Positions 1 through 45,833 of a stretch of DNA of 45,833 nucleotides are shown here, one piece after another; within the stretch, counting starts at the first letter, position 1; every line of letters starts with the position of its first letter. Source of the DNA: Thermodesulfobacteriota bacterium (lineage in GTDB: Bacteria; Desulfobacterota; Desulfobacteria; Desulfobacterales; JAUWMJ01). The stretch spans positions 1 through 45,833 of the forward strand of contig JAXHVO010000034.1 in assembly GCA_034189135.1 (NCBI GenBank), in the 5' to 3' direction. The notes beneath the pieces were generated by a model. It saw nothing but the letters and a program-made list of their open reading frames with translations. It was not told the origin of the DNA and did not search any database. Both the position numbers and the translations under genes were made by a program.

Positions 1-128
1 TTAACGAGTTGCCAATGCAAGTAAATTATGCATTTTCTGGAAAATCTTCGTTTTACTTCTATGCGATTTTACATCGTAAATTCAAACAGTTTTCAATTGT
101 CGTTCAGACACTAATTAGAACAAATCGC

Positions 129-188
129 CCATAAAAAATAGGGCCTGTAAGGTTTTAGCTTCCCCTTGGCTAAAAGACCTTCAGGCCC
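129..188 (-). terminator. Rho-independent terminator of the HAD/AIR-synthase gene
   Basis: The arms at 141-159 and 169-188 pair over GGGCCTG/CAGGCCC, AAGG/CCTT and TTTTAGC/GCTAAAA, with one- and two-base bulges and a short loop. Read on the minus strand, the stem is followed by TATTTTTTAT, the U-tract of an intrinsic terminator. It lies about 40 bases after the stop codon of the minus-strand gene ending at 229. Confidence 0.85.
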
Positions 189-228
189 CAATACGTCTTC
201 TAAAACTAACACTATTTCAAAATTTCGC

Positions 229-1851
229 TTACCCTGATGAAAAAAGCCTGGCTATCTCATCCACTTCGAAACATGGCCATTTAACTGGAGTGTTGTTGCT
301 GAGAGCTTCGATTCCACGACCCTTTTCGATGACTTCGCCAATACAGGTCACATGTATATTTGCATTTCGTATTTCCCGCATCAAGTCCCGGTAAATATTG
401 CTGTCACAGCAAATCAACAGGCTGCCGGAACCGATAAGTCCAAGGGGATCGATATTGAGCAGCCGACAAATCTTTTCCGTCTGGGGAAACAGAGGAATTT
501 TGTCCATATCAACCCTGAGTCTGTGCCCGCCTGCAATAGAAAGTTCATCGAGTGCTGTGGCCAGTCCGCCTTCAGTGACATCATGCATGGCACTCACATG
601 ACCAAATCGATGCGAAATTTCAGCTTCCTTTAAAATACTAATGCTGGAAACAAACTGTTTGCAATCTTCGAGTTCTTCTTTGGTGACTCCAAGCTTCATT
701 AACCCGATATTAAATTCCCCGGCAATGATGGCTGTCCCTTCCACAGCCACCTTTTTGGTAAACAGCACTTTGTCTCCGGGTTTCATATTCTTTTTATCGA
801 TTAAATCATGCTTGCTAACCGTTCCAGCGATCATCCCGGTCATAACCGGTCTGGTAACCGCATCGGTGATTTCAGTATGGCCCCCGCATAAAGTGATGCC
901 GTATTTTTGACATACTGCGGAAACTTCATACAGGACATGGTAAATCGAAGATGCGGTGAACCCGCAGGGAAACAGAAAAGTAGTCAGCAACCACCTGGGT
1001 TTGGCCCCTGATGTGGCAATATCATTGGCATTGATTATTACCGCGTAATGGCCCAATGCATCAGTGGTAAAAGTAATGGGATCTGATTTTAACACCAGTA
1101 TTTCTTCATTTTCCACATCCACAGCCGATATATCTTCACCGATCCCCGGCTTTATCAGCACCGATTGATCATAACAGGGAAGATGCGACAAAAACCGCTC
1201 AAGAAGGTCCTGGGGAAACTTTCCTGCAGGAAGGGGCACTAGAGGGCGGATAAGCTTTTTTAGTTCACCCAGTCGGGAAATCGTGTAATCGCTCTCCGGA
1301 TCAGGAAAATCGTGCTTACGTCCGTTGTTTAAAAAAACCGTAATCGACCCGGCGTTTTTTCCAGCCTGTATATCAAAGAGAAAATCCCCCACCACAACCA
1401 GTTGTTTCGGGTCCACTTCCAGTTTTTTAGCTGCCAGAATAACTCCGTCCGCATCAGGCTTGGGTTTGACCGGATCGTCTCTGGTAACGATCACATTAAA
1501 ATCAGCGGCGTTGATGGTTTTAAAATTACCAAAGGATTTCTGGATTGATTCGAGGCTGTTGCGGCTGATGATCCCTGTCTTTATTCCATTTGAACGTAAA
1601 TACAAAAACAGTTCTTCTGCGCCGTGGTTGGGTTCCGAACATTTTGCCGCTTTGTTTTCCAGGCTTTCCAGCACAGATACTGCTTTTTCCTTTAGGACAG
1701 GATCGTCTATGGTTTCAATAAATTCCAGAATGAAGCTTTCGGGAGGACAACCGATGGCTCTTTTTATCAAATTAAAATCGATGGAACCTGGTTTGGTCAA
1801 AGTCCCGTCAAAATCAAAAAGCACCGCTTTCACACCAAGGGGATGATTCAT
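229..1851 (-). CDS. HAD-family phosphatase fused to an AIR-synthase (PurM/HypE)-like domain
   Basis: This protein of about 540 residues joins two enzyme folds. Residues 1-205 are a haloacid dehalogenase phosphatase of the phosphoglycolate-phosphatase type: motif I is DFDGT (Asp13, Asp15), followed by a Ser in IISRN, a lysine in VKPKP and the acidic motif VVGDFLFD. Residues 220-540 resemble the PurM/HypE/SelD/ThiL superfamily, with GIGEDISAV, a TTD-type segment, NANDIATSGAKP and DVTEGGLATAL. The C-terminal Cys motif of HypE is absent, so hydrogenase maturation is unlikely. The substrate is unknown. An in-frame TTG lies 18 bases upstream, but ATG at 1851 is the more natural start because the HAD core begins right after it; neither has a good ribosome-binding site. 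The gene stands alone on its strand and ends at a strong terminator. Confidence 0.85.
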   Translation of the reverse strand: MNHPLGVKAVLFDFDGTLTKPGSIDFNLIKRAIGCPPESFILEFIETIDDPVLKEKAVSVLESLENKAAKCSEPNHGAEELFLYLRSNGIKTGIISRNSLESIQKSFGNFKTINAADFNVIVTRDDPVKPKPDADGVILAAKKLEVDPKQLVVVGDFLFDIQAGKNAGSITVFLNNGRKHDFPDPESDYTISRLGELKKLIRPLVPLPAGKFPQDLLERFLSHLPCYDQSVLIKPGIGEDISAVDVENEEILVLKSDPITFTTDALGHYAVIINANDIATSGAKPRWLLTTFLFPCGFTASSIYHVLYEVSAVCQKYGITLCGGHTEITDAVTRPVMTGMIAGTVSKHDLIDKKNMKPGDKVLFTKKVAVEGTAIIAGEFNIGLMKLGVTKEELEDCKQFVSSISILKEAEISHRFGHVSAMHDVTEGGLATALDELSIAGGHRLRVDMDKIPLFPQTEKICRLLNIDPLGLIGSGSLLICCDSNIYRDLMREIRNANIHVTCIGEVIEKGRGIEALSNNTPVKWPCFEVDEIARLFSSG

Positions 1852-1978
1852 TCTTGTTATATTGTACAAATTATAGCTAAAATCAATATAAAAGGACTAT
1901 AGCCCCTTGCTGAATTGTAGTTATTTTAATATGGAAAGAATTAGAGATTTGATTCTTGCTTTTGATTGATCCTGTTAT

Positions 1979-2210
1979 AAATACCATATACCGTACATAT
2001 GGTATTTAAGCCCCCAATATATTGTATACATTGCTGGATGGGGAAACGATCAACTGGCTACGGTTTGCAGTTTATACTATTGGGAGAATGTTTTTCTTAT
2101 TTTCGTATTGTCAATTTTTCAAAACGGTAATTTGAAGAAGTTATCGAGAAACGGATAGACCGATGGATACCATATATGGTACTCAGCAACCATATGGTGT
2201 ACGGTATGTT
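1979..2210. repeat. Cluster of ACCATAT/ATATGGT palindromes between divergent genes
   Basis: The 405-bp gap between the divergent HAD and radical SAM genes has no coding potential. It holds a perfect 11-bp inverted repeat (AAATACCATAT at 1979-1989, ATATGGTATTT at 1997-2007), a perfect palindrome TACCATATATGGTA at 2168-2181 and a second, ACCATATGGT, at 2189-2198. A CCGTAC core inside the first palindrome recurs in inverted form as GTACGG at 2199-2204. The ends of the cluster therefore mirror each other about 170 bp apart. These could be binding sites of a dimeric regulator or the ends of a small mobile element. Confidence 0.6.
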
Positions 2211-2256
2211 GTGTTCAGTTCAAATGTATGCGTTACACCCTTAAAGATGATTTATC

Positions 2257-3957
2257 ATGAAGATATTACTTATTTATCCATATTTTCTTGAAGACAGAAT
2301 TCATCAAGACGATATTGCGATCGTCCCCCAAGGTTTATTTTATGTGGGGGCGGTGTTGAAACAAAATGACTACGAGGTTGAAATTTTAGACTGGCATAAT
2401 ATCAATAAAACGCCGGAAAAAATTAGCCGGATCCTTTCTGAAAAAAAACCGGATATCATCGGCTTCTCCATACTTCATGCAAACAGGTGGGGAGGGATTG
2501 AAATTGCTCGAATCGCCAGGCAGATTGATCCAGGCGTCAAGATCGTGTTCGGAGGAATCGGCGCCACTTTTTTATGGAAACATTTTTTGACCCATTTTGA
2601 GGAAATTGACTATGTGGTTATCGGAGAGGGGGAATATTCCTTTTTAAAACTGGTCAACTGTCTTAAAAATAATGACCCCAAAGGCATTGAAACCATAACA
2701 GGCATCGCGTTCAAAAAAAATGGCGAGATGCTGAAAACAGAACCCAGTAAACCGATAAATAATCTGGACGAATTGCCCGTACCGGCAAAATATTTTACTT
2801 TTAACCACCTGTCATTAACCAGAGGATGCCCCGGGAAATGCACCTTCTGCGGATCCCCCCGTTTCTGGGGAACTAAAGTAAGATTTCACTCCACTGAATA
2901 TTTTGTCGAGCAGCTCGAGGCCCTCTACCAAAAAGGAATCACTTTTTTTTACTTTTCCGATGACACCTTTACTATCAGCAAAAACCGGGTCATCCAAATC
3001 TGCAAAAAAATTCTGCAAAAAAAACTAAAAATTGCTTGGGTGGCCATATCCCGGGTCAATTACGTAAATGATGACATTATCTACTGGATGAAAAAAGCGG
3101 GTTGTATTCAAATCAGTTACGGCGTTGAAAGTGGAAGTGAAAAAATGAGAAAATTTCTTAATAAAAATATTAGCACGGATCAAATAAAAACGGCCTTTTC
3201 AATTACCTTAAAATACGGAATTTTGGCCCGCGCCTATTTCATCTATGGCTGCCCGAAAGAATCGTCGGAATCAATCCAACAAACCATAGAGCTGATCCGT
3301 GAAATCAAACCACTGGCTACCATCTTTTACATATTAGATCTGTTTCCCGGGACCACGCTTTATGAAGATTATAAGCAAAAACATAATGTCACGGATGATA
3401 TCTGGCTAAAACGAATTGAAGATATTATGTATTTTGAAACCGATGCAGAATTGAGTGAAAAAATGATTCTCGATTTCGGTAACAAGCTAAGGACCGCTTA
3501 CTATAAAATGCTTCCTGGATTTGTGGATGCGATTTCCCTTATCGACCAAAAGGAGTTGTATCCGATGCATTCCGATTTTTTATCGCGGCTGGCAATGACT
3601 TTTGACCATGGCGACTATGCCGGAATTGAATCGATAAAGGGAAAACAAAAAATTGCTGATAAATTATACAACATGGCCCTCGACTATCACCCCGACTCCA
3701 GAGCTTACCTGGGACTGGGCATTGCCAGACAAAAAAACAGAAATTACCAGCAGTCCATCGACATACTTTCCCATGGATTGAAGCATTTTCCGCACAATCA
3801 GCAGTTAAGCCTGTGCATCGCCATAAGTTATATGAATATAGCCAGATACCAAACAGCACTGTCCTATCTCCTGCCTTTTCAAGAATCAAAAGAAGTGCTT
3901 CCCTATATCAAAAACTGCCATAAAGCTTTAGGCACTTTTATGAATGATTACAAATAG
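2257..3957 (+). CDS. B12-binding-type radical SAM protein with C-terminal TPR repeats
   Basis: This 566-residue protein begins with a Rossmann-like cobalamin-binding-type domain (residues 1-150). Its DWHNIN resembles the DxHxxG cobalamin-ligand motif, but the glycine is missing. A radical SAM core follows (about 180-400), whose cluster motif C191-x3-C195-x2-C198 sits in RGCPGKCTFCGSP. Residues 465-560 are TPR-like helical repeats, unusual for this family. Such proteins use S-adenosylmethionine radicals for methylation, rearrangement or thioether chemistry; the substrate cannot be read from sequence. The ATG at 2257 has only a weak AAAGATGA upstream. The gene stands alone, with palindromes upstream and a regulated promoter for the next gene downstream. 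Confidence 0.85.
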   Translation: MKILLIYPYFLEDRIHQDDIAIVPQGLFYVGAVLKQNDYEVEILDWHNINKTPEKISRILSEKKPDIIGFSILHANRWGGIEIARIARQIDPGVKIVFGGIGATFLWKHFLTHFEEIDYVVIGEGEYSFLKLVNCLKNNDPKGIETITGIAFKKNGEMLKTEPSKPINNLDELPVPAKYFTFNHLSLTRGCPGKCTFCGSPRFWGTKVRFHSTEYFVEQLEALYQKGITFFYFSDDTFTISKNRVIQICKKILQKKLKIAWVAISRVNYVNDDIIYWMKKAGCIQISYGVESGSEKMRKFLNKNISTDQIKTAFSITLKYGILARAYFIYGCPKESSESIQQTIELIREIKPLATIFYILDLFPGTTLYEDYKQKHNVTDDIWLKRIEDIMYFETDAELSEKMILDFGNKLRTAYYKMLPGFVDAISLIDQKELYPMHSDFLSRLAMTFDHGDYAGIESIKGKQKIADKLYNMALDYHPDSRAYLGLGIARQKNRNYQQSIDILSHGLKHFPHNQQLSLCIAISYMNIARYQTALSYLLPFQESKEVLPYIKNCHKALGTFMNDYK

Positions 3958-3989
3958 TTTAAAAGTTTTTAAAACATGCTAAGTTTTCC

Positions 3990-4017
3990 TTGACAGCATC
4001 GGGGGGTTTATTATAAA
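3990..4017 (+). promoter_or_regulatory. Sigma-70-type promoter of the crotonase gene
   Basis: TTGACA at 3990-3995 and TATAAA at 4012-4017 are separated by 16 bp. Transcription would start near 4024, immediately before the palindromic operator at 4026-4043 and about 45 bases before the start codon. Confidence 0.7.
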
Positions 4018-4025
4018 TAAAAATC

Positions 4026-4043
4026 TGAGTGAGCGCTCGTTCA
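4026..4043. promoter_or_regulatory. TetR-type operator, TGAGTGAGCGCTCGTTCA
   Basis: This 18-bp near-palindrome matches its own reverse complement at 14 of 18 positions. It has the TGAnTGAn-nTCAnTCA shape used by TetR-family regulators of fatty-acid and acyl-CoA catabolism, such as Gram-positive FadR. It overlaps the predicted transcription start, so a bound repressor would block initiation and an acyl-CoA ligand could relieve it. No TetR gene is in the window, so the regulator must be encoded elsewhere. Confidence 0.65.
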
Positions 4044-4067
4044 ATTATTCGATTCGCGGAGGTCACC

Positions 4068-4850
4068 ATGAATGATAGTATTCTCCTTAAGGAAGAAAAC
4101 AACCAAATTGTCACTCTTACCCTTAATCGTACTGAAGTGATGAATTCATTTAATTTTGATTTGCTTCTTGCACTAAAGGCAGAAATCGAAGATTTACAAT
4201 TTAATAAGGATGTCCGGGTCATTATCATCACCGGAGCAGGCAAAAAAGCATTTTGCTCAGGAGCGGATCTTAAAGAACGAATCACCCTTTCACCGATTCA
4301 GGTTAAAAAATATATATTTACCATACGAAACCTTTTCACCTCAATTGAACAGCTGAACAAACCGGTCATTGCGGGGATAAACGGTGTGGCGCTGGGCGGA
4401 GGAACAGAGCTGGCACTGGCTTCTGATATCCGTATCGCATCAACGAACGCTTCTATGGGACTTACCGAAGCCAGACTTGCCATCATTCCAGGCGGTGGTG
4501 GCACCCAGAGACTTCCCCGGCTTGTTGGAAAAGGAAAAGCCAAAGAGCTTATATTCACCGGTCAGAGGGTGGGAGCCAAAGAGGCGCTCAGTATCGGTCT
4601 TGTCAATAAAATTTGCGAGCCCGAGGCGCTAATGGACGAATGCAACAAAATGGCAGGCATGATATGTGAAACAGGCCCCATTGCGATCGAACAGGCAAAG
4701 TATGCGATCAATTACGGCCTTGAGACCGATCTCGGCACAGCCCTTGCCATTGAATCGAATGCCTACTGGATTTGCATACCTACTGAAGACCGTCTGGAAG
4801 GTCTTGCCGCTTTTCGTGAAAAAAGAAAGCCGGTATATAAGGGGAAATAG
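4068..4850 (+). CDS. Enoyl-CoA hydratase/isomerase, methylglutaconyl-CoA hydratase (AUH)-like
   Basis: This 260-residue crotonase hydrates an enoyl-CoA. The oxyanion-hole segments are FCSGADL (63-68) and ALGGGTE, and both catalytic acids of the family are present: Glu114 in GGGTE and Glu134 in LTEARLAIIPGGGG. The stretch around 130-150 and the C-terminus (TEDRLEGLAAFREKR) closely resemble remembered mammalian AUH, the 3-methylglutaconyl-CoA hydratase of leucine degradation. The HMG-CoA-lyase-like gene downstream fits that reading, since methylglutaconyl-CoA hydration yields HMG-CoA. ATG at 4068 was chosen because GGAGGT lies five bases upstream; a longer reading from GTG 4029 has no such site. 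A generic short-chain enoyl-CoA hydratase is the alternative. Confidence 0.85.
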   Translation: MNDSILLKEENNQIVTLTLNRTEVMNSFNFDLLLALKAEIEDLQFNKDVRVIIITGAGKKAFCSGADLKERITLSPIQVKKYIFTIRNLFTSIEQLNKPVIAGINGVALGGGTELALASDIRIASTNASMGLTEARLAIIPGGGGTQRLPRLVGKGKAKELIFTGQRVGAKEALSIGLVNKICEPEALMDECNKMAGMICETGPIAIEQAKYAINYGLETDLGTALAIESNAYWICIPTEDRLEGLAAFREKRKPVYKGK

Positions 4851-4935
4851 TGAATTTTTTTTAAGCTAACACTTTGAAAATTTATCTAATTTCCTTGAAA
4901 AGCTATATATTATTATTTCAAGTGAGCATTATTCA

Positions 4936-5034
4936 AATATCGAATATCGAACAAGGAATTTCGAATTAAGAAGGTTTTTTCTTTATAATTCACTTCGACA
5001 TTCATTATTCCTTATTCGATATTCTGCGGTTCAA
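4936..5034. repeat. Intergenic palindromic repeat family A, copy 1
   Basis: The left arm carries GAATATCGAACAAGGAAT. The right arm, read in reverse complement, begins GAACCGCAGAATATCGAA and continues TAAGGAAT. The arms form an imperfect inverted repeat of about 40 bp each around an AT-rich centre. The right arm reads almost the same as the left arm of the copy at 19705-19792. It fills most of the 268-bp gap before the HMG-CoA-lyase-like gene. Confidence 0.7.
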
Positions 5035-5117
5035 AAAGCAAAAATATTTTTAGAGTTATTTATTTAAGCCATTAAACCCGGTCCATAGGACCAGAATTCT
5101 TTACCAAGGAGGATTTT

Positions 5118-6290
5118 ATGACCGAGTATGATTATTGGAAAATATTTCCCAAAATGCCGAAGAAAGTAACCATCGGTGATATAACCATTCGTGACGGTTT
5201 TCAGCATGAAGAAAAATTCATCTCTACCGAAGCAAAAAAGTTTTATCTTGAAGAACTGATCTTTGCCGGCTGCCGCCATATTGAAGTAACCAATCTGGGA
5301 AACCCGTTTCTCATGCCACAGTTCAGGGATGCGGAGGAGTTGCTTACCCACCTGAAAGGTGATCGTTTTAAAAAACGATGTGAAAAAAAAGGTATAAATT
5401 ACGATGACATTGTGCTTACAGCCATTACCATCCGTGAAGGTGCCGTTGATCGCGCCATTGAGCTTAAGCAAAAAGGAATAGGACCAGATCGTCTCCTGAT
5501 GATGGTGTCAACCGAAGAAGAGCATCATTTTGCCAATTCCGGCACAACCCTTCCCGATTACTGGGCCGAAGCCGAACGATGCACAAAAAAATGCAACGAT
5601 GCGGGCATGAACATGTGCGGCACGGTGAGTACCATCTGGGGCAGCCCCATTGGGGGTGCCACGGACATGAAGGATGCGGTGGAATTTACCAAACGATGGC
5701 TGGAGATCGGCGCCCATGACATTGAACACGCCGACCATGACGGCAGTGCTTCGGCTGCGGAGGTTTACCGTTACTACTCCATGATTCTTGATGAAATTCC
5801 GGACCCCAGGCTTCATATCGCCCATTTCCATGAAACCAAACGCGTCGCTTCGGCATCCGTTCTGGCTGCTCTGCATGCCGGGATTATCAATTTTGAAGCC
5901 ACCCTGGGAGGTCTGGGCGGACAACCCGCTAATTTTCTGGATGACTGCCCCACCAGAGGTACCGGAGACTACTACTATGAAGACCCCAGATATGTCGGCC
6001 TGGTTACCCTGGAAGACACGCTGGTTCAAATTGATGAGATGGGCATAGAACATGGCTACGATGTGGACCGCATTTTGTGGTTAGGCAGGCAGATGGAGAA
6101 AACCATCGGCCGTAGATTACGCTCCGATGCGGTTATTAACGGCCGCACCTTAAAGGAAGGCCACATGCATTTTGCCAGACCCGGTTTGAAGAAAAGAAAG
6201 GAAAAATTGGGTGAAAAACCAGGGCAGATGCTGCCTAAAGGATGGAGTTCCAAGGCGGTCTTGCCTGAACAATACCGACCCAAAACATAA
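5118..6290 (+). CDS. HMG-CoA-lyase-like DRE-TIM metallolyase with atypical active site
   Basis: This 390-residue protein has the DRE-TIM barrel of HMG-CoA lyases and related acyltransferases. Arg25-Asp26 lies in TIRDGFQHEE, and the metal-binding histidines 236 and 238 lie in AHFHETK. Two features depart from true HMG-CoA lyase. The loop that should read GLGGCP, with the catalytic cysteine, reads GLGGQP (Gln269). The following metal-ligand segment GASGN is replaced by a longer stretch with GTGDYYYEDP. The protein is also longer than the roughly 300-residue lyases. It may cleave or condense a related acyl-CoA. A strong AAGGAGG lies five bases before the ATG. The crotonase upstream suggests acyl-CoA metabolism; the genes downstream are of unknown function. 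Confidence 0.8.
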   Translation: MTEYDYWKIFPKMPKKVTIGDITIRDGFQHEEKFISTEAKKFYLEELIFAGCRHIEVTNLGNPFLMPQFRDAEELLTHLKGDRFKKRCEKKGINYDDIVLTAITIREGAVDRAIELKQKGIGPDRLLMMVSTEEEHHFANSGTTLPDYWAEAERCTKKCNDAGMNMCGTVSTIWGSPIGGATDMKDAVEFTKRWLEIGAHDIEHADHDGSASAAEVYRYYSMILDEIPDPRLHIAHFHETKRVASASVLAALHAGIINFEATLGGLGGQPANFLDDCPTRGTGDYYYEDPRYVGLVTLEDTLVQIDEMGIEHGYDVDRILWLGRQMEKTIGRRLRSDAVINGRTLKEGHMHFARPGLKKRKEKLGEKPGQMLPKGWSSKAVLPEQYRPKT

Positions 6291-6336
6291 TAAAGGATGA
6301 CTGTTCATATATTCAGGCGAAAGTTGTTTTGATTGA

Positions 6337-6442
6337 AGGCTAAAGAGATCATAAGAGCACGATTGCCGTATTTTGGCATAAATATCCTGGTTTTTACCAA
6401 ACGAAGCTTCAAAATGCGCTTTTTCCTCACATTCTTCAGCCT
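6337..6442. repeat. Intergenic repeat family D, copy 1
   Basis: This roughly 106-bp element starts with AGGCTAAAG and ends with CTTCAGCCT (6434-6442), which are near-inverted ends. Internal blocks ATTGCCG, AAATATC, GCTTCAAAATG and TTCTTCAGCCT recur in the same order and orientation at 10656-10776. It has no coding potential and fills the gap before the DUF6125-like gene. Confidence 0.7.
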
Positions 6443-6497
6443 ATCCAACTGAGTTACCATCGATTCACCATTGAGATACCAACCGAGGAGTACTTTT

Positions 6498-7274
6498 ATG
6501 CCGGAAAAAGCGGATCGAGTAGAGGACCTGAGCCGGGAAGATACCGTCCATCTGGTGATGGACATGTTTCATAGAATTATTATCCACTATGCCCTGTGGT
6601 TTACCGAAGTCAGGCACCAGATGGGGATGGGCAAAGCGCTGGATACCCTGCAGATTGTATCGGAAAAAAGCATCGGCATCCAGATGAAAAGGCTATCCAA
6701 ACTCTTCGGGTTTCAAATGAAGGGCGGTATCCCAACGCCCCTTCTTGATATGCCTAAAGAATCGCTTGTTGAACTTTTGCATACTGTTTCCGTTAACTGG
6801 CTGGCCAATGACGGGGTATGGTTTCAAGCGGTAGAATTTGAAAGCGGTATGAATGATGCCAAACGTTGTAACGATTCCTGCTGGGCGCATTTCTCTCCTT
6901 TTGAAGCATGGTCCATCAAAAAATTTCTGAATCTTGCTAAAAACCCCGGACTCGAAGGGTTAAAAAAGGCCCTTGGCTTCCGTCTTTATGCCCGCATCAA
7001 TACCCAATCGATTATACCAGAAGGCCCTCACAGTTTCATTTTTCAAATGAACGAGTGTCGGGTTCAATCAGCCCGCAAACGCAAGGGGTTGGCTGATTAT
7101 CCCTGCAAGTCGGTGGGACTGGTTGAATATCCCTATTTCGCCACAGCAATTGATCCCAGGATCACCACCGAATGCATCGGATGCCCGCCGGATGAACATC
7201 CTGAAGAATGGTTCTGCGCCTGGCGATTTAAACTACAAAACTCGACAGGCGACAACTTGAAGGCTGAAACTTGA
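6498..7274 (+). CDS. DUF6125-like cytosolic protein of unknown function
   Basis: This 258-residue soluble protein has no signal peptide or membrane segment. It resembles bacterial proteins annotated as DUF6125, related to ATC-hydrolase-like families, but this is a tentative recognition. Visible features are an aromatic, His-rich N-terminal helix (MFHRIIIHYALWF), a central NDSCWAHFSPFEAW and a C-terminal TECIGCPPDEHPEEWFC with a CxxC pair that could bind metal or react. ATG at 6498 follows GAGGAG by seven bases; an upstream in-frame start at 6471 lacks such a site. A family-D repeat lies just upstream. The downstream DUF2889 gene is 78 bp away on the same strand. Confidence 0.6.
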   Translation: MPEKADRVEDLSREDTVHLVMDMFHRIIIHYALWFTEVRHQMGMGKALDTLQIVSEKSIGIQMKRLSKLFGFQMKGGIPTPLLDMPKESLVELLHTVSVNWLANDGVWFQAVEFESGMNDAKRCNDSCWAHFSPFEAWSIKKFLNLAKNPGLEGLKKALGFRLYARINTQSIIPEGPHSFIFQMNECRVQSARKRKGLADYPCKSVGLVEYPYFATAIDPRITTECIGCPPDEHPEEWFCAWRFKLQNSTGDNLKAET

Positions 7275-7352
7275 CCCCGGAGGATAAGTGACAGAAGGGT
7301 GACCCGCTGTTCCTTTACCCCCAGGCATTAACCATACCAGGAGACCCATTTT

Positions 7353-7847
7353 ATGGCACCGACACTTTGCTTTTCCAGAAATCGTTGTACCAGCGTGGAA
7401 CAAATTGATGATCAAACTTTAAAATCCGTCTGCCGCCTGCAGGATACTCTGACCGAGGCATGGATTGAAATCACCGTACGTCTGCCGGATCTGGAGATCA
7501 TAGCTGCCGGAGGTGAATTCCCCCGTGCGGTGAACATGAATGATACCAAAATCGACATCGCTCTAAAAAAAGTCATCGGAGTTAGGATCGGTTCAGGAAT
7601 GCTTAAAATTATTGAAGGCCTGATCGGTGAGGTGACCGATTGCAAAGAGCTTGCGTTCATGGTTGAAGAATGCTGTCATGGTGTGATTCTGGCATTTACC
7701 AAGGATACACTGCAGACGATTCCTGAGGCTGAAGATGAGAAAAAAGATTATTTTGCCAATATGGTCAAAGATAACATTCGGTTATACAATCGGTGTGCCG
7801 CTTTTCGCCCCGGCAGTCCAATAGTAGAAGGAATTGATCCGCCATAG
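7353..7847 (+). CDS. DUF2889-family protein
   Basis: This 164-residue protein is all cytosolic. The pattern of an N-terminal acidic beta region (TEAWIEITVRLPDLEI), a central VRIGSGMLKIIEGLIGEVTDC and the terminal EECCHGV matches the DUF2889 layout as remembered; no function is established. CAGGAG lies nine bases before the ATG. The next gene carries a second, divergent DUF2889-like region at its N-terminus, suggesting duplication and fusion. A hairpin at 7902-7951 separates the two. Confidence 0.65.
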   Translation: MAPTLCFSRNRCTSVEQIDDQTLKSVCRLQDTLTEAWIEITVRLPDLEIIAAGGEFPRAVNMNDTKIDIALKKVIGVRIGSGMLKIIEGLIGEVTDCKELAFMVEECCHGVILAFTKDTLQTIPEAEDEKKDYFANMVKDNIRLYNRCAAFRPGSPIVEGIDPP

Positions 7848-7901
7848 TATGAATGGACGGTCCTGAAATTTTTTCTTCCAGAGTAAAAAAATATGTTATT
7901 T

Positions 7902-7956
7902 ACTCAAGTTTGGCACCTTTTGGCTTAAAATAAAAAATGCCAAACTTGAGTTCGTT
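7902..7956 (+). terminator. Hairpin with 14-bp perfect stem, probable terminator
   Basis: ACTCAAGTTTGGCA at 7902-7915 pairs perfectly with TGCCAAACTTGAGT at 7938-7951 around a 22-base loop. Only a short T-run (TCGTTTTA) follows, so termination is plausible but not certain. Confidence 0.5.
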
Positions 7957-8056
7957 TTATAACAGCAATTTCAATATTGTGCCATTATAACTGTGATTGA
8001 AGCAAACTGGATTCGTTGTTCAGACCACCACCGTTTAAGCTTGGAGAGACAAAATC

Positions 8057-9235
8057 ATGCTGAAATTTTCCCGCAACAAACTGGTCTCTGTAATAAAAAA
8101 TAGCGTGGACACATTAAAAGTCCACGGAGTGCTTGATGATGATATCTATGGATTGGAAATAGACCTTGTTATTCGCTTAAATGACTTAAAAATTGTATCG
8201 ATCGATGGCCGCTGGAACCGGTTTACAACTCCGGAATGTCCTCGCGCCGTTGCCGTTTTACAGTCAGCGACAAAATTTTATATTAATGAAGAGCTGGCTG
8301 CCAAAGTCCACAAAATTATTGGCCGTGAAGGCTGCCGCCATTTTGCCAACCTTCTAATCGAAAGCTGCGATGCAGCCAAAGAGGCTGCAACCATTGTAAA
8401 GTGGCAGGCTGCCCAAACCGATGAACCCAGCCTGACATTGGAACAGTTTCTATCCGGCGAGAGGCAAACCGCTCTTGAACCTGCATCTGTTCGTTCCATT
8501 CAGGTGGAAGCAGAACCACTTCAAATTAGAATAGCGACCTCTAAAGAAGATTCTATCGAGACAGCAAATACTTCAGAAAAAAAATCTGCAGGGGTGTTTG
8601 TTGACCTGCACACGCATACGTCACCGGCTTCGCCCTGCAGTTCGGCTGCCACCGAACAATTGATTAAAGAGGCCAAAAACATCGGATTGGATGGTATCTG
8701 CCTGACCGACCATAACTATGTTTGGCAGAAAAAACAGGTGGAAGAGTTAAGACAAAAGCACGGTTTTCTGATTCTCAGGGGAAATGAAATTACCACCGAT
8801 CAGGGTGATATGTTGGTTTTCGGGATGTATAAAGATATACGGGGGATCATAAAGCTTGAAGATCTTAAAAAGAAAGTCCTAAACGCAGATGGTTTTATGA
8901 TCGCCGCCCATCCTTTTAGGGGCTTTCTTGTCTTTGGTGCCGGGCAGTTGGGTCTGACAGCGGAAAAAGCCAAGACGCGATCTCTTTTTCAGTTTGTGGA
9001 CGCCATTGAGGTTTTGAACGGAAAAGTGACTGAAAAAGAAAACAAATTGGCAGCCGAGGTTTCGGCTGTCCTTAAGCTGCCGGCAACAGGCGGCAGTGAC
9101 GCCCATGAGGTGGATGAGGTGGGAAAATACGCCACCCGGTTTACCGGCAGTATCAGTAATGAAAAAGAACTTCTGGCGGCTCTGAAAAACGGAGACTATA
9201 ATGCGGTGAATTTTAGAAAGGAGAATGCGAAATGA
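8057..9235 (+). CDS. DUF2889-like domain fused to a PHP metal-dependent phosphoesterase
   Basis: This 392-residue protein combines a DUF2889-like region (1-115), a linker and a PHP domain (180-388). The PHP metal ligands are all present: His185 and His187 in DLHTHT, Asp218-His219 in LTDHN, Glu244 in RGNE, His285 in AAHPF and Asp348-His350 in GGSDAH. PHP domains hydrolyse phosphate esters such as histidinol phosphate or nucleotides, so phosphoesterase activity is likely, though the substrate is unknown. GGAGAGA precedes the ATG. The stop codon overlaps the next start as ATGA, so the product is probably coupled to the DUF169-CoaE protein. Confidence 0.8.
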   Translation: MLKFSRNKLVSVIKNSVDTLKVHGVLDDDIYGLEIDLVIRLNDLKIVSIDGRWNRFTTPECPRAVAVLQSATKFYINEELAAKVHKIIGREGCRHFANLLIESCDAAKEAATIVKWQAAQTDEPSLTLEQFLSGERQTALEPASVRSIQVEAEPLQIRIATSKEDSIETANTSEKKSAGVFVDLHTHTSPASPCSSAATEQLIKEAKNIGLDGICLTDHNYVWQKKQVEELRQKHGFLILRGNEITTDQGDMLVFGMYKDIRGIIKLEDLKKKVLNADGFMIAAHPFRGFLVFGAGQLGLTAEKAKTRSLFQFVDAIEVLNGKVTEKENKLAAEVSAVLKLPATGGSDAHEVDEVGKYATRFTGSISNEKELLAALKNGDYNAVNFRKENAK

Positions 9236-10641
9236 CAGTGTCACAAGATTGGGAAAAGATAATCAGAAGAATGGAACTGTTACTGCGACTGAAAGCCTTT
9301 CCGGTTGCGTTTAAAATGCTCGAGGACAAAGAAGATCTTAATACGATACCATTTTTACGCCGATGTGATAAAAAAGTGACCCTCTGTCAGTTAATCACCC
9401 AGGTTAGATGTTTTGACTGGACAGTGGGTGCCGTGCTGGATGATTTTATCTTTCCCGGCTGTCCTTCCATCATTGGTTTAACGGACACCCCGGAAACCTA
9501 TAAAGATGGAACTTTTCGCAGTATTGTCTGGGTGGCGACCAAAGAAGACGGTAAAAAATATGAATCGTCGATTCCACGGTTACCCCTTGGCCGGTACGAG
9601 GCCGTGGCCATGGCCCCACTGGTGTATAATCCCTTTGAACCGGATATTGTGCTGATCTATGCCAATCCGGCGCAGATGATGCTGCTAATCAACGCGCTTC
9701 AATTTGAAGATTATGAAGTCATGCAGTTTTTTTGCGTGGGGGAATCTTCATGCTCTGACGCCATTGCCCGGTGCTATCTGACAAACAAACCGTCACTAAC
9801 CATACCGTGCTACGGAGAACGGCGTTACGGCAGTGCCCAGGACGAAGACATGGTGATGGCGATTCCGCCGCAAATGATGGAGAAAGCCCTCAGGGGACTG
9901 GAAGCGCTCTACCGCAGGGGAGTCCGTTATCCCATCAGTTTTGCCGGGGCGGAAGCTGATGTAGCCTCCTTATTTCCCCCCTCCTACAAAAAGGCGGATG
10001 CTTTTATGAAAAAGCTGAAGGGGGATGACAATCGTTTAATTGTGGGAATCACCGGTGGCATAGCGAGTGGAAAGAGCACGGTGTCTGACATGCTGGAAGA
10101 ACTGGGAGCTCCCCTGATAGATTTTGATCAGCTGGCCAGACAGGTGGTGGAACCCGGGACCCCCGGCCTGGCGAGTATCACGGATTATTTTGGCCGACAA
10201 GTACTCGATAAAGACGGCCGACTGGACCGAAAAAAGCTTTCAGATATTGTGTTTAAAGATTTTGAAAAGAGAAAAAAGCTGGAAAGCTTCACTCATCCAG
10301 CCATTTATGAAGCCTTTTTGCAGCAGATTGATGAGATTACCGCCAACAAACCTGATGCCATTGTTCAGGTATCCATTCCACTTCTGGTGGAGCTGAATCT
10401 CCAGTATCTGTTTGACGAGCTCATCCTGGTTTATATTTCCCCGGAAAAGCAGGTGGAACGATTGGCATTAAGAGATAAAATCAGCCAGGACGATGCGGCC
10501 AACATCCTTAAGTCACAGCTTCCCATAGATGACAAGGTCGGTTTTGCAAAATTTATCATAAATAATGAAAGCACCTTAGAAGAAACCACCAAGCAGGTGA
10601 ATGAGGTGTGGCAGGAGCTGAAAAAAATTCAAAATTCGTAG
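9232..10641 (+). CDS. coaE: DUF169 domain fused to dephospho-CoA kinase
   Basis: This 469-residue protein joins DUF169 (about 1-250) to a complete dephospho-CoA kinase (about 269-469, close to the usual 200-residue CoaE). The P-loop is GITGGIASGKST (272-283), followed by DFDQLARQVVEPGTPGL, LESFTHP and the SIPLLVE segment typical of CoaE, so the last step of CoA synthesis is very likely catalysed. The DUF169 part carries several Cys (45, 52, 60, 77, 168, 174), as in family members, whose function is unknown. The start overlaps the PHP gene stop (ATGA), with AAGGAG upstream. Whether this is the organism's only CoaE cannot be told from the window. Confidence 0.9.
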   Translation: MTVSQDWEKIIRRMELLLRLKAFPVAFKMLEDKEDLNTIPFLRRCDKKVTLCQLITQVRCFDWTVGAVLDDFIFPGCPSIIGLTDTPETYKDGTFRSIVWVATKEDGKKYESSIPRLPLGRYEAVAMAPLVYNPFEPDIVLIYANPAQMMLLINALQFEDYEVMQFFCVGESSCSDAIARCYLTNKPSLTIPCYGERRYGSAQDEDMVMAIPPQMMEKALRGLEALYRRGVRYPISFAGAEADVASLFPPSYKKADAFMKKLKGDDNRLIVGITGGIASGKSTVSDMLEELGAPLIDFDQLARQVVEPGTPGLASITDYFGRQVLDKDGRLDRKKLSDIVFKDFEKRKKLESFTHPAIYEAFLQQIDEITANKPDAIVQVSIPLLVELNLQYLFDELILVYISPEKQVERLALRDKISQDDAANILKSQLPIDDKVGFAKFIINNESTLEETTKQVNEVWQELKKIQNS

Positions 10642-10655
10642 TCGTTCACCTATTT

Positions 10656-10776
10656 AGGCTGAAGCTGTCTGGGCGGAAGAGATAAACAGAGCACCATTGC
10701 CGCACTTTGGTGAAAATATCTGATTCTGGTAACAAGCATGGCTTCAAAATGTGTTTTCACCGACAGTCTTCAGCCT
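10656..10776. repeat. Intergenic repeat family D, copy 2
   Basis: This 121-bp element has perfect 9-bp inverted ends, AGGCTGAAG (10656-10664) and CTTCAGCCT (10768-10776), extended inside by CTGTC/GACAG. Its interior shares ordered blocks with the copy at 6337-6442. The rest of the 421-bp gap before the Roadblock gene (10777-11062) holds no gene; a small CCCC/GGGG hairpin near 11000-11015 and a weak promoter-like stretch around 10935 are all that can be seen. Confidence 0.7.
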
Positions 10777-11062
10777 GCAGTCCATCCACCTATGTAGTTC
10801 CCAGACAATAAATATAACTCCTTAGGCTAAGACCCTTTTTGCCGTTCAGGTTAAATAAACGACCGTTCATCCCTATAAATATACCTGTCAGCCAAATTCT
10901 GTGGCTGTTGTTTCCCTCTTTATGGTATTAACTCTTGAGTTTTTTTCATATAGCCCTTATTACGTATGGTAAAAGAGGTACCACTTAACTGGGAAGAACC
11001 CCCCGCACAGTGGGAGAGTCATAATTCGAGGAGAAAACCATTACCTGTAAGAGAGGAAAATT

Positions 11063-11416
11063 ATGAAAAAAATTTTTGACGACCTGCTAGATTTAAAGGA
11101 TGTAAACGGGATCATGATCGTTTCCTTTGATGGTGATTTGATTTACGAGGAGTTTTCCGCTCCATTGTCTGATAAACCGGAAAGTCGTGACTGGAAACCC
11201 TTTGTTGAATCGTTACATGGTGCCAAAGAGGCGAATCTTGTTTTCGAAAAGGGCACATTGTATGCGCGAGAGACCAAACTTGGATATCTTGTGGTGTCAA
11301 TGGGGTTTTTGGCATCCGCCCCCATGGTAAGACTGACCTGTGATGTGATCCTCCCTTCTATCAATAAGTATAAAAAGGGTAAAAATAAAATACCGCCTTC
11401 AGCATGGCGGTTGTAA
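11063..11416 (+). CDS. Roadblock/LC7-like small protein
   Basis: This 117-residue protein fits the alternating pattern of Roadblock/LC7 domains: an opening helix, DVNGIMIVSFDGDLIYEE, a middle helix and the beta strands LYARETKLGYLVVSMG. In bacteria such proteins regulate small GTPases (MglB-like) or act as dimeric scaffolds. No GTPase is nearby. GAGAGGA precedes the ATG, and the LytS-type kinase starts 17 bp downstream, so the two are probably co-transcribed and may work together. The family call rests on pattern only. Confidence 0.55.
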   Translation: MKKIFDDLLDLKDVNGIMIVSFDGDLIYEEFSAPLSDKPESRDWKPFVESLHGAKEANLVFEKGTLYARETKLGYLVVSMGFLASAPMVRLTCDVILPSINKYKKGKNKIPPSAWRL

Positions 11417-11433
11417 AAAGATAAAGACTTATA

Positions 11434-13161
11434 ATGACAATTACCGAGCTTCTGATCACATTATTTAAGAATTTTGGAATAATTGCGGTGGCTGCCTTTC
11501 TGCTGCTTTCCTGGGGTGCTTTTCGCAAACTGGTTCTCAAGGAAACCACCTTAAAAGACAAATTTGTATTGATCCTGTTTTTCGGAACATTCGGCATACT
11601 GGGAACCTATGTGGGCGTTCCGGTGGAAGGCGGAATTGCCAACCTGAGGGCCATGGCGGTCATCACAGCAGGGCTTTTCGGGGGGCCGGTAGTCGGTATC
11701 GGTGCCGGCCTGATTGCCGGCGGGCACAGAATTTTGATCGATCTCGGTGGATTTACTTGTATACCCTGCGGTCTTTCCACGTTCTTGGAAGGAATAGCCG
11801 CAGGGCTGATTTCAGCCAGATTAAAAGAAAAAGAAAGTGTCCTTAACTGGAGACTGGCTGTGGTAATCGGACTTGCAGGAGAGACGATCCATATGCTGAT
11901 CGTTTTAGCCCTGGCCAGGCCTTTTGAAGAAGCATTACACCTGGTAGAAATGGTGTCCTTTCCCATGATTTTTCTTAATTCCATGGGTGCGGGCCTCTTT
12001 GTGGAAATCATCCGCGTGGTGCTTAAAGGCAGAGAAAAAATTGCTTCCATACAATCACAAAAGGCTTTAAACATCGCAAATCTTACCCTCAGCCATCTGC
12101 GATCCGGACTCAATCTTAAAACAGCCTGCGCCACTGCCCAAATCATCTTTGATCATATTTCAGTCGCCGCCGTTTCCATCACAGATGTTGACAAAATTCT
12201 TGCCTTTATCGGGGCCGGAGAGGACCATCACAAAGCAGGACAGAAGATACAGATAAAATCAACCCAGGTGGTGGTGGAAACAGGCAAACCGCTCTTTATT
12301 AAAAGAAAAAGCAAAGTCGGCTGCAATCAGCCCAACTGCCCGCTCCAATCTGCCATAATAGTGCCCTTAAAGAAATCCGGAAATACTGTAGGGGCTTTAA
12401 AACTGTATGGTGACAAAAAAACACCTCTCAACAGTATCGATTTCCAAATCTGCTCAGGCCTGGCGAATCTCTTTTCCACCCAGCTAGAACTGGAGGATAT
12501 TCAGCTAAAGACCCAGCTTCTTGCCCAGGCTGAAATTAAGCGCCTGCAATCACAGATCGAACCCCATTTTCTGTTTAATTCATTAAACACCATTACTTCG
12601 TTTTGCCGCACAAATCCGGAAAAGGCCAGGGAGCTTCTGATGAATTTTTCCAGTTATCTGAGAAAGAGCCTGGAAAATCATAAGGATTTTGTGACAGTGG
12701 CCGACGAGTTGCAGCAGGTCAAATCTTATCTTGCCATAGAAAAGGCCCGTTTTGGCGAACGCATCAAATTTACCATGGACATTCAACCCGGATATGATCA
12801 ATGGCCCATTCCCCCGTTAATTATCCAGCCTCTGGTAGAAAATTCAGTCAAGCATGGTATCTCGGCCAAAGAAGAGGGGGGATCGGTTCGGGTTGTGATA
12901 TCAAAACATAAAAAAGAACTGCAGATTATGGTACAGGACGACGGAATCGGCATGGATGAAAAACAAAGTGAAAATATTTTCAACAAAAACAACCATGACA
13001 ATAATTCCCCAGGAATCGGTCTTAAAAATATCAACCAACGCATGGAACAGATCTACGGCCCACAATATAAATTGATAATGAACAGCAAACAGGATTCAGG
13101 CACAACGGTAAAACTAAAGGTTCCCATGACAAATTCAGATCTCATGCATGAGTTGAGCTGA
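11434..13161 (+). CDS. LytS/BtsS-type sensor histidine kinase
   Basis: This 575-residue protein has a multi-span membrane sensor (5TM-Lyt, residues 1-195), a GAF domain (about 205-345), a HisKA-type segment with phospho-acceptor His378 in EPHFLFN, and a HATPase domain with its N-box near Asn470 and DDGIGM and GIGLKN motifs. The organization matches LytS, YpdA and BtsS. E. coli BtsS senses pyruvate through Arg72, Arg99, Cys110 and Ser113 (recalled). Here Arg72 and Arg99 fall at the same numbers, and Cys112 and Ser115 keep the same three-residue spacing. A CstA-family gene follows, and a LytTR regulator lies 4 kb further on the same strand, like a spread-out btsSR-btsT set. Confidence 0.85.
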   Translation: MTITELLITLFKNFGIIAVAAFLLLSWGAFRKLVLKETTLKDKFVLILFFGTFGILGTYVGVPVEGGIANLRAMAVITAGLFGGPVVGIGAGLIAGGHRILIDLGGFTCIPCGLSTFLEGIAAGLISARLKEKESVLNWRLAVVIGLAGETIHMLIVLALARPFEEALHLVEMVSFPMIFLNSMGAGLFVEIIRVVLKGREKIASIQSQKALNIANLTLSHLRSGLNLKTACATAQIIFDHISVAAVSITDVDKILAFIGAGEDHHKAGQKIQIKSTQVVVETGKPLFIKRKSKVGCNQPNCPLQSAIIVPLKKSGNTVGALKLYGDKKTPLNSIDFQICSGLANLFSTQLELEDIQLKTQLLAQAEIKRLQSQIEPHFLFNSLNTITSFCRTNPEKARELLMNFSSYLRKSLENHKDFVTVADELQQVKSYLAIEKARFGERIKFTMDIQPGYDQWPIPPLIIQPLVENSVKHGISAKEEGGSVRVVISKHKKELQIMVQDDGIGMDEKQSENIFNKNNHDNNSPGIGLKNINQRMEQIYGPQYKLIMNSKQDSGTTVKLKVPMTNSDLMHELS

Positions 13162-13243
13162 TGTTCAGTGGATCTGAAACAGTGTTTTAGCAAAAATAAA
13201 CGGTTTTATTCAAATATCAATTAATAAAAAGGAGGGCCAGGTT

Positions 13244-13267
13244 ATGAATTTACCAATCAGAAATTAA
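13244..13267 (+). CDS. Candidate 7-codon leader peptide upstream of cstA
   Basis: A tiny ORF encodes MNLPIRN. AAAGGAGGG lies a suitable distance before its ATG, as strong as the ribosome site of cstA itself. Its stop codon (13265-13267) falls within the first bases of a 17-bp hairpin stem, so ribosomes finishing the ORF would compete with folding. The ORF is too short for any statistical support, and a relic of a decayed gene start is possible. Confidence 0.4.
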   Translation: MNLPIRN

Positions 13268-13298
13268 TTCTCACCTTGCCTTGCAGGGTGAGAATTAA
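13264..13298 (+). promoter_or_regulatory. Long hairpin in the cstA leader
   Basis: Bases 13264-13298 fold into a continuous 17-bp stem (one G-U pair) with a three-base loop; the outer arms TTAATTCTCACC and GGTGAGAATTAA are perfect. It is followed by A-rich sequence rather than T-rich, so it is not a classical terminator. Its overlap with the leader ORF stop suggests an attenuator or a translational switch. Confidence 0.6.
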
Positions 13299-13316
13299 AA
13301 AAATGGATAGCGGTTA

Positions 13317-13377
13317 CGGTTATTAGTTTCACCTGGGTTCGGTTATTAAGAGAATCCTCGAAAAAAGGTGAAACCAA
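13317..13377. promoter_or_regulatory. Direct and inverted repeats upstream of cstA, candidate regulator site
   Basis: CGGTTATTA occurs at 13317-13325 and again at 13340-13348, a 23-bp period. LytTR regulators bind short direct repeats spaced about two helical turns apart, so this could be the site of the regulator encoded at 17147. An inverted repeat, TTAGTTTCACCT (13323-13334) against AGGTGAAACCAA (13366-13377), overlaps them. Confidence 0.4.
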
Positions 13378-13468
13378 TTTTTAAAAGATTGGAATTAACG
13401 GATGAAAAAGAGGGTAGGCTGAAAGAGCTGAAATTTTATTTAACACCATTAACCCAAAAGGAGGAATT

Positions 13469-15208
13469 ATGGAAGCGTTATTGATCATGGTGATCGCTTT
13501 TGTCGGTTACATTGTTATGTATCAGTTGTACGGCAAGTTTATCGGCAAAAAAATATTTAATCTGTCCCCCGATGCCGCGGTGCCTTCCGTTGAACAGGAA
13601 GACGGGGTTGATTATGTGCCCACTAAAAAAGAAGTGATTTTCGGGCACCACTTCACCTCAATCGCAGGTACGGGACCCATTGTAGGGCCGGCCATCGGTA
13701 TTATCTGGGGCTGGGTTCCGGCAATGATATGGATCTTTTTCGGAACAATCGTGATGGGCGCGGTTCACGATTTCGGTGCGTTAGTTATTTCCATGCGAAA
13801 CCGGGGGCAGTCGGTTGCGGAATATACAGCCAAATATGTAAACAGCCGGACCCGGTTTTTATTCTTTTTAATCGTTTTCCTTGAGTTGTGGATTGTTATT
13901 GCCATTTTTGGTCTGGTGATTGCCATTGTTTTTGCAATATTTCCCCAATCGGTGATCCCGGTGTGGCTGGAAGTACCCATTGCCATTTATCTGGGCTATC
14001 TGATTTATAAAAAGGGTGCCAATGTGATGACCTGGTCGATTATAGCCGTGATTGTGATGTATGCCACCTTCATCATCGGCTATTATGTGCCGGTTAAAAT
14101 GCCTGCCATCGCAGGAATTCCCCCTACCGGTGTCTGGATAATTATTCTGCTTATCTACGCCTTTATCGCATCGACCCTGCCGGTGACCACCTTGCTCCAA
14201 CCACGCGATTTTATCAATTCGCACCAGTTGGTTATTGCTCTTGCCCTGCTGATTTTGGGAGTACTGTTCACTGCATTTAGCGGCAATCTGGATTTGGTGG
14301 CTCCCGCCGTACAAACTGCACCGGCAAAGGCACCCCCCATGTGGCCTTTCCTGTTTATCACCATCGCCTGCGGGGCGATTTCCGGATTTCATGCACTGGT
14401 TTCATCGGGAACCTCTTCCAAACAGGTGCGCACTGAGGAAGATTCCCTGTTTGTGGGCTATGGATCCATGCTGATGGAAGGCACACTGGCCACACTGGTG
14501 GTGATTGCCGTTGCTGCCGGAATCGGAATGGGGTATACGCCTAAAGGAGGCGAGACAGTTGTAGGCGTTGCCGCATGGACCACCCATTACTCTTCCTGGG
14601 CGGCTGCCGCAGGTCTCGGTTCAAAAATCAACGCGTTTGTCATCGGTGCGGCCAATATGATCGGTACACTGGGCATTCCGCATGGAGTCTGTATTGTCAT
14701 TATGGGTGTTTTTGTGGCGTCATTTGCCGGAACCACCCTGGACACAGCGACCCGGATTCAACGGTATGTGGTTGCCGAAATTTTCGGCGATGTGAAACTT
14801 GACTTTTTGACCGGCCGTTATGTGGCCACATTTATAGCTGTAGCTACTGCCATAGTATTGGCCTTTGCTACGGGAGCCGGTGGGAAAGGCGCTTTGAAAC
14901 TGTGGCCGCTTTTCGGTGCGGTCAACCAGACACTGGCCGCCCTGGTGCTGATTATTATTGCGGTTTATCTGAAAGCCAAAGGCGGACTGAAATGGGTTAT
15001 TGCAGGAATTCCTGCGGCGTTTATGTGCATTATGACCATCTGGGCGCTCATATTGAACCAGACCAAATTCGGGACGGCGCATAACATGCTGCTGCAGATC
15101 ATCAACGGTGTCATCCTTATCGTGGCTATCTGGATTGCAGTTGAAGGCTTTATTAAACTGTTCAGTACCGGTGAGCCAGCCGAAGGTGCAACACCACAAG
15201 AAACTTAA
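13469..15208 (+). CDS. cstA: CstA/BtsT-family peptide or pyruvate transporter
   Basis: This 579-residue polytopic membrane protein carries the CstA signature FGHHFTSIAGTGPIVGP (58-74), VHDFGALV, LLQPRDFIN and the SGFHALVSSGTSSKQ segment. E. coli CstA and its paralogue BtsT are about 700 residues and import peptides or pyruvate; this is the shorter form without their extended C-terminus. The strong AAAGGAGG before the ATG and the LytS-type kinase gene upstream support a regulated transporter of small carboxylates. A terminator directly follows, so the gene is its own transcription unit or the end of one. Confidence 0.9.
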   Translation: MEALLIMVIAFVGYIVMYQLYGKFIGKKIFNLSPDAAVPSVEQEDGVDYVPTKKEVIFGHHFTSIAGTGPIVGPAIGIIWGWVPAMIWIFFGTIVMGAVHDFGALVISMRNRGQSVAEYTAKYVNSRTRFLFFLIVFLELWIVIAIFGLVIAIVFAIFPQSVIPVWLEVPIAIYLGYLIYKKGANVMTWSIIAVIVMYATFIIGYYVPVKMPAIAGIPPTGVWIIILLIYAFIASTLPVTTLLQPRDFINSHQLVIALALLILGVLFTAFSGNLDLVAPAVQTAPAKAPPMWPFLFITIACGAISGFHALVSSGTSSKQVRTEEDSLFVGYGSMLMEGTLATLVVIAVAAGIGMGYTPKGGETVVGVAAWTTHYSSWAAAAGLGSKINAFVIGAANMIGTLGIPHGVCIVIMGVFVASFAGTTLDTATRIQRYVVAEIFGDVKLDFLTGRYVATFIAVATAIVLAFATGAGGKGALKLWPLFGAVNQTLAALVLIIIAVYLKAKGGLKWVIAGIPAAFMCIMTIWALILNQTKFGTAHNMLLQIINGVILIVAIWIAVEGFIKLFSTGEPAEGATPQET

Positions 15209-15222
15209 CAAACAACCATCAG

Positions 15223-15262
15223 ACGGAAGTATCGCATAGCAGCGGTACTTCCGTTTCTTTTT
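15223..15262 (+). terminator. Rho-independent terminator of cstA
   Basis: ACGGAAGTA (15223-15231) pairs with TACTTCCGT (15246-15254) around a 14-base loop, followed directly by TTCTTTTT. It lies 15 bases after the cstA stop codon. Confidence 0.85.
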
Positions 15263-15306
15263 ATGCGTTTTAAAATTTTCCTGGCTATACCTGGATATGC
15301 CCAGTT

Positions 15307-15738
15307 ATGATTGATAAATTAAAAAAAACTTATTTTACCCTCTTGATACCTGCCATGGTCGGATTTATTTGTATTTACCTATCCAAAAGGTTTAATTTCT
15401 TTTATTTGGGCCAACCTCCATTTATATCGATTTTAGCGCCTGTGGTTTTCGTTTTATCCGTTGTGTGTGGCATCGCCGCCCCTATTTTCTTGCGATCGCT
15501 GTTTGCCCATCGAATGAGTAATGAAAAAAATACGGCTGAATCAAAATTCATCAAATTTGAACAAAATCTGATTCGGATGGCCCTGGTCACCCCTTATCTG
15601 GGTTTGTTTGCTTATCTTTTTGATTTTAAAAAATTTTATTTCACCGCTACATTTTTAGTCACCCTTTACGCCGTTTATTATTTTTATCCGTCACAAAAGC
15701 GGATCGAATTTGAGAAACGAATCTTTAGGGTAAAATAA
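15307..15738 (+). CDS. Hypothetical membrane protein
   Basis: This 143-residue protein has about four hydrophobic segments (around 10-27, 40-62, 90-106 and 111-128) with a charged loop in the middle and a basic tail. It shows no recognised family motif. It sits just after the cstA terminator and 34 bp before a small gene coupled to the ArsA-like ATPase, so it may be co-transcribed with them. No ribosome site is obvious. Confidence 0.55.
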   Translation: MIDKLKKTYFTLLIPAMVGFICIYLSKRFNFFYLGQPPFISILAPVVFVLSVVCGIAAPIFLRSLFAHRMSNEKNTAESKFIKFEQNLIRMALVTPYLGLFAYLFDFKKFYFTATFLVTLYAVYYFYPSQKRIEFEKRIFRVK

Positions 15739-15772
15739 ACATGCTGGACTCAAATAAAATTAAAATACTATC

Positions 15773-16063
15773 ATGCCTAACATTATAAAATTTATAATAA
15801 ATAAACTCTTTTCTACATGGAAAATTGCGGATGAAGTTGCCCGGGACAAGGCAGTCGAATGTATTGAGACCGAGCATGAGGAACTGAACCATATTTTCGC
15901 GGTTCTGGTACTGGGCTCTTTTATCGGCATGCCATCACCACCGATGCAAATATCGCTTGATCTGATGCCGTTAATGGAAAAGGAAATGATTTTAATGATG
16001 AAAAAGGTTGATACCGCCAATGAGCCGCTGTCACAACTTTTTTCCGTATTCGATATAGGTTAG
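15773..16063 (+). CDS. Small hypothetical protein coupled to the ArsA-like ATPase
   Basis: This 96-residue protein is not recognised. It has an N-terminal helix, then ETEHEELNHIFAVLVLGSF, a proline-rich GMPSPPMQ and a Met-rich helix (LMPLMEKEMILMMKK) that could be amphipathic. Only two bases separate its stop from the start of the ArsA/Get3-like ATPase, so the two are translated together and probably interact. It lacks a strong ribosome site. Confidence 0.6.
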   Translation: MPNIIKFIINKLFSTWKIADEVARDKAVECIETEHEELNHIFAVLVLGSFIGMPSPPMQISLDLMPLMEKEMILMMKKVDTANEPLSQLFSVFDIG

Positions 16064-16065
16064 CT

Positions 16066-16995
16066 ATGCACAAACCGGCAAATTTATTTTTCATGGGCAA
16101 GGGTGGTGTGGGAAAATCGACCTCATCCGCCCTGTATTCTGTTTACCTGGCTGAAAAAGGATTTAAAGTACTGATGGTCTCTTTAGATCCCGCCCATAAC
16201 CAATCCGATATTTTTAGAAAAAGCTTTTCCGATAAACCCATGCAAGTAACGCATGCTTTTTCCGTCATTGAAGTTGATCAGGACAAATGGATTAAAGCCT
16301 ATCTTAAGGAAATACAGCATCAGGTCAACCGAACCTATTCCTATTTAACCGCATTTAACCTGGAAAATTATTTTAAGGTGATCAAGCACTCCCCCGGCCT
16401 GGAAGAGTATGCCCTTATCTTGGCTTTTAATCATATTCAACACAATTTTTCTGATTATGACTACCTGATTTTTGACATGGCTCCTACCGCGCTCTCTTTA
16501 AAATTTTTTAACCTGCCTGTGCTTTCCTTAATCTGGATCGAACAACTTTTGACGTTGCGGCAGGAAATTATTAAAAAAGGAGAAATGATCACTAAAATAA
16601 AGCTGATTAAAAAAGAAATCGAGCGGGATAAAGTGTTAAATAAAATCAGTGAAATGAAAAATGACTTTCAGACTTTAAAAACCGCCTTTGAAAACAGCGA
16701 TAGAACCAGGGTACAGCTGGTTTTAAACCCGGATGAACTGTCTTTGGCGGAATCGATACGTATTTTTCAAGGCTTGAAAGATATTAATATTGATGTCAAT
16801 CAAATTGTTTATAATAAAAAGCAGAATAGTTCTGCAGGAGATGAATTAAACAAGGCATTTGGCAAAACCCCGACAATCCATTTTCCCTATTCTGAAACAC
16901 CGCTCATCGGTTATGATGTACTAAAACAATATTTAAACAGCAACGATCGCCTGGTTGAAAAACAGTTGGATCGCATGTTGATGCCGTCAGTATGA
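16066..16995 (+). CDS. ArsA/Get3-like anion-transporting ATPase
   Basis: This 309-residue soluble ATPase is of the SIMIBI class. The deviant Walker A is GKGGVGKST (11-19), followed by the ArsA/Get3 switch DPAHNQSD and a DMAPTALSL segment. It is one ATPase unit, not the tandem of classical ArsA, and no arsenic genes are nearby. Single-unit relatives deliver tail-anchored membrane proteins (Get3) or have unknown roles in bacteria. A coiled-coil-like region near 160-200 is rich in Lys and Glu. The small protein gene two bases upstream is the likely partner. Confidence 0.85.
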   Translation: MHKPANLFFMGKGGVGKSTSSALYSVYLAEKGFKVLMVSLDPAHNQSDIFRKSFSDKPMQVTHAFSVIEVDQDKWIKAYLKEIQHQVNRTYSYLTAFNLENYFKVIKHSPGLEEYALILAFNHIQHNFSDYDYLIFDMAPTALSLKFFNLPVLSLIWIEQLLTLRQEIIKKGEMITKIKLIKKEIERDKVLNKISEMKNDFQTLKTAFENSDRTRVQLVLNPDELSLAESIRIFQGLKDINIDVNQIVYNKKQNSSAGDELNKAFGKTPTIHFPYSETPLIGYDVLKQYLNSNDRLVEKQLDRMLMPSV

Positions 16996-17146
16996 TGGGT
17001 TGCTCTGTTTCATTCCTTCAATTCCCTTTTTTTAGCTACAAAAACAATATTGACTCAAACCTCTTAAAATTGTAATTTCGAAAAGTTTGGGGACCTTGGT
17101 ACCGTATTTCCCCCTGCCGACTTTGCCGACTTCAAAGGAAGCTTTC

Positions 17147-17923
17147 ATGAAGATCCGCTGTATTATTGTAGATGATGAGCCACCGGCAGTTGATGAACTG
17201 ACCTATATACTTTCCAAAATTGAAGATGTTGAAGTGGTTGCTTCGTCGAATTCTGCCTTAAAGGCCATCAATGTGATAAGAGAAAAAAAGCCGGACCTGG
17301 TCTTTCTCGATATCCATATGCCGGTCAAAAACGGTTTTCATGTGGCCCGAATGATTTCATCCTTTGACCGCCCTCCCCTGATTATTTTTGCAACCGCTTT
17401 TGACCAATATGCGGTCAGGGCTTTTGAAGCAAATGCGATCGATTATGTTTTAAAGCCTTTTTCGGAAAATCGCATCAGAAAAACCATTGCGCGGGCAAAA
17501 GGCCTACTATCTTCAAACAGCAAAACCATCACCATCACCGAGCTGGACCGCCTGATAGAAAACATCGGTGAAGCCGACAAAAGGGTGGTTAGAATATCGG
17601 TGGAAAATAAAGGCCGTATTCTTCTTCTTGATCCGGAAAAAATCTTTTTTTGCCGGTCGAAAGCAAAAAAGCTAGTTATATATACCCAAAACAACCAATT
17701 TGTGTGCCACAGTGTTTCCACCCTTGGCAAACTAGAAACTATGTTGTTGCCGTATCATTTTTTCAGAAGCCATCGGGCGTATCTGGTCAATCTCTCCCGT
17801 ATCAGGGAAGTCATTCCCTGGTTCAACGGACGCTACCTGGTTCATATGTCGGACGAAAAATCGACGGAGATTCCGGTAAGTCGGAGCAGAGCAAGAAATT
17901 TTAAAAACAAGTTGGGAATTTAA
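17147..17923 (+). CDS. LytTR-family response regulator
   Basis: This 258-residue regulator has a receiver domain (1-120) with Asp9-Asp10, phospho-acceptor Asp55 in LVFLDIHMP and Lys103 in VLKPF, then a LytTR DNA-binding domain (about 155-258; FFRSHRAYLVNLSRI, IPVSRSRARNFK). It is the natural partner of the LytS-type kinase at 11434. ATG at 17147 follows AAAGGA by seven bases; a longer reading from 17087 lacks this. A zinc alcohol dehydrogenase starts 15 bp downstream, so the two likely share a transcript. Confidence 0.9.
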   Translation: MKIRCIIVDDEPPAVDELTYILSKIEDVEVVASSNSALKAINVIREKKPDLVFLDIHMPVKNGFHVARMISSFDRPPLIIFATAFDQYAVRAFEANAIDYVLKPFSENRIRKTIARAKGLLSSNSKTITITELDRLIENIGEADKRVVRISVENKGRILLLDPEKIFFCRSKAKKLVIYTQNNQFVCHSVSTLGKLETMLLPYHFFRSHRAYLVNLSRIREVIPWFNGRYLVHMSDEKSTEIPVSRSRARNFKNKLGI

Positions 17924-17938
17924 AGAGGCTGAAATACA

Positions 17939-18970
17939 ATGAAAGCAATGGTTTTAAAAAATATTTGCGATTTTGCTGAGAATAAACAACCCTTGGAAAT
18001 GGTCCATCTGCCTGATCCTGTTCCCGGCGAAAGGGAGATACTGGTTAAGGTTTCAACCTGCGGAGTATGCCATACCGAGCTGGATGAAATAGAAGGGAGA
18101 ACGCCGCCGCCTGAACTTCCGGTTGTGCTGGGCCATCAGGTCGTGGGAAAAGTGGAGAAAGTTGGAAACGGTGCAAAAAAATATAAGATCGGAGACAGGG
18201 TGGGAATTGCCTGGATTTTTTCGTCCTGCGGCAAGTGCCTATTTTGCCTCCAGGGGGATGAAAACTTGTGTAAAGAATTTAAAGCCACCGGGCAGGACGC
18301 CAACGGGGGGTATGCCGAATACATGACGGTTAAAGAAGATTTCGCCTTTCCCATACCCGATCAATTTTCTGATGTCCACGCCGCACCCCTGCTATGCGCC
18401 GGAGCAATCGGCTACCGTTCTCTGCGACTAACAGAAATCAGAGACGGACAAAACCTTGGGCTTACCGGGTTTGGAGCTTCGGCTCATCTTGTCTTGAAGA
18501 TGGTCAAACATAAATACCCAAAGAGCAAAGTTTTTGTATTTGCCAGAAGTGAAAAGGAAAGAATTTTTGCCAAAGAACTTGGCGCTGTTTGGGCAGGCAA
18601 TACGGACGAAGAATCCCCTGAAAAGCTTGACAGCATCATTGACACCACTCCGGCCTGGAAGCCTGTGGTGGAAGCTTTAAAAAATTTAAATCACAGCGGC
18701 CGGCTGGTGATTAATGCCATACGCAAGGAAGAAAAAGACAAAGACTACCTGTTAAAAATCGACTACCCGCTGCATCTATGGATGGAAAAGGAGATAAAGA
18801 GCGTGGCCAACGTGGCAAGTAGAGATGTCAGTGACTTCCTTGAACTGGCAGCAAAGATCCCTATAATACCTGAAGTCGAGGAATTTTCCCTGGAAGATGC
18901 AAACAAGGCACTGCTTGAACTGAGGGAAAGAAAAATCCGGGGTGCCAAAGTGCTGAGAATTGATGTTTAG
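17939..18970 (+). CDS. Zinc-dependent alcohol dehydrogenase
   Basis: This 343-residue medium-chain dehydrogenase oxidises alcohols or reduces aldehydes with NAD(P). Catalytic zinc ligands are Cys41, His66 and Cys153; the structural zinc is held by Cys97, Cys100, Cys103 and Cys111. The nucleotide-binding turn reads GFGASAH rather than GxGxxG, as in one known branch of zinc alcohol dehydrogenases. It begins 15 bp after the LytTR regulator gene and may be one of its targets or simply share its transcript. Confidence 0.9.
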   Translation: MKAMVLKNICDFAENKQPLEMVHLPDPVPGEREILVKVSTCGVCHTELDEIEGRTPPPELPVVLGHQVVGKVEKVGNGAKKYKIGDRVGIAWIFSSCGKCLFCLQGDENLCKEFKATGQDANGGYAEYMTVKEDFAFPIPDQFSDVHAAPLLCAGAIGYRSLRLTEIRDGQNLGLTGFGASAHLVLKMVKHKYPKSKVFVFARSEKERIFAKELGAVWAGNTDEESPEKLDSIIDTTPAWKPVVEALKNLNHSGRLVINAIRKEEKDKDYLLKIDYPLHLWMEKEIKSVANVASRDVSDFLELAAKIPIIPEVEEFSLEDANKALLELRERKIRGAKVLRIDV

Positions 18971-19025
18971 TAACGGTTCGCGCCCATTCGGAACAAAAAG
19001 GTCACACAATCTCTGTTCTTTAAGG

Positions 19026-19062
19026 GTTCACAGGTATTGCAGATGTGAACGCTTACCATTTT
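19026..19062. terminator. Candidate terminator between convergent genes
   Basis: GTTCACA (19026-19032) pairs with TGTGAAC (19044-19050), with a short T-run at 19058-19062. It lies between the convergent alcohol dehydrogenase and receiver-domain genes. The stem is only seven base pairs. Confidence 0.4.
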
Positions 19063-19070
19063 TAAGACAA

Positions 19071-19592
19071 TCATTTGCGCAGAATGACCGGTTCGGGTTC
19101 ATAGCTTCCTGAAGCGACCTGCTGCCAAAATTCTTTTTCGTCCTTTTGCCATTGCGGCCCGAATTTTTCAGTGAAAAAGCCGCTCAGGCGTTCAAACATT
19201 CTTCTTAAACTGGAACGATGTTCAAGGGTCAGAACGTCTTCTAGAAATTGGGCCATCTCCATCATTTTTTCCTTTGGGATATAAGCCCTGGCACCCATTT
19301 CGATCGACTTTTTCAAGCTTTCTGATGAAAGCGAATGAGCTGTAAGCATTACCGCAGGAAAACCAAGATGAACAGCGGCATTGAGTAAATCGAATCCACG
19401 AACACCCATGATATCAAGGATGACAGCATCATAGGTCCATGAACGAATCAGATGGTAGCCTGTTTCGTAGTCCTGTGCCCTATCCAGGACCAGACCGCTG
19501 TAGTCTTCAAGAAGATCCTCAAGAGTGTCAAGGATATCGGGCTCATCGTCCACCGCCAGAATTCGTTTGTTATTTAAGATAGATTCTCCCAT
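19071..19592 (-). CDS. Single-receiver response regulator without output domain
   Basis: This 173-residue protein has a receiver domain (about 10-125) with the acidic pocket AVDDEPD and phospho-acceptor Asp60 in AVILDIM. The remaining 45 residues are an unrecognised tail (MFERLSGFFTEKFGPQW) with no DNA-binding motif. AAGGAG precedes the ATG. Its partner kinase is not evident; the nearest are the LytS-type kinase and the hybrid kinase at 27486. Confidence 0.85.
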   Translation of the reverse strand: MGESILNNKRILAVDDEPDILDTLEDLLEDYSGLVLDRAQDYETGYHLIRSWTYDAVILDIMGVRGFDLLNAAVHLGFPAVMLTAHSLSSESLKKSIEMGARAYIPKEKMMEMAQFLEDVLTLEHRSSLRRMFERLSGFFTEKFGPQWQKDEKEFWQQVASGSYEPEPVILRK

Positions 19593-19704
19593 GGGAGGTT
19601 CTCCTTATTTAACCGTAATCAAATCATTTCTTCATATGATACGCTGGAACATTATATTACAGGTTACATGTCAATTGCGTTAACTTAAGTGATTTTTGAT
19701 TATT

Positions 19705-19792
19705 GAACCGCAGAATATCGAACAAGAAATGTCGAGTTACGAAGTGTTTCTCCTTACTTCTGCGGTTCGATATTCCTTGTTCGATATTCATT
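19705..19792. repeat. Intergenic palindromic repeat family A, copy 2
   Basis: The left arm GAACCGCAGAATATCGAACA (19705-19724) and the right arm ending in GTTCGATATTC share the family motif found at 4936-5034 in the opposite orientation. Together with family B it fills most of the 311-bp gap between the receiver-domain and ligase genes, where no gene is seen. Confidence 0.7.
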
Positions 19793-19826
19793 AATTGCTC
19801 GAAACTTAGAATAAGTTAACGACATT

Positions 19827-19903
19827 GAGTTGCGACTTACAAGTTGTATGAATAGGAAATAATCTTTTTTTATTACACGTAACGCGAAACTCGCAACCCG
19901 TAA
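19827..19903. repeat. Intergenic palindromic repeat family B, copy 1
   Basis: GAGTTGCGACTTACAAGTTG on the left and CGCGAAACTCGCAACCCGTA on the right form an imperfect inverted repeat. Related copies lie at 25413-25471 and 37605-37692. It abuts the stop codon of the acyl-CoA ligase gene and may act as its transcript end. Confidence 0.55.
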
Positions 19904-21562
19904 TTACTCCTTTTCTTTTTCAATCCGCCTGCGTTCTTCATCCCGGACTTCACGCCTGAGCAGTTTTCCTACCTTCGACTTGGGTAACATGTCTCTGAAT
20001 TCAATATAACCGGGAACTTTGTAGGGAGCCAATCGATCACGGCACCAATTGAGCAACTCTGCGCCGCCAACGCCCCTGGCATCCTCTTTCAAAACCACAA
20101 TCGCCTTGATCCGTTCCCCCACCTTTGGATCGGGGATGCCGACCACGCATGCGCCAATCACCGTGGGATGGTCCTGCAGAGTCGTTTCCACCTCTGAGGC
20201 TGAAACCCTGAAGGCCTTGTGCTTGATGATGTCGGCTGAGCGTTCCATATAGACCAGCTCTCCATCGGAATTAAAGCTGAGAAAATCGCCCATCCGGCAA
20301 TACACTTTATCGTTTATCTCAATATAAGTCTGTTTTGTTTCTTCCGGCTTATTGTAGTATTCCTTTATGGTATAGGGAGATGTAACCAGAAGCTCTCCGC
20401 TTTCACCCTGCGGAACCGGTTTTAAAGTATCCGGATCTACCACAATGCACTCCCTGCTCTTTAATGGAAAACCTATAATACCCGATTCTGATTTTCTGCC
20501 GATCTTGCTGTAAGTCACATGGCCAACTTCGGTGGATCCATATACCTGGTAAATCGGTACGCCGCAATGCTCTTTCCATCGCTGCGCCACTTCCTCGGGC
20601 AGAACATCCCCGCCGCAATAACAATAAACCAGAGAACTTAAATCGTATCGGTCAATCCTGTCATTTTCCAGGATCATCCGATACAGTGCCGGAACACCAA
20701 GTAGCCAGCGTACGTTATACCGTTGAATCGATTCAAGCACAGCATCGATCTGGGGTGCTGGCATGAGAATGGTCGTGTTGCCTTTATTCAGCCCGATTGC
20801 CATAAAAAGGCCCAGGGCCATGATATGAAAAAGCGGGTTGATGGCAATATAAACATCCTCGCCCTCTTTGAGATGTTCCCCGGCGACATCATCCGTTACA
20901 TCATTCACGTAAGAAGTCATTCCGATGTGATTCCCCGGCACTCCCTTTGGGAAACCGGTTGTTCCCCCGGTATAAAGGATGTAGGAGAGGTCGTTGGTTG
21001 GATCGATGGATACCTTTGACTTCAGGCGCCTGTGTTTTAATAGGGATTTGAATTGATGAACCCGGCTGTTTTTCTCTACCTTGCCGCTGGGGATCCTGTC
21101 AAAGAGTATACCCAGATATCTTTTCCACAGCGGAAGAAGGTCCGTCAAATTGGTTATAATGGCTCGTTTAAGTCCGGTGGTTTTGAAGGTCTCCTTTACA
21201 TAACAATAATTAGTATCCATGCAAATAATCGTCTGCGCCCCGGAATCCTTGATCATATATTCGATTTCAAATGAAGTATAAATCGGAGCCACCGGTACGA
21301 TCACAGCACCGATTCTTTGTATTCCAAGAAAGGCGATGACCCACTGGATACAGTTGGGTATGTAAATCATTATCCGGTCCCCTTTTTGAATTCCCATATC
21401 GGAAAGGGCGCCGGCAAAGCGGTCACTTAAATCTTTCAGACGGGCATAGGAAAAACTTTCTCCCAGATAAATCACCGCGTCTTTTTTCGGATAACGCTCA
21501 CACATCCTGTCAAATCGGTTGAAAGTCAGTTCTTGTTCTAATTTTATCTCTTCGTTTTTCAT
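19904..21562 (-). CDS. Acyl-CoA ligase (AMP-forming, FadD-like)
   Basis: This 552-residue adenylating enzyme activates a carboxylic acid to its CoA thioester with ATP. The phosphate-binding motif YTGGTTGFPKG is at 197-207, the adenine motif YGSTE near 345, the GD-containing hinge GDFLSF and RSADIIKHKAFRVSASEVE follow, and the catalytic Lys lies in PKSKVGKLLRRE. It is FadD-like, but the substrate (fatty, aromatic or branched-chain acid) cannot be decided. It sits on the same strand after the LIV-type transporter genes, which suggests import followed by activation. Its ribosome site is weak. Confidence 0.9.
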   Translation of the reverse strand: MKNEEIKLEQELTFNRFDRMCERYPKKDAVIYLGESFSYARLKDLSDRFAGALSDMGIQKGDRIMIYIPNCIQWVIAFLGIQRIGAVIVPVAPIYTSFEIEYMIKDSGAQTIICMDTNYCYVKETFKTTGLKRAIITNLTDLLPLWKRYLGILFDRIPSGKVEKNSRVHQFKSLLKHRRLKSKVSIDPTNDLSYILYTGGTTGFPKGVPGNHIGMTSYVNDVTDDVAGEHLKEGEDVYIAINPLFHIMALGLFMAIGLNKGNTTILMPAPQIDAVLESIQRYNVRWLLGVPALYRMILENDRIDRYDLSSLVYCYCGGDVLPEEVAQRWKEHCGVPIYQVYGSTEVGHVTYSKIGRKSESGIIGFPLKSRECIVVDPDTLKPVPQGESGELLVTSPYTIKEYYNKPEETKQTYIEINDKVYCRMGDFLSFNSDGELVYMERSADIIKHKAFRVSASEVETTLQDHPTVIGACVVGIPDPKVGERIKAIVVLKEDARGVGGAELLNWCRDRLAPYKVPGYIEFRDMLPKSKVGKLLRREVRDEERRRIEKEKE

Positions 21563-21631
21563 TTCAAATAATTCTTTTAGCCTTTAGCAAAGCTGAATAT
21601 TCCAGCTTTGCTATGCGGATATGCAAATGTA

Positions 21632-21904
21632 TTCACCGCAAAGTCGCAAAGACCGCAGAGGTTTAATATTCTTTTTTTGCTTTACGCTGAACCCCGCTAA
21701 CTGAAGCAGGATAAAAGGGTTGAAAGCAACAATGAACAATCCTGTTGGATAATAAAATCCTCCATAGCAACTATCCTGTCTGAACGTTAAAAAACCAACT
21801 TTTGCCACAGAGTGGTTGAGAATTTTTTTTTGCCGTTCTTCTCAACGGCAAAAAAAAAGGGTTATCTTTGCATTCTTAGCGTCTCAAGCGATGCGGGCGG
21901 TGAA
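21632..21904. repeat. Intergenic element with inverted TTCACCGC ends and a 15-bp hairpin
   Basis: TTCACCGC at 21632-21639 and GCGGTGAA at 21897-21904 are inverted ends of a 273-bp stretch. Next to them lie CAAAGTCGCAAAGACCGCAG on the left and TTTGCATTCTTAGCGTCTCA on the right, a pattern resembling the GCAAAGACGCAAAG-type sequences scattered in many genomes. Inside is a perfect 15-bp inverted repeat: T9-GCCGTT, a six-base loop, AACGGC-A9 (21823-21858). On either strand the T-run precedes the stem, so it is not a normal terminator. No gene is present in this 375-bp gap. Confidence 0.6.
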
Positions 21905-21937
21905 AAAAATATTTTGCTGCAAATACAGACTTCTCCC

Positions 21938-22684
21938 TTATACCCCAAAATAAGCCGAACGAACATCCGGGTTGTTCATCAACTCTTCCCGCGTTCCTTC
22001 CATCACCGCAGCGCCGTTTTCCAGTATAAAGGCATAATCAACAACAGGTAGCACCGGGCGGGCGTACTGCTCGGTAATAATGATGGAGATTTTCTTTTCG
22101 TCCCGTATCTCTTTCACTGCACGAACGAGCATGGCCTGCATCAAAGGGCTTAGCCCTAACAGAGGTTCATCCAAAAACAGTATTTTAGGCTGGGCCATGA
22201 GTGCCCGGCCAATGGCCAGCATCTGCTGTTCCCCTCCGCTTAAAAATCCTCCGATCCGGTTTTTCAGTTTCTTCAAGGCGGGAAAAATGGTAAACACATA
22301 GTCGAGAGTCTCCTTTGCCTGGGAAGGTGTGGCCAGGTATCCGCCGATTCGCAGGTTTTCCATCACAGAGCTTTCTTTAAAAATTCGGCGTCTTTCCGGA
22401 CAGAGGATGATTCCTTTTTTAGCCCGTTTGCTCGGTTTAAGATCCATAATGTCTTGATTCAAAAATTTGACCTGTCCGGTCAAAGTGATACGTTCTCCCC
22501 CGGACATTTCTTCTTTTTTCTTAATATCGAGCATAATACCCGAAAGGGCGTACATCAGGGTTGATTTTCCCGCACTGTTGGCACCGAACACACCTGTGAT
22601 TTGATTTTCACCGCACCGGATACTGATATTATTCAACGCGAGCATATTTTCGTAAAATACCATCAGGCCTGTTGCTTCAAGCAT
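21938..22684 (-). CDS. livF: LIV-type ABC transporter ATP-binding protein
   Basis: This 248-residue ATPase carries Walker A GANSAGKST (34-42), signature LSGGEQQ and Walker B ILFLDEP, with the LivF-type AIGRALM and TEQYA segments. It powers uptake through the permeases encoded upstream. GGAGGTG lies before the ATG, and the start overlaps the livG stop by eight bases. LivF-type proteins normally pair with LivG. Confidence 0.9.
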   Translation of the reverse strand: MLEATGLMVFYENMLALNNISIRCGENQITGVFGANSAGKSTLMYALSGIMLDIKKKEEMSGGERITLTGQVKFLNQDIMDLKPSKRAKKGIILCPERRRIFKESSVMENLRIGGYLATPSQAKETLDYVFTIFPALKKLKNRIGGFLSGGEQQMLAIGRALMAQPKILFLDEPLLGLSPLMQAMLVRAVKEIRDEKKISIIITEQYARPVLPVVDYAFILENGAAVMEGTREELMNNPDVRSAYFGV

Positions 22685-23465
22685 GATCCATCACCTCCTC
22701 AACATTTTCAGACCCGAAATATGCTTCTTTAACCCGTTCGTCCGCCATCACCTCTTCCGATGTACCTTCAATAAGCTTTTCACCAAAATTTAAAACCATG
22801 ATCCGGTTGGCCACTCGAAACAGTTCCCGTAACCTGTGCTCAATCATGATCAGGGTGATTCCGTCCATCTGGAGGCGTTCAATAAGTGGCACCATGCTTG
22901 CGATTTCGCTCATGGAAAGACCTGAGAAAATTTCATCGCAGATAATAAGATCGGGCTTTAGGGCAAGACACCTGGCAAGCTCCAGTCGTTTAAGGTATCC
23001 TGTCGGCAGGGCAGAGGTTATTTTATATGGAACAAACGAATCCCTTTCAAAGCCGATCTCTTCTAAGATATCAATGCTCACGGTGTTCCTGTCACCAAGC
23101 TTTCCACCGCCCCGCCAGCCTCCGGTTCGCTTTGCACGAGGAGAAAACAGCGGGATAACCAGGTTCTTATACGCAGGTAAGGTGTAATAGGGTCGCATTA
23201 TCTGGAAGGTCCTGGTCACTCCCATATCGGCAATTTTGTGCGGCGCCTTGCTGGTGATATCTTTTCCGCGAAAAAAGACCCTGCCCGAGGATGCCTTAAT
23301 AAAACCGGTGATGCAGTTGACCACGGTGGTCTTTCCGGACCCGTTGGGACCGATAATCCCCAATATTTCTCCTTCGTAAACATCGAAACTGACTCTGTTT
23401 AAAGCAATAATCCCACCAAAGGTTTTGGTTACTTCCTGCACTGTAAGAATCGGATCTACGGTCAT
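22677..23465 (-). CDS. livG: LIV-type ABC transporter ATP-binding protein with divergent signature loop
   Basis: This 262-residue ATPase has a normal Walker A (GPNGSGKTT) and H-loop (MIEHRL). The ABC signature usually read as LSYGQQRR or LPLGQQRR is LPTGYLKRLE, and Walker B reads IICDEIFSGLS with Ile in place of the usual Pro. Some LIV-family proteins show similar changes, so it need not be inactive. ATG at 23465 was chosen: it overlaps the livM stop as ATGA and follows AAAGGTGG. A GTG start at 23477 is possible. Confidence 0.85.
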   Translation of the reverse strand: MTVDPILTVQEVTKTFGGIIALNRVSFDVYEGEILGIIGPNGSGKTTVVNCITGFIKASSGRVFFRGKDITSKAPHKIADMGVTRTFQIMRPYYTLPAYKNLVIPLFSPRAKRTGGWRGGGKLGDRNTVSIDILEEIGFERDSFVPYKITSALPTGYLKRLELARCLALKPDLIICDEIFSGLSMSEIASMVPLIERLQMDGITLIMIEHRLRELFRVANRIMVLNFGEKLIEGTSEEVMADERVKEAYFGSENVEEVMDHA

Positions 23466-24478
23466 ACTTTTGTCCACCTTTCAAACTGATGATATTTTCG
23501 CTGTCCATAAACCATGATTCCTTCACTTTTAAAAACGATGAAACCCACCAGGATGATGGAATAGAAAACGATTCGAAGCGTTCCAAAATCCCGCAGCAGT
23601 TCGGAAATAGGGACTAAAATCATGCAGCCGATAATCGGACCCACCAGCGTTCCTCCACCACCTATCACTGTGGCTGCAATTGGTAGAATTGAAAAATCAA
23701 GCGCAAACTGAGAAATACCTGACCACATATAGATGTGGACCAGACATGCGCCACTCAAACAGCCCATGGCCGAAGCGATAAAAACAGCCATGGCTTTAAT
23801 ACGAGTGATGTCCATTCCCGATGCCTTGATTGCCTGATCGTTGTCTTTAACGCCGCGAAAAACAAGACCGATATCCATATTCACCAGTCGTCTGATCCCA
23901 AAGAGAAAAAGGAGAGTCACCCCGATAACGAAGTACTGCTCAATCCAGTTGCTGGAAAAGCCGTCAATGCCGATAATACCGTCCGTGCCACCGAGAATAT
24001 CAAACGCCTCAATAACCCGGGCGGAAAACAAAGGATACATGAGACTGACGATGGCAAAATAAACCCCTCTTAACGGAAGGCAGGGAAGTAAAAGCAGGGT
24101 GCATACACTGGCACCTACCACGGTAGCCAGGGGAATCGTTAGCAAAGGAGACAAACCGAATGACGTATTGAGTATGGCGGCCATATAGCCACCGGTCCCA
24201 ACAAAAAACGCGCCGCCAAGACAGACCAGACCGACGAAATGCGCCAGAAAATCAAAGCTTAAGGCCAGAAGCGCATATATGCAGGTAATGGTAATGACCC
24301 GCTGCCAGTACATCCCGGGCATCACCACAGGCAGAATCAACATCCCCAAAATCAGTACCAACCTGGGAGCGGATAAATAAGATAACTCGCGCCATGACAT
24401 CATGGCATAAATTCCGTCCGTGCGTACCTTTATCCCCCGATCTATCCTTTCTCTGCGACGTTCAGTGTTTTCCTTCAA
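23462..24478 (-). CDS. livM: LIV-type ABC transporter permease
   Basis: This permease of about 338 residues has multiple transmembrane segments and the family segments LALSFDFLAHFVGLVCLGGAF and ASGMDITRIKAMAVFIASAM. It starts with TTG at 24478, which overlaps the livH stop (TTGA) and follows GGAGG by seven bases. The N-terminus is unusually charged (ENTERRRERIDRG), so an internal start at the Met pair near residue 26 is an alternative. It forms the channel with LivH. Confidence 0.85.
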   Translation of the reverse strand: MKENTERRRERIDRGIKVRTDGIYAMMSWRELSYLSAPRLVLILGMLILPVVMPGMYWQRVITITCIYALLALSFDFLAHFVGLVCLGGAFFVGTGGYMAAILNTSFGLSPLLTIPLATVVGASVCTLLLLPCLPLRGVYFAIVSLMYPLFSARVIEAFDILGGTDGIIGIDGFSSNWIEQYFVIGVTLLFLFGIRRLVNMDIGLVFRGVKDNDQAIKASGMDITRIKAMAVFIASAMGCLSGACLVHIYMWSGISQFALDFSILPIAATVIGGGGTLVGPIIGCMILVPISELLRDFGTLRIVFYSIILVGFIVFKSEGIMVYGQRKYHQFERWTKV

Positions 24479-25341
24479 ACCCTTTCCTCCAGTTCTTTCT
24501 GTCTTCCGAAAAGACCGGATGGTTTAATGATCAAAGTCACAATGATGGCCAGCAATGCCACCACCATTTGATAATGAGAGCCCAAATAGACAGCGGTCAG
24601 GATTTGAGCAAAACCGATGAGAAAGGCGGCCAAGATTGCGCCTATCCAGCTTCCCAGTCCGCCTACAATGCAAACGGAAATGGCCAGAATCAGGACATTA
24701 TAACCTGATTCCACCACTATGTTTCCCAAAGGAAGCAGAAGAATTGCGGCAAGGGCTGCCAGCATTGAACCGAAACCCATGGCCACCACCGCCATAAAAT
24801 CAGAATCAATTCCAAGCATCATGGCCGCACGCTCGTCTTGAGCCATTCCTTTAAGAGCCAGGCCAACCCGTGTGTAACGGGTGAAAAGCCACAGGCATAC
24901 CACCAGAACCCCTCCAATACCCACCACCAACATTCGCTGGTAATCTACGGGGATATCGCCGATGGTCACACTCCCTTCAATAAAGGCGGGCAGGGTGTAA
25001 GTCATTCCCTTGAAACCGCCCCACCTCAACCCTTCGAGTATGGCAAGCCCGATGGCGTAAGAAGCAATGATTTCCGAGATCTCCATGCCCCGGATACGAA
25101 TCAGCACAAACTGGTAAATCAGAGCACCAATCACAGCGGTAGCGATCATGGCCAGGATAATGCTGAGCAGGTAATTCAGCCCCAGGGAGTTAAGAAAACC
25201 CCAGGTCACAAACCCGCTTAGAACATACAGCGAACCGTGAGCAAAATTTGGCAGCCGGCTGACGCCATACACCATGGCAAAACCCAGGGCATAAAGCGCC
25301 AGGGCCACACTGTTGATGGTTCCGTAGATCAGAATATCCAT
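24475..25341 (-). CDS. livH: LIV-type ABC transporter permease
   Basis: This 288-residue polytopic permease shows the LivH signature NFAHGSLYVLSGFVTW near the N-terminus and GLALKGMAQDERAAMMLGID in the middle. It overlaps the downstream livM start by four bases. It pairs with LivM. The ribosome site is weak. A 198-bp gap containing a family-B repeat separates it from the binding-protein gene. Confidence 0.9.
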   Translation of the reverse strand: MDILIYGTINSVALALYALGFAMVYGVSRLPNFAHGSLYVLSGFVTWGFLNSLGLNYLLSIILAMIATAVIGALIYQFVLIRIRGMEISEIIASYAIGLAILEGLRWGGFKGMTYTLPAFIEGSVTIGDIPVDYQRMLVVGIGGVLVVCLWLFTRYTRVGLALKGMAQDERAAMMLGIDSDFMAVVAMGFGSMLAALAAILLLPLGNIVVESGYNVLILAISVCIVGGLGSWIGAILAAFLIGFAQILTAVYLGSHYQMVVALLAIIVTLIIKPSGLFGRQKELEERV

Positions 25342-25412
25342 ATTTTATTCTACCACATAAAACCTGGTCCTATGGAGCAGGTCAACGACAAAAGGCTGTA
25401 CCGAATTGATTG

Positions 25413-25471
25413 AGTTATGTACGGGTTACGTGATGCGTGTTGTTAACCGTAACACGCAACCTTTAATCTGC
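25413..25471. repeat. Intergenic palindromic repeat family B, degenerate copy
   Basis: ACGGGTTACGTGATGCGTG and AACCGTAACACGCAACC form a weak inverted repeat that resembles copies at 19827-19903 and 37605-37692. It lies between livH and the binding-protein gene. Confidence 0.4.
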
Positions 25472-25539
25472 ACCGTGTTGTGATTACGATGTAACCACTT
25501 AAAGGAATAATCAAGATCTATCCCCTTGGATTCGGATAG

Positions 25540-26811
25540 TTACTTTCTCATCCATGGCGGAAGCTGGATGCTGCCAACAGCGATACTTTTGGGATACACC
25601 ACCACACGGTTTCCCTTCTGCCACTGCAAAATACTGCCCACAGCGCCGTCTTTGGGATCGGCTGCCGGGATGACCTGGTGACTTTTAGGATCGAACCGAA
25701 GCCTTCCGTAAACCCCCATCACATCGGTTTTTTCCAGTTCTGTGACCACCTGGTTGGAGTCGAGACTTCCGGCACGCTCGATGGCATCTTTCAATACATG
25801 CACAGCCATGTAACTGCTGGACGTACCCAGGCCTTCCGGTTCAACTCCCCATTTTTTGGCATAGGCGTTGTAAAATTTCATGGTCCACGGGGTGGCATTG
25901 GAGGGCGCATTACCGGCGTTGACCACATTACACAGGGTGTATTCCCCTTTGCCTTTGGTGGCTTTCCAGAAACCGGGCTGTTCGGCGGCAGCCAGGGTGG
26001 AGCCGAAGGGAAGCGCAGGAATCTTCATCTCATACCATTGTTTTAAGAGAATGGCGCTTTCAGGCATGTCCATCCAGATATTGATAATTTCGCTTTTGGT
26101 TTTTTTGGCTTTCAACAGTCCCATGGAAAAATCGGTCGCACCGGTGGGATATATTTCCACGCCGGTGACATTCCACCCTTTTTTGGTGGCGACTTTTTGC
26201 ATCACATTTGCCGCACCGCGTGCATGGGAAACATCCTGGGCAATAATAAACAGATTGTTGAATCCGTATTTTTCTTTGAGTTCACCAAAATTGGCGAACA
26301 TCTCGCCCACGAGCTGCTTGGCCTCACCGTGGATACGAAAACAGTATTTAAACTTGTCATACTGCTTGGCCACCATGGCATGGTATTTGGGAGTCAACAC
26401 ACCGGTGGTAAGAATAGACACTTTTTTGTATTTTGACAAAAGGGGCATGGCTGCCAGGGCCGCTTCTGAGCGGACCGGTCCGCCGATAAGGAAGTCGGCT
26501 TTCTTGTCTAAAATCAGCTTTTCCACAGCCAAAAGGGCTTCACTCACCGGAACACCGGGTTCTAAATCCCTGGTATCTATCACCTCTACCTTGAATGGGC
26601 GCTTTTTACCCCCCACATTTACGCCCCCTTTGGCGTTGATCTCTTCAACGGCCAGCTTGACACCCCTTTCTGCATCCCAGCCATACAGGTATGCCGTCGA
26701 TAACGGGCATCCGATCACAATCGGCTTTTTTGCCAACGCGCTGTTTGCGGCCAATAAAAACAGAACCGATACAAGCAGGATAAACAATAATTTTAAGCTC
26801 TTGATCTTCAT
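25540..26811 (-). CDS. LIV-type periplasmic substrate-binding protein
   Basis: This 423-residue exported protein starts with a signal peptide (charged KIKSLK, hydrophobic core, cleavage after ALA at about residue 27) and has no lipobox, so it is probably free in the periplasm. The mature part follows the Peripla_BP_6 pattern, with IGCPLSTAYLYGWDAERGVKLAVEEINAKGG near the start. GGAGGT precedes the ATG. It would deliver substrate to LivHM and FG. The linked acyl-CoA ligase hints at an organic acid rather than an amino acid as substrate. Confidence 0.9.
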   Translation of the reverse strand: MKIKSLKLLFILLVSVLFLLAANSALAKKPIVIGCPLSTAYLYGWDAERGVKLAVEEINAKGGVNVGGKKRPFKVEVIDTRDLEPGVPVSEALLAVEKLILDKKADFLIGGPVRSEAALAAMPLLSKYKKVSILTTGVLTPKYHAMVAKQYDKFKYCFRIHGEAKQLVGEMFANFGELKEKYGFNNLFIIAQDVSHARGAANVMQKVATKKGWNVTGVEIYPTGATDFSMGLLKAKKTKSEIINIWMDMPESAILLKQWYEMKIPALPFGSTLAAAEQPGFWKATKGKGEYTLCNVVNAGNAPSNATPWTMKFYNAYAKKWGVEPEGLGTSSSYMAVHVLKDAIERAGSLDSNQVVTELEKTDVMGVYGRLRFDPKSHQVIPAADPKDGAVGSILQWQKGNRVVVYPKSIAVGSIQLPPWMRK

Positions 26812-27485
26812 GTGAATACCTCCTTATTATGTAAAAACGTATGTTGGGGAATAAACTTCTGTTAATATTGACTCACAGAGGAAAAACATCATCTATCAAG
26901 GGTGTTACGGTGAGACATTTGAAAAATGGTAATGTCTGTTCGAGTTCAAAGAAGGCGAAAATTTTAGCCACAGGAATATATATAATATTTTGGAGATTGA
27001 AATTTGAGCCTGGTGAAGAAATCGGGCAGATAAGCGTAGACTTCGGAAAGTGTCGTTTTGCAAAAGTCTCACAGTGTAAAATCATCTATTCAACAATAGA
27101 GCAAAATCGGTTTAAATATTTAAATATCATTCATTTTCAAAGCGTCTTTTATTGTTTATACTGCAACTGAACTGTAGTCAAGAATAAAAAAACAGCTAAA
27201 CTCCAACTGATGCCAATAAACATTGACCAGGGAGACCTTTGGAACCCATTGTTGTTTTAATATATAACGTTCATTGTTTTATTTCTTTCGCTGTTTTTTC
27301 ATACCGGTTATTAATATTTTGTAGGTGTTGTGTGTCAGTCAACACATTTAATGTTCTGCAAAATTTTCCGCTTTTGAACGTTTAAGCAAAGAAGGAAAGA
27401 TGGAATATGGGTGAGGCATATATCTGGCGGTGCTGAAATTTTCAAGGTTTTCCGGAAGCAATGATGGGATTATCAATTGGTTCAA
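26812..27485. other. 674-bp intergenic region upstream of the LIV-type operon
   Basis: No convincing gene is seen. An ORF of 109 codons at 26841-27170 on the plus strand lacks a ribosome site and overlaps the presumed promoter of the binding-protein gene. A short palindrome, AGACATT-N11-AATGTCT (26913-26937), about 100 bp upstream of the binding-protein start, could be an operator. The region from about 27180 to 27485 is AT-rich, with nothing recognised. Confidence 0.5.
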
Positions 27486-29486
27486 TTAGCCATCCAACAC
27501 CTTGCGGATGACACCCGAAAGATCTTTTATTACCACCGGCTTCATCAGAAAACCTTTTATTCCCATGGCTGCAGCCTCTTCCTTGGACATCATTTCACTG
27601 AATCCGGTACAGAGAACAACCGGCATATCAGAGCGAATTTTAATCATCTCACCGGCCAGTTTGTCCCCGGTCATGTTGGGCATGGTCATGTCGGTGATGA
27701 CCAGATCAAATTTGTCAGGATTAGCCCGAAAGGCCTCCAAAGCCTCGATGCTGCTGGTACGAACCGTCACCTGGTACCCCAACCGCTCAAGCATTTTCCT
27801 TTCCATATCCACAATAATGTCCTGGTCGTCAACCAGAAGGATGCGTTCAGTCCCTTTTTGAATGGGCGTATCAGTTTCAACTGCTGCTGTTTCTTTCTGT
27901 TTTTTTATCACTGGAAGATAAACCTTAAATTCGGCTCCATTTCCCGGTTCACTATAAACGCGGATAAACCCCCCATGGTTTTTGACAATGCCATGAATAA
28001 CTGCAAGACCCAGACCCGAACCTTTACCTTCTTCTTTGGTGGTAAAATAGGGATCAAATATTCGGTCTATGATGCTCTGCTCCATACCGGGGCCGGTGTC
28101 GGCCACTGTCAGACAAATATGCAGACCCGGGATCATGTTCGGGTCTTTTAATTCTTTGGCCGTCAACTCGACTTCTTTGAGGGTTATTGTCAGCTTCCCG
28201 CCGGTGGCCTCCATGGCTTGATAGGCATTGGTGCACAGGTTCATCAGGATCTGGTGAATCTGGATGGGATCTGCCAGCACCAGTCCACAATCGTTTTGTA
28301 TATCCTTACTGATCTCAATGGTGGCGGGCAGGGAAGATTTGATCAGTTTGAGGGCTTCTTTGATTATTCTTTGGGCTTCTAACGGTTTACGTTCATGATC
28401 CGATTGGCGGCTGAACGTAAGGATTTGCTTAATCAAATCCCGTGCCCTTTTGGCTCCGCTAAACACCTCCAGCAGGTAGCCACGCAACGGGTGGTCTTCA
28501 GCAATATCCTCCAACATCATCTCTAAATAGCCGAACATGGGGAACAGAATATTGTTGAAATCGTGTGCGATTCCCCCTGCCAGGGTACCGATCGCTTCCA
28601 TTTTTAGGGCCTGGGTCAATTGCTCCTGAAGTTTGGTAACTTTTCTTTCCGATAAAATTCTTTCAGTGACATCCCTTCCCGTACCGCTGACAAAAGGCTC
28701 TCCATCATCTGGATGAACCACCGTGCTGTGATATTCAATATAGCTCTTTTGGCCATTTTTCTTGAAATATACGGTGACCCCTTCATGGTATCCCTGCGCC
28801 TTGAGAGGTTCCAGATATTCACTTTCAAAAGCATTGGCAAATTCCGGTTTCATTATATCCGAACCCTTTTGTCCGACCAGTTCATCATACTCATATCCAA
28901 ATAGCTTTTCCATGGCCGGGTTTAATGAAATAAAGCGCCCTTCAAAGTCATGAGTATATATGAGATCACTAATAGAATTGAACAGGTCACGAAAACGTTT
29001 TTCCGATTGCAAAACCCTCTTTTCCGCCTGTTTGCGCTCACTCACATCCCGGACAATCCCTCGAAATCCGATTAGCTGACCTTCGGTGCCCTTTCTTAAA
29101 GAGACTGAGGCCTCAACATATCCCCTGTTGCCATCTTTTCTTATAATTTCCCAATCAAAGCCTTTTTGCGTTTTTCCAGTGCGATATACTTTATTGAAGG
29201 TTCGATATAGCTTTTTTGCATTCTCTTCGTCGGTGTACTGTCGATTGTTCATCCCCATCAACTCATTGCGGGTATACCCGAGGATTTTTACCAATGAGTC
29301 GTTGAAAAAAGTTAAGCTCCCTGCCATATCGACCTCAAAGTAGCCCTCTTCAATATTTTCCAGAATACTTCGATGTTTTTCCTCGCTCTCACGCAATGCA
29401 TCCTCCACCCGCTTGAGCTCGCTATTTTCCTGTTCCAATTCATTTACCCGTTGGGCTAATTCTTCATAGCTGGGTTTTTTAGCCAT
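27486..29486 (-). CDS. Cytoplasmic PAS-PAS hybrid histidine kinase
   Basis: This 666-residue protein begins with a coiled coil (about 5-35). Two PAS domains follow (40-150 and 160-285), then HisKA with phospho-acceptor His308 in GGIAHDFNN, HATPase with ADTGPGM and GSGLGLAV, and a C-terminal receiver with VDDQD and phospho-acceptor Asp599 in LVITDM. There is no transmembrane segment, so it senses an internal signal. No HPt or DNA-binding partner is adjacent. GGAGAT precedes the ATG. It is transcribed away from the small gene at 29663, on the same strand. Confidence 0.9.
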   Translation of the reverse strand: MAKKPSYEELAQRVNELEQENSELKRVEDALRESEEKHRSILENIEEGYFEVDMAGSLTFFNDSLVKILGYTRNELMGMNNRQYTDEENAKKLYRTFNKVYRTGKTQKGFDWEIIRKDGNRGYVEASVSLRKGTEGQLIGFRGIVRDVSERKQAEKRVLQSEKRFRDLFNSISDLIYTHDFEGRFISLNPAMEKLFGYEYDELVGQKGSDIMKPEFANAFESEYLEPLKAQGYHEGVTVYFKKNGQKSYIEYHSTVVHPDDGEPFVSGTGRDVTERILSERKVTKLQEQLTQALKMEAIGTLAGGIAHDFNNILFPMFGYLEMMLEDIAEDHPLRGYLLEVFSGAKRARDLIKQILTFSRQSDHERKPLEAQRIIKEALKLIKSSLPATIEISKDIQNDCGLVLADPIQIHQILMNLCTNAYQAMEATGGKLTITLKEVELTAKELKDPNMIPGLHICLTVADTGPGMEQSIIDRIFDPYFTTKEEGKGSGLGLAVIHGIVKNHGGFIRVYSEPGNGAEFKVYLPVIKKQKETAAVETDTPIQKGTERILLVDDQDIIVDMERKMLERLGYQVTVRTSSIEALEAFRANPDKFDLVITDMTMPNMTGDKLAGEMIKIRSDMPVVLCTGFSEMMSKEEAAAMGIKGFLMKPVVIKDLSGVIRKVLDG

Positions 29487-29662
29487 GGGGAAATCTCCGG
29501 TTCACCAAACAAAAGTTATTTAAAATGTGGTGCACTTTGAAGTTGAATCCATCCATTGCGGCACCAATTTTCTCCCAAAATCATGCAGACGTAAAAATTT
29601 TTGCTGTAAAATCGAGCCACGTTCAAGGGAAACAATGCCCTTAAAAAATTAAGCCATATCCA

Positions 29663-30001
29663 TCATTTTTTTAGATCTTTAATAGAAATCACCTTGGCAC
29701 CGGTGTTATCTCCGGAATTCATTTTTTTGTCCGTCGGTCGTTTTGTGCTGTCCGGTTTTATGGTATCGTCCGGAGTTGTGACTTCTTCCAGCCGCATCTT
29801 CTTCCCGTTCATGGTAAATTCGCTGCCGTTGATATAAATATCTTTCAAGATCCAGGTGACAATCTGAACCGGAATTTGAAGAATAAGGAGCTTAACGTGG
29901 TACCAGTCGGGTTTTGAATCGGCCTGGATATCTTCTATTCTGGCGAAGGCAAGAGGTTTATCTTCAAGATATATAAGTATCAGATCATTTTCTTTGGCCA
30001 T
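29663..30001 (-). CDS. Small conserved-looking hypothetical protein
   Basis: This 112-residue protein has a structured first two-thirds (LILIYLEDKPLAFARIEDI, KPDWYHVKLLILQIPVQIVTWILKD, GSEFTMNGKKMRLEEV) and a disordered Thr/Asp/Lys tail. The layout suggests a small beta-rich domain. No function can be given. I believe similar proteins occur in other sulfate reducers, but this was not checked. AAAGG precedes the ATG. It lies upstream of the hybrid kinase. Confidence 0.6.
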   Translation of the reverse strand: MAKENDLILIYLEDKPLAFARIEDIQADSKPDWYHVKLLILQIPVQIVTWILKDIYINGSEFTMNGKKMRLEEVTTPDDTIKPDSTKRPTDKKMNSGDNTGAKVISIKDLKK

Positions 30002-30042
30002 GTTGCTAAAACCTTTTTAAAGTTGATGGTGTGGCAAAAATT

Positions 30043-30120
30043 CTCATCTACTGCGTTGCAGCGGTTTTGCAGAAATTCAACATACTATATGTATAGTCTC
30101 GTCCCTTTAAAACCGCCAGG
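30043..30120. repeat. Nested palindrome, intergenic repeat family E, copy 1
   Basis: The outer arms GCGGTTTT (30061-30068) and AAAACCGC (30109-30116) enclose the perfect palindrome ACTATATGTATAGT (30084-30097). The preceding CATCTACTGCGTTGCAGCGG closely matches, in reverse complement, the sequence at 40695-40720. The rest of the 375-bp gap between the divergent genes has no coding potential. Confidence 0.55.
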
Positions 30121-30376
30121 CCTTGTATATCATCCTTTTTATTTGGCCTTCCGGTGCTTCTTTAAGGACCGGTGACAGGTGCAGCAAAGTTGATCTTCTT
30201 AAAAAATTTTGCTGGTGTTTTTACAATCTATCGTCTTTCTTTTTACACATGGTTGGACGTATGCAAAGTTTTGATAACAGGGCTATTGCGTTTTTTATGA
30301 TGGTGTTATAATATTAAATGTTGAATTATTTCAACCTTTATGTCATTTTTAATATTTTTATTATGGGAGTCAAACC

Positions 30377-31141
30377 TTGTGCCAATATAAAATACATCCT
30401 ATTGTAATGGGAACCAAGGTTTTCGACAAGGGGATGATGACGTACCAGCATGACTATGGAAAGCCTTATACCATACCCATTTACTCCTGGTATCTTGAAG
30501 GCGGCGATAAAAATATCCTCGTGGATACCGGAGAAATGAGTCCGATTCAATCGGCAGATAGAGAAAAGTTGATCAACGGAAAGATCTATACCTTTGAAGA
30601 GGGACTCAGTCGCTGGAATTTGTCACCGGAGGAAATCGATATCGTCATACACACCCATTTGCACAATGATCATTGTGAAAATGACTATAAATGCGTGAAC
30701 GCGGTGTTTTACATTCATGAAAAAGAGATGGAATGTATCCACCATCCCCACCCTCTCGATTTCCGTTACCTCGAAGATTATATCGAAGATGTGGAACAAA
30801 ACGGACAAATCAAAATGATTACCGAAGATTCGGAAATCCTGCCGGGCATTCATGTTCTGCACACGCCGGTGCATACCAAAGGGGGATTGACTGTACTGGT
30901 GGATACTTCCGATGGAAAAGCAGCCATAACCGGTTTTTGTGTGATCAGGGAAAATTTATTCCCGCCAAAAGAAATAAAAGCAATGGAAATGGAGGTCATT
31001 CCACCGGGTACACCGGTAAATACCTATGATGCTTATGATATCATGCTAAAAGTTAAACATATGGCCGATATATTGATCCCCCTTCATGAACCGGGCTTTG
31101 CCGCTGTTGATACAATATCCGATGGCTGCATGAAAAGCTGA
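30377..31141 (+). CDS. Metallo-beta-lactamase-fold hydrolase, lactonase-like
   Basis: This 254-residue protein has the zinc motif HLHNDH (His94-His99, HxHxDH), the upstream LVDTG strand, a second histidine in TPVHTKGG and a terminal IPLHEPG. The overall layout resembles N-acyl-homoserine lactonases of the AttM/AiiA type, but family members hydrolyse many esters and thioesters, so the substrate is open. The reading starts with TTG at 30377, seven bases after GGGAGT; Met11 is an alternative. It stands alone, with a short hairpin and TTTT run (31156-31176) after it. Confidence 0.85.
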   Translation: MCQYKIHPIVMGTKVFDKGMMTYQHDYGKPYTIPIYSWYLEGGDKNILVDTGEMSPIQSADREKLINGKIYTFEEGLSRWNLSPEEIDIVIHTHLHNDHCENDYKCVNAVFYIHEKEMECIHHPHPLDFRYLEDYIEDVEQNGQIKMITEDSEILPGIHVLHTPVHTKGGLTVLVDTSDGKAAITGFCVIRENLFPPKEIKAMEMEVIPPGTPVNTYDAYDIMLKVKHMADILIPLHEPGFAAVDTISDGCMKS

Positions 31142-31155
31142 TATTTTTAATCTTT

Positions 31156-31176
31156 CATTTACTTGGTAAATGTTTT
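31156..31176 (+). terminator. Weak terminator after the hydrolase gene
   Basis: CATTTAC (31156-31162) and GTAAATG (31166-31172) form a seven-pair stem with a three-base loop, followed by TTTT. The stem is AT-rich, so strength is doubtful. Confidence 0.4.
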
Positions 31177-31437
31177 AACTATCTGGTATAATAAATGATT
31201 TCCTTACCATAAACCGGGCAGTCTGAATGCAGTTTTTCCAGAACGCTAAACATGATAAAATTAAACCTAATCAATTTGTTAAATATAACCGATAGGTAAC
31301 TAGAAAGCTCCCTAACCAAGGTGGCGTGATTTTATAGAGACGAGGCATTACATACCCGATACCGAGTGTCTGAAAAAGCGCTGCAACACATCAGATGGGA
31401 GCCCTACAAAGCCATCAATTTTGTAAGGAGAATTAAA

Positions 31438-32004
31438 ATGAGGGTACACAAATTTTTTAACAAAATTTTTATCATTCTCCTTGTCTCCATGCTCATCTTG
31501 GGAGTAAACAGCACACTGTCTGCAAACCAGAAAAAAGTTGATAAAACACAACAAGCAGAAAAGATCTCCGCAGAAAAAAACCCGGGGGCTGCAGAAAAAG
31601 ATGTTGTCGAACAAGGAGAGGTGGAAAGAGATCAAAGAGACCAAAACAATGACTCCGCCTACTGGTATGACATGGCAATACTCTGTTCTGTTTACGGAAA
31701 CGACGAGAATGCGATCAGGTATTTCGATAAAGTCATTAACCTGGAACCTGAACAAAGCAAGGCTTATTTTCATCGTGGCGTGTCATATGGTGAGCTCGGC
31801 CAATATGAAAAAAGCCTGTCTTCCATCAATAGGGCCATCGAACTTGATCCAGAGAAAGGACTTTTTTATTATGGCAGGGGAAGGGTTTACCTGTTGTCAG
31901 GTGATAAAGAAAAGGCAATAGAAGATTTTAAGCAGGCAGCGACCAGGGGAAATCTTGACGCGCAAAGATACCTGAAGAACGTTGCCATGGTTGAATGGGA
32001 ATAA
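31438..32004 (+). CDS. Exported TPR-repeat protein
   Basis: This 188-residue protein has an N-terminal signal peptide (hydrophobic residues 10-26, probable cleavage after LSA at 29), a highly charged Lys/Glu linker (30-70) and three TPR units (about 73-175) for protein binding. ATG at 31438 follows AAGGAG by seven bases; a longer reading from 31366 is unlikely. The CHASE2 Ser/Thr kinase gene starts 25 bp downstream, so this periplasmic protein may bind its extracellular sensor part. Confidence 0.8.
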   Translation: MRVHKFFNKIFIILLVSMLILGVNSTLSANQKKVDKTQQAEKISAEKNPGAAEKDVVEQGEVERDQRDQNNDSAYWYDMAILCSVYGNDENAIRYFDKVINLEPEQSKAYFHRGVSYGELGQYEKSLSSINRAIELDPEKGLFYYGRGRVYLLSGDKEKAIEDFKQAATRGNLDAQRYLKNVAMVEWE

Positions 32005-32029
32005 TACTGGTTTAATACTTGAATGTCTA

Positions 32030-34549
32030 ATGAGTCTGAAACTTAAAAAAATTTTGTTTTCCAACTGGCTGATTTGCACTATTCTCACCCTGCTTGTTAT
32101 CGGGGGGATGCTGCTTGAGTTTCATCCCATGCAGTTTCTGGAATACAAGGCCTATGATTTTCTTACCCGCCTGCGAAAAAGGGAAATCAGCAGCCAGGTG
32201 GTACTGGTAAAAATTGACGAGAAAAGCATAAAAGAGATCGGCTGCTGGCCATGGCCCCGTTCATATATTGCCGAAGTCATAAGCCGTCTTTCCAGATTTA
32301 GTCCTAAAGCATTTGGCCTGCATCTTTTATACCCAAGCCAGGAAATAAATCCGGGACTTAAGGAAATTATAAATATCAGAGGAAGATTTAAAAATGAACC
32401 ATTCCTCAGAAGCAGAAAAAGTCGACTTAAAATTGACCGGTTTCTGGCCAAATCCCAAAAACGGCTTGAACATGACAATAAATTTACTGCAGCTGTAAAT
32501 CACGCAGTCAACATCGTTTTGCCGCTGCGCTTTAACACCGGCCCCGTAAATGACGATGATGGCTCCGAATTGCCAGGTATTTTAATTATTAATTCCCTCG
32601 ACTTCAGCAAAAACAAGGTAAGCCCGGCACAACATCCCTATGCTTTTGACGGCGATATTATCGTTGCCAACCAAGTGACAGCCACTTTCGATCAATTGGC
32701 CAGGAAGGCGGGAGCTCTGGGCCATATCAATCAGACTATCGACTCTGATTTTGAAGTCAGAAGATCCCCACTTTTTATCAAATATAAAGAAAGATATTTC
32801 CCCTCCATTGGCCTTCAACTTGCTGCAAAATATGTGGGGGTGGGTATTAATGAAATAATACCGATTGACGACGGACTGAGACTTAAAAACCTGGAAATCC
32901 CGACTGACGGATATTTCCAGATGTTTATTGATTATGGCGGAAAGGGACAAAAAATTACCAGTTACTCATTTTCCGATGTTTATCACGGCAAAGTTCCTGA
33001 AAAAGCCTTCAATGATAAAATCGTTCTCCTTGGAGTCACTTCTAGAGACTTTGTTCCCCTGTTTAAAACAACGGCAAATAGCGATGCTTCGAAAGTTGAA
33101 ATTTGCGCAAATGTAGTTGAGAATATTATTAATAGAAAACATTTTTCCAGGCCCGCCTGGGGCTTTGCCATGGAAACCATGGTTGTCCTTTATTTTGGCC
33201 TGTTCCTTATATTTGTTATTCCCAAGGTAAATCCAAGAGACGGTGGTTTGATACTGAGTATTTTTTTATTAACCTGGATTGGATTTACCGTTGTTCTTTT
33301 TATGGTATTCGGTTACTGGCTTAAGGTGCTTTCCCCGATTTTTCTGGCTTTCATCGGGTTTTTTATCACAGGATATAAAAGATTTGCCGAGGAAAAACAG
33401 CGTGAAAGCATGGAATTAAACAAGATGTTGGGCCTGTCGTTTCAGAAAAAGGGTGTGCTTGATTTTGCCTTTGAAAAATTTTCATGCTGTCCTGTTGAAA
33501 ACAAGGAGGTCAGGAGCCTACTTTATGATCTCGGTCTCGATTTTGAACGAAAAAGGATGTTTAAAAAGGCACTGGATGTTTATAACCATATGCTTAAAGC
33601 AGGTAAATTCAAGGATATCACCAAACGCATAAAAGCTCTGGAAAGTTTTGGCGAGACCGCCATATTTAGTCCTGGTTCAACCATGCAGGAAGAAACTTTG
33701 TTGATCAATGGTGCCACAACCAAGCCCACCCTGGGGCGCTATGAAATTATTAAGGAACTTGGTCAGGGTGCAATGGGTACGGTCTATCTTGGCATGGATC
33801 CGAAAATTAACCGGGAAGTGGCGATTAAGACACTGAAATATGCCGATGTGGATGCCGATAAACTGGCTGAAGTAAAAACGAGATTTTTTCGTGAGGCGGA
33901 GGCTGCAGGAAAGCTTTCTCATACTAAAATAGTGACCATTTTTGATGTGGGAGAAGAATACGATATGGCCTACATGGCCATGGAATTTCTCAAAGGAAAG
34001 GATCTATCCGAATATTGCAGCAAAAATAAATTACTCCGGCCCAAACAGGTATTAAAAGTTGTTTTGTCAGTAGCCGAAGCCCTTGATTATGCTCATCGCA
34101 ATGGTGTGGTACACAGAGATATAAAACCTGACAACATTATTCTTTTGCAAAACAACAGGGTAAAGGTGGCTGATTTTGGTATTGCCCGTGTGATGACTGC
34201 TTCCAAAACCCAGACAGGGGTCATCCTGGGTACTCCCAATTACATGTCACCTGAACAGGTTGCAGGAGCAAAGTTGGATGGCCGCAGCGATCTCTTTTCT
34301 TTGGGAGTCGTTCTTTATGAATTGTTGACCGGGGAAAAACCTTTTAAAGGGGATAACCTTACAAATCTAATGTATGCCATTTCAAATGTGTCCTACATAC
34401 CATTGTCAAAAATTAAACCAAATCTTCCATCCTGCCTGGAGGCAATTATCACCAAATCACTGACCAAGAGCGCAAAAAAGCGATTTAAATCTGCTGCCGA
34501 AATGGGCAAAAAAGTCCGCCTGTGCTTAAATATAATTAATAAGCAATAA
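32030..34549 (+). CDS. CHASE2-domain transmembrane Ser/Thr protein kinase
   Basis: This 839-residue protein has an N-terminal membrane anchor (about 12-30), an extracytoplasmic CHASE2 sensor (35-370; VLVKIDEKSI, WPWPRSYIAEVI), three membrane spans (380-450), a helical linker and a cytoplasmic Ser/Thr kinase (570-835). Kinase motifs are complete: GQGAMGTVY loop, AIK lysine, HRDIKPDN catalytic loop, DFG, and SPEQ of the activation segment. It likely phosphorylates cytoplasmic targets in response to an envelope signal. ATG at 32030 was chosen; an upstream reading from 31982 would overlap the TPR gene. The ribosome site is poor, so translation may be coupled to the TPR gene. Confidence 0.9.
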   Translation: MSLKLKKILFSNWLICTILTLLVIGGMLLEFHPMQFLEYKAYDFLTRLRKREISSQVVLVKIDEKSIKEIGCWPWPRSYIAEVISRLSRFSPKAFGLHLLYPSQEINPGLKEIINIRGRFKNEPFLRSRKSRLKIDRFLAKSQKRLEHDNKFTAAVNHAVNIVLPLRFNTGPVNDDDGSELPGILIINSLDFSKNKVSPAQHPYAFDGDIIVANQVTATFDQLARKAGALGHINQTIDSDFEVRRSPLFIKYKERYFPSIGLQLAAKYVGVGINEIIPIDDGLRLKNLEIPTDGYFQMFIDYGGKGQKITSYSFSDVYHGKVPEKAFNDKIVLLGVTSRDFVPLFKTTANSDASKVEICANVVENIINRKHFSRPAWGFAMETMVVLYFGLFLIFVIPKVNPRDGGLILSIFLLTWIGFTVVLFMVFGYWLKVLSPIFLAFIGFFITGYKRFAEEKQRESMELNKMLGLSFQKKGVLDFAFEKFSCCPVENKEVRSLLYDLGLDFERKRMFKKALDVYNHMLKAGKFKDITKRIKALESFGETAIFSPGSTMQEETLLINGATTKPTLGRYEIIKELGQGAMGTVYLGMDPKINREVAIKTLKYADVDADKLAEVKTRFFREAEAAGKLSHTKIVTIFDVGEEYDMAYMAMEFLKGKDLSEYCSKNKLLRPKQVLKVVLSVAEALDYAHRNGVVHRDIKPDNIILLQNNRVKVADFGIARVMTASKTQTGVILGTPNYMSPEQVAGAKLDGRSDLFSLGVVLYELLTGEKPFKGDNLTNLMYAISNVSYIPLSKIKPNLPSCLEAIITKSLTKSAKKRFKSAAEMGKKVRLCLNIINKQ

Positions 34550-34630
34550 AATAGCATGAATTCCAAATTTTTAATTTCTATTTTCTAATTTCAGCGTTTT
34601 ATAGACTCTCACCATCAACCCAAGTATGTC

Positions 34631-36280
34631 ATGAAAATAGCAATTGCCCAAATTAATCCCGTAATCGGTGATTTCAAACATAATTTAAGCAGAATCAAAT
34701 ACTATACAGACAAAGCAAGAGCTCTGTCTTGTGACCTGGTGGTGTTTTCCGAACTTACTGTTTCAGGATATCCCCCACGGGATCTTCTGGAAAAAGAAGA
34801 TTTTATTGAGGCAAACCTGGCCTGTTTAAACGATCTGATATCCACCATAAGCAGCATAGGTGTTATTTGCGGTTTTGTCGATAAAAACCCGGGTGATGAA
34901 GGAAACCGACTTTTTAACTCCGCCGTTCTTTTTGAAAACGGCAAAATTTTGCACAGGGTTAACAAGCGGCTGCTGCCTAATTATGATGTATTTGACGAAA
35001 GGCGTTATTTTGAACCCGGGGGGAAAGCCGCCTGCTTTTCATACAAGGGATACAGGATAGGATTGACCATTTGTGAGGATGTCTGGAACGACAAGGATGT
35101 GATAAAAAAAAGAGTGTATCACCTAAATCCCGTATCATTGATGGTAGAAGATGGCGCTGATCTAATCATAAATATATCCGCATCTCCTTTTCATGTCGGC
35201 AAAAGAGAATTCAGATGGGACATGTTGGGATCTATTGCAAAAAAATATGATGTTCCTTTTGTTTTTGCCAACCAGGTGGGAGGAAATGACAGCGTGCTGT
35301 TCGATGGAATAAGTGCTGCTTTTAATCGAGAAGGAATGATGACCGCCCGGGCAAAGGATTTTGAAGAAGATATGGTCCTGTTTGATTTGCGAATCTCTGA
35401 GCCTGATAGGCAGAATCTTCATGCAGTGGCAGGATCGGATACAGAATCCCTACTCAAAGCCCTTATTATGGGGACACACGACTATGTGACAAAATGTGGT
35501 TTTACCAAAGTGGTGGTTGGTTTAAGTGGCGGAATAGATTCAGCATTAACCGCTTATATTGCCACCATGGCTTTGGGAAAAGAAAATGTTTCCACTGTCT
35601 TTATGCCGTCACAATATACTTCCAAAGATAATTATGAAGATACAAAAAAACTTGCCAACACCCTTGAAATAGGGCTTGTAAACATTCCGATTGATCGCAT
35701 GCTCAAAGAGTTTTTGCCATATACTTCGCCTTCTTTCGACAAAAGCAATCCGGGTATTGTGGAACAGAATATACAGGCAAGAATCAGAGGGACTATTCTA
35801 ATGGCCATGTCCAACAGGGAGGGCAGCATTCTTCTTTCCACCGGAAACAAATCCGAACTTGCAGTGGGGTATTGCACACTTTATGGTGATATGAATGGAG
35901 GGCTGGCGGTCATCTCGGATGTGCCCAAAACACAAGTTTATAAACTTGCCCGCTTTATAAATGCTGAAAAAGAATATATTCCGTTCAGAATTATTACCAA
36001 AGCGCCTTCCGCCGAACTCAAACCCGGACAGACAGACCAGGATGATCTGCCATCGTATGATATTTTAGATTCAATATTAAAGGGATATATCGAAGACTAT
36101 AAAGGTGCAGACGAACTGGTGAAAATGGGATTCGCCAGAGAAACAGTTGAGGATGTTATTTCAAGGGTGGACAGGAGCGAATATAAGCGGTACCAGGCAG
36201 CCCCCGGTCTTAAGGTAACGTCAAAGGCGTTCGGTTACGGCCGGCGCTACCCACTCGCACAGGGATATAGGCCGAAATAG
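34631..36280 (+). CDS. nadE: Glutamine-dependent NAD+ synthetase
   Basis: This 549-residue protein has an N-terminal nitrilase-type glutaminase (1-260; catalytic triad Glu41, Lys112 and Cys148 in LTICEDVW) and a C-terminal ATP-pyrophosphatase synthetase (280-545; PP-loop SGGIDS at 299-304, STGNKSE, YGDMNGG). It makes NAD from deamido-NAD, ATP and glutamine. The two-domain length matches the glutamine-using form. The gene follows the kinase gene by 81 bp, but the ribosome site is weak. Confidence 0.95.
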   Translation: MKIAIAQINPVIGDFKHNLSRIKYYTDKARALSCDLVVFSELTVSGYPPRDLLEKEDFIEANLACLNDLISTISSIGVICGFVDKNPGDEGNRLFNSAVLFENGKILHRVNKRLLPNYDVFDERRYFEPGGKAACFSYKGYRIGLTICEDVWNDKDVIKKRVYHLNPVSLMVEDGADLIINISASPFHVGKREFRWDMLGSIAKKYDVPFVFANQVGGNDSVLFDGISAAFNREGMMTARAKDFEEDMVLFDLRISEPDRQNLHAVAGSDTESLLKALIMGTHDYVTKCGFTKVVVGLSGGIDSALTAYIATMALGKENVSTVFMPSQYTSKDNYEDTKKLANTLEIGLVNIPIDRMLKEFLPYTSPSFDKSNPGIVEQNIQARIRGTILMAMSNREGSILLSTGNKSELAVGYCTLYGDMNGGLAVISDVPKTQVYKLARFINAEKEYIPFRIITKAPSAELKPGQTDQDDLPSYDILDSILKGYIEDYKGADELVKMGFARETVEDVISRVDRSEYKRYQAAPGLKVTSKAFGYGRRYPLAQGYRPK

Positions 36281-36493
36281 TAATCATGGATTCATAATTA
36301 CCCAGTTCTTTAAAAATTGAACATCTTGTTCCGTCAATTTTTATGCCGCTGGCTTGGTATAGAGTGTTTCCTCCCATTATTCACCTTCAGCCCAATTTTT
36401 TCCGGCCCACTCATAAACGCTGTATCTTTGACAAACAGAGGGAATTTTATCACTTTTTACCGGTTCATCAATATTGCATAAGGAGAAAAAACC

Positions 36494-37600
36494 ATGACTA
36501 GCAAAGTCTATTTTATTGATCTAAGAGCAACAGCCAGAGAAAACCTGTTGGGTAAGTTGGGAAGGCTGCTGGCTACGGCAGGGCTTTCCGGTTGTATCAA
36601 CAATAGAGATCTGGTTGCAGTAAAGCTTCACTTTGGCGAAATGGGAAATACCGCTTTTATCCGGCCGGTATTTTTGCAAAAGGTAGTAAAAGCCGTTAGG
36701 AATGTCGGCGGCGCTCCGTTTCTAACGGATGCCAACACACTTTATTCGGGCACCCGCAGCGATTCCCCACATCATATTTCCACCGCCATCCAAAACGGTT
36801 TTGCCTATTCCGTTGTGCAGGCCCCTGTAATCATCGCAGACGGTTTAAGAGGTAAAAGCGAAACAGTGGTTAAAATCGGGCAAAAAAATTTTAAAAAAGT
36901 ATATATCGGGTCGGAAATTTTCGAGGCGGACGCTCTGGTATCGGTGGCCCACTTCAAAGGGCATGAGCTTTCCGGTTTTGGCGGAACCATCAAAAATTTA
37001 GGAATGGGATGCGCGTCCCGCAAAGGAAAACTTTCCCAGCATTCAACCGTGTCACCAAAAATTGTTAGAAAAAAATGCGTCGGGTGCGGAGACTGTGTCG
37101 ATCACTGTTCCCAAAGCGCCATTTCTTTGGTTGAAGAAAAGGCCGTGATTGACATCAAAAAATGTATCGGTTGCGGCGAATGCATCCTTATTTGCCCCAA
37201 TGAGGCTGTGCAGGTACAGTGGAATCAACAGATACCGGTTTTCCTGGAGAAAATGGTGGAATATACCATGGGTGTTCTAAAGGGTAAACAAGACAAGGCG
37301 CTGTTTGTGAACTTCATTACCAACGTTTCACCGGCATGTGACTGCTATCCCTATAATGATGCACCTATTGTAAAGGATATCGGCATACTGGCATCAACAG
37401 ATCCGGTTGCCATTGACCAGGCGTCCGTGGATCTGGTAAACAAAGAGACCGGTCTTGCAGGAACCTGCCTTAAAGGAAAAACCGAACCCGGCAAAGATAA
37501 ATTCAAGGAACTCTATCCAAAGGTGGACTGGGAAATACAGCTTGACTATGCCCAAAGCCTTGGGCTCGGAAACCGTATATACGAACTTGAGAAAATATGA
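36494..37600 (+). CDS. DUF362 protein with two [4Fe-4S] clusters
   Basis: This 368-residue protein has a DUF362 region (LKLHFGEMGN-like segment near 44-52, VAHFKGHELSGFGG at 151-164) into which a ferredoxin module is inserted: cysteines 195, 198, 201, 205 and 224, 227, 230, 234 form two CxxCxxCxxxC motifs. Such proteins occur in anaerobes and probably transfer electrons. No redox partner is adjacent. AAGGAG lies nine bases before the ATG. Confidence 0.9.
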   Translation: MTSKVYFIDLRATARENLLGKLGRLLATAGLSGCINNRDLVAVKLHFGEMGNTAFIRPVFLQKVVKAVRNVGGAPFLTDANTLYSGTRSDSPHHISTAIQNGFAYSVVQAPVIIADGLRGKSETVVKIGQKNFKKVYIGSEIFEADALVSVAHFKGHELSGFGGTIKNLGMGCASRKGKLSQHSTVSPKIVRKKCVGCGDCVDHCSQSAISLVEEKAVIDIKKCIGCGECILICPNEAVQVQWNQQIPVFLEKMVEYTMGVLKGKQDKALFVNFITNVSPACDCYPYNDAPIVKDIGILASTDPVAIDQASVDLVNKETGLAGTCLKGKTEPGKDKFKELYPKVDWEIQLDYAQSLGLGNRIYELEKI

Positions 37601-37604
37601 TCGG

Positions 37605-37692
37605 GTTGCGAGTGGCGGGTTACGAGTTGTGCGTTGTTGAAAGGAAATATAGCTTTATTATAACCCGTATCCCGCAACCCGTAACCCGCAAC
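37605..37692. repeat. Intergenic palindromic repeat family B, best copy
   Basis: GTTGCGAGTGGCGGGTTACG on the left and ACCCGCAAC-type sequence on the right (37661-37692, with CCCGCAACCCGTAACCCGCA) form a long imperfect inverted repeat. It lies between the convergent DUF362 and radical SAM genes and could serve as a bidirectional transcript end. Confidence 0.65.
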
Positions 37693-37751
37693 AATTACGC
37701 GAAACACAAAAACAAGCTGCTGATAGAGCTTGTAAGTGACGTTGTCGTTAG

Positions 37752-38681
37752 TTAATCCAAGAATTTTCCCTGCCATGAGTCTCTGTTTTCCAGTGTTTCT
37801 TTGATAAGGGCAAGGGTTTGAGCTTTTTTAACAGACCACCGGGGGGCGACGAGTTCTTCTGGATGGGGATCTCCGGTAAGTCGCTGAATAACCATATCTT
37901 TGGGAATACGTTCCAGAAAGTCGCACACCAGATCCACATACTGCCGTTGTTCGAGGCATTGGTATGAACCCTGCCGGTGCCGGTACAGCTTTTCGAGTTT
38001 AGTTCCTCTAACCACATATAGAAGATGGATTTTTATCCCGTCAATTCCCATTGTGGCAATGGACTTTGCCGTTTCAATCATATCACCTCTTTTTTCTCCG
38101 GGCAGCCCGAGAATCACATGGGCACATATCTTGATCCCCCTGTTTAAAGTTGCCTCAATCGCATCTTTAAAACATTGAAAGTCATGGCCCCGGTTCATTA
38201 ACGCCAGTGACTTGTCATGTATGGACTGGAGACCGTATTCGATCCATATCAGGTGTGTTTTTGTATAACTTTCGATTAGTTTTAAAACAGGCTCGTCCAC
38301 GCAGTCCGGCCGTGTTCCAATGGAAAGGCCGACCACCCCTGCTATTGACAGGGCTTCATCATAAAGGCGTTTAAGCAAATCTATTGGTGCGTAAGTGTTG
38401 GAAAATGATTGAAAATATGCTATAAATTTTTTGGCCTTGTACCGTTTGGAAAGGGCCTCTTTTCCTGCAAGGATCTGGTCGGTAACGGAAAACCCTTTTG
38501 CATACGCGCCGGTTCCTGATCCGCGCGTGTTGCAATAGATACAGCCTCCCGTCGAAATCTTCCCATCCCTGTTTGGACAGGAAAGACCTGCATCTATGGT
38601 AATTTTCTGAACCCTGCATCCGAAAATACTTTTAAAGTAGGAGTTTAAATCGTTGTATCTTTTATCCACTTCAGCTATCAT
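37752..38681 (-). CDS. Radical SAM protein, YhcC/TIGR01212-like
   Basis: This 309-residue protein has an Elp3-like radical SAM cluster motif: Cys35, Cys47 and Cys50 in CPNRDGKISTGGCIYC. Other visible motifs are FAYFQSFSNTYAP-like sequence and HVILGLPGEKRGDMIETA. It matches the YhcC family of unknown function. ATG at 38681 was chosen because GAAGGTC precedes it; another ATG lies 15 bases upstream (38696). It converges with the DUF362 gene and diverges from mnmG. Confidence 0.85.
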   Translation of the reverse strand: MIAEVDKRYNDLNSYFKSIFGCRVQKITIDAGLSCPNRDGKISTGGCIYCNTRGSGTGAYAKGFSVTDQILAGKEALSKRYKAKKFIAYFQSFSNTYAPIDLLKRLYDEALSIAGVVGLSIGTRPDCVDEPVLKLIESYTKTHLIWIEYGLQSIHDKSLALMNRGHDFQCFKDAIEATLNRGIKICAHVILGLPGEKRGDMIETAKSIATMGIDGIKIHLLYVVRGTKLEKLYRHRQGSYQCLEQRQYVDLVCDFLERIPKDMVIQRLTGDPHPEELVAPRWSVKKAQTLALIKETLENRDSWQGKFLD

Positions 38682-38807
38682 TGCTTGACCTTCCATTGAT
38701 TCGATTATATGATTTTTTAACCATAAAGGGGTAAAGAACTCAAGGGGTATCTACCCAGGTGAGTAGTCTGACTGCATGAGTAGTCACGGATTATCAAAAA
38801 TAGAGAG

Positions 38808-40694
38808 ATGCAATTTTATCAAAAAAATTACGACATCATAGTGGTCGGTGCAGGCCATGCAGGATGTGAAGCCGCTCTGGCTGCTGCCAGAATGGGATGC
38901 AGCGTCCTTATTCTGGCCATTGATCTCGATAAAGTGGCAGCGATGCCTTGCAGCCCGTCCATCGGTGGAATGGCAAAAGGACAGCTGGTTAAAGAGATAG
39001 ATGCTCTGGGCGGAGAGATGGCCAGGATCACCGATAAGTCGACTATTGCATTCAGAACGCTGAACACCAAAAAAGGCCCGGCGGTGCATTCAACCAGAAC
39101 GCAAAACGACAAGATACGCTACCATATAGCCATGAAGGCTGTTTTGGAAAAACAGCCAAACCTTGATTTAAAACAAGCCATGGTGGAAAAGCTGGTGATA
39201 GAAGATGGGAGAGTCATCGGTCTGGAGGATGTCACTGGGTTTGGCTACCATGCGCGCTCTGTTGTTTTAGCGACCGGTACCTTTTTAAGCGGTCTTATAC
39301 ATATTGGTTTTAAATCAATTAAGGCAGGAAGAGCTGGAGAGTTTGCTTCTTATGGCCTCCCAGCGCATTTGAGCGAGCTCGGATTCGAACTGGGAAGGAT
39401 GAAAACCGGCACACCCCCCAGGTTAAAAAAATCAACTATCGATTTTACCAAATTTGAAAGACAGGAGGTTGAACCAGACCCTGTGCCCTTTTCTTTTTTT
39501 ACTGATAAAATTTCCATGCCTCAAATCCCGAGTTACATTGGGCACACCAACCAGAAAGGGCATCAGATTGTCTATGACAACCTTAAACACAGCGCACTGT
39601 ACGGCGGAATTATTAAGGGAGTTTCCGCCAGATATTGTCCATCCTTTGAAGATAAAATTGTAAAATTTCCTGATAAAGAAAGGCACCAGGTCATCCTTGA
39701 ACCGGAAGGCCTCGATACGGAAGAGATATATGCCAGCGGCCTTGGAAACAGCCTGCCTATGGAAATCCAGATTCAGCTCGTCCGATCTGTAAACGGACTG
39801 GAAAAGGCTGAAATGATGCGCCCCGCATATGCCATAGAATACGACTATGTCAACCCCGTCCAGCTTAAACATACACTTGAAACAAAAGCGATTTCGGGAC
39901 TCTATATGGCAGGGCAGATCAATGGCACTTCCGGTTATGAAGAGGCAGCCGCACAGGGAATGTGGGCAGGCATCAACTCGGCGAGCCGCATTCAGAAAAG
40001 ACCGCCTTTCATTCTGGACCGATCGCAAGCATACATGGGAGTGATGGTTGATGACCTTGTCACCAGGGGTACCCGTGAGCCGTATCGGATGTTTACTTCA
40101 AGAGCCGAATACCGGCTTATGCTGCGGGAAGATAATGCAGACCTTAGGCTTATGGAGACCGGTCACGAGCTTGGTTTAATCGATAATGACACATTAAAAG
40201 ATATCCAAGAAAGAAAACACCGGATTGCCGATGAGATTCTAAGAATCAAGAAGACCATTGTCAAGCCAACAAAAAAAGTGAACAACTACCTGAAGAGCCG
40301 TGGTTCCAGCGAAATCACCAATGGGATTCATTTGGATCAACTTCTCAAAAGGTCTCAGCTTGATTATGGTGCGGTGGAAAAACTGACCGGAAGTCCAGCC
40401 AACCTCAGCCCTAAGATCAGCCGTCAGGTGGAAATAGAAATCAAGTACGAAGGCTATATCCAGCGGCAGCTCAAAGAAATTGAAAAGTTCAAAGACCTTG
40501 AAAAAATTAAAATACCACCGGATTTTGACTTTTCCATTGTCCATGGCCTCTCAAATGAATTGAAGGAAAAGCTGTCAACGGTGAGCCCCTCTTCCCTGGG
40601 CCAGGCATCTCGCATAGACGGAATCACTCCGGCTGCCATTTCCGTGCTTATGATTGCCCTTAAAGCTCACAAAAAAAATAGTGCGAATGGCTGA
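38808..40694 (+). CDS. mnmG: tRNA uridine-5-carboxymethylaminomethyl modification enzyme MnmG
   Basis: This 628-residue FAD enzyme works with MnmE to modify the wobble uridine (U34) of several tRNAs. The FAD-binding motif [10 protein letters not shown] is at 14-23, the family segment [13 protein letters not shown] follows near 46, then [15 protein letters not shown], and the C-terminal helical domain ends with [11 protein letters not shown]. The length matches the long form of MnmG. mnmE is not in the window. GAGAG precedes the ATG. Confidence 0.95.
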
Positions 40695-40720
40695 AAAACC
40701 GCTACAACAAAGTAGATGGG
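40695..40720. repeat. Partial copy of intergenic repeat family E
   Basis: The reverse complement of this stretch (CCATCTACTTTGTTGTAGCG plus GTTTTT) matches the left part of the element at 30043-30120 with few mismatches. It follows the mnmG stop directly. Confidence 0.5.
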
Positions 40721-40746
40721 ACTATGGTTTACTGAAAATAGCCGAC

Positions 40747-40801
40747 GTGATTTTAATCACCTCCCAATTACCTTGACATTTAAGGACTTTAAACTTATTT
40801 T
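40747..40801 (+). promoter_or_regulatory. Promoter of the DnaJ-like gene with upstream palindrome
   Basis: TTGACA at 40773-40778 and TATTTT at 40796-40801 are 17 bp apart. The perfect palindrome GTGATTTTAATCAC (40747-40760) lies just upstream of the -35 box and resembles CRP/FNR-family sites. No heat-shock sigma-32 or CIRCE signal is visible. Confidence 0.5.
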
Positions 40802-40854
40802 CTGTTCATACTGGATAATCCAACATGAAAAAATTTTTACATAAGGAAATATAA

Positions 40855-41769
40855 ATGTCAGGAACAGACTATTACAAAACACTTGGGGTAACCAAAACCG
40901 CCACTGATGATGAAATCAAGAAGGCTTACCGAAAACTTGCCATGAAATATCATCCGGATCACACCAAGGGAGATAAAAACGCTGAAGAAAAGTTTAAAAA
41001 AATTAGTGAAGCCTATGCCGTGCTCAGTGATAAGGAAAAACGTAAACAGTACGACACTTTTGGTTCTGACGGTTTTCAACAACGGTTTTCTCAAGAGGAT
41101 ATTTTCCGAAGTTTTGATTTCGGTGATATCTTCAAAGAATTTGGCTTTGGTGGGACCAACCCGTTTACGGGCCGCAGAGGGGGTATGAGATTTTCACGTG
41201 GTTCCGGATCCCCATTCGGTTCTCATCCGGGCCGGCAGCAGCAACTAAAAGGGCCGGACCTTGTATATGAGCTCCCACTGTCCTTGCAGGAGGTTTCCAA
41301 AGGAACAAGCAAGGTCATCAGCTTTGACCATAAAGGCCGCCATGAAAAAATGACTGTCAAGATTCCCCAAGGCATGATCACCGGGAAAAAGCTGCGTATT
41401 GCCGGAAAAGGGGAAGAGAGTCCTTATGGCGGGCCTTCAGGCGATTTATATATTCAGTCTAAGGTAATGAATGATCCGATATATAGTGCAAAGGAATATG
41501 ACCTCTATGTAAATCGAGACCTCAAGTTAAGTGAAGCCATTCTCGGTACGAGCATATCAGTGCCAACCCTTGAAGGAAAAGAGTTAAGCCTGAAAATACC
41601 CCCTGGGACCAGGCATGGCACCAAAATGCGTCTCGCAGGCCACGGACTTCCTTCCATGAAAGGAAAAAAACGGGGAGATCTTTATGTTCATATCCAGATC
41701 CCCATACCAAAAAAATTAAACAAAGAGCAGAAAAAGATCATTAAACAATTAAAAGAAAGCGGCCTGTAG
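40855..41769 (+). CDS. cbpA: DnaJ/CbpA-type Hsp40 co-chaperone
   Basis: This 304-residue co-chaperone has a J-domain (5-70) with the DnaK-stimulating HPD at 33-35, a Gly/Phe-rich linker (about 95-130) and two beta-sandwich substrate-binding domains. The Cys-rich zinc finger of DnaJ is absent, making it a class B (CbpA-like) protein. AAGGAA precedes the ATG. No dnaK is nearby. Confidence 0.9.
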
Positions 41770-41940
41770 AAACAAGGTGGTATATACCAACGACCCAAAA
41801 AATAGGGCTTTTTCATAGCAGAAAATAGCATACCGGGTTGGGGGGTATAAATCAGGATTATTTTCAGTTAACCACCGGTAGCGCTCAACATGTAACTCAC
41901 GGCAGCATCTTTCAACTTAAAACCAACATCCTGTCTGGAA

Positions 41941-42014
41941 TTGACAACATATTGTCAATATGGCTTGACTAAACGCCTAAATATATTGACAAGAACAGCT
42001 ATTCTGTGTAATAA
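41941..42014 (+). promoter_or_regulatory. Promoter of hpt with upstream palindrome
   Basis: TTGACA at 41986-41991 and TAATAA at 42009-42014 are separated by 17 bp, a near-consensus sigma-70 promoter. A perfect palindrome TTGACAA-CATA-TTGTCAA (41941-41958) lies 28 bp upstream of the -35 box and could bind a regulator. Confidence 0.6.
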
Positions 42015-42062
42015 TCACAATTTAAAAATATAGCTCTGATTGAGTTGGGATTTCTTATTACT

Positions 42063-42581
42063 ATGCCTGAATTCATACCTGTCCTTAAAAAAGATGATAT
42101 CGGCAAAATGGTGGCTGACATTGCACGTAAAATTTCAATGGATTATAAGGACAGGGACCTTGTTCTCATCGGTGTTTTAAAAGGCTCTTTTGTTTTTCTT
42201 TCTGACCTCATGCGAAACCTGTCCATTCCTGTAAAGGTCGATTTCGTAGGGATTTCCAGCTACAGCGATAAAACTTCATCATCGGGAAAGATTCAATTAA
42301 CCAAAAGCATAGATATCGATATTAAGAACAAAAACGTACTGGTGGTGGAAGACATTGTTGATTCAGGCTTGACGTTAGCCTGGCTAATCGATTATCTTAA
42401 ATCTTTTAAGCCTGACACTGTCAATATTTGTGCCCTGATTGACAAGCGTGAGCGAAGAGAAACCCACATTCAAATTGATTACTCCGGACATGTGGTACAG
42501 GAAGGGTTCCTTATAGGGTACGGGCTTGATTATGCGGAAGATTATAGAAATCTGCCGGAAATTTACCACCTGAAATTATAA
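42063..42581 (+). CDS. hpt: Hypoxanthine phosphoribosyltransferase
   Basis: This 172-residue purine-salvage enzyme converts hypoxanthine (and often guanine) to nucleotides using PRPP. The PRPP-binding loop is VLVVEDIVDSGLTL, the first loop VLKGSF matches the diphosphate-binding LKG motif, and FLIGYGLDYAEDYRNLP is the typical C-terminus. ATG at 42063 is used; a TTG reading from 42045 is unlikely. The zinc-ribbon gene starts 15 bp downstream, so both probably share the promoter at 41986. Confidence 0.9.
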   Translation: MPEFIPVLKKDDIGKMVADIARKISMDYKDRDLVLIGVLKGSFVFLSDLMRNLSIPVKVDFVGISSYSDKTSSSGKIQLTKSIDIDIKNKNVLVVEDIVDSGLTLAWLIDYLKSFKPDTVNICALIDKRERRETHIQIDYSGHVVQEGFLIGYGLDYAEDYRNLPEIYHLKL

Positions 42582-42596
42582 TCAGCGGGGTTTGCC

Positions 42597-45344
42597 ATGA
42601 TTTTAACATGCAATAAATGCGGTATCGGTTTCAATTTTGATGAAACCCTTTTAAAAGAAACAGGTTCTAAAGTCCGGTGCTCAAAATGCAAAAATGTTTT
42701 TACTGCCTATCCCACTTCTTCACAAGGCCAGTCTGAAATGACCGACTTTGCCACAAAAGACGAGCCACCGTTTGCGCCGGATACTGAACCATCTCTCCAA
42801 ACGCCGGATGAAGACGGAATAGACCTTAAAAACGTTGACCTGGAAGAAATTGAAGGCATACTCGGCATGGACAATGAGCCTGATTCCGCAGAGACTTCAT
42901 CAGAAGGATCCGGTGAACTTGGCTTCGATTTCACCGCCGAAGAAGATAAAGAAGAAGCCACCCTGGAATCCACTCTTGAATCGGAAAAGACTGAAGAGCT
43001 TGATCTTGCTCAAATGGATAATATTCTAAAAGAAGACGAAATCTCCGAAGAGACATTGTCGCTGGATCTGTCGGATATGGAAAATATCCTTGAAGTAAAA
43101 GATGAACCGGCAGAAGAAACCGAATCATCTCAGGAGGAAGGTCTCGACCTCGAACTTGATCTTGACATTGATGAAAATGAAGGTGAGACCAGCCTGGAAT
43201 CCACTCTTGAGTCGGAAAAAACTGAAGAGATCGATCTGTCGGATATGGAAAATATTCTGGAAGTAAAAGATGAACCGGCAGAAGAAACCGAATCATCCCA
43301 GCAGGAAGATCTCGACTTCGAACTTGATCTTGACATTGATGAAAATGAAGGTGAGACCAAATTGGAATCCACTCTTGAGTCGGAAAAAACTGAAGATCTC
43401 GATCTTGCTGAAATGGATAGTATCCCTGAAGAAGACGAAGAACCGGAGCCAGAAAGCGACCCCTCCGAAGATACCCTTGCGCTTGATCTTGATTTTGATA
43501 TTGATGAAATCTCTGACCAAGGTTCGCCCGATTTCGAACCCGACGAAACCGTTGCGCTAAATCTGTCTGATATGGACAATATCCTTGATGTAGAAGATGA
43601 ACCGGCCAAAGAAAGTGAGTCATCGGAGGAAGATGACTTTGACTTTGAACTGGATTTTGGCTCCGATCAAGATGAAGTGGTAAGTGATTCCGAACCTGAA
43701 GTCGATTTGGAAAAGACAGAAGATTTGGATCTTTCTGATTTTGAAAACATCCTTGATGAAGATAAACCGCCGGAGACTGAAAGCGAGTCAACCGATGACA
43801 CCCTCGGACTTGATCTTGATATTGATGAGATCTCCGACCAAGACGGATCCGATTCCGAACTGGAAGAAACCGTTGAAATGGATTTGTCGGATTCGGACAC
43901 TTCCCTTGAAATTGAAGATGAGGAATCCAAAAGCGCTGAACCGGCTGCAGATGATGATCTTGACTTTGAACTGGATCTTGATTTTGAAGATGAAAAGGAA
44001 TCCGACGACAAAACACCAAAAAGCACCGTTGCAGAAGCAGAAGCGCCGGATGAACTTGATTTTGAGCTGGATCTGGATATGGACGAAGCTGAAAGCATAA
44101 ATGACGCTGAACTAGAGCTAAAACCTGAATCGGAAGCCATTGAAGAACTCGATTTGCCTGATATGGAAGATGGAACCGGTACAATAGATCAGCAGGTTGC
44201 TGAAGACGTTTATGATGAAAAAACAGATGAACTTGATTTTGATTTAGACATGGTTACGGAAGAGGGCGAAGACACTGATAACGATTCGTTGGCCGTTGAA
44301 TTGGGAGATGCGGAAGAATTCGATTTATCTGATCTGGAAAGCGCTCTGGGTGAAAATGATAAAGAGATTGAAGAAGATGCTTCTGCTGAAGAATTGGAAG
44401 AGCTTGAGTTGGATTTAGATATGGTGGATGAAGTCACGGACGTCCCCGATGATAACGCATCGGAAATACAGCTGGAATCAACAGAAAAATTCGATCTGTC
44501 TGATATTGATAGCATGATCGATACAGATGAAAAAACAAAACCACAGGATGAGGAGCCAGAGGAAGTGGAGCTGGATTTTGAAATTGATGGGAGCGCCCAG
44601 GATCTTCTGGTAGAAGATGAAACGATTGAAGAACAACTTGTTTCACCCCAAAAAGAAAAACTTGATGATACTTTTGATATGGGAGCGGTGGAATACGAAT
44701 CCGAAGCTGAAGATGTGGAAGCTTTTACGGATTCAAAAAAAGCAAAACCCTATGCAACCAGAAAAAAACCAGCGGGTAAGAAGCGGCTGAGCGCGCCGAT
44801 GCGTATATTGCTGATCCTGGTTCTTCTGGTGGGAGGCGCTTACGGGGCCCAGCAGATTTTAAACAGCATGGGGATAAAGATTTCTGTGACCGACGCTATC
44901 CGAGAAATACCTTTAGTGGGGGATCTGCTTCAACCTGATGTTAAAGACATTGGCAACCTTTCTATGAATATTTTTGAAAGGTCCGTAAACGGTAAATTTG
45001 TAGAAAATCCGAAAATAGGAACCCTTTTCGTGGTCACCGGTAAAATTAAAAACGAATACAAGCATTCCCGGCGTCATATAAGAATGACAGGCAAACTCTA
45101 TAAACAGGGCAAAGCACTGGTAAAAACAGAAACGGTTTATTGTGGAAATTTATTATCAGAAACAGAGCTTAAAAGTCTTAACCAAACGGCCATTATTAAG
45201 CGACTGAAAAACCGCCTGGGTGATAAAAGAATAAATCTAAATGTTAAAAGCGGCCAGGTGCTCCCGTTTATGATTGTATTTTCAAACCTTCCGAGTGGTC
45301 TGGAAGAATATTCCGTTCAGGTAGCGGGATCGGGGAAGTCTTAG
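42597..45344 (+). CDS. Zinc-ribbon (MJ0042) protein with acidic repeats, one membrane span and a DUF3426 C-terminus
   Basis: This 915-residue protein begins with an MJ0042-type zinc ribbon (Cys5, Cys8, Cys28, Cys31). Residues 40-715 are extremely rich in Asp, Glu, Ser and Leu, with repeated motifs such as LDLSDMENIL and LDFELDLDID. A single membrane helix near 737-757 (MRILLILVLLVGGAYGA) follows, then a C-terminal region (about 775-915) of DUF3426 type. The layout suggests an N-terminal cytoplasmic region and an outside C-terminus. DNA at 43065-43232 and 43233-43400 forms two nearly identical 168-bp (56-codon) tandem units. Function is unknown; homologues are usually annotated only by the zinc ribbon. 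Confidence 0.8.
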   Translation: MILTCNKCGIGFNFDETLLKETGSKVRCSKCKNVFTAYPTSSQGQSEMTDFATKDEPPFAPDTEPSLQTPDEDGIDLKNVDLEEIEGILGMDNEPDSAETSSEGSGELGFDFTAEEDKEEATLESTLESEKTEELDLAQMDNILKEDEISEETLSLDLSDMENILEVKDEPAEETESSQEEGLDLELDLDIDENEGETSLESTLESEKTEEIDLSDMENILEVKDEPAEETESSQQEDLDFELDLDIDENEGETKLESTLESEKTEDLDLAEMDSIPEEDEEPEPESDPSEDTLALDLDFDIDEISDQGSPDFEPDETVALNLSDMDNILDVEDEPAKESESSEEDDFDFELDFGSDQDEVVSDSEPEVDLEKTEDLDLSDFENILDEDKPPETESESTDDTLGLDLDIDEISDQDGSDSELEETVEMDLSDSDTSLEIEDEESKSAEPAADDDLDFELDLDFEDEKESDDKTPKSTVAEAEAPDELDFELDLDMDEAESINDAELELKPESEAIEELDLPDMEDGTGTIDQQVAEDVYDEKTDELDFDLDMVTEEGEDTDNDSLAVELGDAEEFDLSDLESALGENDKEIEEDASAEELEELELDLDMVDEVTDVPDDNASEIQLESTEKFDLSDIDSMIDTDEKTKPQDEEPEEVELDFEIDGSAQDLLVEDETIEEQLVSPQKEKLDDTFDMGAVEYESEAEDVEAFTDSKKAKPYATRKKPAGKKRLSAPMRILLILVLLVGGAYGAQQILNSMGIKISVTDAIREIPLVGDLLQPDVKDIGNLSMNIFERSVNGKFVENPKIGTLFVVTGKIKNEYKHSRRHIRMTGKLYKQGKALVKTETVYCGNLLSETELKSLNQTAIIKRLKNRLGDKRINLNVKSGQVLPFMIVFSNLPSGLEEYSVQVAGSGKS

Positions 45345-45524
45345 AAAAAAGTCTCCGGTTCAGGGTAAAAACGTGATTAAAAAAAATATTGCCTTTGGAA
45401 TTGTTAAGACAAAGCTTTTCTCTTCGCCAGCCGGATTTCACCTCGATTTAGATTAAAACTGTGTTCAACAATCCGATATGAACCTGAGACCATTATAAAA
45501 TGGTACATTTGGTTGGTTTTCCAC

Positions 45525-45553
45525 TTGACTATGTTAAAACAGACTGTTAGAGA
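45525..45553 (+). promoter_or_regulatory. Possible tRNA promoter
   Basis: TTGACT at 45525-45530 and TAGAGA at 45548-45553 are 17 bp apart, about 30 bp before the tRNA gene. The -10 box is poor. Confidence 0.35.
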
Positions 45554-45584
45554 AAGCGCTATTAAAATTTGAGAAAAAAATAAT

Positions 45585-45661
45585 GGCGATGTAGCTCAGG
45601 TGGTCAGAGCATGCGGCTCATATCCGCAGTGTCCGGGGTTCAAGTCCCTGCATCGCCACCA
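45585..45661 (+). tRNA. tRNA-Met (anticodon CAT)
   Basis: The 77 bases fold as a cloverleaf: acceptor GGCGATG/CATCGCC, D-stem GCTC/GAGC, anticodon stem TGCGG/CCGCA with loop CTCATAT (anticodon CAT), T-stem CGGGG/CCCTG with loop TTCAAGT, and an encoded CCA. A CAT anticodon can also belong to an Ile tRNA whose C34 is modified to lysidine, or to initiator tRNA. The acceptor ends with a normal G-C pair, so it is not the initiator; elongator Met is the most likely. Confidence 0.9.
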
Positions 45662-45721
45662 AATTAAAATCTGAAGCGTTCCAATTAAGTCCAAAACCCC
45701 ATGATTATATTAGAGTCATGA

Positions 45722-45790
45722 CCTCCGGCCCAGCCGGAGGCTTGCATAAAGCCCTATAAGGGCATCGATACTGATAACCCCTTAAGGGGT
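45722..45790. repeat. Triple-hairpin intergenic element after the tRNA gene
   Basis: Three palindromes follow each other: CCTCCGGC-CCA-GCCGGAGG (45722-45740), GCCCTATAAGGGC (45751-45763) and ACCCCTTAAGGGGT (45777-45790). The arrangement resembles REP-type elements mobilised by Y1-type transposases, but no transposase gene is in view. Confidence 0.6.
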
Positions 45791-45833
45791 ATTATTGTGT
45801 TAAAATTACTGTTCTGCGACCAAATCCATTTTT

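Follow-up and report, generated by a model that had tools for sequence, protein, structure and literature searches.

A conserved HMG-CoA-lyase-like clade of Desulfobacterota with glutamine in place of the catalytic cysteine and a predicted role in isovalerate breakdown

Results

The locus and its active-site residues

The window, by which we mean the whole 45,833-nucleotide stretch of DNA analyzed (a contig of a Thermodesulfobacteriota bacterium), encodes an HMG-CoA-lyase-like protein between an enoyl-CoA hydratase and a DUF6125 protein (Table 1). Elsewhere in the window, DUF169 is fused to dephospho-CoA kinase (CoaE) in a single 469-residue ORF (9232–10641), and a 546-residue ORF on the reverse strand (229–1869) combines a HAD hydrolase with an AIR-synthase-related (SelD/HypE-like) domain pair.

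The residues considered in human HMG-CoA lyase are Arg41, Asp42, Glu72, Tyr167, His233, His235, Cys266 and Asn275; the available part of a review (PMC6941031) places Cys266 among the most critical catalytic residues and also counts Glu72 as critical for catalysis. The window protein carries an RDG motif (Arg25, Asp26), an AHFHE motif (His236-Phe-His238) and the loop GLGGQP, in which CAA encodes Gln269. These motifs agree with the first-pass annotation, which had described the Arg-Asp pair and the HxH ligands as intact, the cysteine of GLGGCP as replaced by glutamine, and the next metal-ligand loop as rebuilt. In the alignment, the GGCP..GN.ATED segment of lyases with the cysteine (Cys-type) corresponds to a longer GGQPANFLDD...YVGLVTLED segment in the window protein. 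Its lid is 17 residues longer than in the aligned Cys-type lyases, and leucine replaces the Asn metal ligand. A further difference, absent from the list in that annotation, is residue 207, which is histidine here and threonine in Cys-type lyases. Glu56 aligns with human Glu72, and Thr169 with human Tyr167. The Tyr167 position is no strict marker, since threonine also occurs there in PDB 6nds and the Cys-type rows vary.

Table 1. Features of the lyase-like gene and its neighbors in the window.
Feature	Position	Strand	Basis or remark
Enoyl-CoA hydratase, conserved partner (candidate methylglutaconyl-CoA hydratase)	4029..4850	+	PF00378
Shine-Dalgarno AAGGAGG	5106..5112	+	read from sequence
GGQP-type HMG-CoA-lyase-like protein	5118..6290	+	390 aa, ATG start; ORF limits exact
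Arg25-Asp26 (human Arg41 and metal ligand Asp42)	5190..5195	+	alignment; human roles from the available part of PMC6941031
His207, proposed replacement metal ligand	5736..5738	+	164-row alignment
His236-x-His238 metal ligands (human His233, His235)	5823..5831	+	invariant in 164 rows
Gln269 replacing catalytic Cys (human Cys266)	5922..5924	+	CAA codon inside GLGGQP
Lengthened lid loop, residues 271-293, with Tyr285-287	5928..5996	+	alignment, residue counts
Leu295 replacing Asn metal ligand (human Asn275)	6000..6002	+	164-row alignment
DUF6125 protein, recurrent downstream neighbor	6471..7274	+	PF19620

Conservation and distribution of the GGQP proteins

The GGQP clade is real and conserved. 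A genome scan gave 281 relatives from 338 pattern matches, of which the best 80 (80–92% identity) were kept; the titles of these best 80 of 281 are mostly Desulfobacterales, Desulfobacteraceae or unplaced Deltaproteobacteria. Most members of the order Desulfobacterales are sulfate reducers. In each of the 83 rows compared (80 fetched loci, the window, its duplicate L005, and L004, a paralog from the window's genome) the loop has the form G[L/M/I/Q]GGQP, which rules out a sequencing error or a one-off substitution. In a 56-row alignment Gln269 is invariant, as are Arg25, Asp26, Glu56, His236 and His238, and mean column identity over the 56 sequences is 86%. Such conservation argues against a dead or barely active paralog that is retained for a role in regulation or complex assembly, a reading that the critical standing of Cys266 in the human enzyme would favor and that we regard as highly improbable.

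At E 0.001, matches occur in 146 of 192 genomes of the class to which the window's genome belongs, a count that also takes in weak hits to other lyases. At the stricter E 1e-60, which defines "Q-type" here, 136 of the 192 have one. Elsewhere in the phylum a B-type query finds matches in 132 of 395 genomes at E 1e-25, the weaker of which include Cys-type lyases. The window's genome also encodes a GGCP lyase (L087) and a second GGQP paralog (L088, 59% identity) with glutamate for the metal-ligand aspartate. The resulting REG for RDG is seen in L088 (9145–10293) and in another GGQP paralog, L120 (4375–5580), and L130 and L202 likewise have glutamate at this DRE-TIM metal-ligand position.

Residues other than cysteine and glutamine also occur at this position of the loop among relatives. 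Tryptophan (GLGGWP) is found in L203 (6150–7208) and L204 (5297–6415), which retain His207 and have lost Asp208, and histidine (GGHP) in L213 and L214, from Rhodococcus and Bosea plasmids. Plasmid-borne lyases were considered as nearest kin and rejected: all 367 tblastn records are below 60% identity, with 26–31% among the 40 matches listed. The eight plasmid regions fetched carry GGCP proteins on six and GGHP proteins on two.

Family models and fold

The window protein scores 68.3 bits on PF00682 (HMGL-like, DRE-TIM), above the cut-off of 29. The best NCBIfam family is NF004283 (HMG-CoA lyase), yet the score is 124.6 bits against a cut-off of 246; the Cys-type lyase of the same genome scores 294.8. 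This cut-off is passed by the GGQP relatives L198 (248.7) and L196 (279.6) and by the GGHP protein L213, while the D-type protein L135, in which the Asn ligand is kept, stays below it with 132.1 bits.

All relatives of solved structure found by sequence (6 distinct sequences at E 0.01) are HMG-CoA lyases. An AlphaFold2 model, built on a shallow alignment of 56 rows with 79–92% identity to the window protein, has a pLDDT of 77, falling below 50 in the lid (269–292). The best fold matches of this model are again HMG-CoA lyases (Z 31.4–33.0), other DRE-TIM enzymes reaching at most 25.6 among the matches listed. These comparisons bear on the possibility that the protein is a synthase or cleaves another C-C bond, for example by condensing an acyl-CoA with a keto acid. 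DRE-TIM relatives do include such synthases, and both the cysteine and the Asn ligand are lost. However, models of 2-isopropylmalate and homocitrate synthases give only 18.0–24.5 bits against cut-offs of at least 413, and the fold agrees with synthases at Z of about 25 versus 31–33 for HMG-CoA lyases, so we judge this possibility very unlikely. Models of 4-hydroxy-2-oxovalerate aldolase were not reached either (25.1 bits against 229, and 21.1 against 286).

The Cys-type lyases (human PDB 2cw6, Bacillus subtilis 1ydo, 6nds, 1ydn and 2ftp; NF004283) share with the window protein the TIM barrel, the Arg-Asp pair, HxH and Glu56. They are only 21–26% identical to it, whereas the window protein has the glutamine, Leu295, His207 and a long lid, and falls in a separate clade. 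Equivalents of human Arg41, Asp42, Glu72, His233 and His235 are thus found in it, and those of Tyr167, Cys266 and Asn275 are not. Since the model score, the cysteine, the Asn ligand and the position in the tree all speak against membership, we do not file the protein in the Cys-type family.

Phylogeny of GGCP and GGQP rows

A quick tree of 78 rows (77 of 101 rows plus the window; one ORF without the RDG motif, L055, was dropped) placed 30 GGCP rows together (support 88) and the window among the Q rows. A long-branch warning led to a tree of 61 rows, calculated with the loop columns excluded and made up of 59 rows of the quick tree and two PDB lyases (1ydo and 6nds). In the latter, all 24 GGCP rows, including both PDB lyases, lie on one side of a branch with support 96/92, and the window lies inside a clade of 28 rows (26 with Gln and 2 with Trp; 99/98). 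GLGGQP therefore marks a separate clade, a question that the first-pass annotation had raised, and the grouping with HMG-CoA lyases that it had named as refuting its view does not appear for Cys-type lyases in the 61-row tree.

The branching of the remaining GGQP proteins is weak. Some of them keep the Asn ligand and have a short or differently built lid. In the 61-row tree, three such proteins with the Asn ligand (L196, L201 and L202) are placed toward the Cys rows at a weakly supported split (74/39), so the tree does not establish a single change from cysteine to glutamine. The Cys rows remain together although these three moved sides.

The metal site

The metal site was compared in an alignment of 164 rows, representing 163 different sequences and including all fetched orthologs (77 of 80) but L020, L059 and L067, in which the exact string RDGFQ was not found. 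Residue 207 is histidine in all 101 rows that have leucine at position 295, and threonine or serine in all 63 rows that have asparagine there. The Leu295 rows are further marked by Glu203 (101 of 101), Asn272 (100), and Asp208, Trp174 and Tyr286 (99 each). Gain of His207 together with loss of the Asn ligand, a pairing that is new here, suggests that one metal ligand has been swapped for another. In the 61-row tree the Leu rows form a single 25-row clade (96/86), so the His207/Leu295 change appears to be one event rather than several; lying on one branch, the link between the two residues is unreplicated. The GGQP relatives L193–L202 and the GGHP proteins L213 and L214 have lost the cysteine at the same place as the window protein but, unlike it, keep the Asn ligand and Thr207. 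Nearby, position 205 is, we presume, the place of the carbamylated lysine ligand of transcarboxylase 5S and pyruvate carboxylase.

A cysteine in the lid, Cys277, was considered as a relocated catalytic residue and rejected as not general, being present in 67 of 99 Leu-type Q rows. Glu56 is kept in 99 of 99 Q rows with Leu295, and glutamine stands at this position in 33 of 46 Cys-type rows. The own-genome GGCP lyase L087 (9067–9975) is one of these 33, all of which come from genomes of the window's phylum. Given the weight of Glu72, many of the proteins counted here as Cys-type may not be textbook HMG-CoA lyases.

Genomic neighborhoods

Candidate genes of leucine/isovalerate breakdown recur beside the GGQP lyases. 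Among the 57 of 80 loci whose sequence extends 5 kb or more upstream, a hydratase lies within that distance on the same strand in 52, an acyl-CoA dehydrogenase in 38, a carboxyltransferase in 20 and all three in 13. Downstream, 52 loci are long enough for the same distance, of which 9 have an acetoacetate-CoA ligase and 15 a DUF6125 protein. The same operon slot is occupied by GGQP lyases of about 80%, about 60% (B2) or 40–43% (C) identity. Among the loci examined, the carboxyltransferase is adjacent in 7 of 9 B2, 3 of 4 C, 0 of 2 Cys-type and 0 of 3 D-type cases.

At the window locus itself, the hydratase is the only pathway gene beside the lyase, and no carboxyltransferase was found near the window lyase or its nearest relatives L007 and L008. 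The best carboxyltransferase of the window's genome (59% identical) is on another contig (C12) and a dehydrogenase candidate (73%) on a third. Two copies of the acetoacetate-CoA ligase in this genome are broken at contig ends (G000 contigs C1, C118, C137 and C108), probably because the assembly was interrupted at a duplicated gene.

Several other proteins were noted around the lyases. An HTH-cupin protein lies directly downstream in L119 (9371–10072, by Pfam), and proteins with a similar sequence start follow the lyase in L190 (8859–9494) and L191 (6969–7604). At 16 loci a protein of about 1092–1154 residues with B12-binding, MeaB GTPase and methylmalonyl-CoA-mutase domains, an IcmF-like architecture, is encoded upstream on the opposite strand (e.g. 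L008, 1472–4933). Genomes G000, G005, G002, G014, G015 and G052 each have a single biotin carboxylase domain despite a carboxyltransferase in isovalerate operons, for which a shared AccC or transcarboxylation are candidate carboxyl sources.

In two neighborhoods both lyase types occur close together. In L228 (4720–12192, contig C9 of genome G050) a carboxyltransferase, biotin carboxylase, biotin carrier and GGCP lyase are followed about 1 kb further on by a GLGGQP lyase, and in L125 (genome G001) a Cys-type and a Q-type lyase lie within 5 kb. The two types may thus divide the work, for instance by HMG-CoA isomer.

The isovalerate cluster of Desulfococcus multivorans

The genome of Desulfococcus multivorans DSM 2059 (G005) encodes an 86% identical ortholog with GLGGQP at 3,210,174–3,211,340. 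It stands in a run of genes for a TetR regulator, acyl-CoA dehydrogenase, enoyl-CoA hydratase, carboxyltransferase, the GLGGQP lyase, an HTH-cupin protein, an alpha/beta hydrolase and acetoacetate-CoA ligase. The ligase scores 943.8 on TIGR01217 (cut-off 520.9); the dehydrogenase, hydratase and carboxyltransferase do not reach NCBIfam cut-offs among the matches listed. Because the carboxyltransferase is below the cut-off of its best model (methylmalonyl-CoA decarboxylase alpha), we use "Mcc" as the name given in PMC5109826. According to the available part of that study, AcsA6, EchA2, Mcc and HmgL of the 3.20-Mbp isovalerate cluster are formed exclusively in cells adapted to 3-methylbutanoate, and by position and gene content the GLGGQP ortholog is taken to be this HmgL. 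The same part of the paper says nothing about an altered active site. HmgL resembles the window protein in identity, loop and neighboring hydratase; its cluster differs from the window locus in having the dehydrogenase, carboxyltransferase and acetoacetate-CoA ligase. Two GGCP relatives lie elsewhere in D. multivorans, at 1.305 Mb (with Gln for Glu72) and 0.124 Mb (Glu72 kept, GGCP...GN), and no reference genes were found beside them in the stretches read.

Formation specifically on isovalerate, as reported in the part of PMC5109826 available, argues against a dead paralog and, together with the tie to acetoacetate-CoA ligase, for cleavage rather than synthesis.

Co-occurrence across genomes

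Counted without regard to kinship, Q-type lyase and acetoacetate-CoA ligase occur together in 126 of the 192 genomes, Q-type alone in 10, the ligase alone in 10 and neither in 46. The association persists in the 115 genomes without a Cys-type lyase, where the ligase is found in 58 of 64 Q genomes versus 6 of 51 others, kinship again being ignored. A genome was counted as having a Cys-type lyase when the own-genome lyase, used as query, gave a match at E 1e-45; one relative in G108 (E 4.1e-40, 30%) falls below this line. By this measure both types are present in 72 of 136 Q genomes and no Cys-type lyase was found in the other 64 (36 of 87 among genomes of at least 95% completeness).

A carboxyltransferase at E 1e-120 is present in 87 genomes, of which 82 have a Q-type lyase (kinship ignored); a few of these carboxyltransferases, that of the window's genome among them, are only 43–60% identical. 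It is missing from 54 of 136 Q genomes. Five genomes have the carboxyltransferase and no Q-type lyase. In G023, G068 and G126 a Cys-type lyase is encoded on another stretch, while in G084 and G147 a Cys-type lyase was likewise not found. No lyase lies beside the hydratase and carboxyltransferase in G023 and G126, and the contig of G068 stops 222 bases beyond its carboxyltransferase.

The distribution of the two types is relevant to substrate choice. A different HMG-CoA stereoisomer or a close analogue may be the substrate; in the explicit form of this idea, the Q-type would cleave (R)-HMG-CoA or a longer 3-hydroxy-3-methylglutaryl-CoA analogue and the Cys-type would handle (S)-HMG-CoA. Proximity of both types in L228 and L125 and their joint presence in 72 Q genomes fit such a division, as does the rebuilt metal site, which would hold the 3-hydroxyl group. 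There is also a precedent: the available part of PMC6689899 describes a leucine route through (R)-HMG-CoA in Mycobacterium tuberculosis with an unrelated lyase, Rv2498c, another bacterial departure at the HMG-CoA step. However, nothing among the neighbors points to an unusual acid, and no Cys-type partner was found at E 1e-45 in 64 Q genomes, so we consider the explicit form unlikely. The same 64 genomes speak against a dead paralog.

Discussion

We predict that the window protein works as an HMG-CoA lyase in leucine/isovalerate breakdown with a rebuilt active site, and consider this probable. The isovalerate-specific HmgL of D. multivorans, the common operon slot and the tracking of acetoacetate-CoA ligase make acetyl-CoA and acetoacetate from HMG-CoA the most likely outcome. 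The first-pass annotation had leaned towards a different cleavage or condensation of an acyl-CoA; given the induced ortholog, the pathway neighbors and the ligase association, we do not favor that reading. A literature search found no activity assay, and the glutamine variant did not appear in titles or the beginnings of abstracts.

In the proposed reaction, the GGQP lyase would convert 3-hydroxy-3-methylglutaryl-CoA into acetyl-CoA and acetoacetate, which would then be activated by acetoacetate-CoA ligase. The putative active site retains the TIM barrel, Arg25, Asp26, Glu56 and the two His ligands, with Gln269 for the cysteine and Leu295 for the Asn ligand. Judging from the co-occurrence, the lost Asn ligand is probably replaced by His207, which lies where another barrel strand ends. 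The proton delivered to the acetyl-CoA enolate might come from a group other than cysteine, perhaps a lid tyrosine (285–287) or water. A lid tyrosine as the new acid is a guess; a tyrosine directly follows GGCP in some Cys-type lyases as well.

A bolder scenario can be offered tentatively, with more doubt than conviction: a large clade of Desulfobacterota HMG-CoA lyases would have dispensed with the supposedly essential cysteine and moved a metal ligand from the G-loop Asn to His207 on another strand, C-C cleavage then relying on another acid and perhaps acting on the other isomer of HMG-CoA. The GGQP relatives that keep the Asn would then be living intermediates.

Cys266 has been treated as a catalytic hallmark of HMG-CoA lyases, and a clade widespread in Desulfobacterales does without it and has a rearranged metal site. 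A probable HMG-CoA lyase with glutamine for this cysteine and an exchanged metal-binding residue implies that the accepted mechanism may be incomplete. If active, these proteins would be a natural experiment on which groups are needed for HMG-CoA cleavage, and the curated model built on Cys-type lyases would miss the isovalerate step in Desulfobacterales that carry the GGQP clade.
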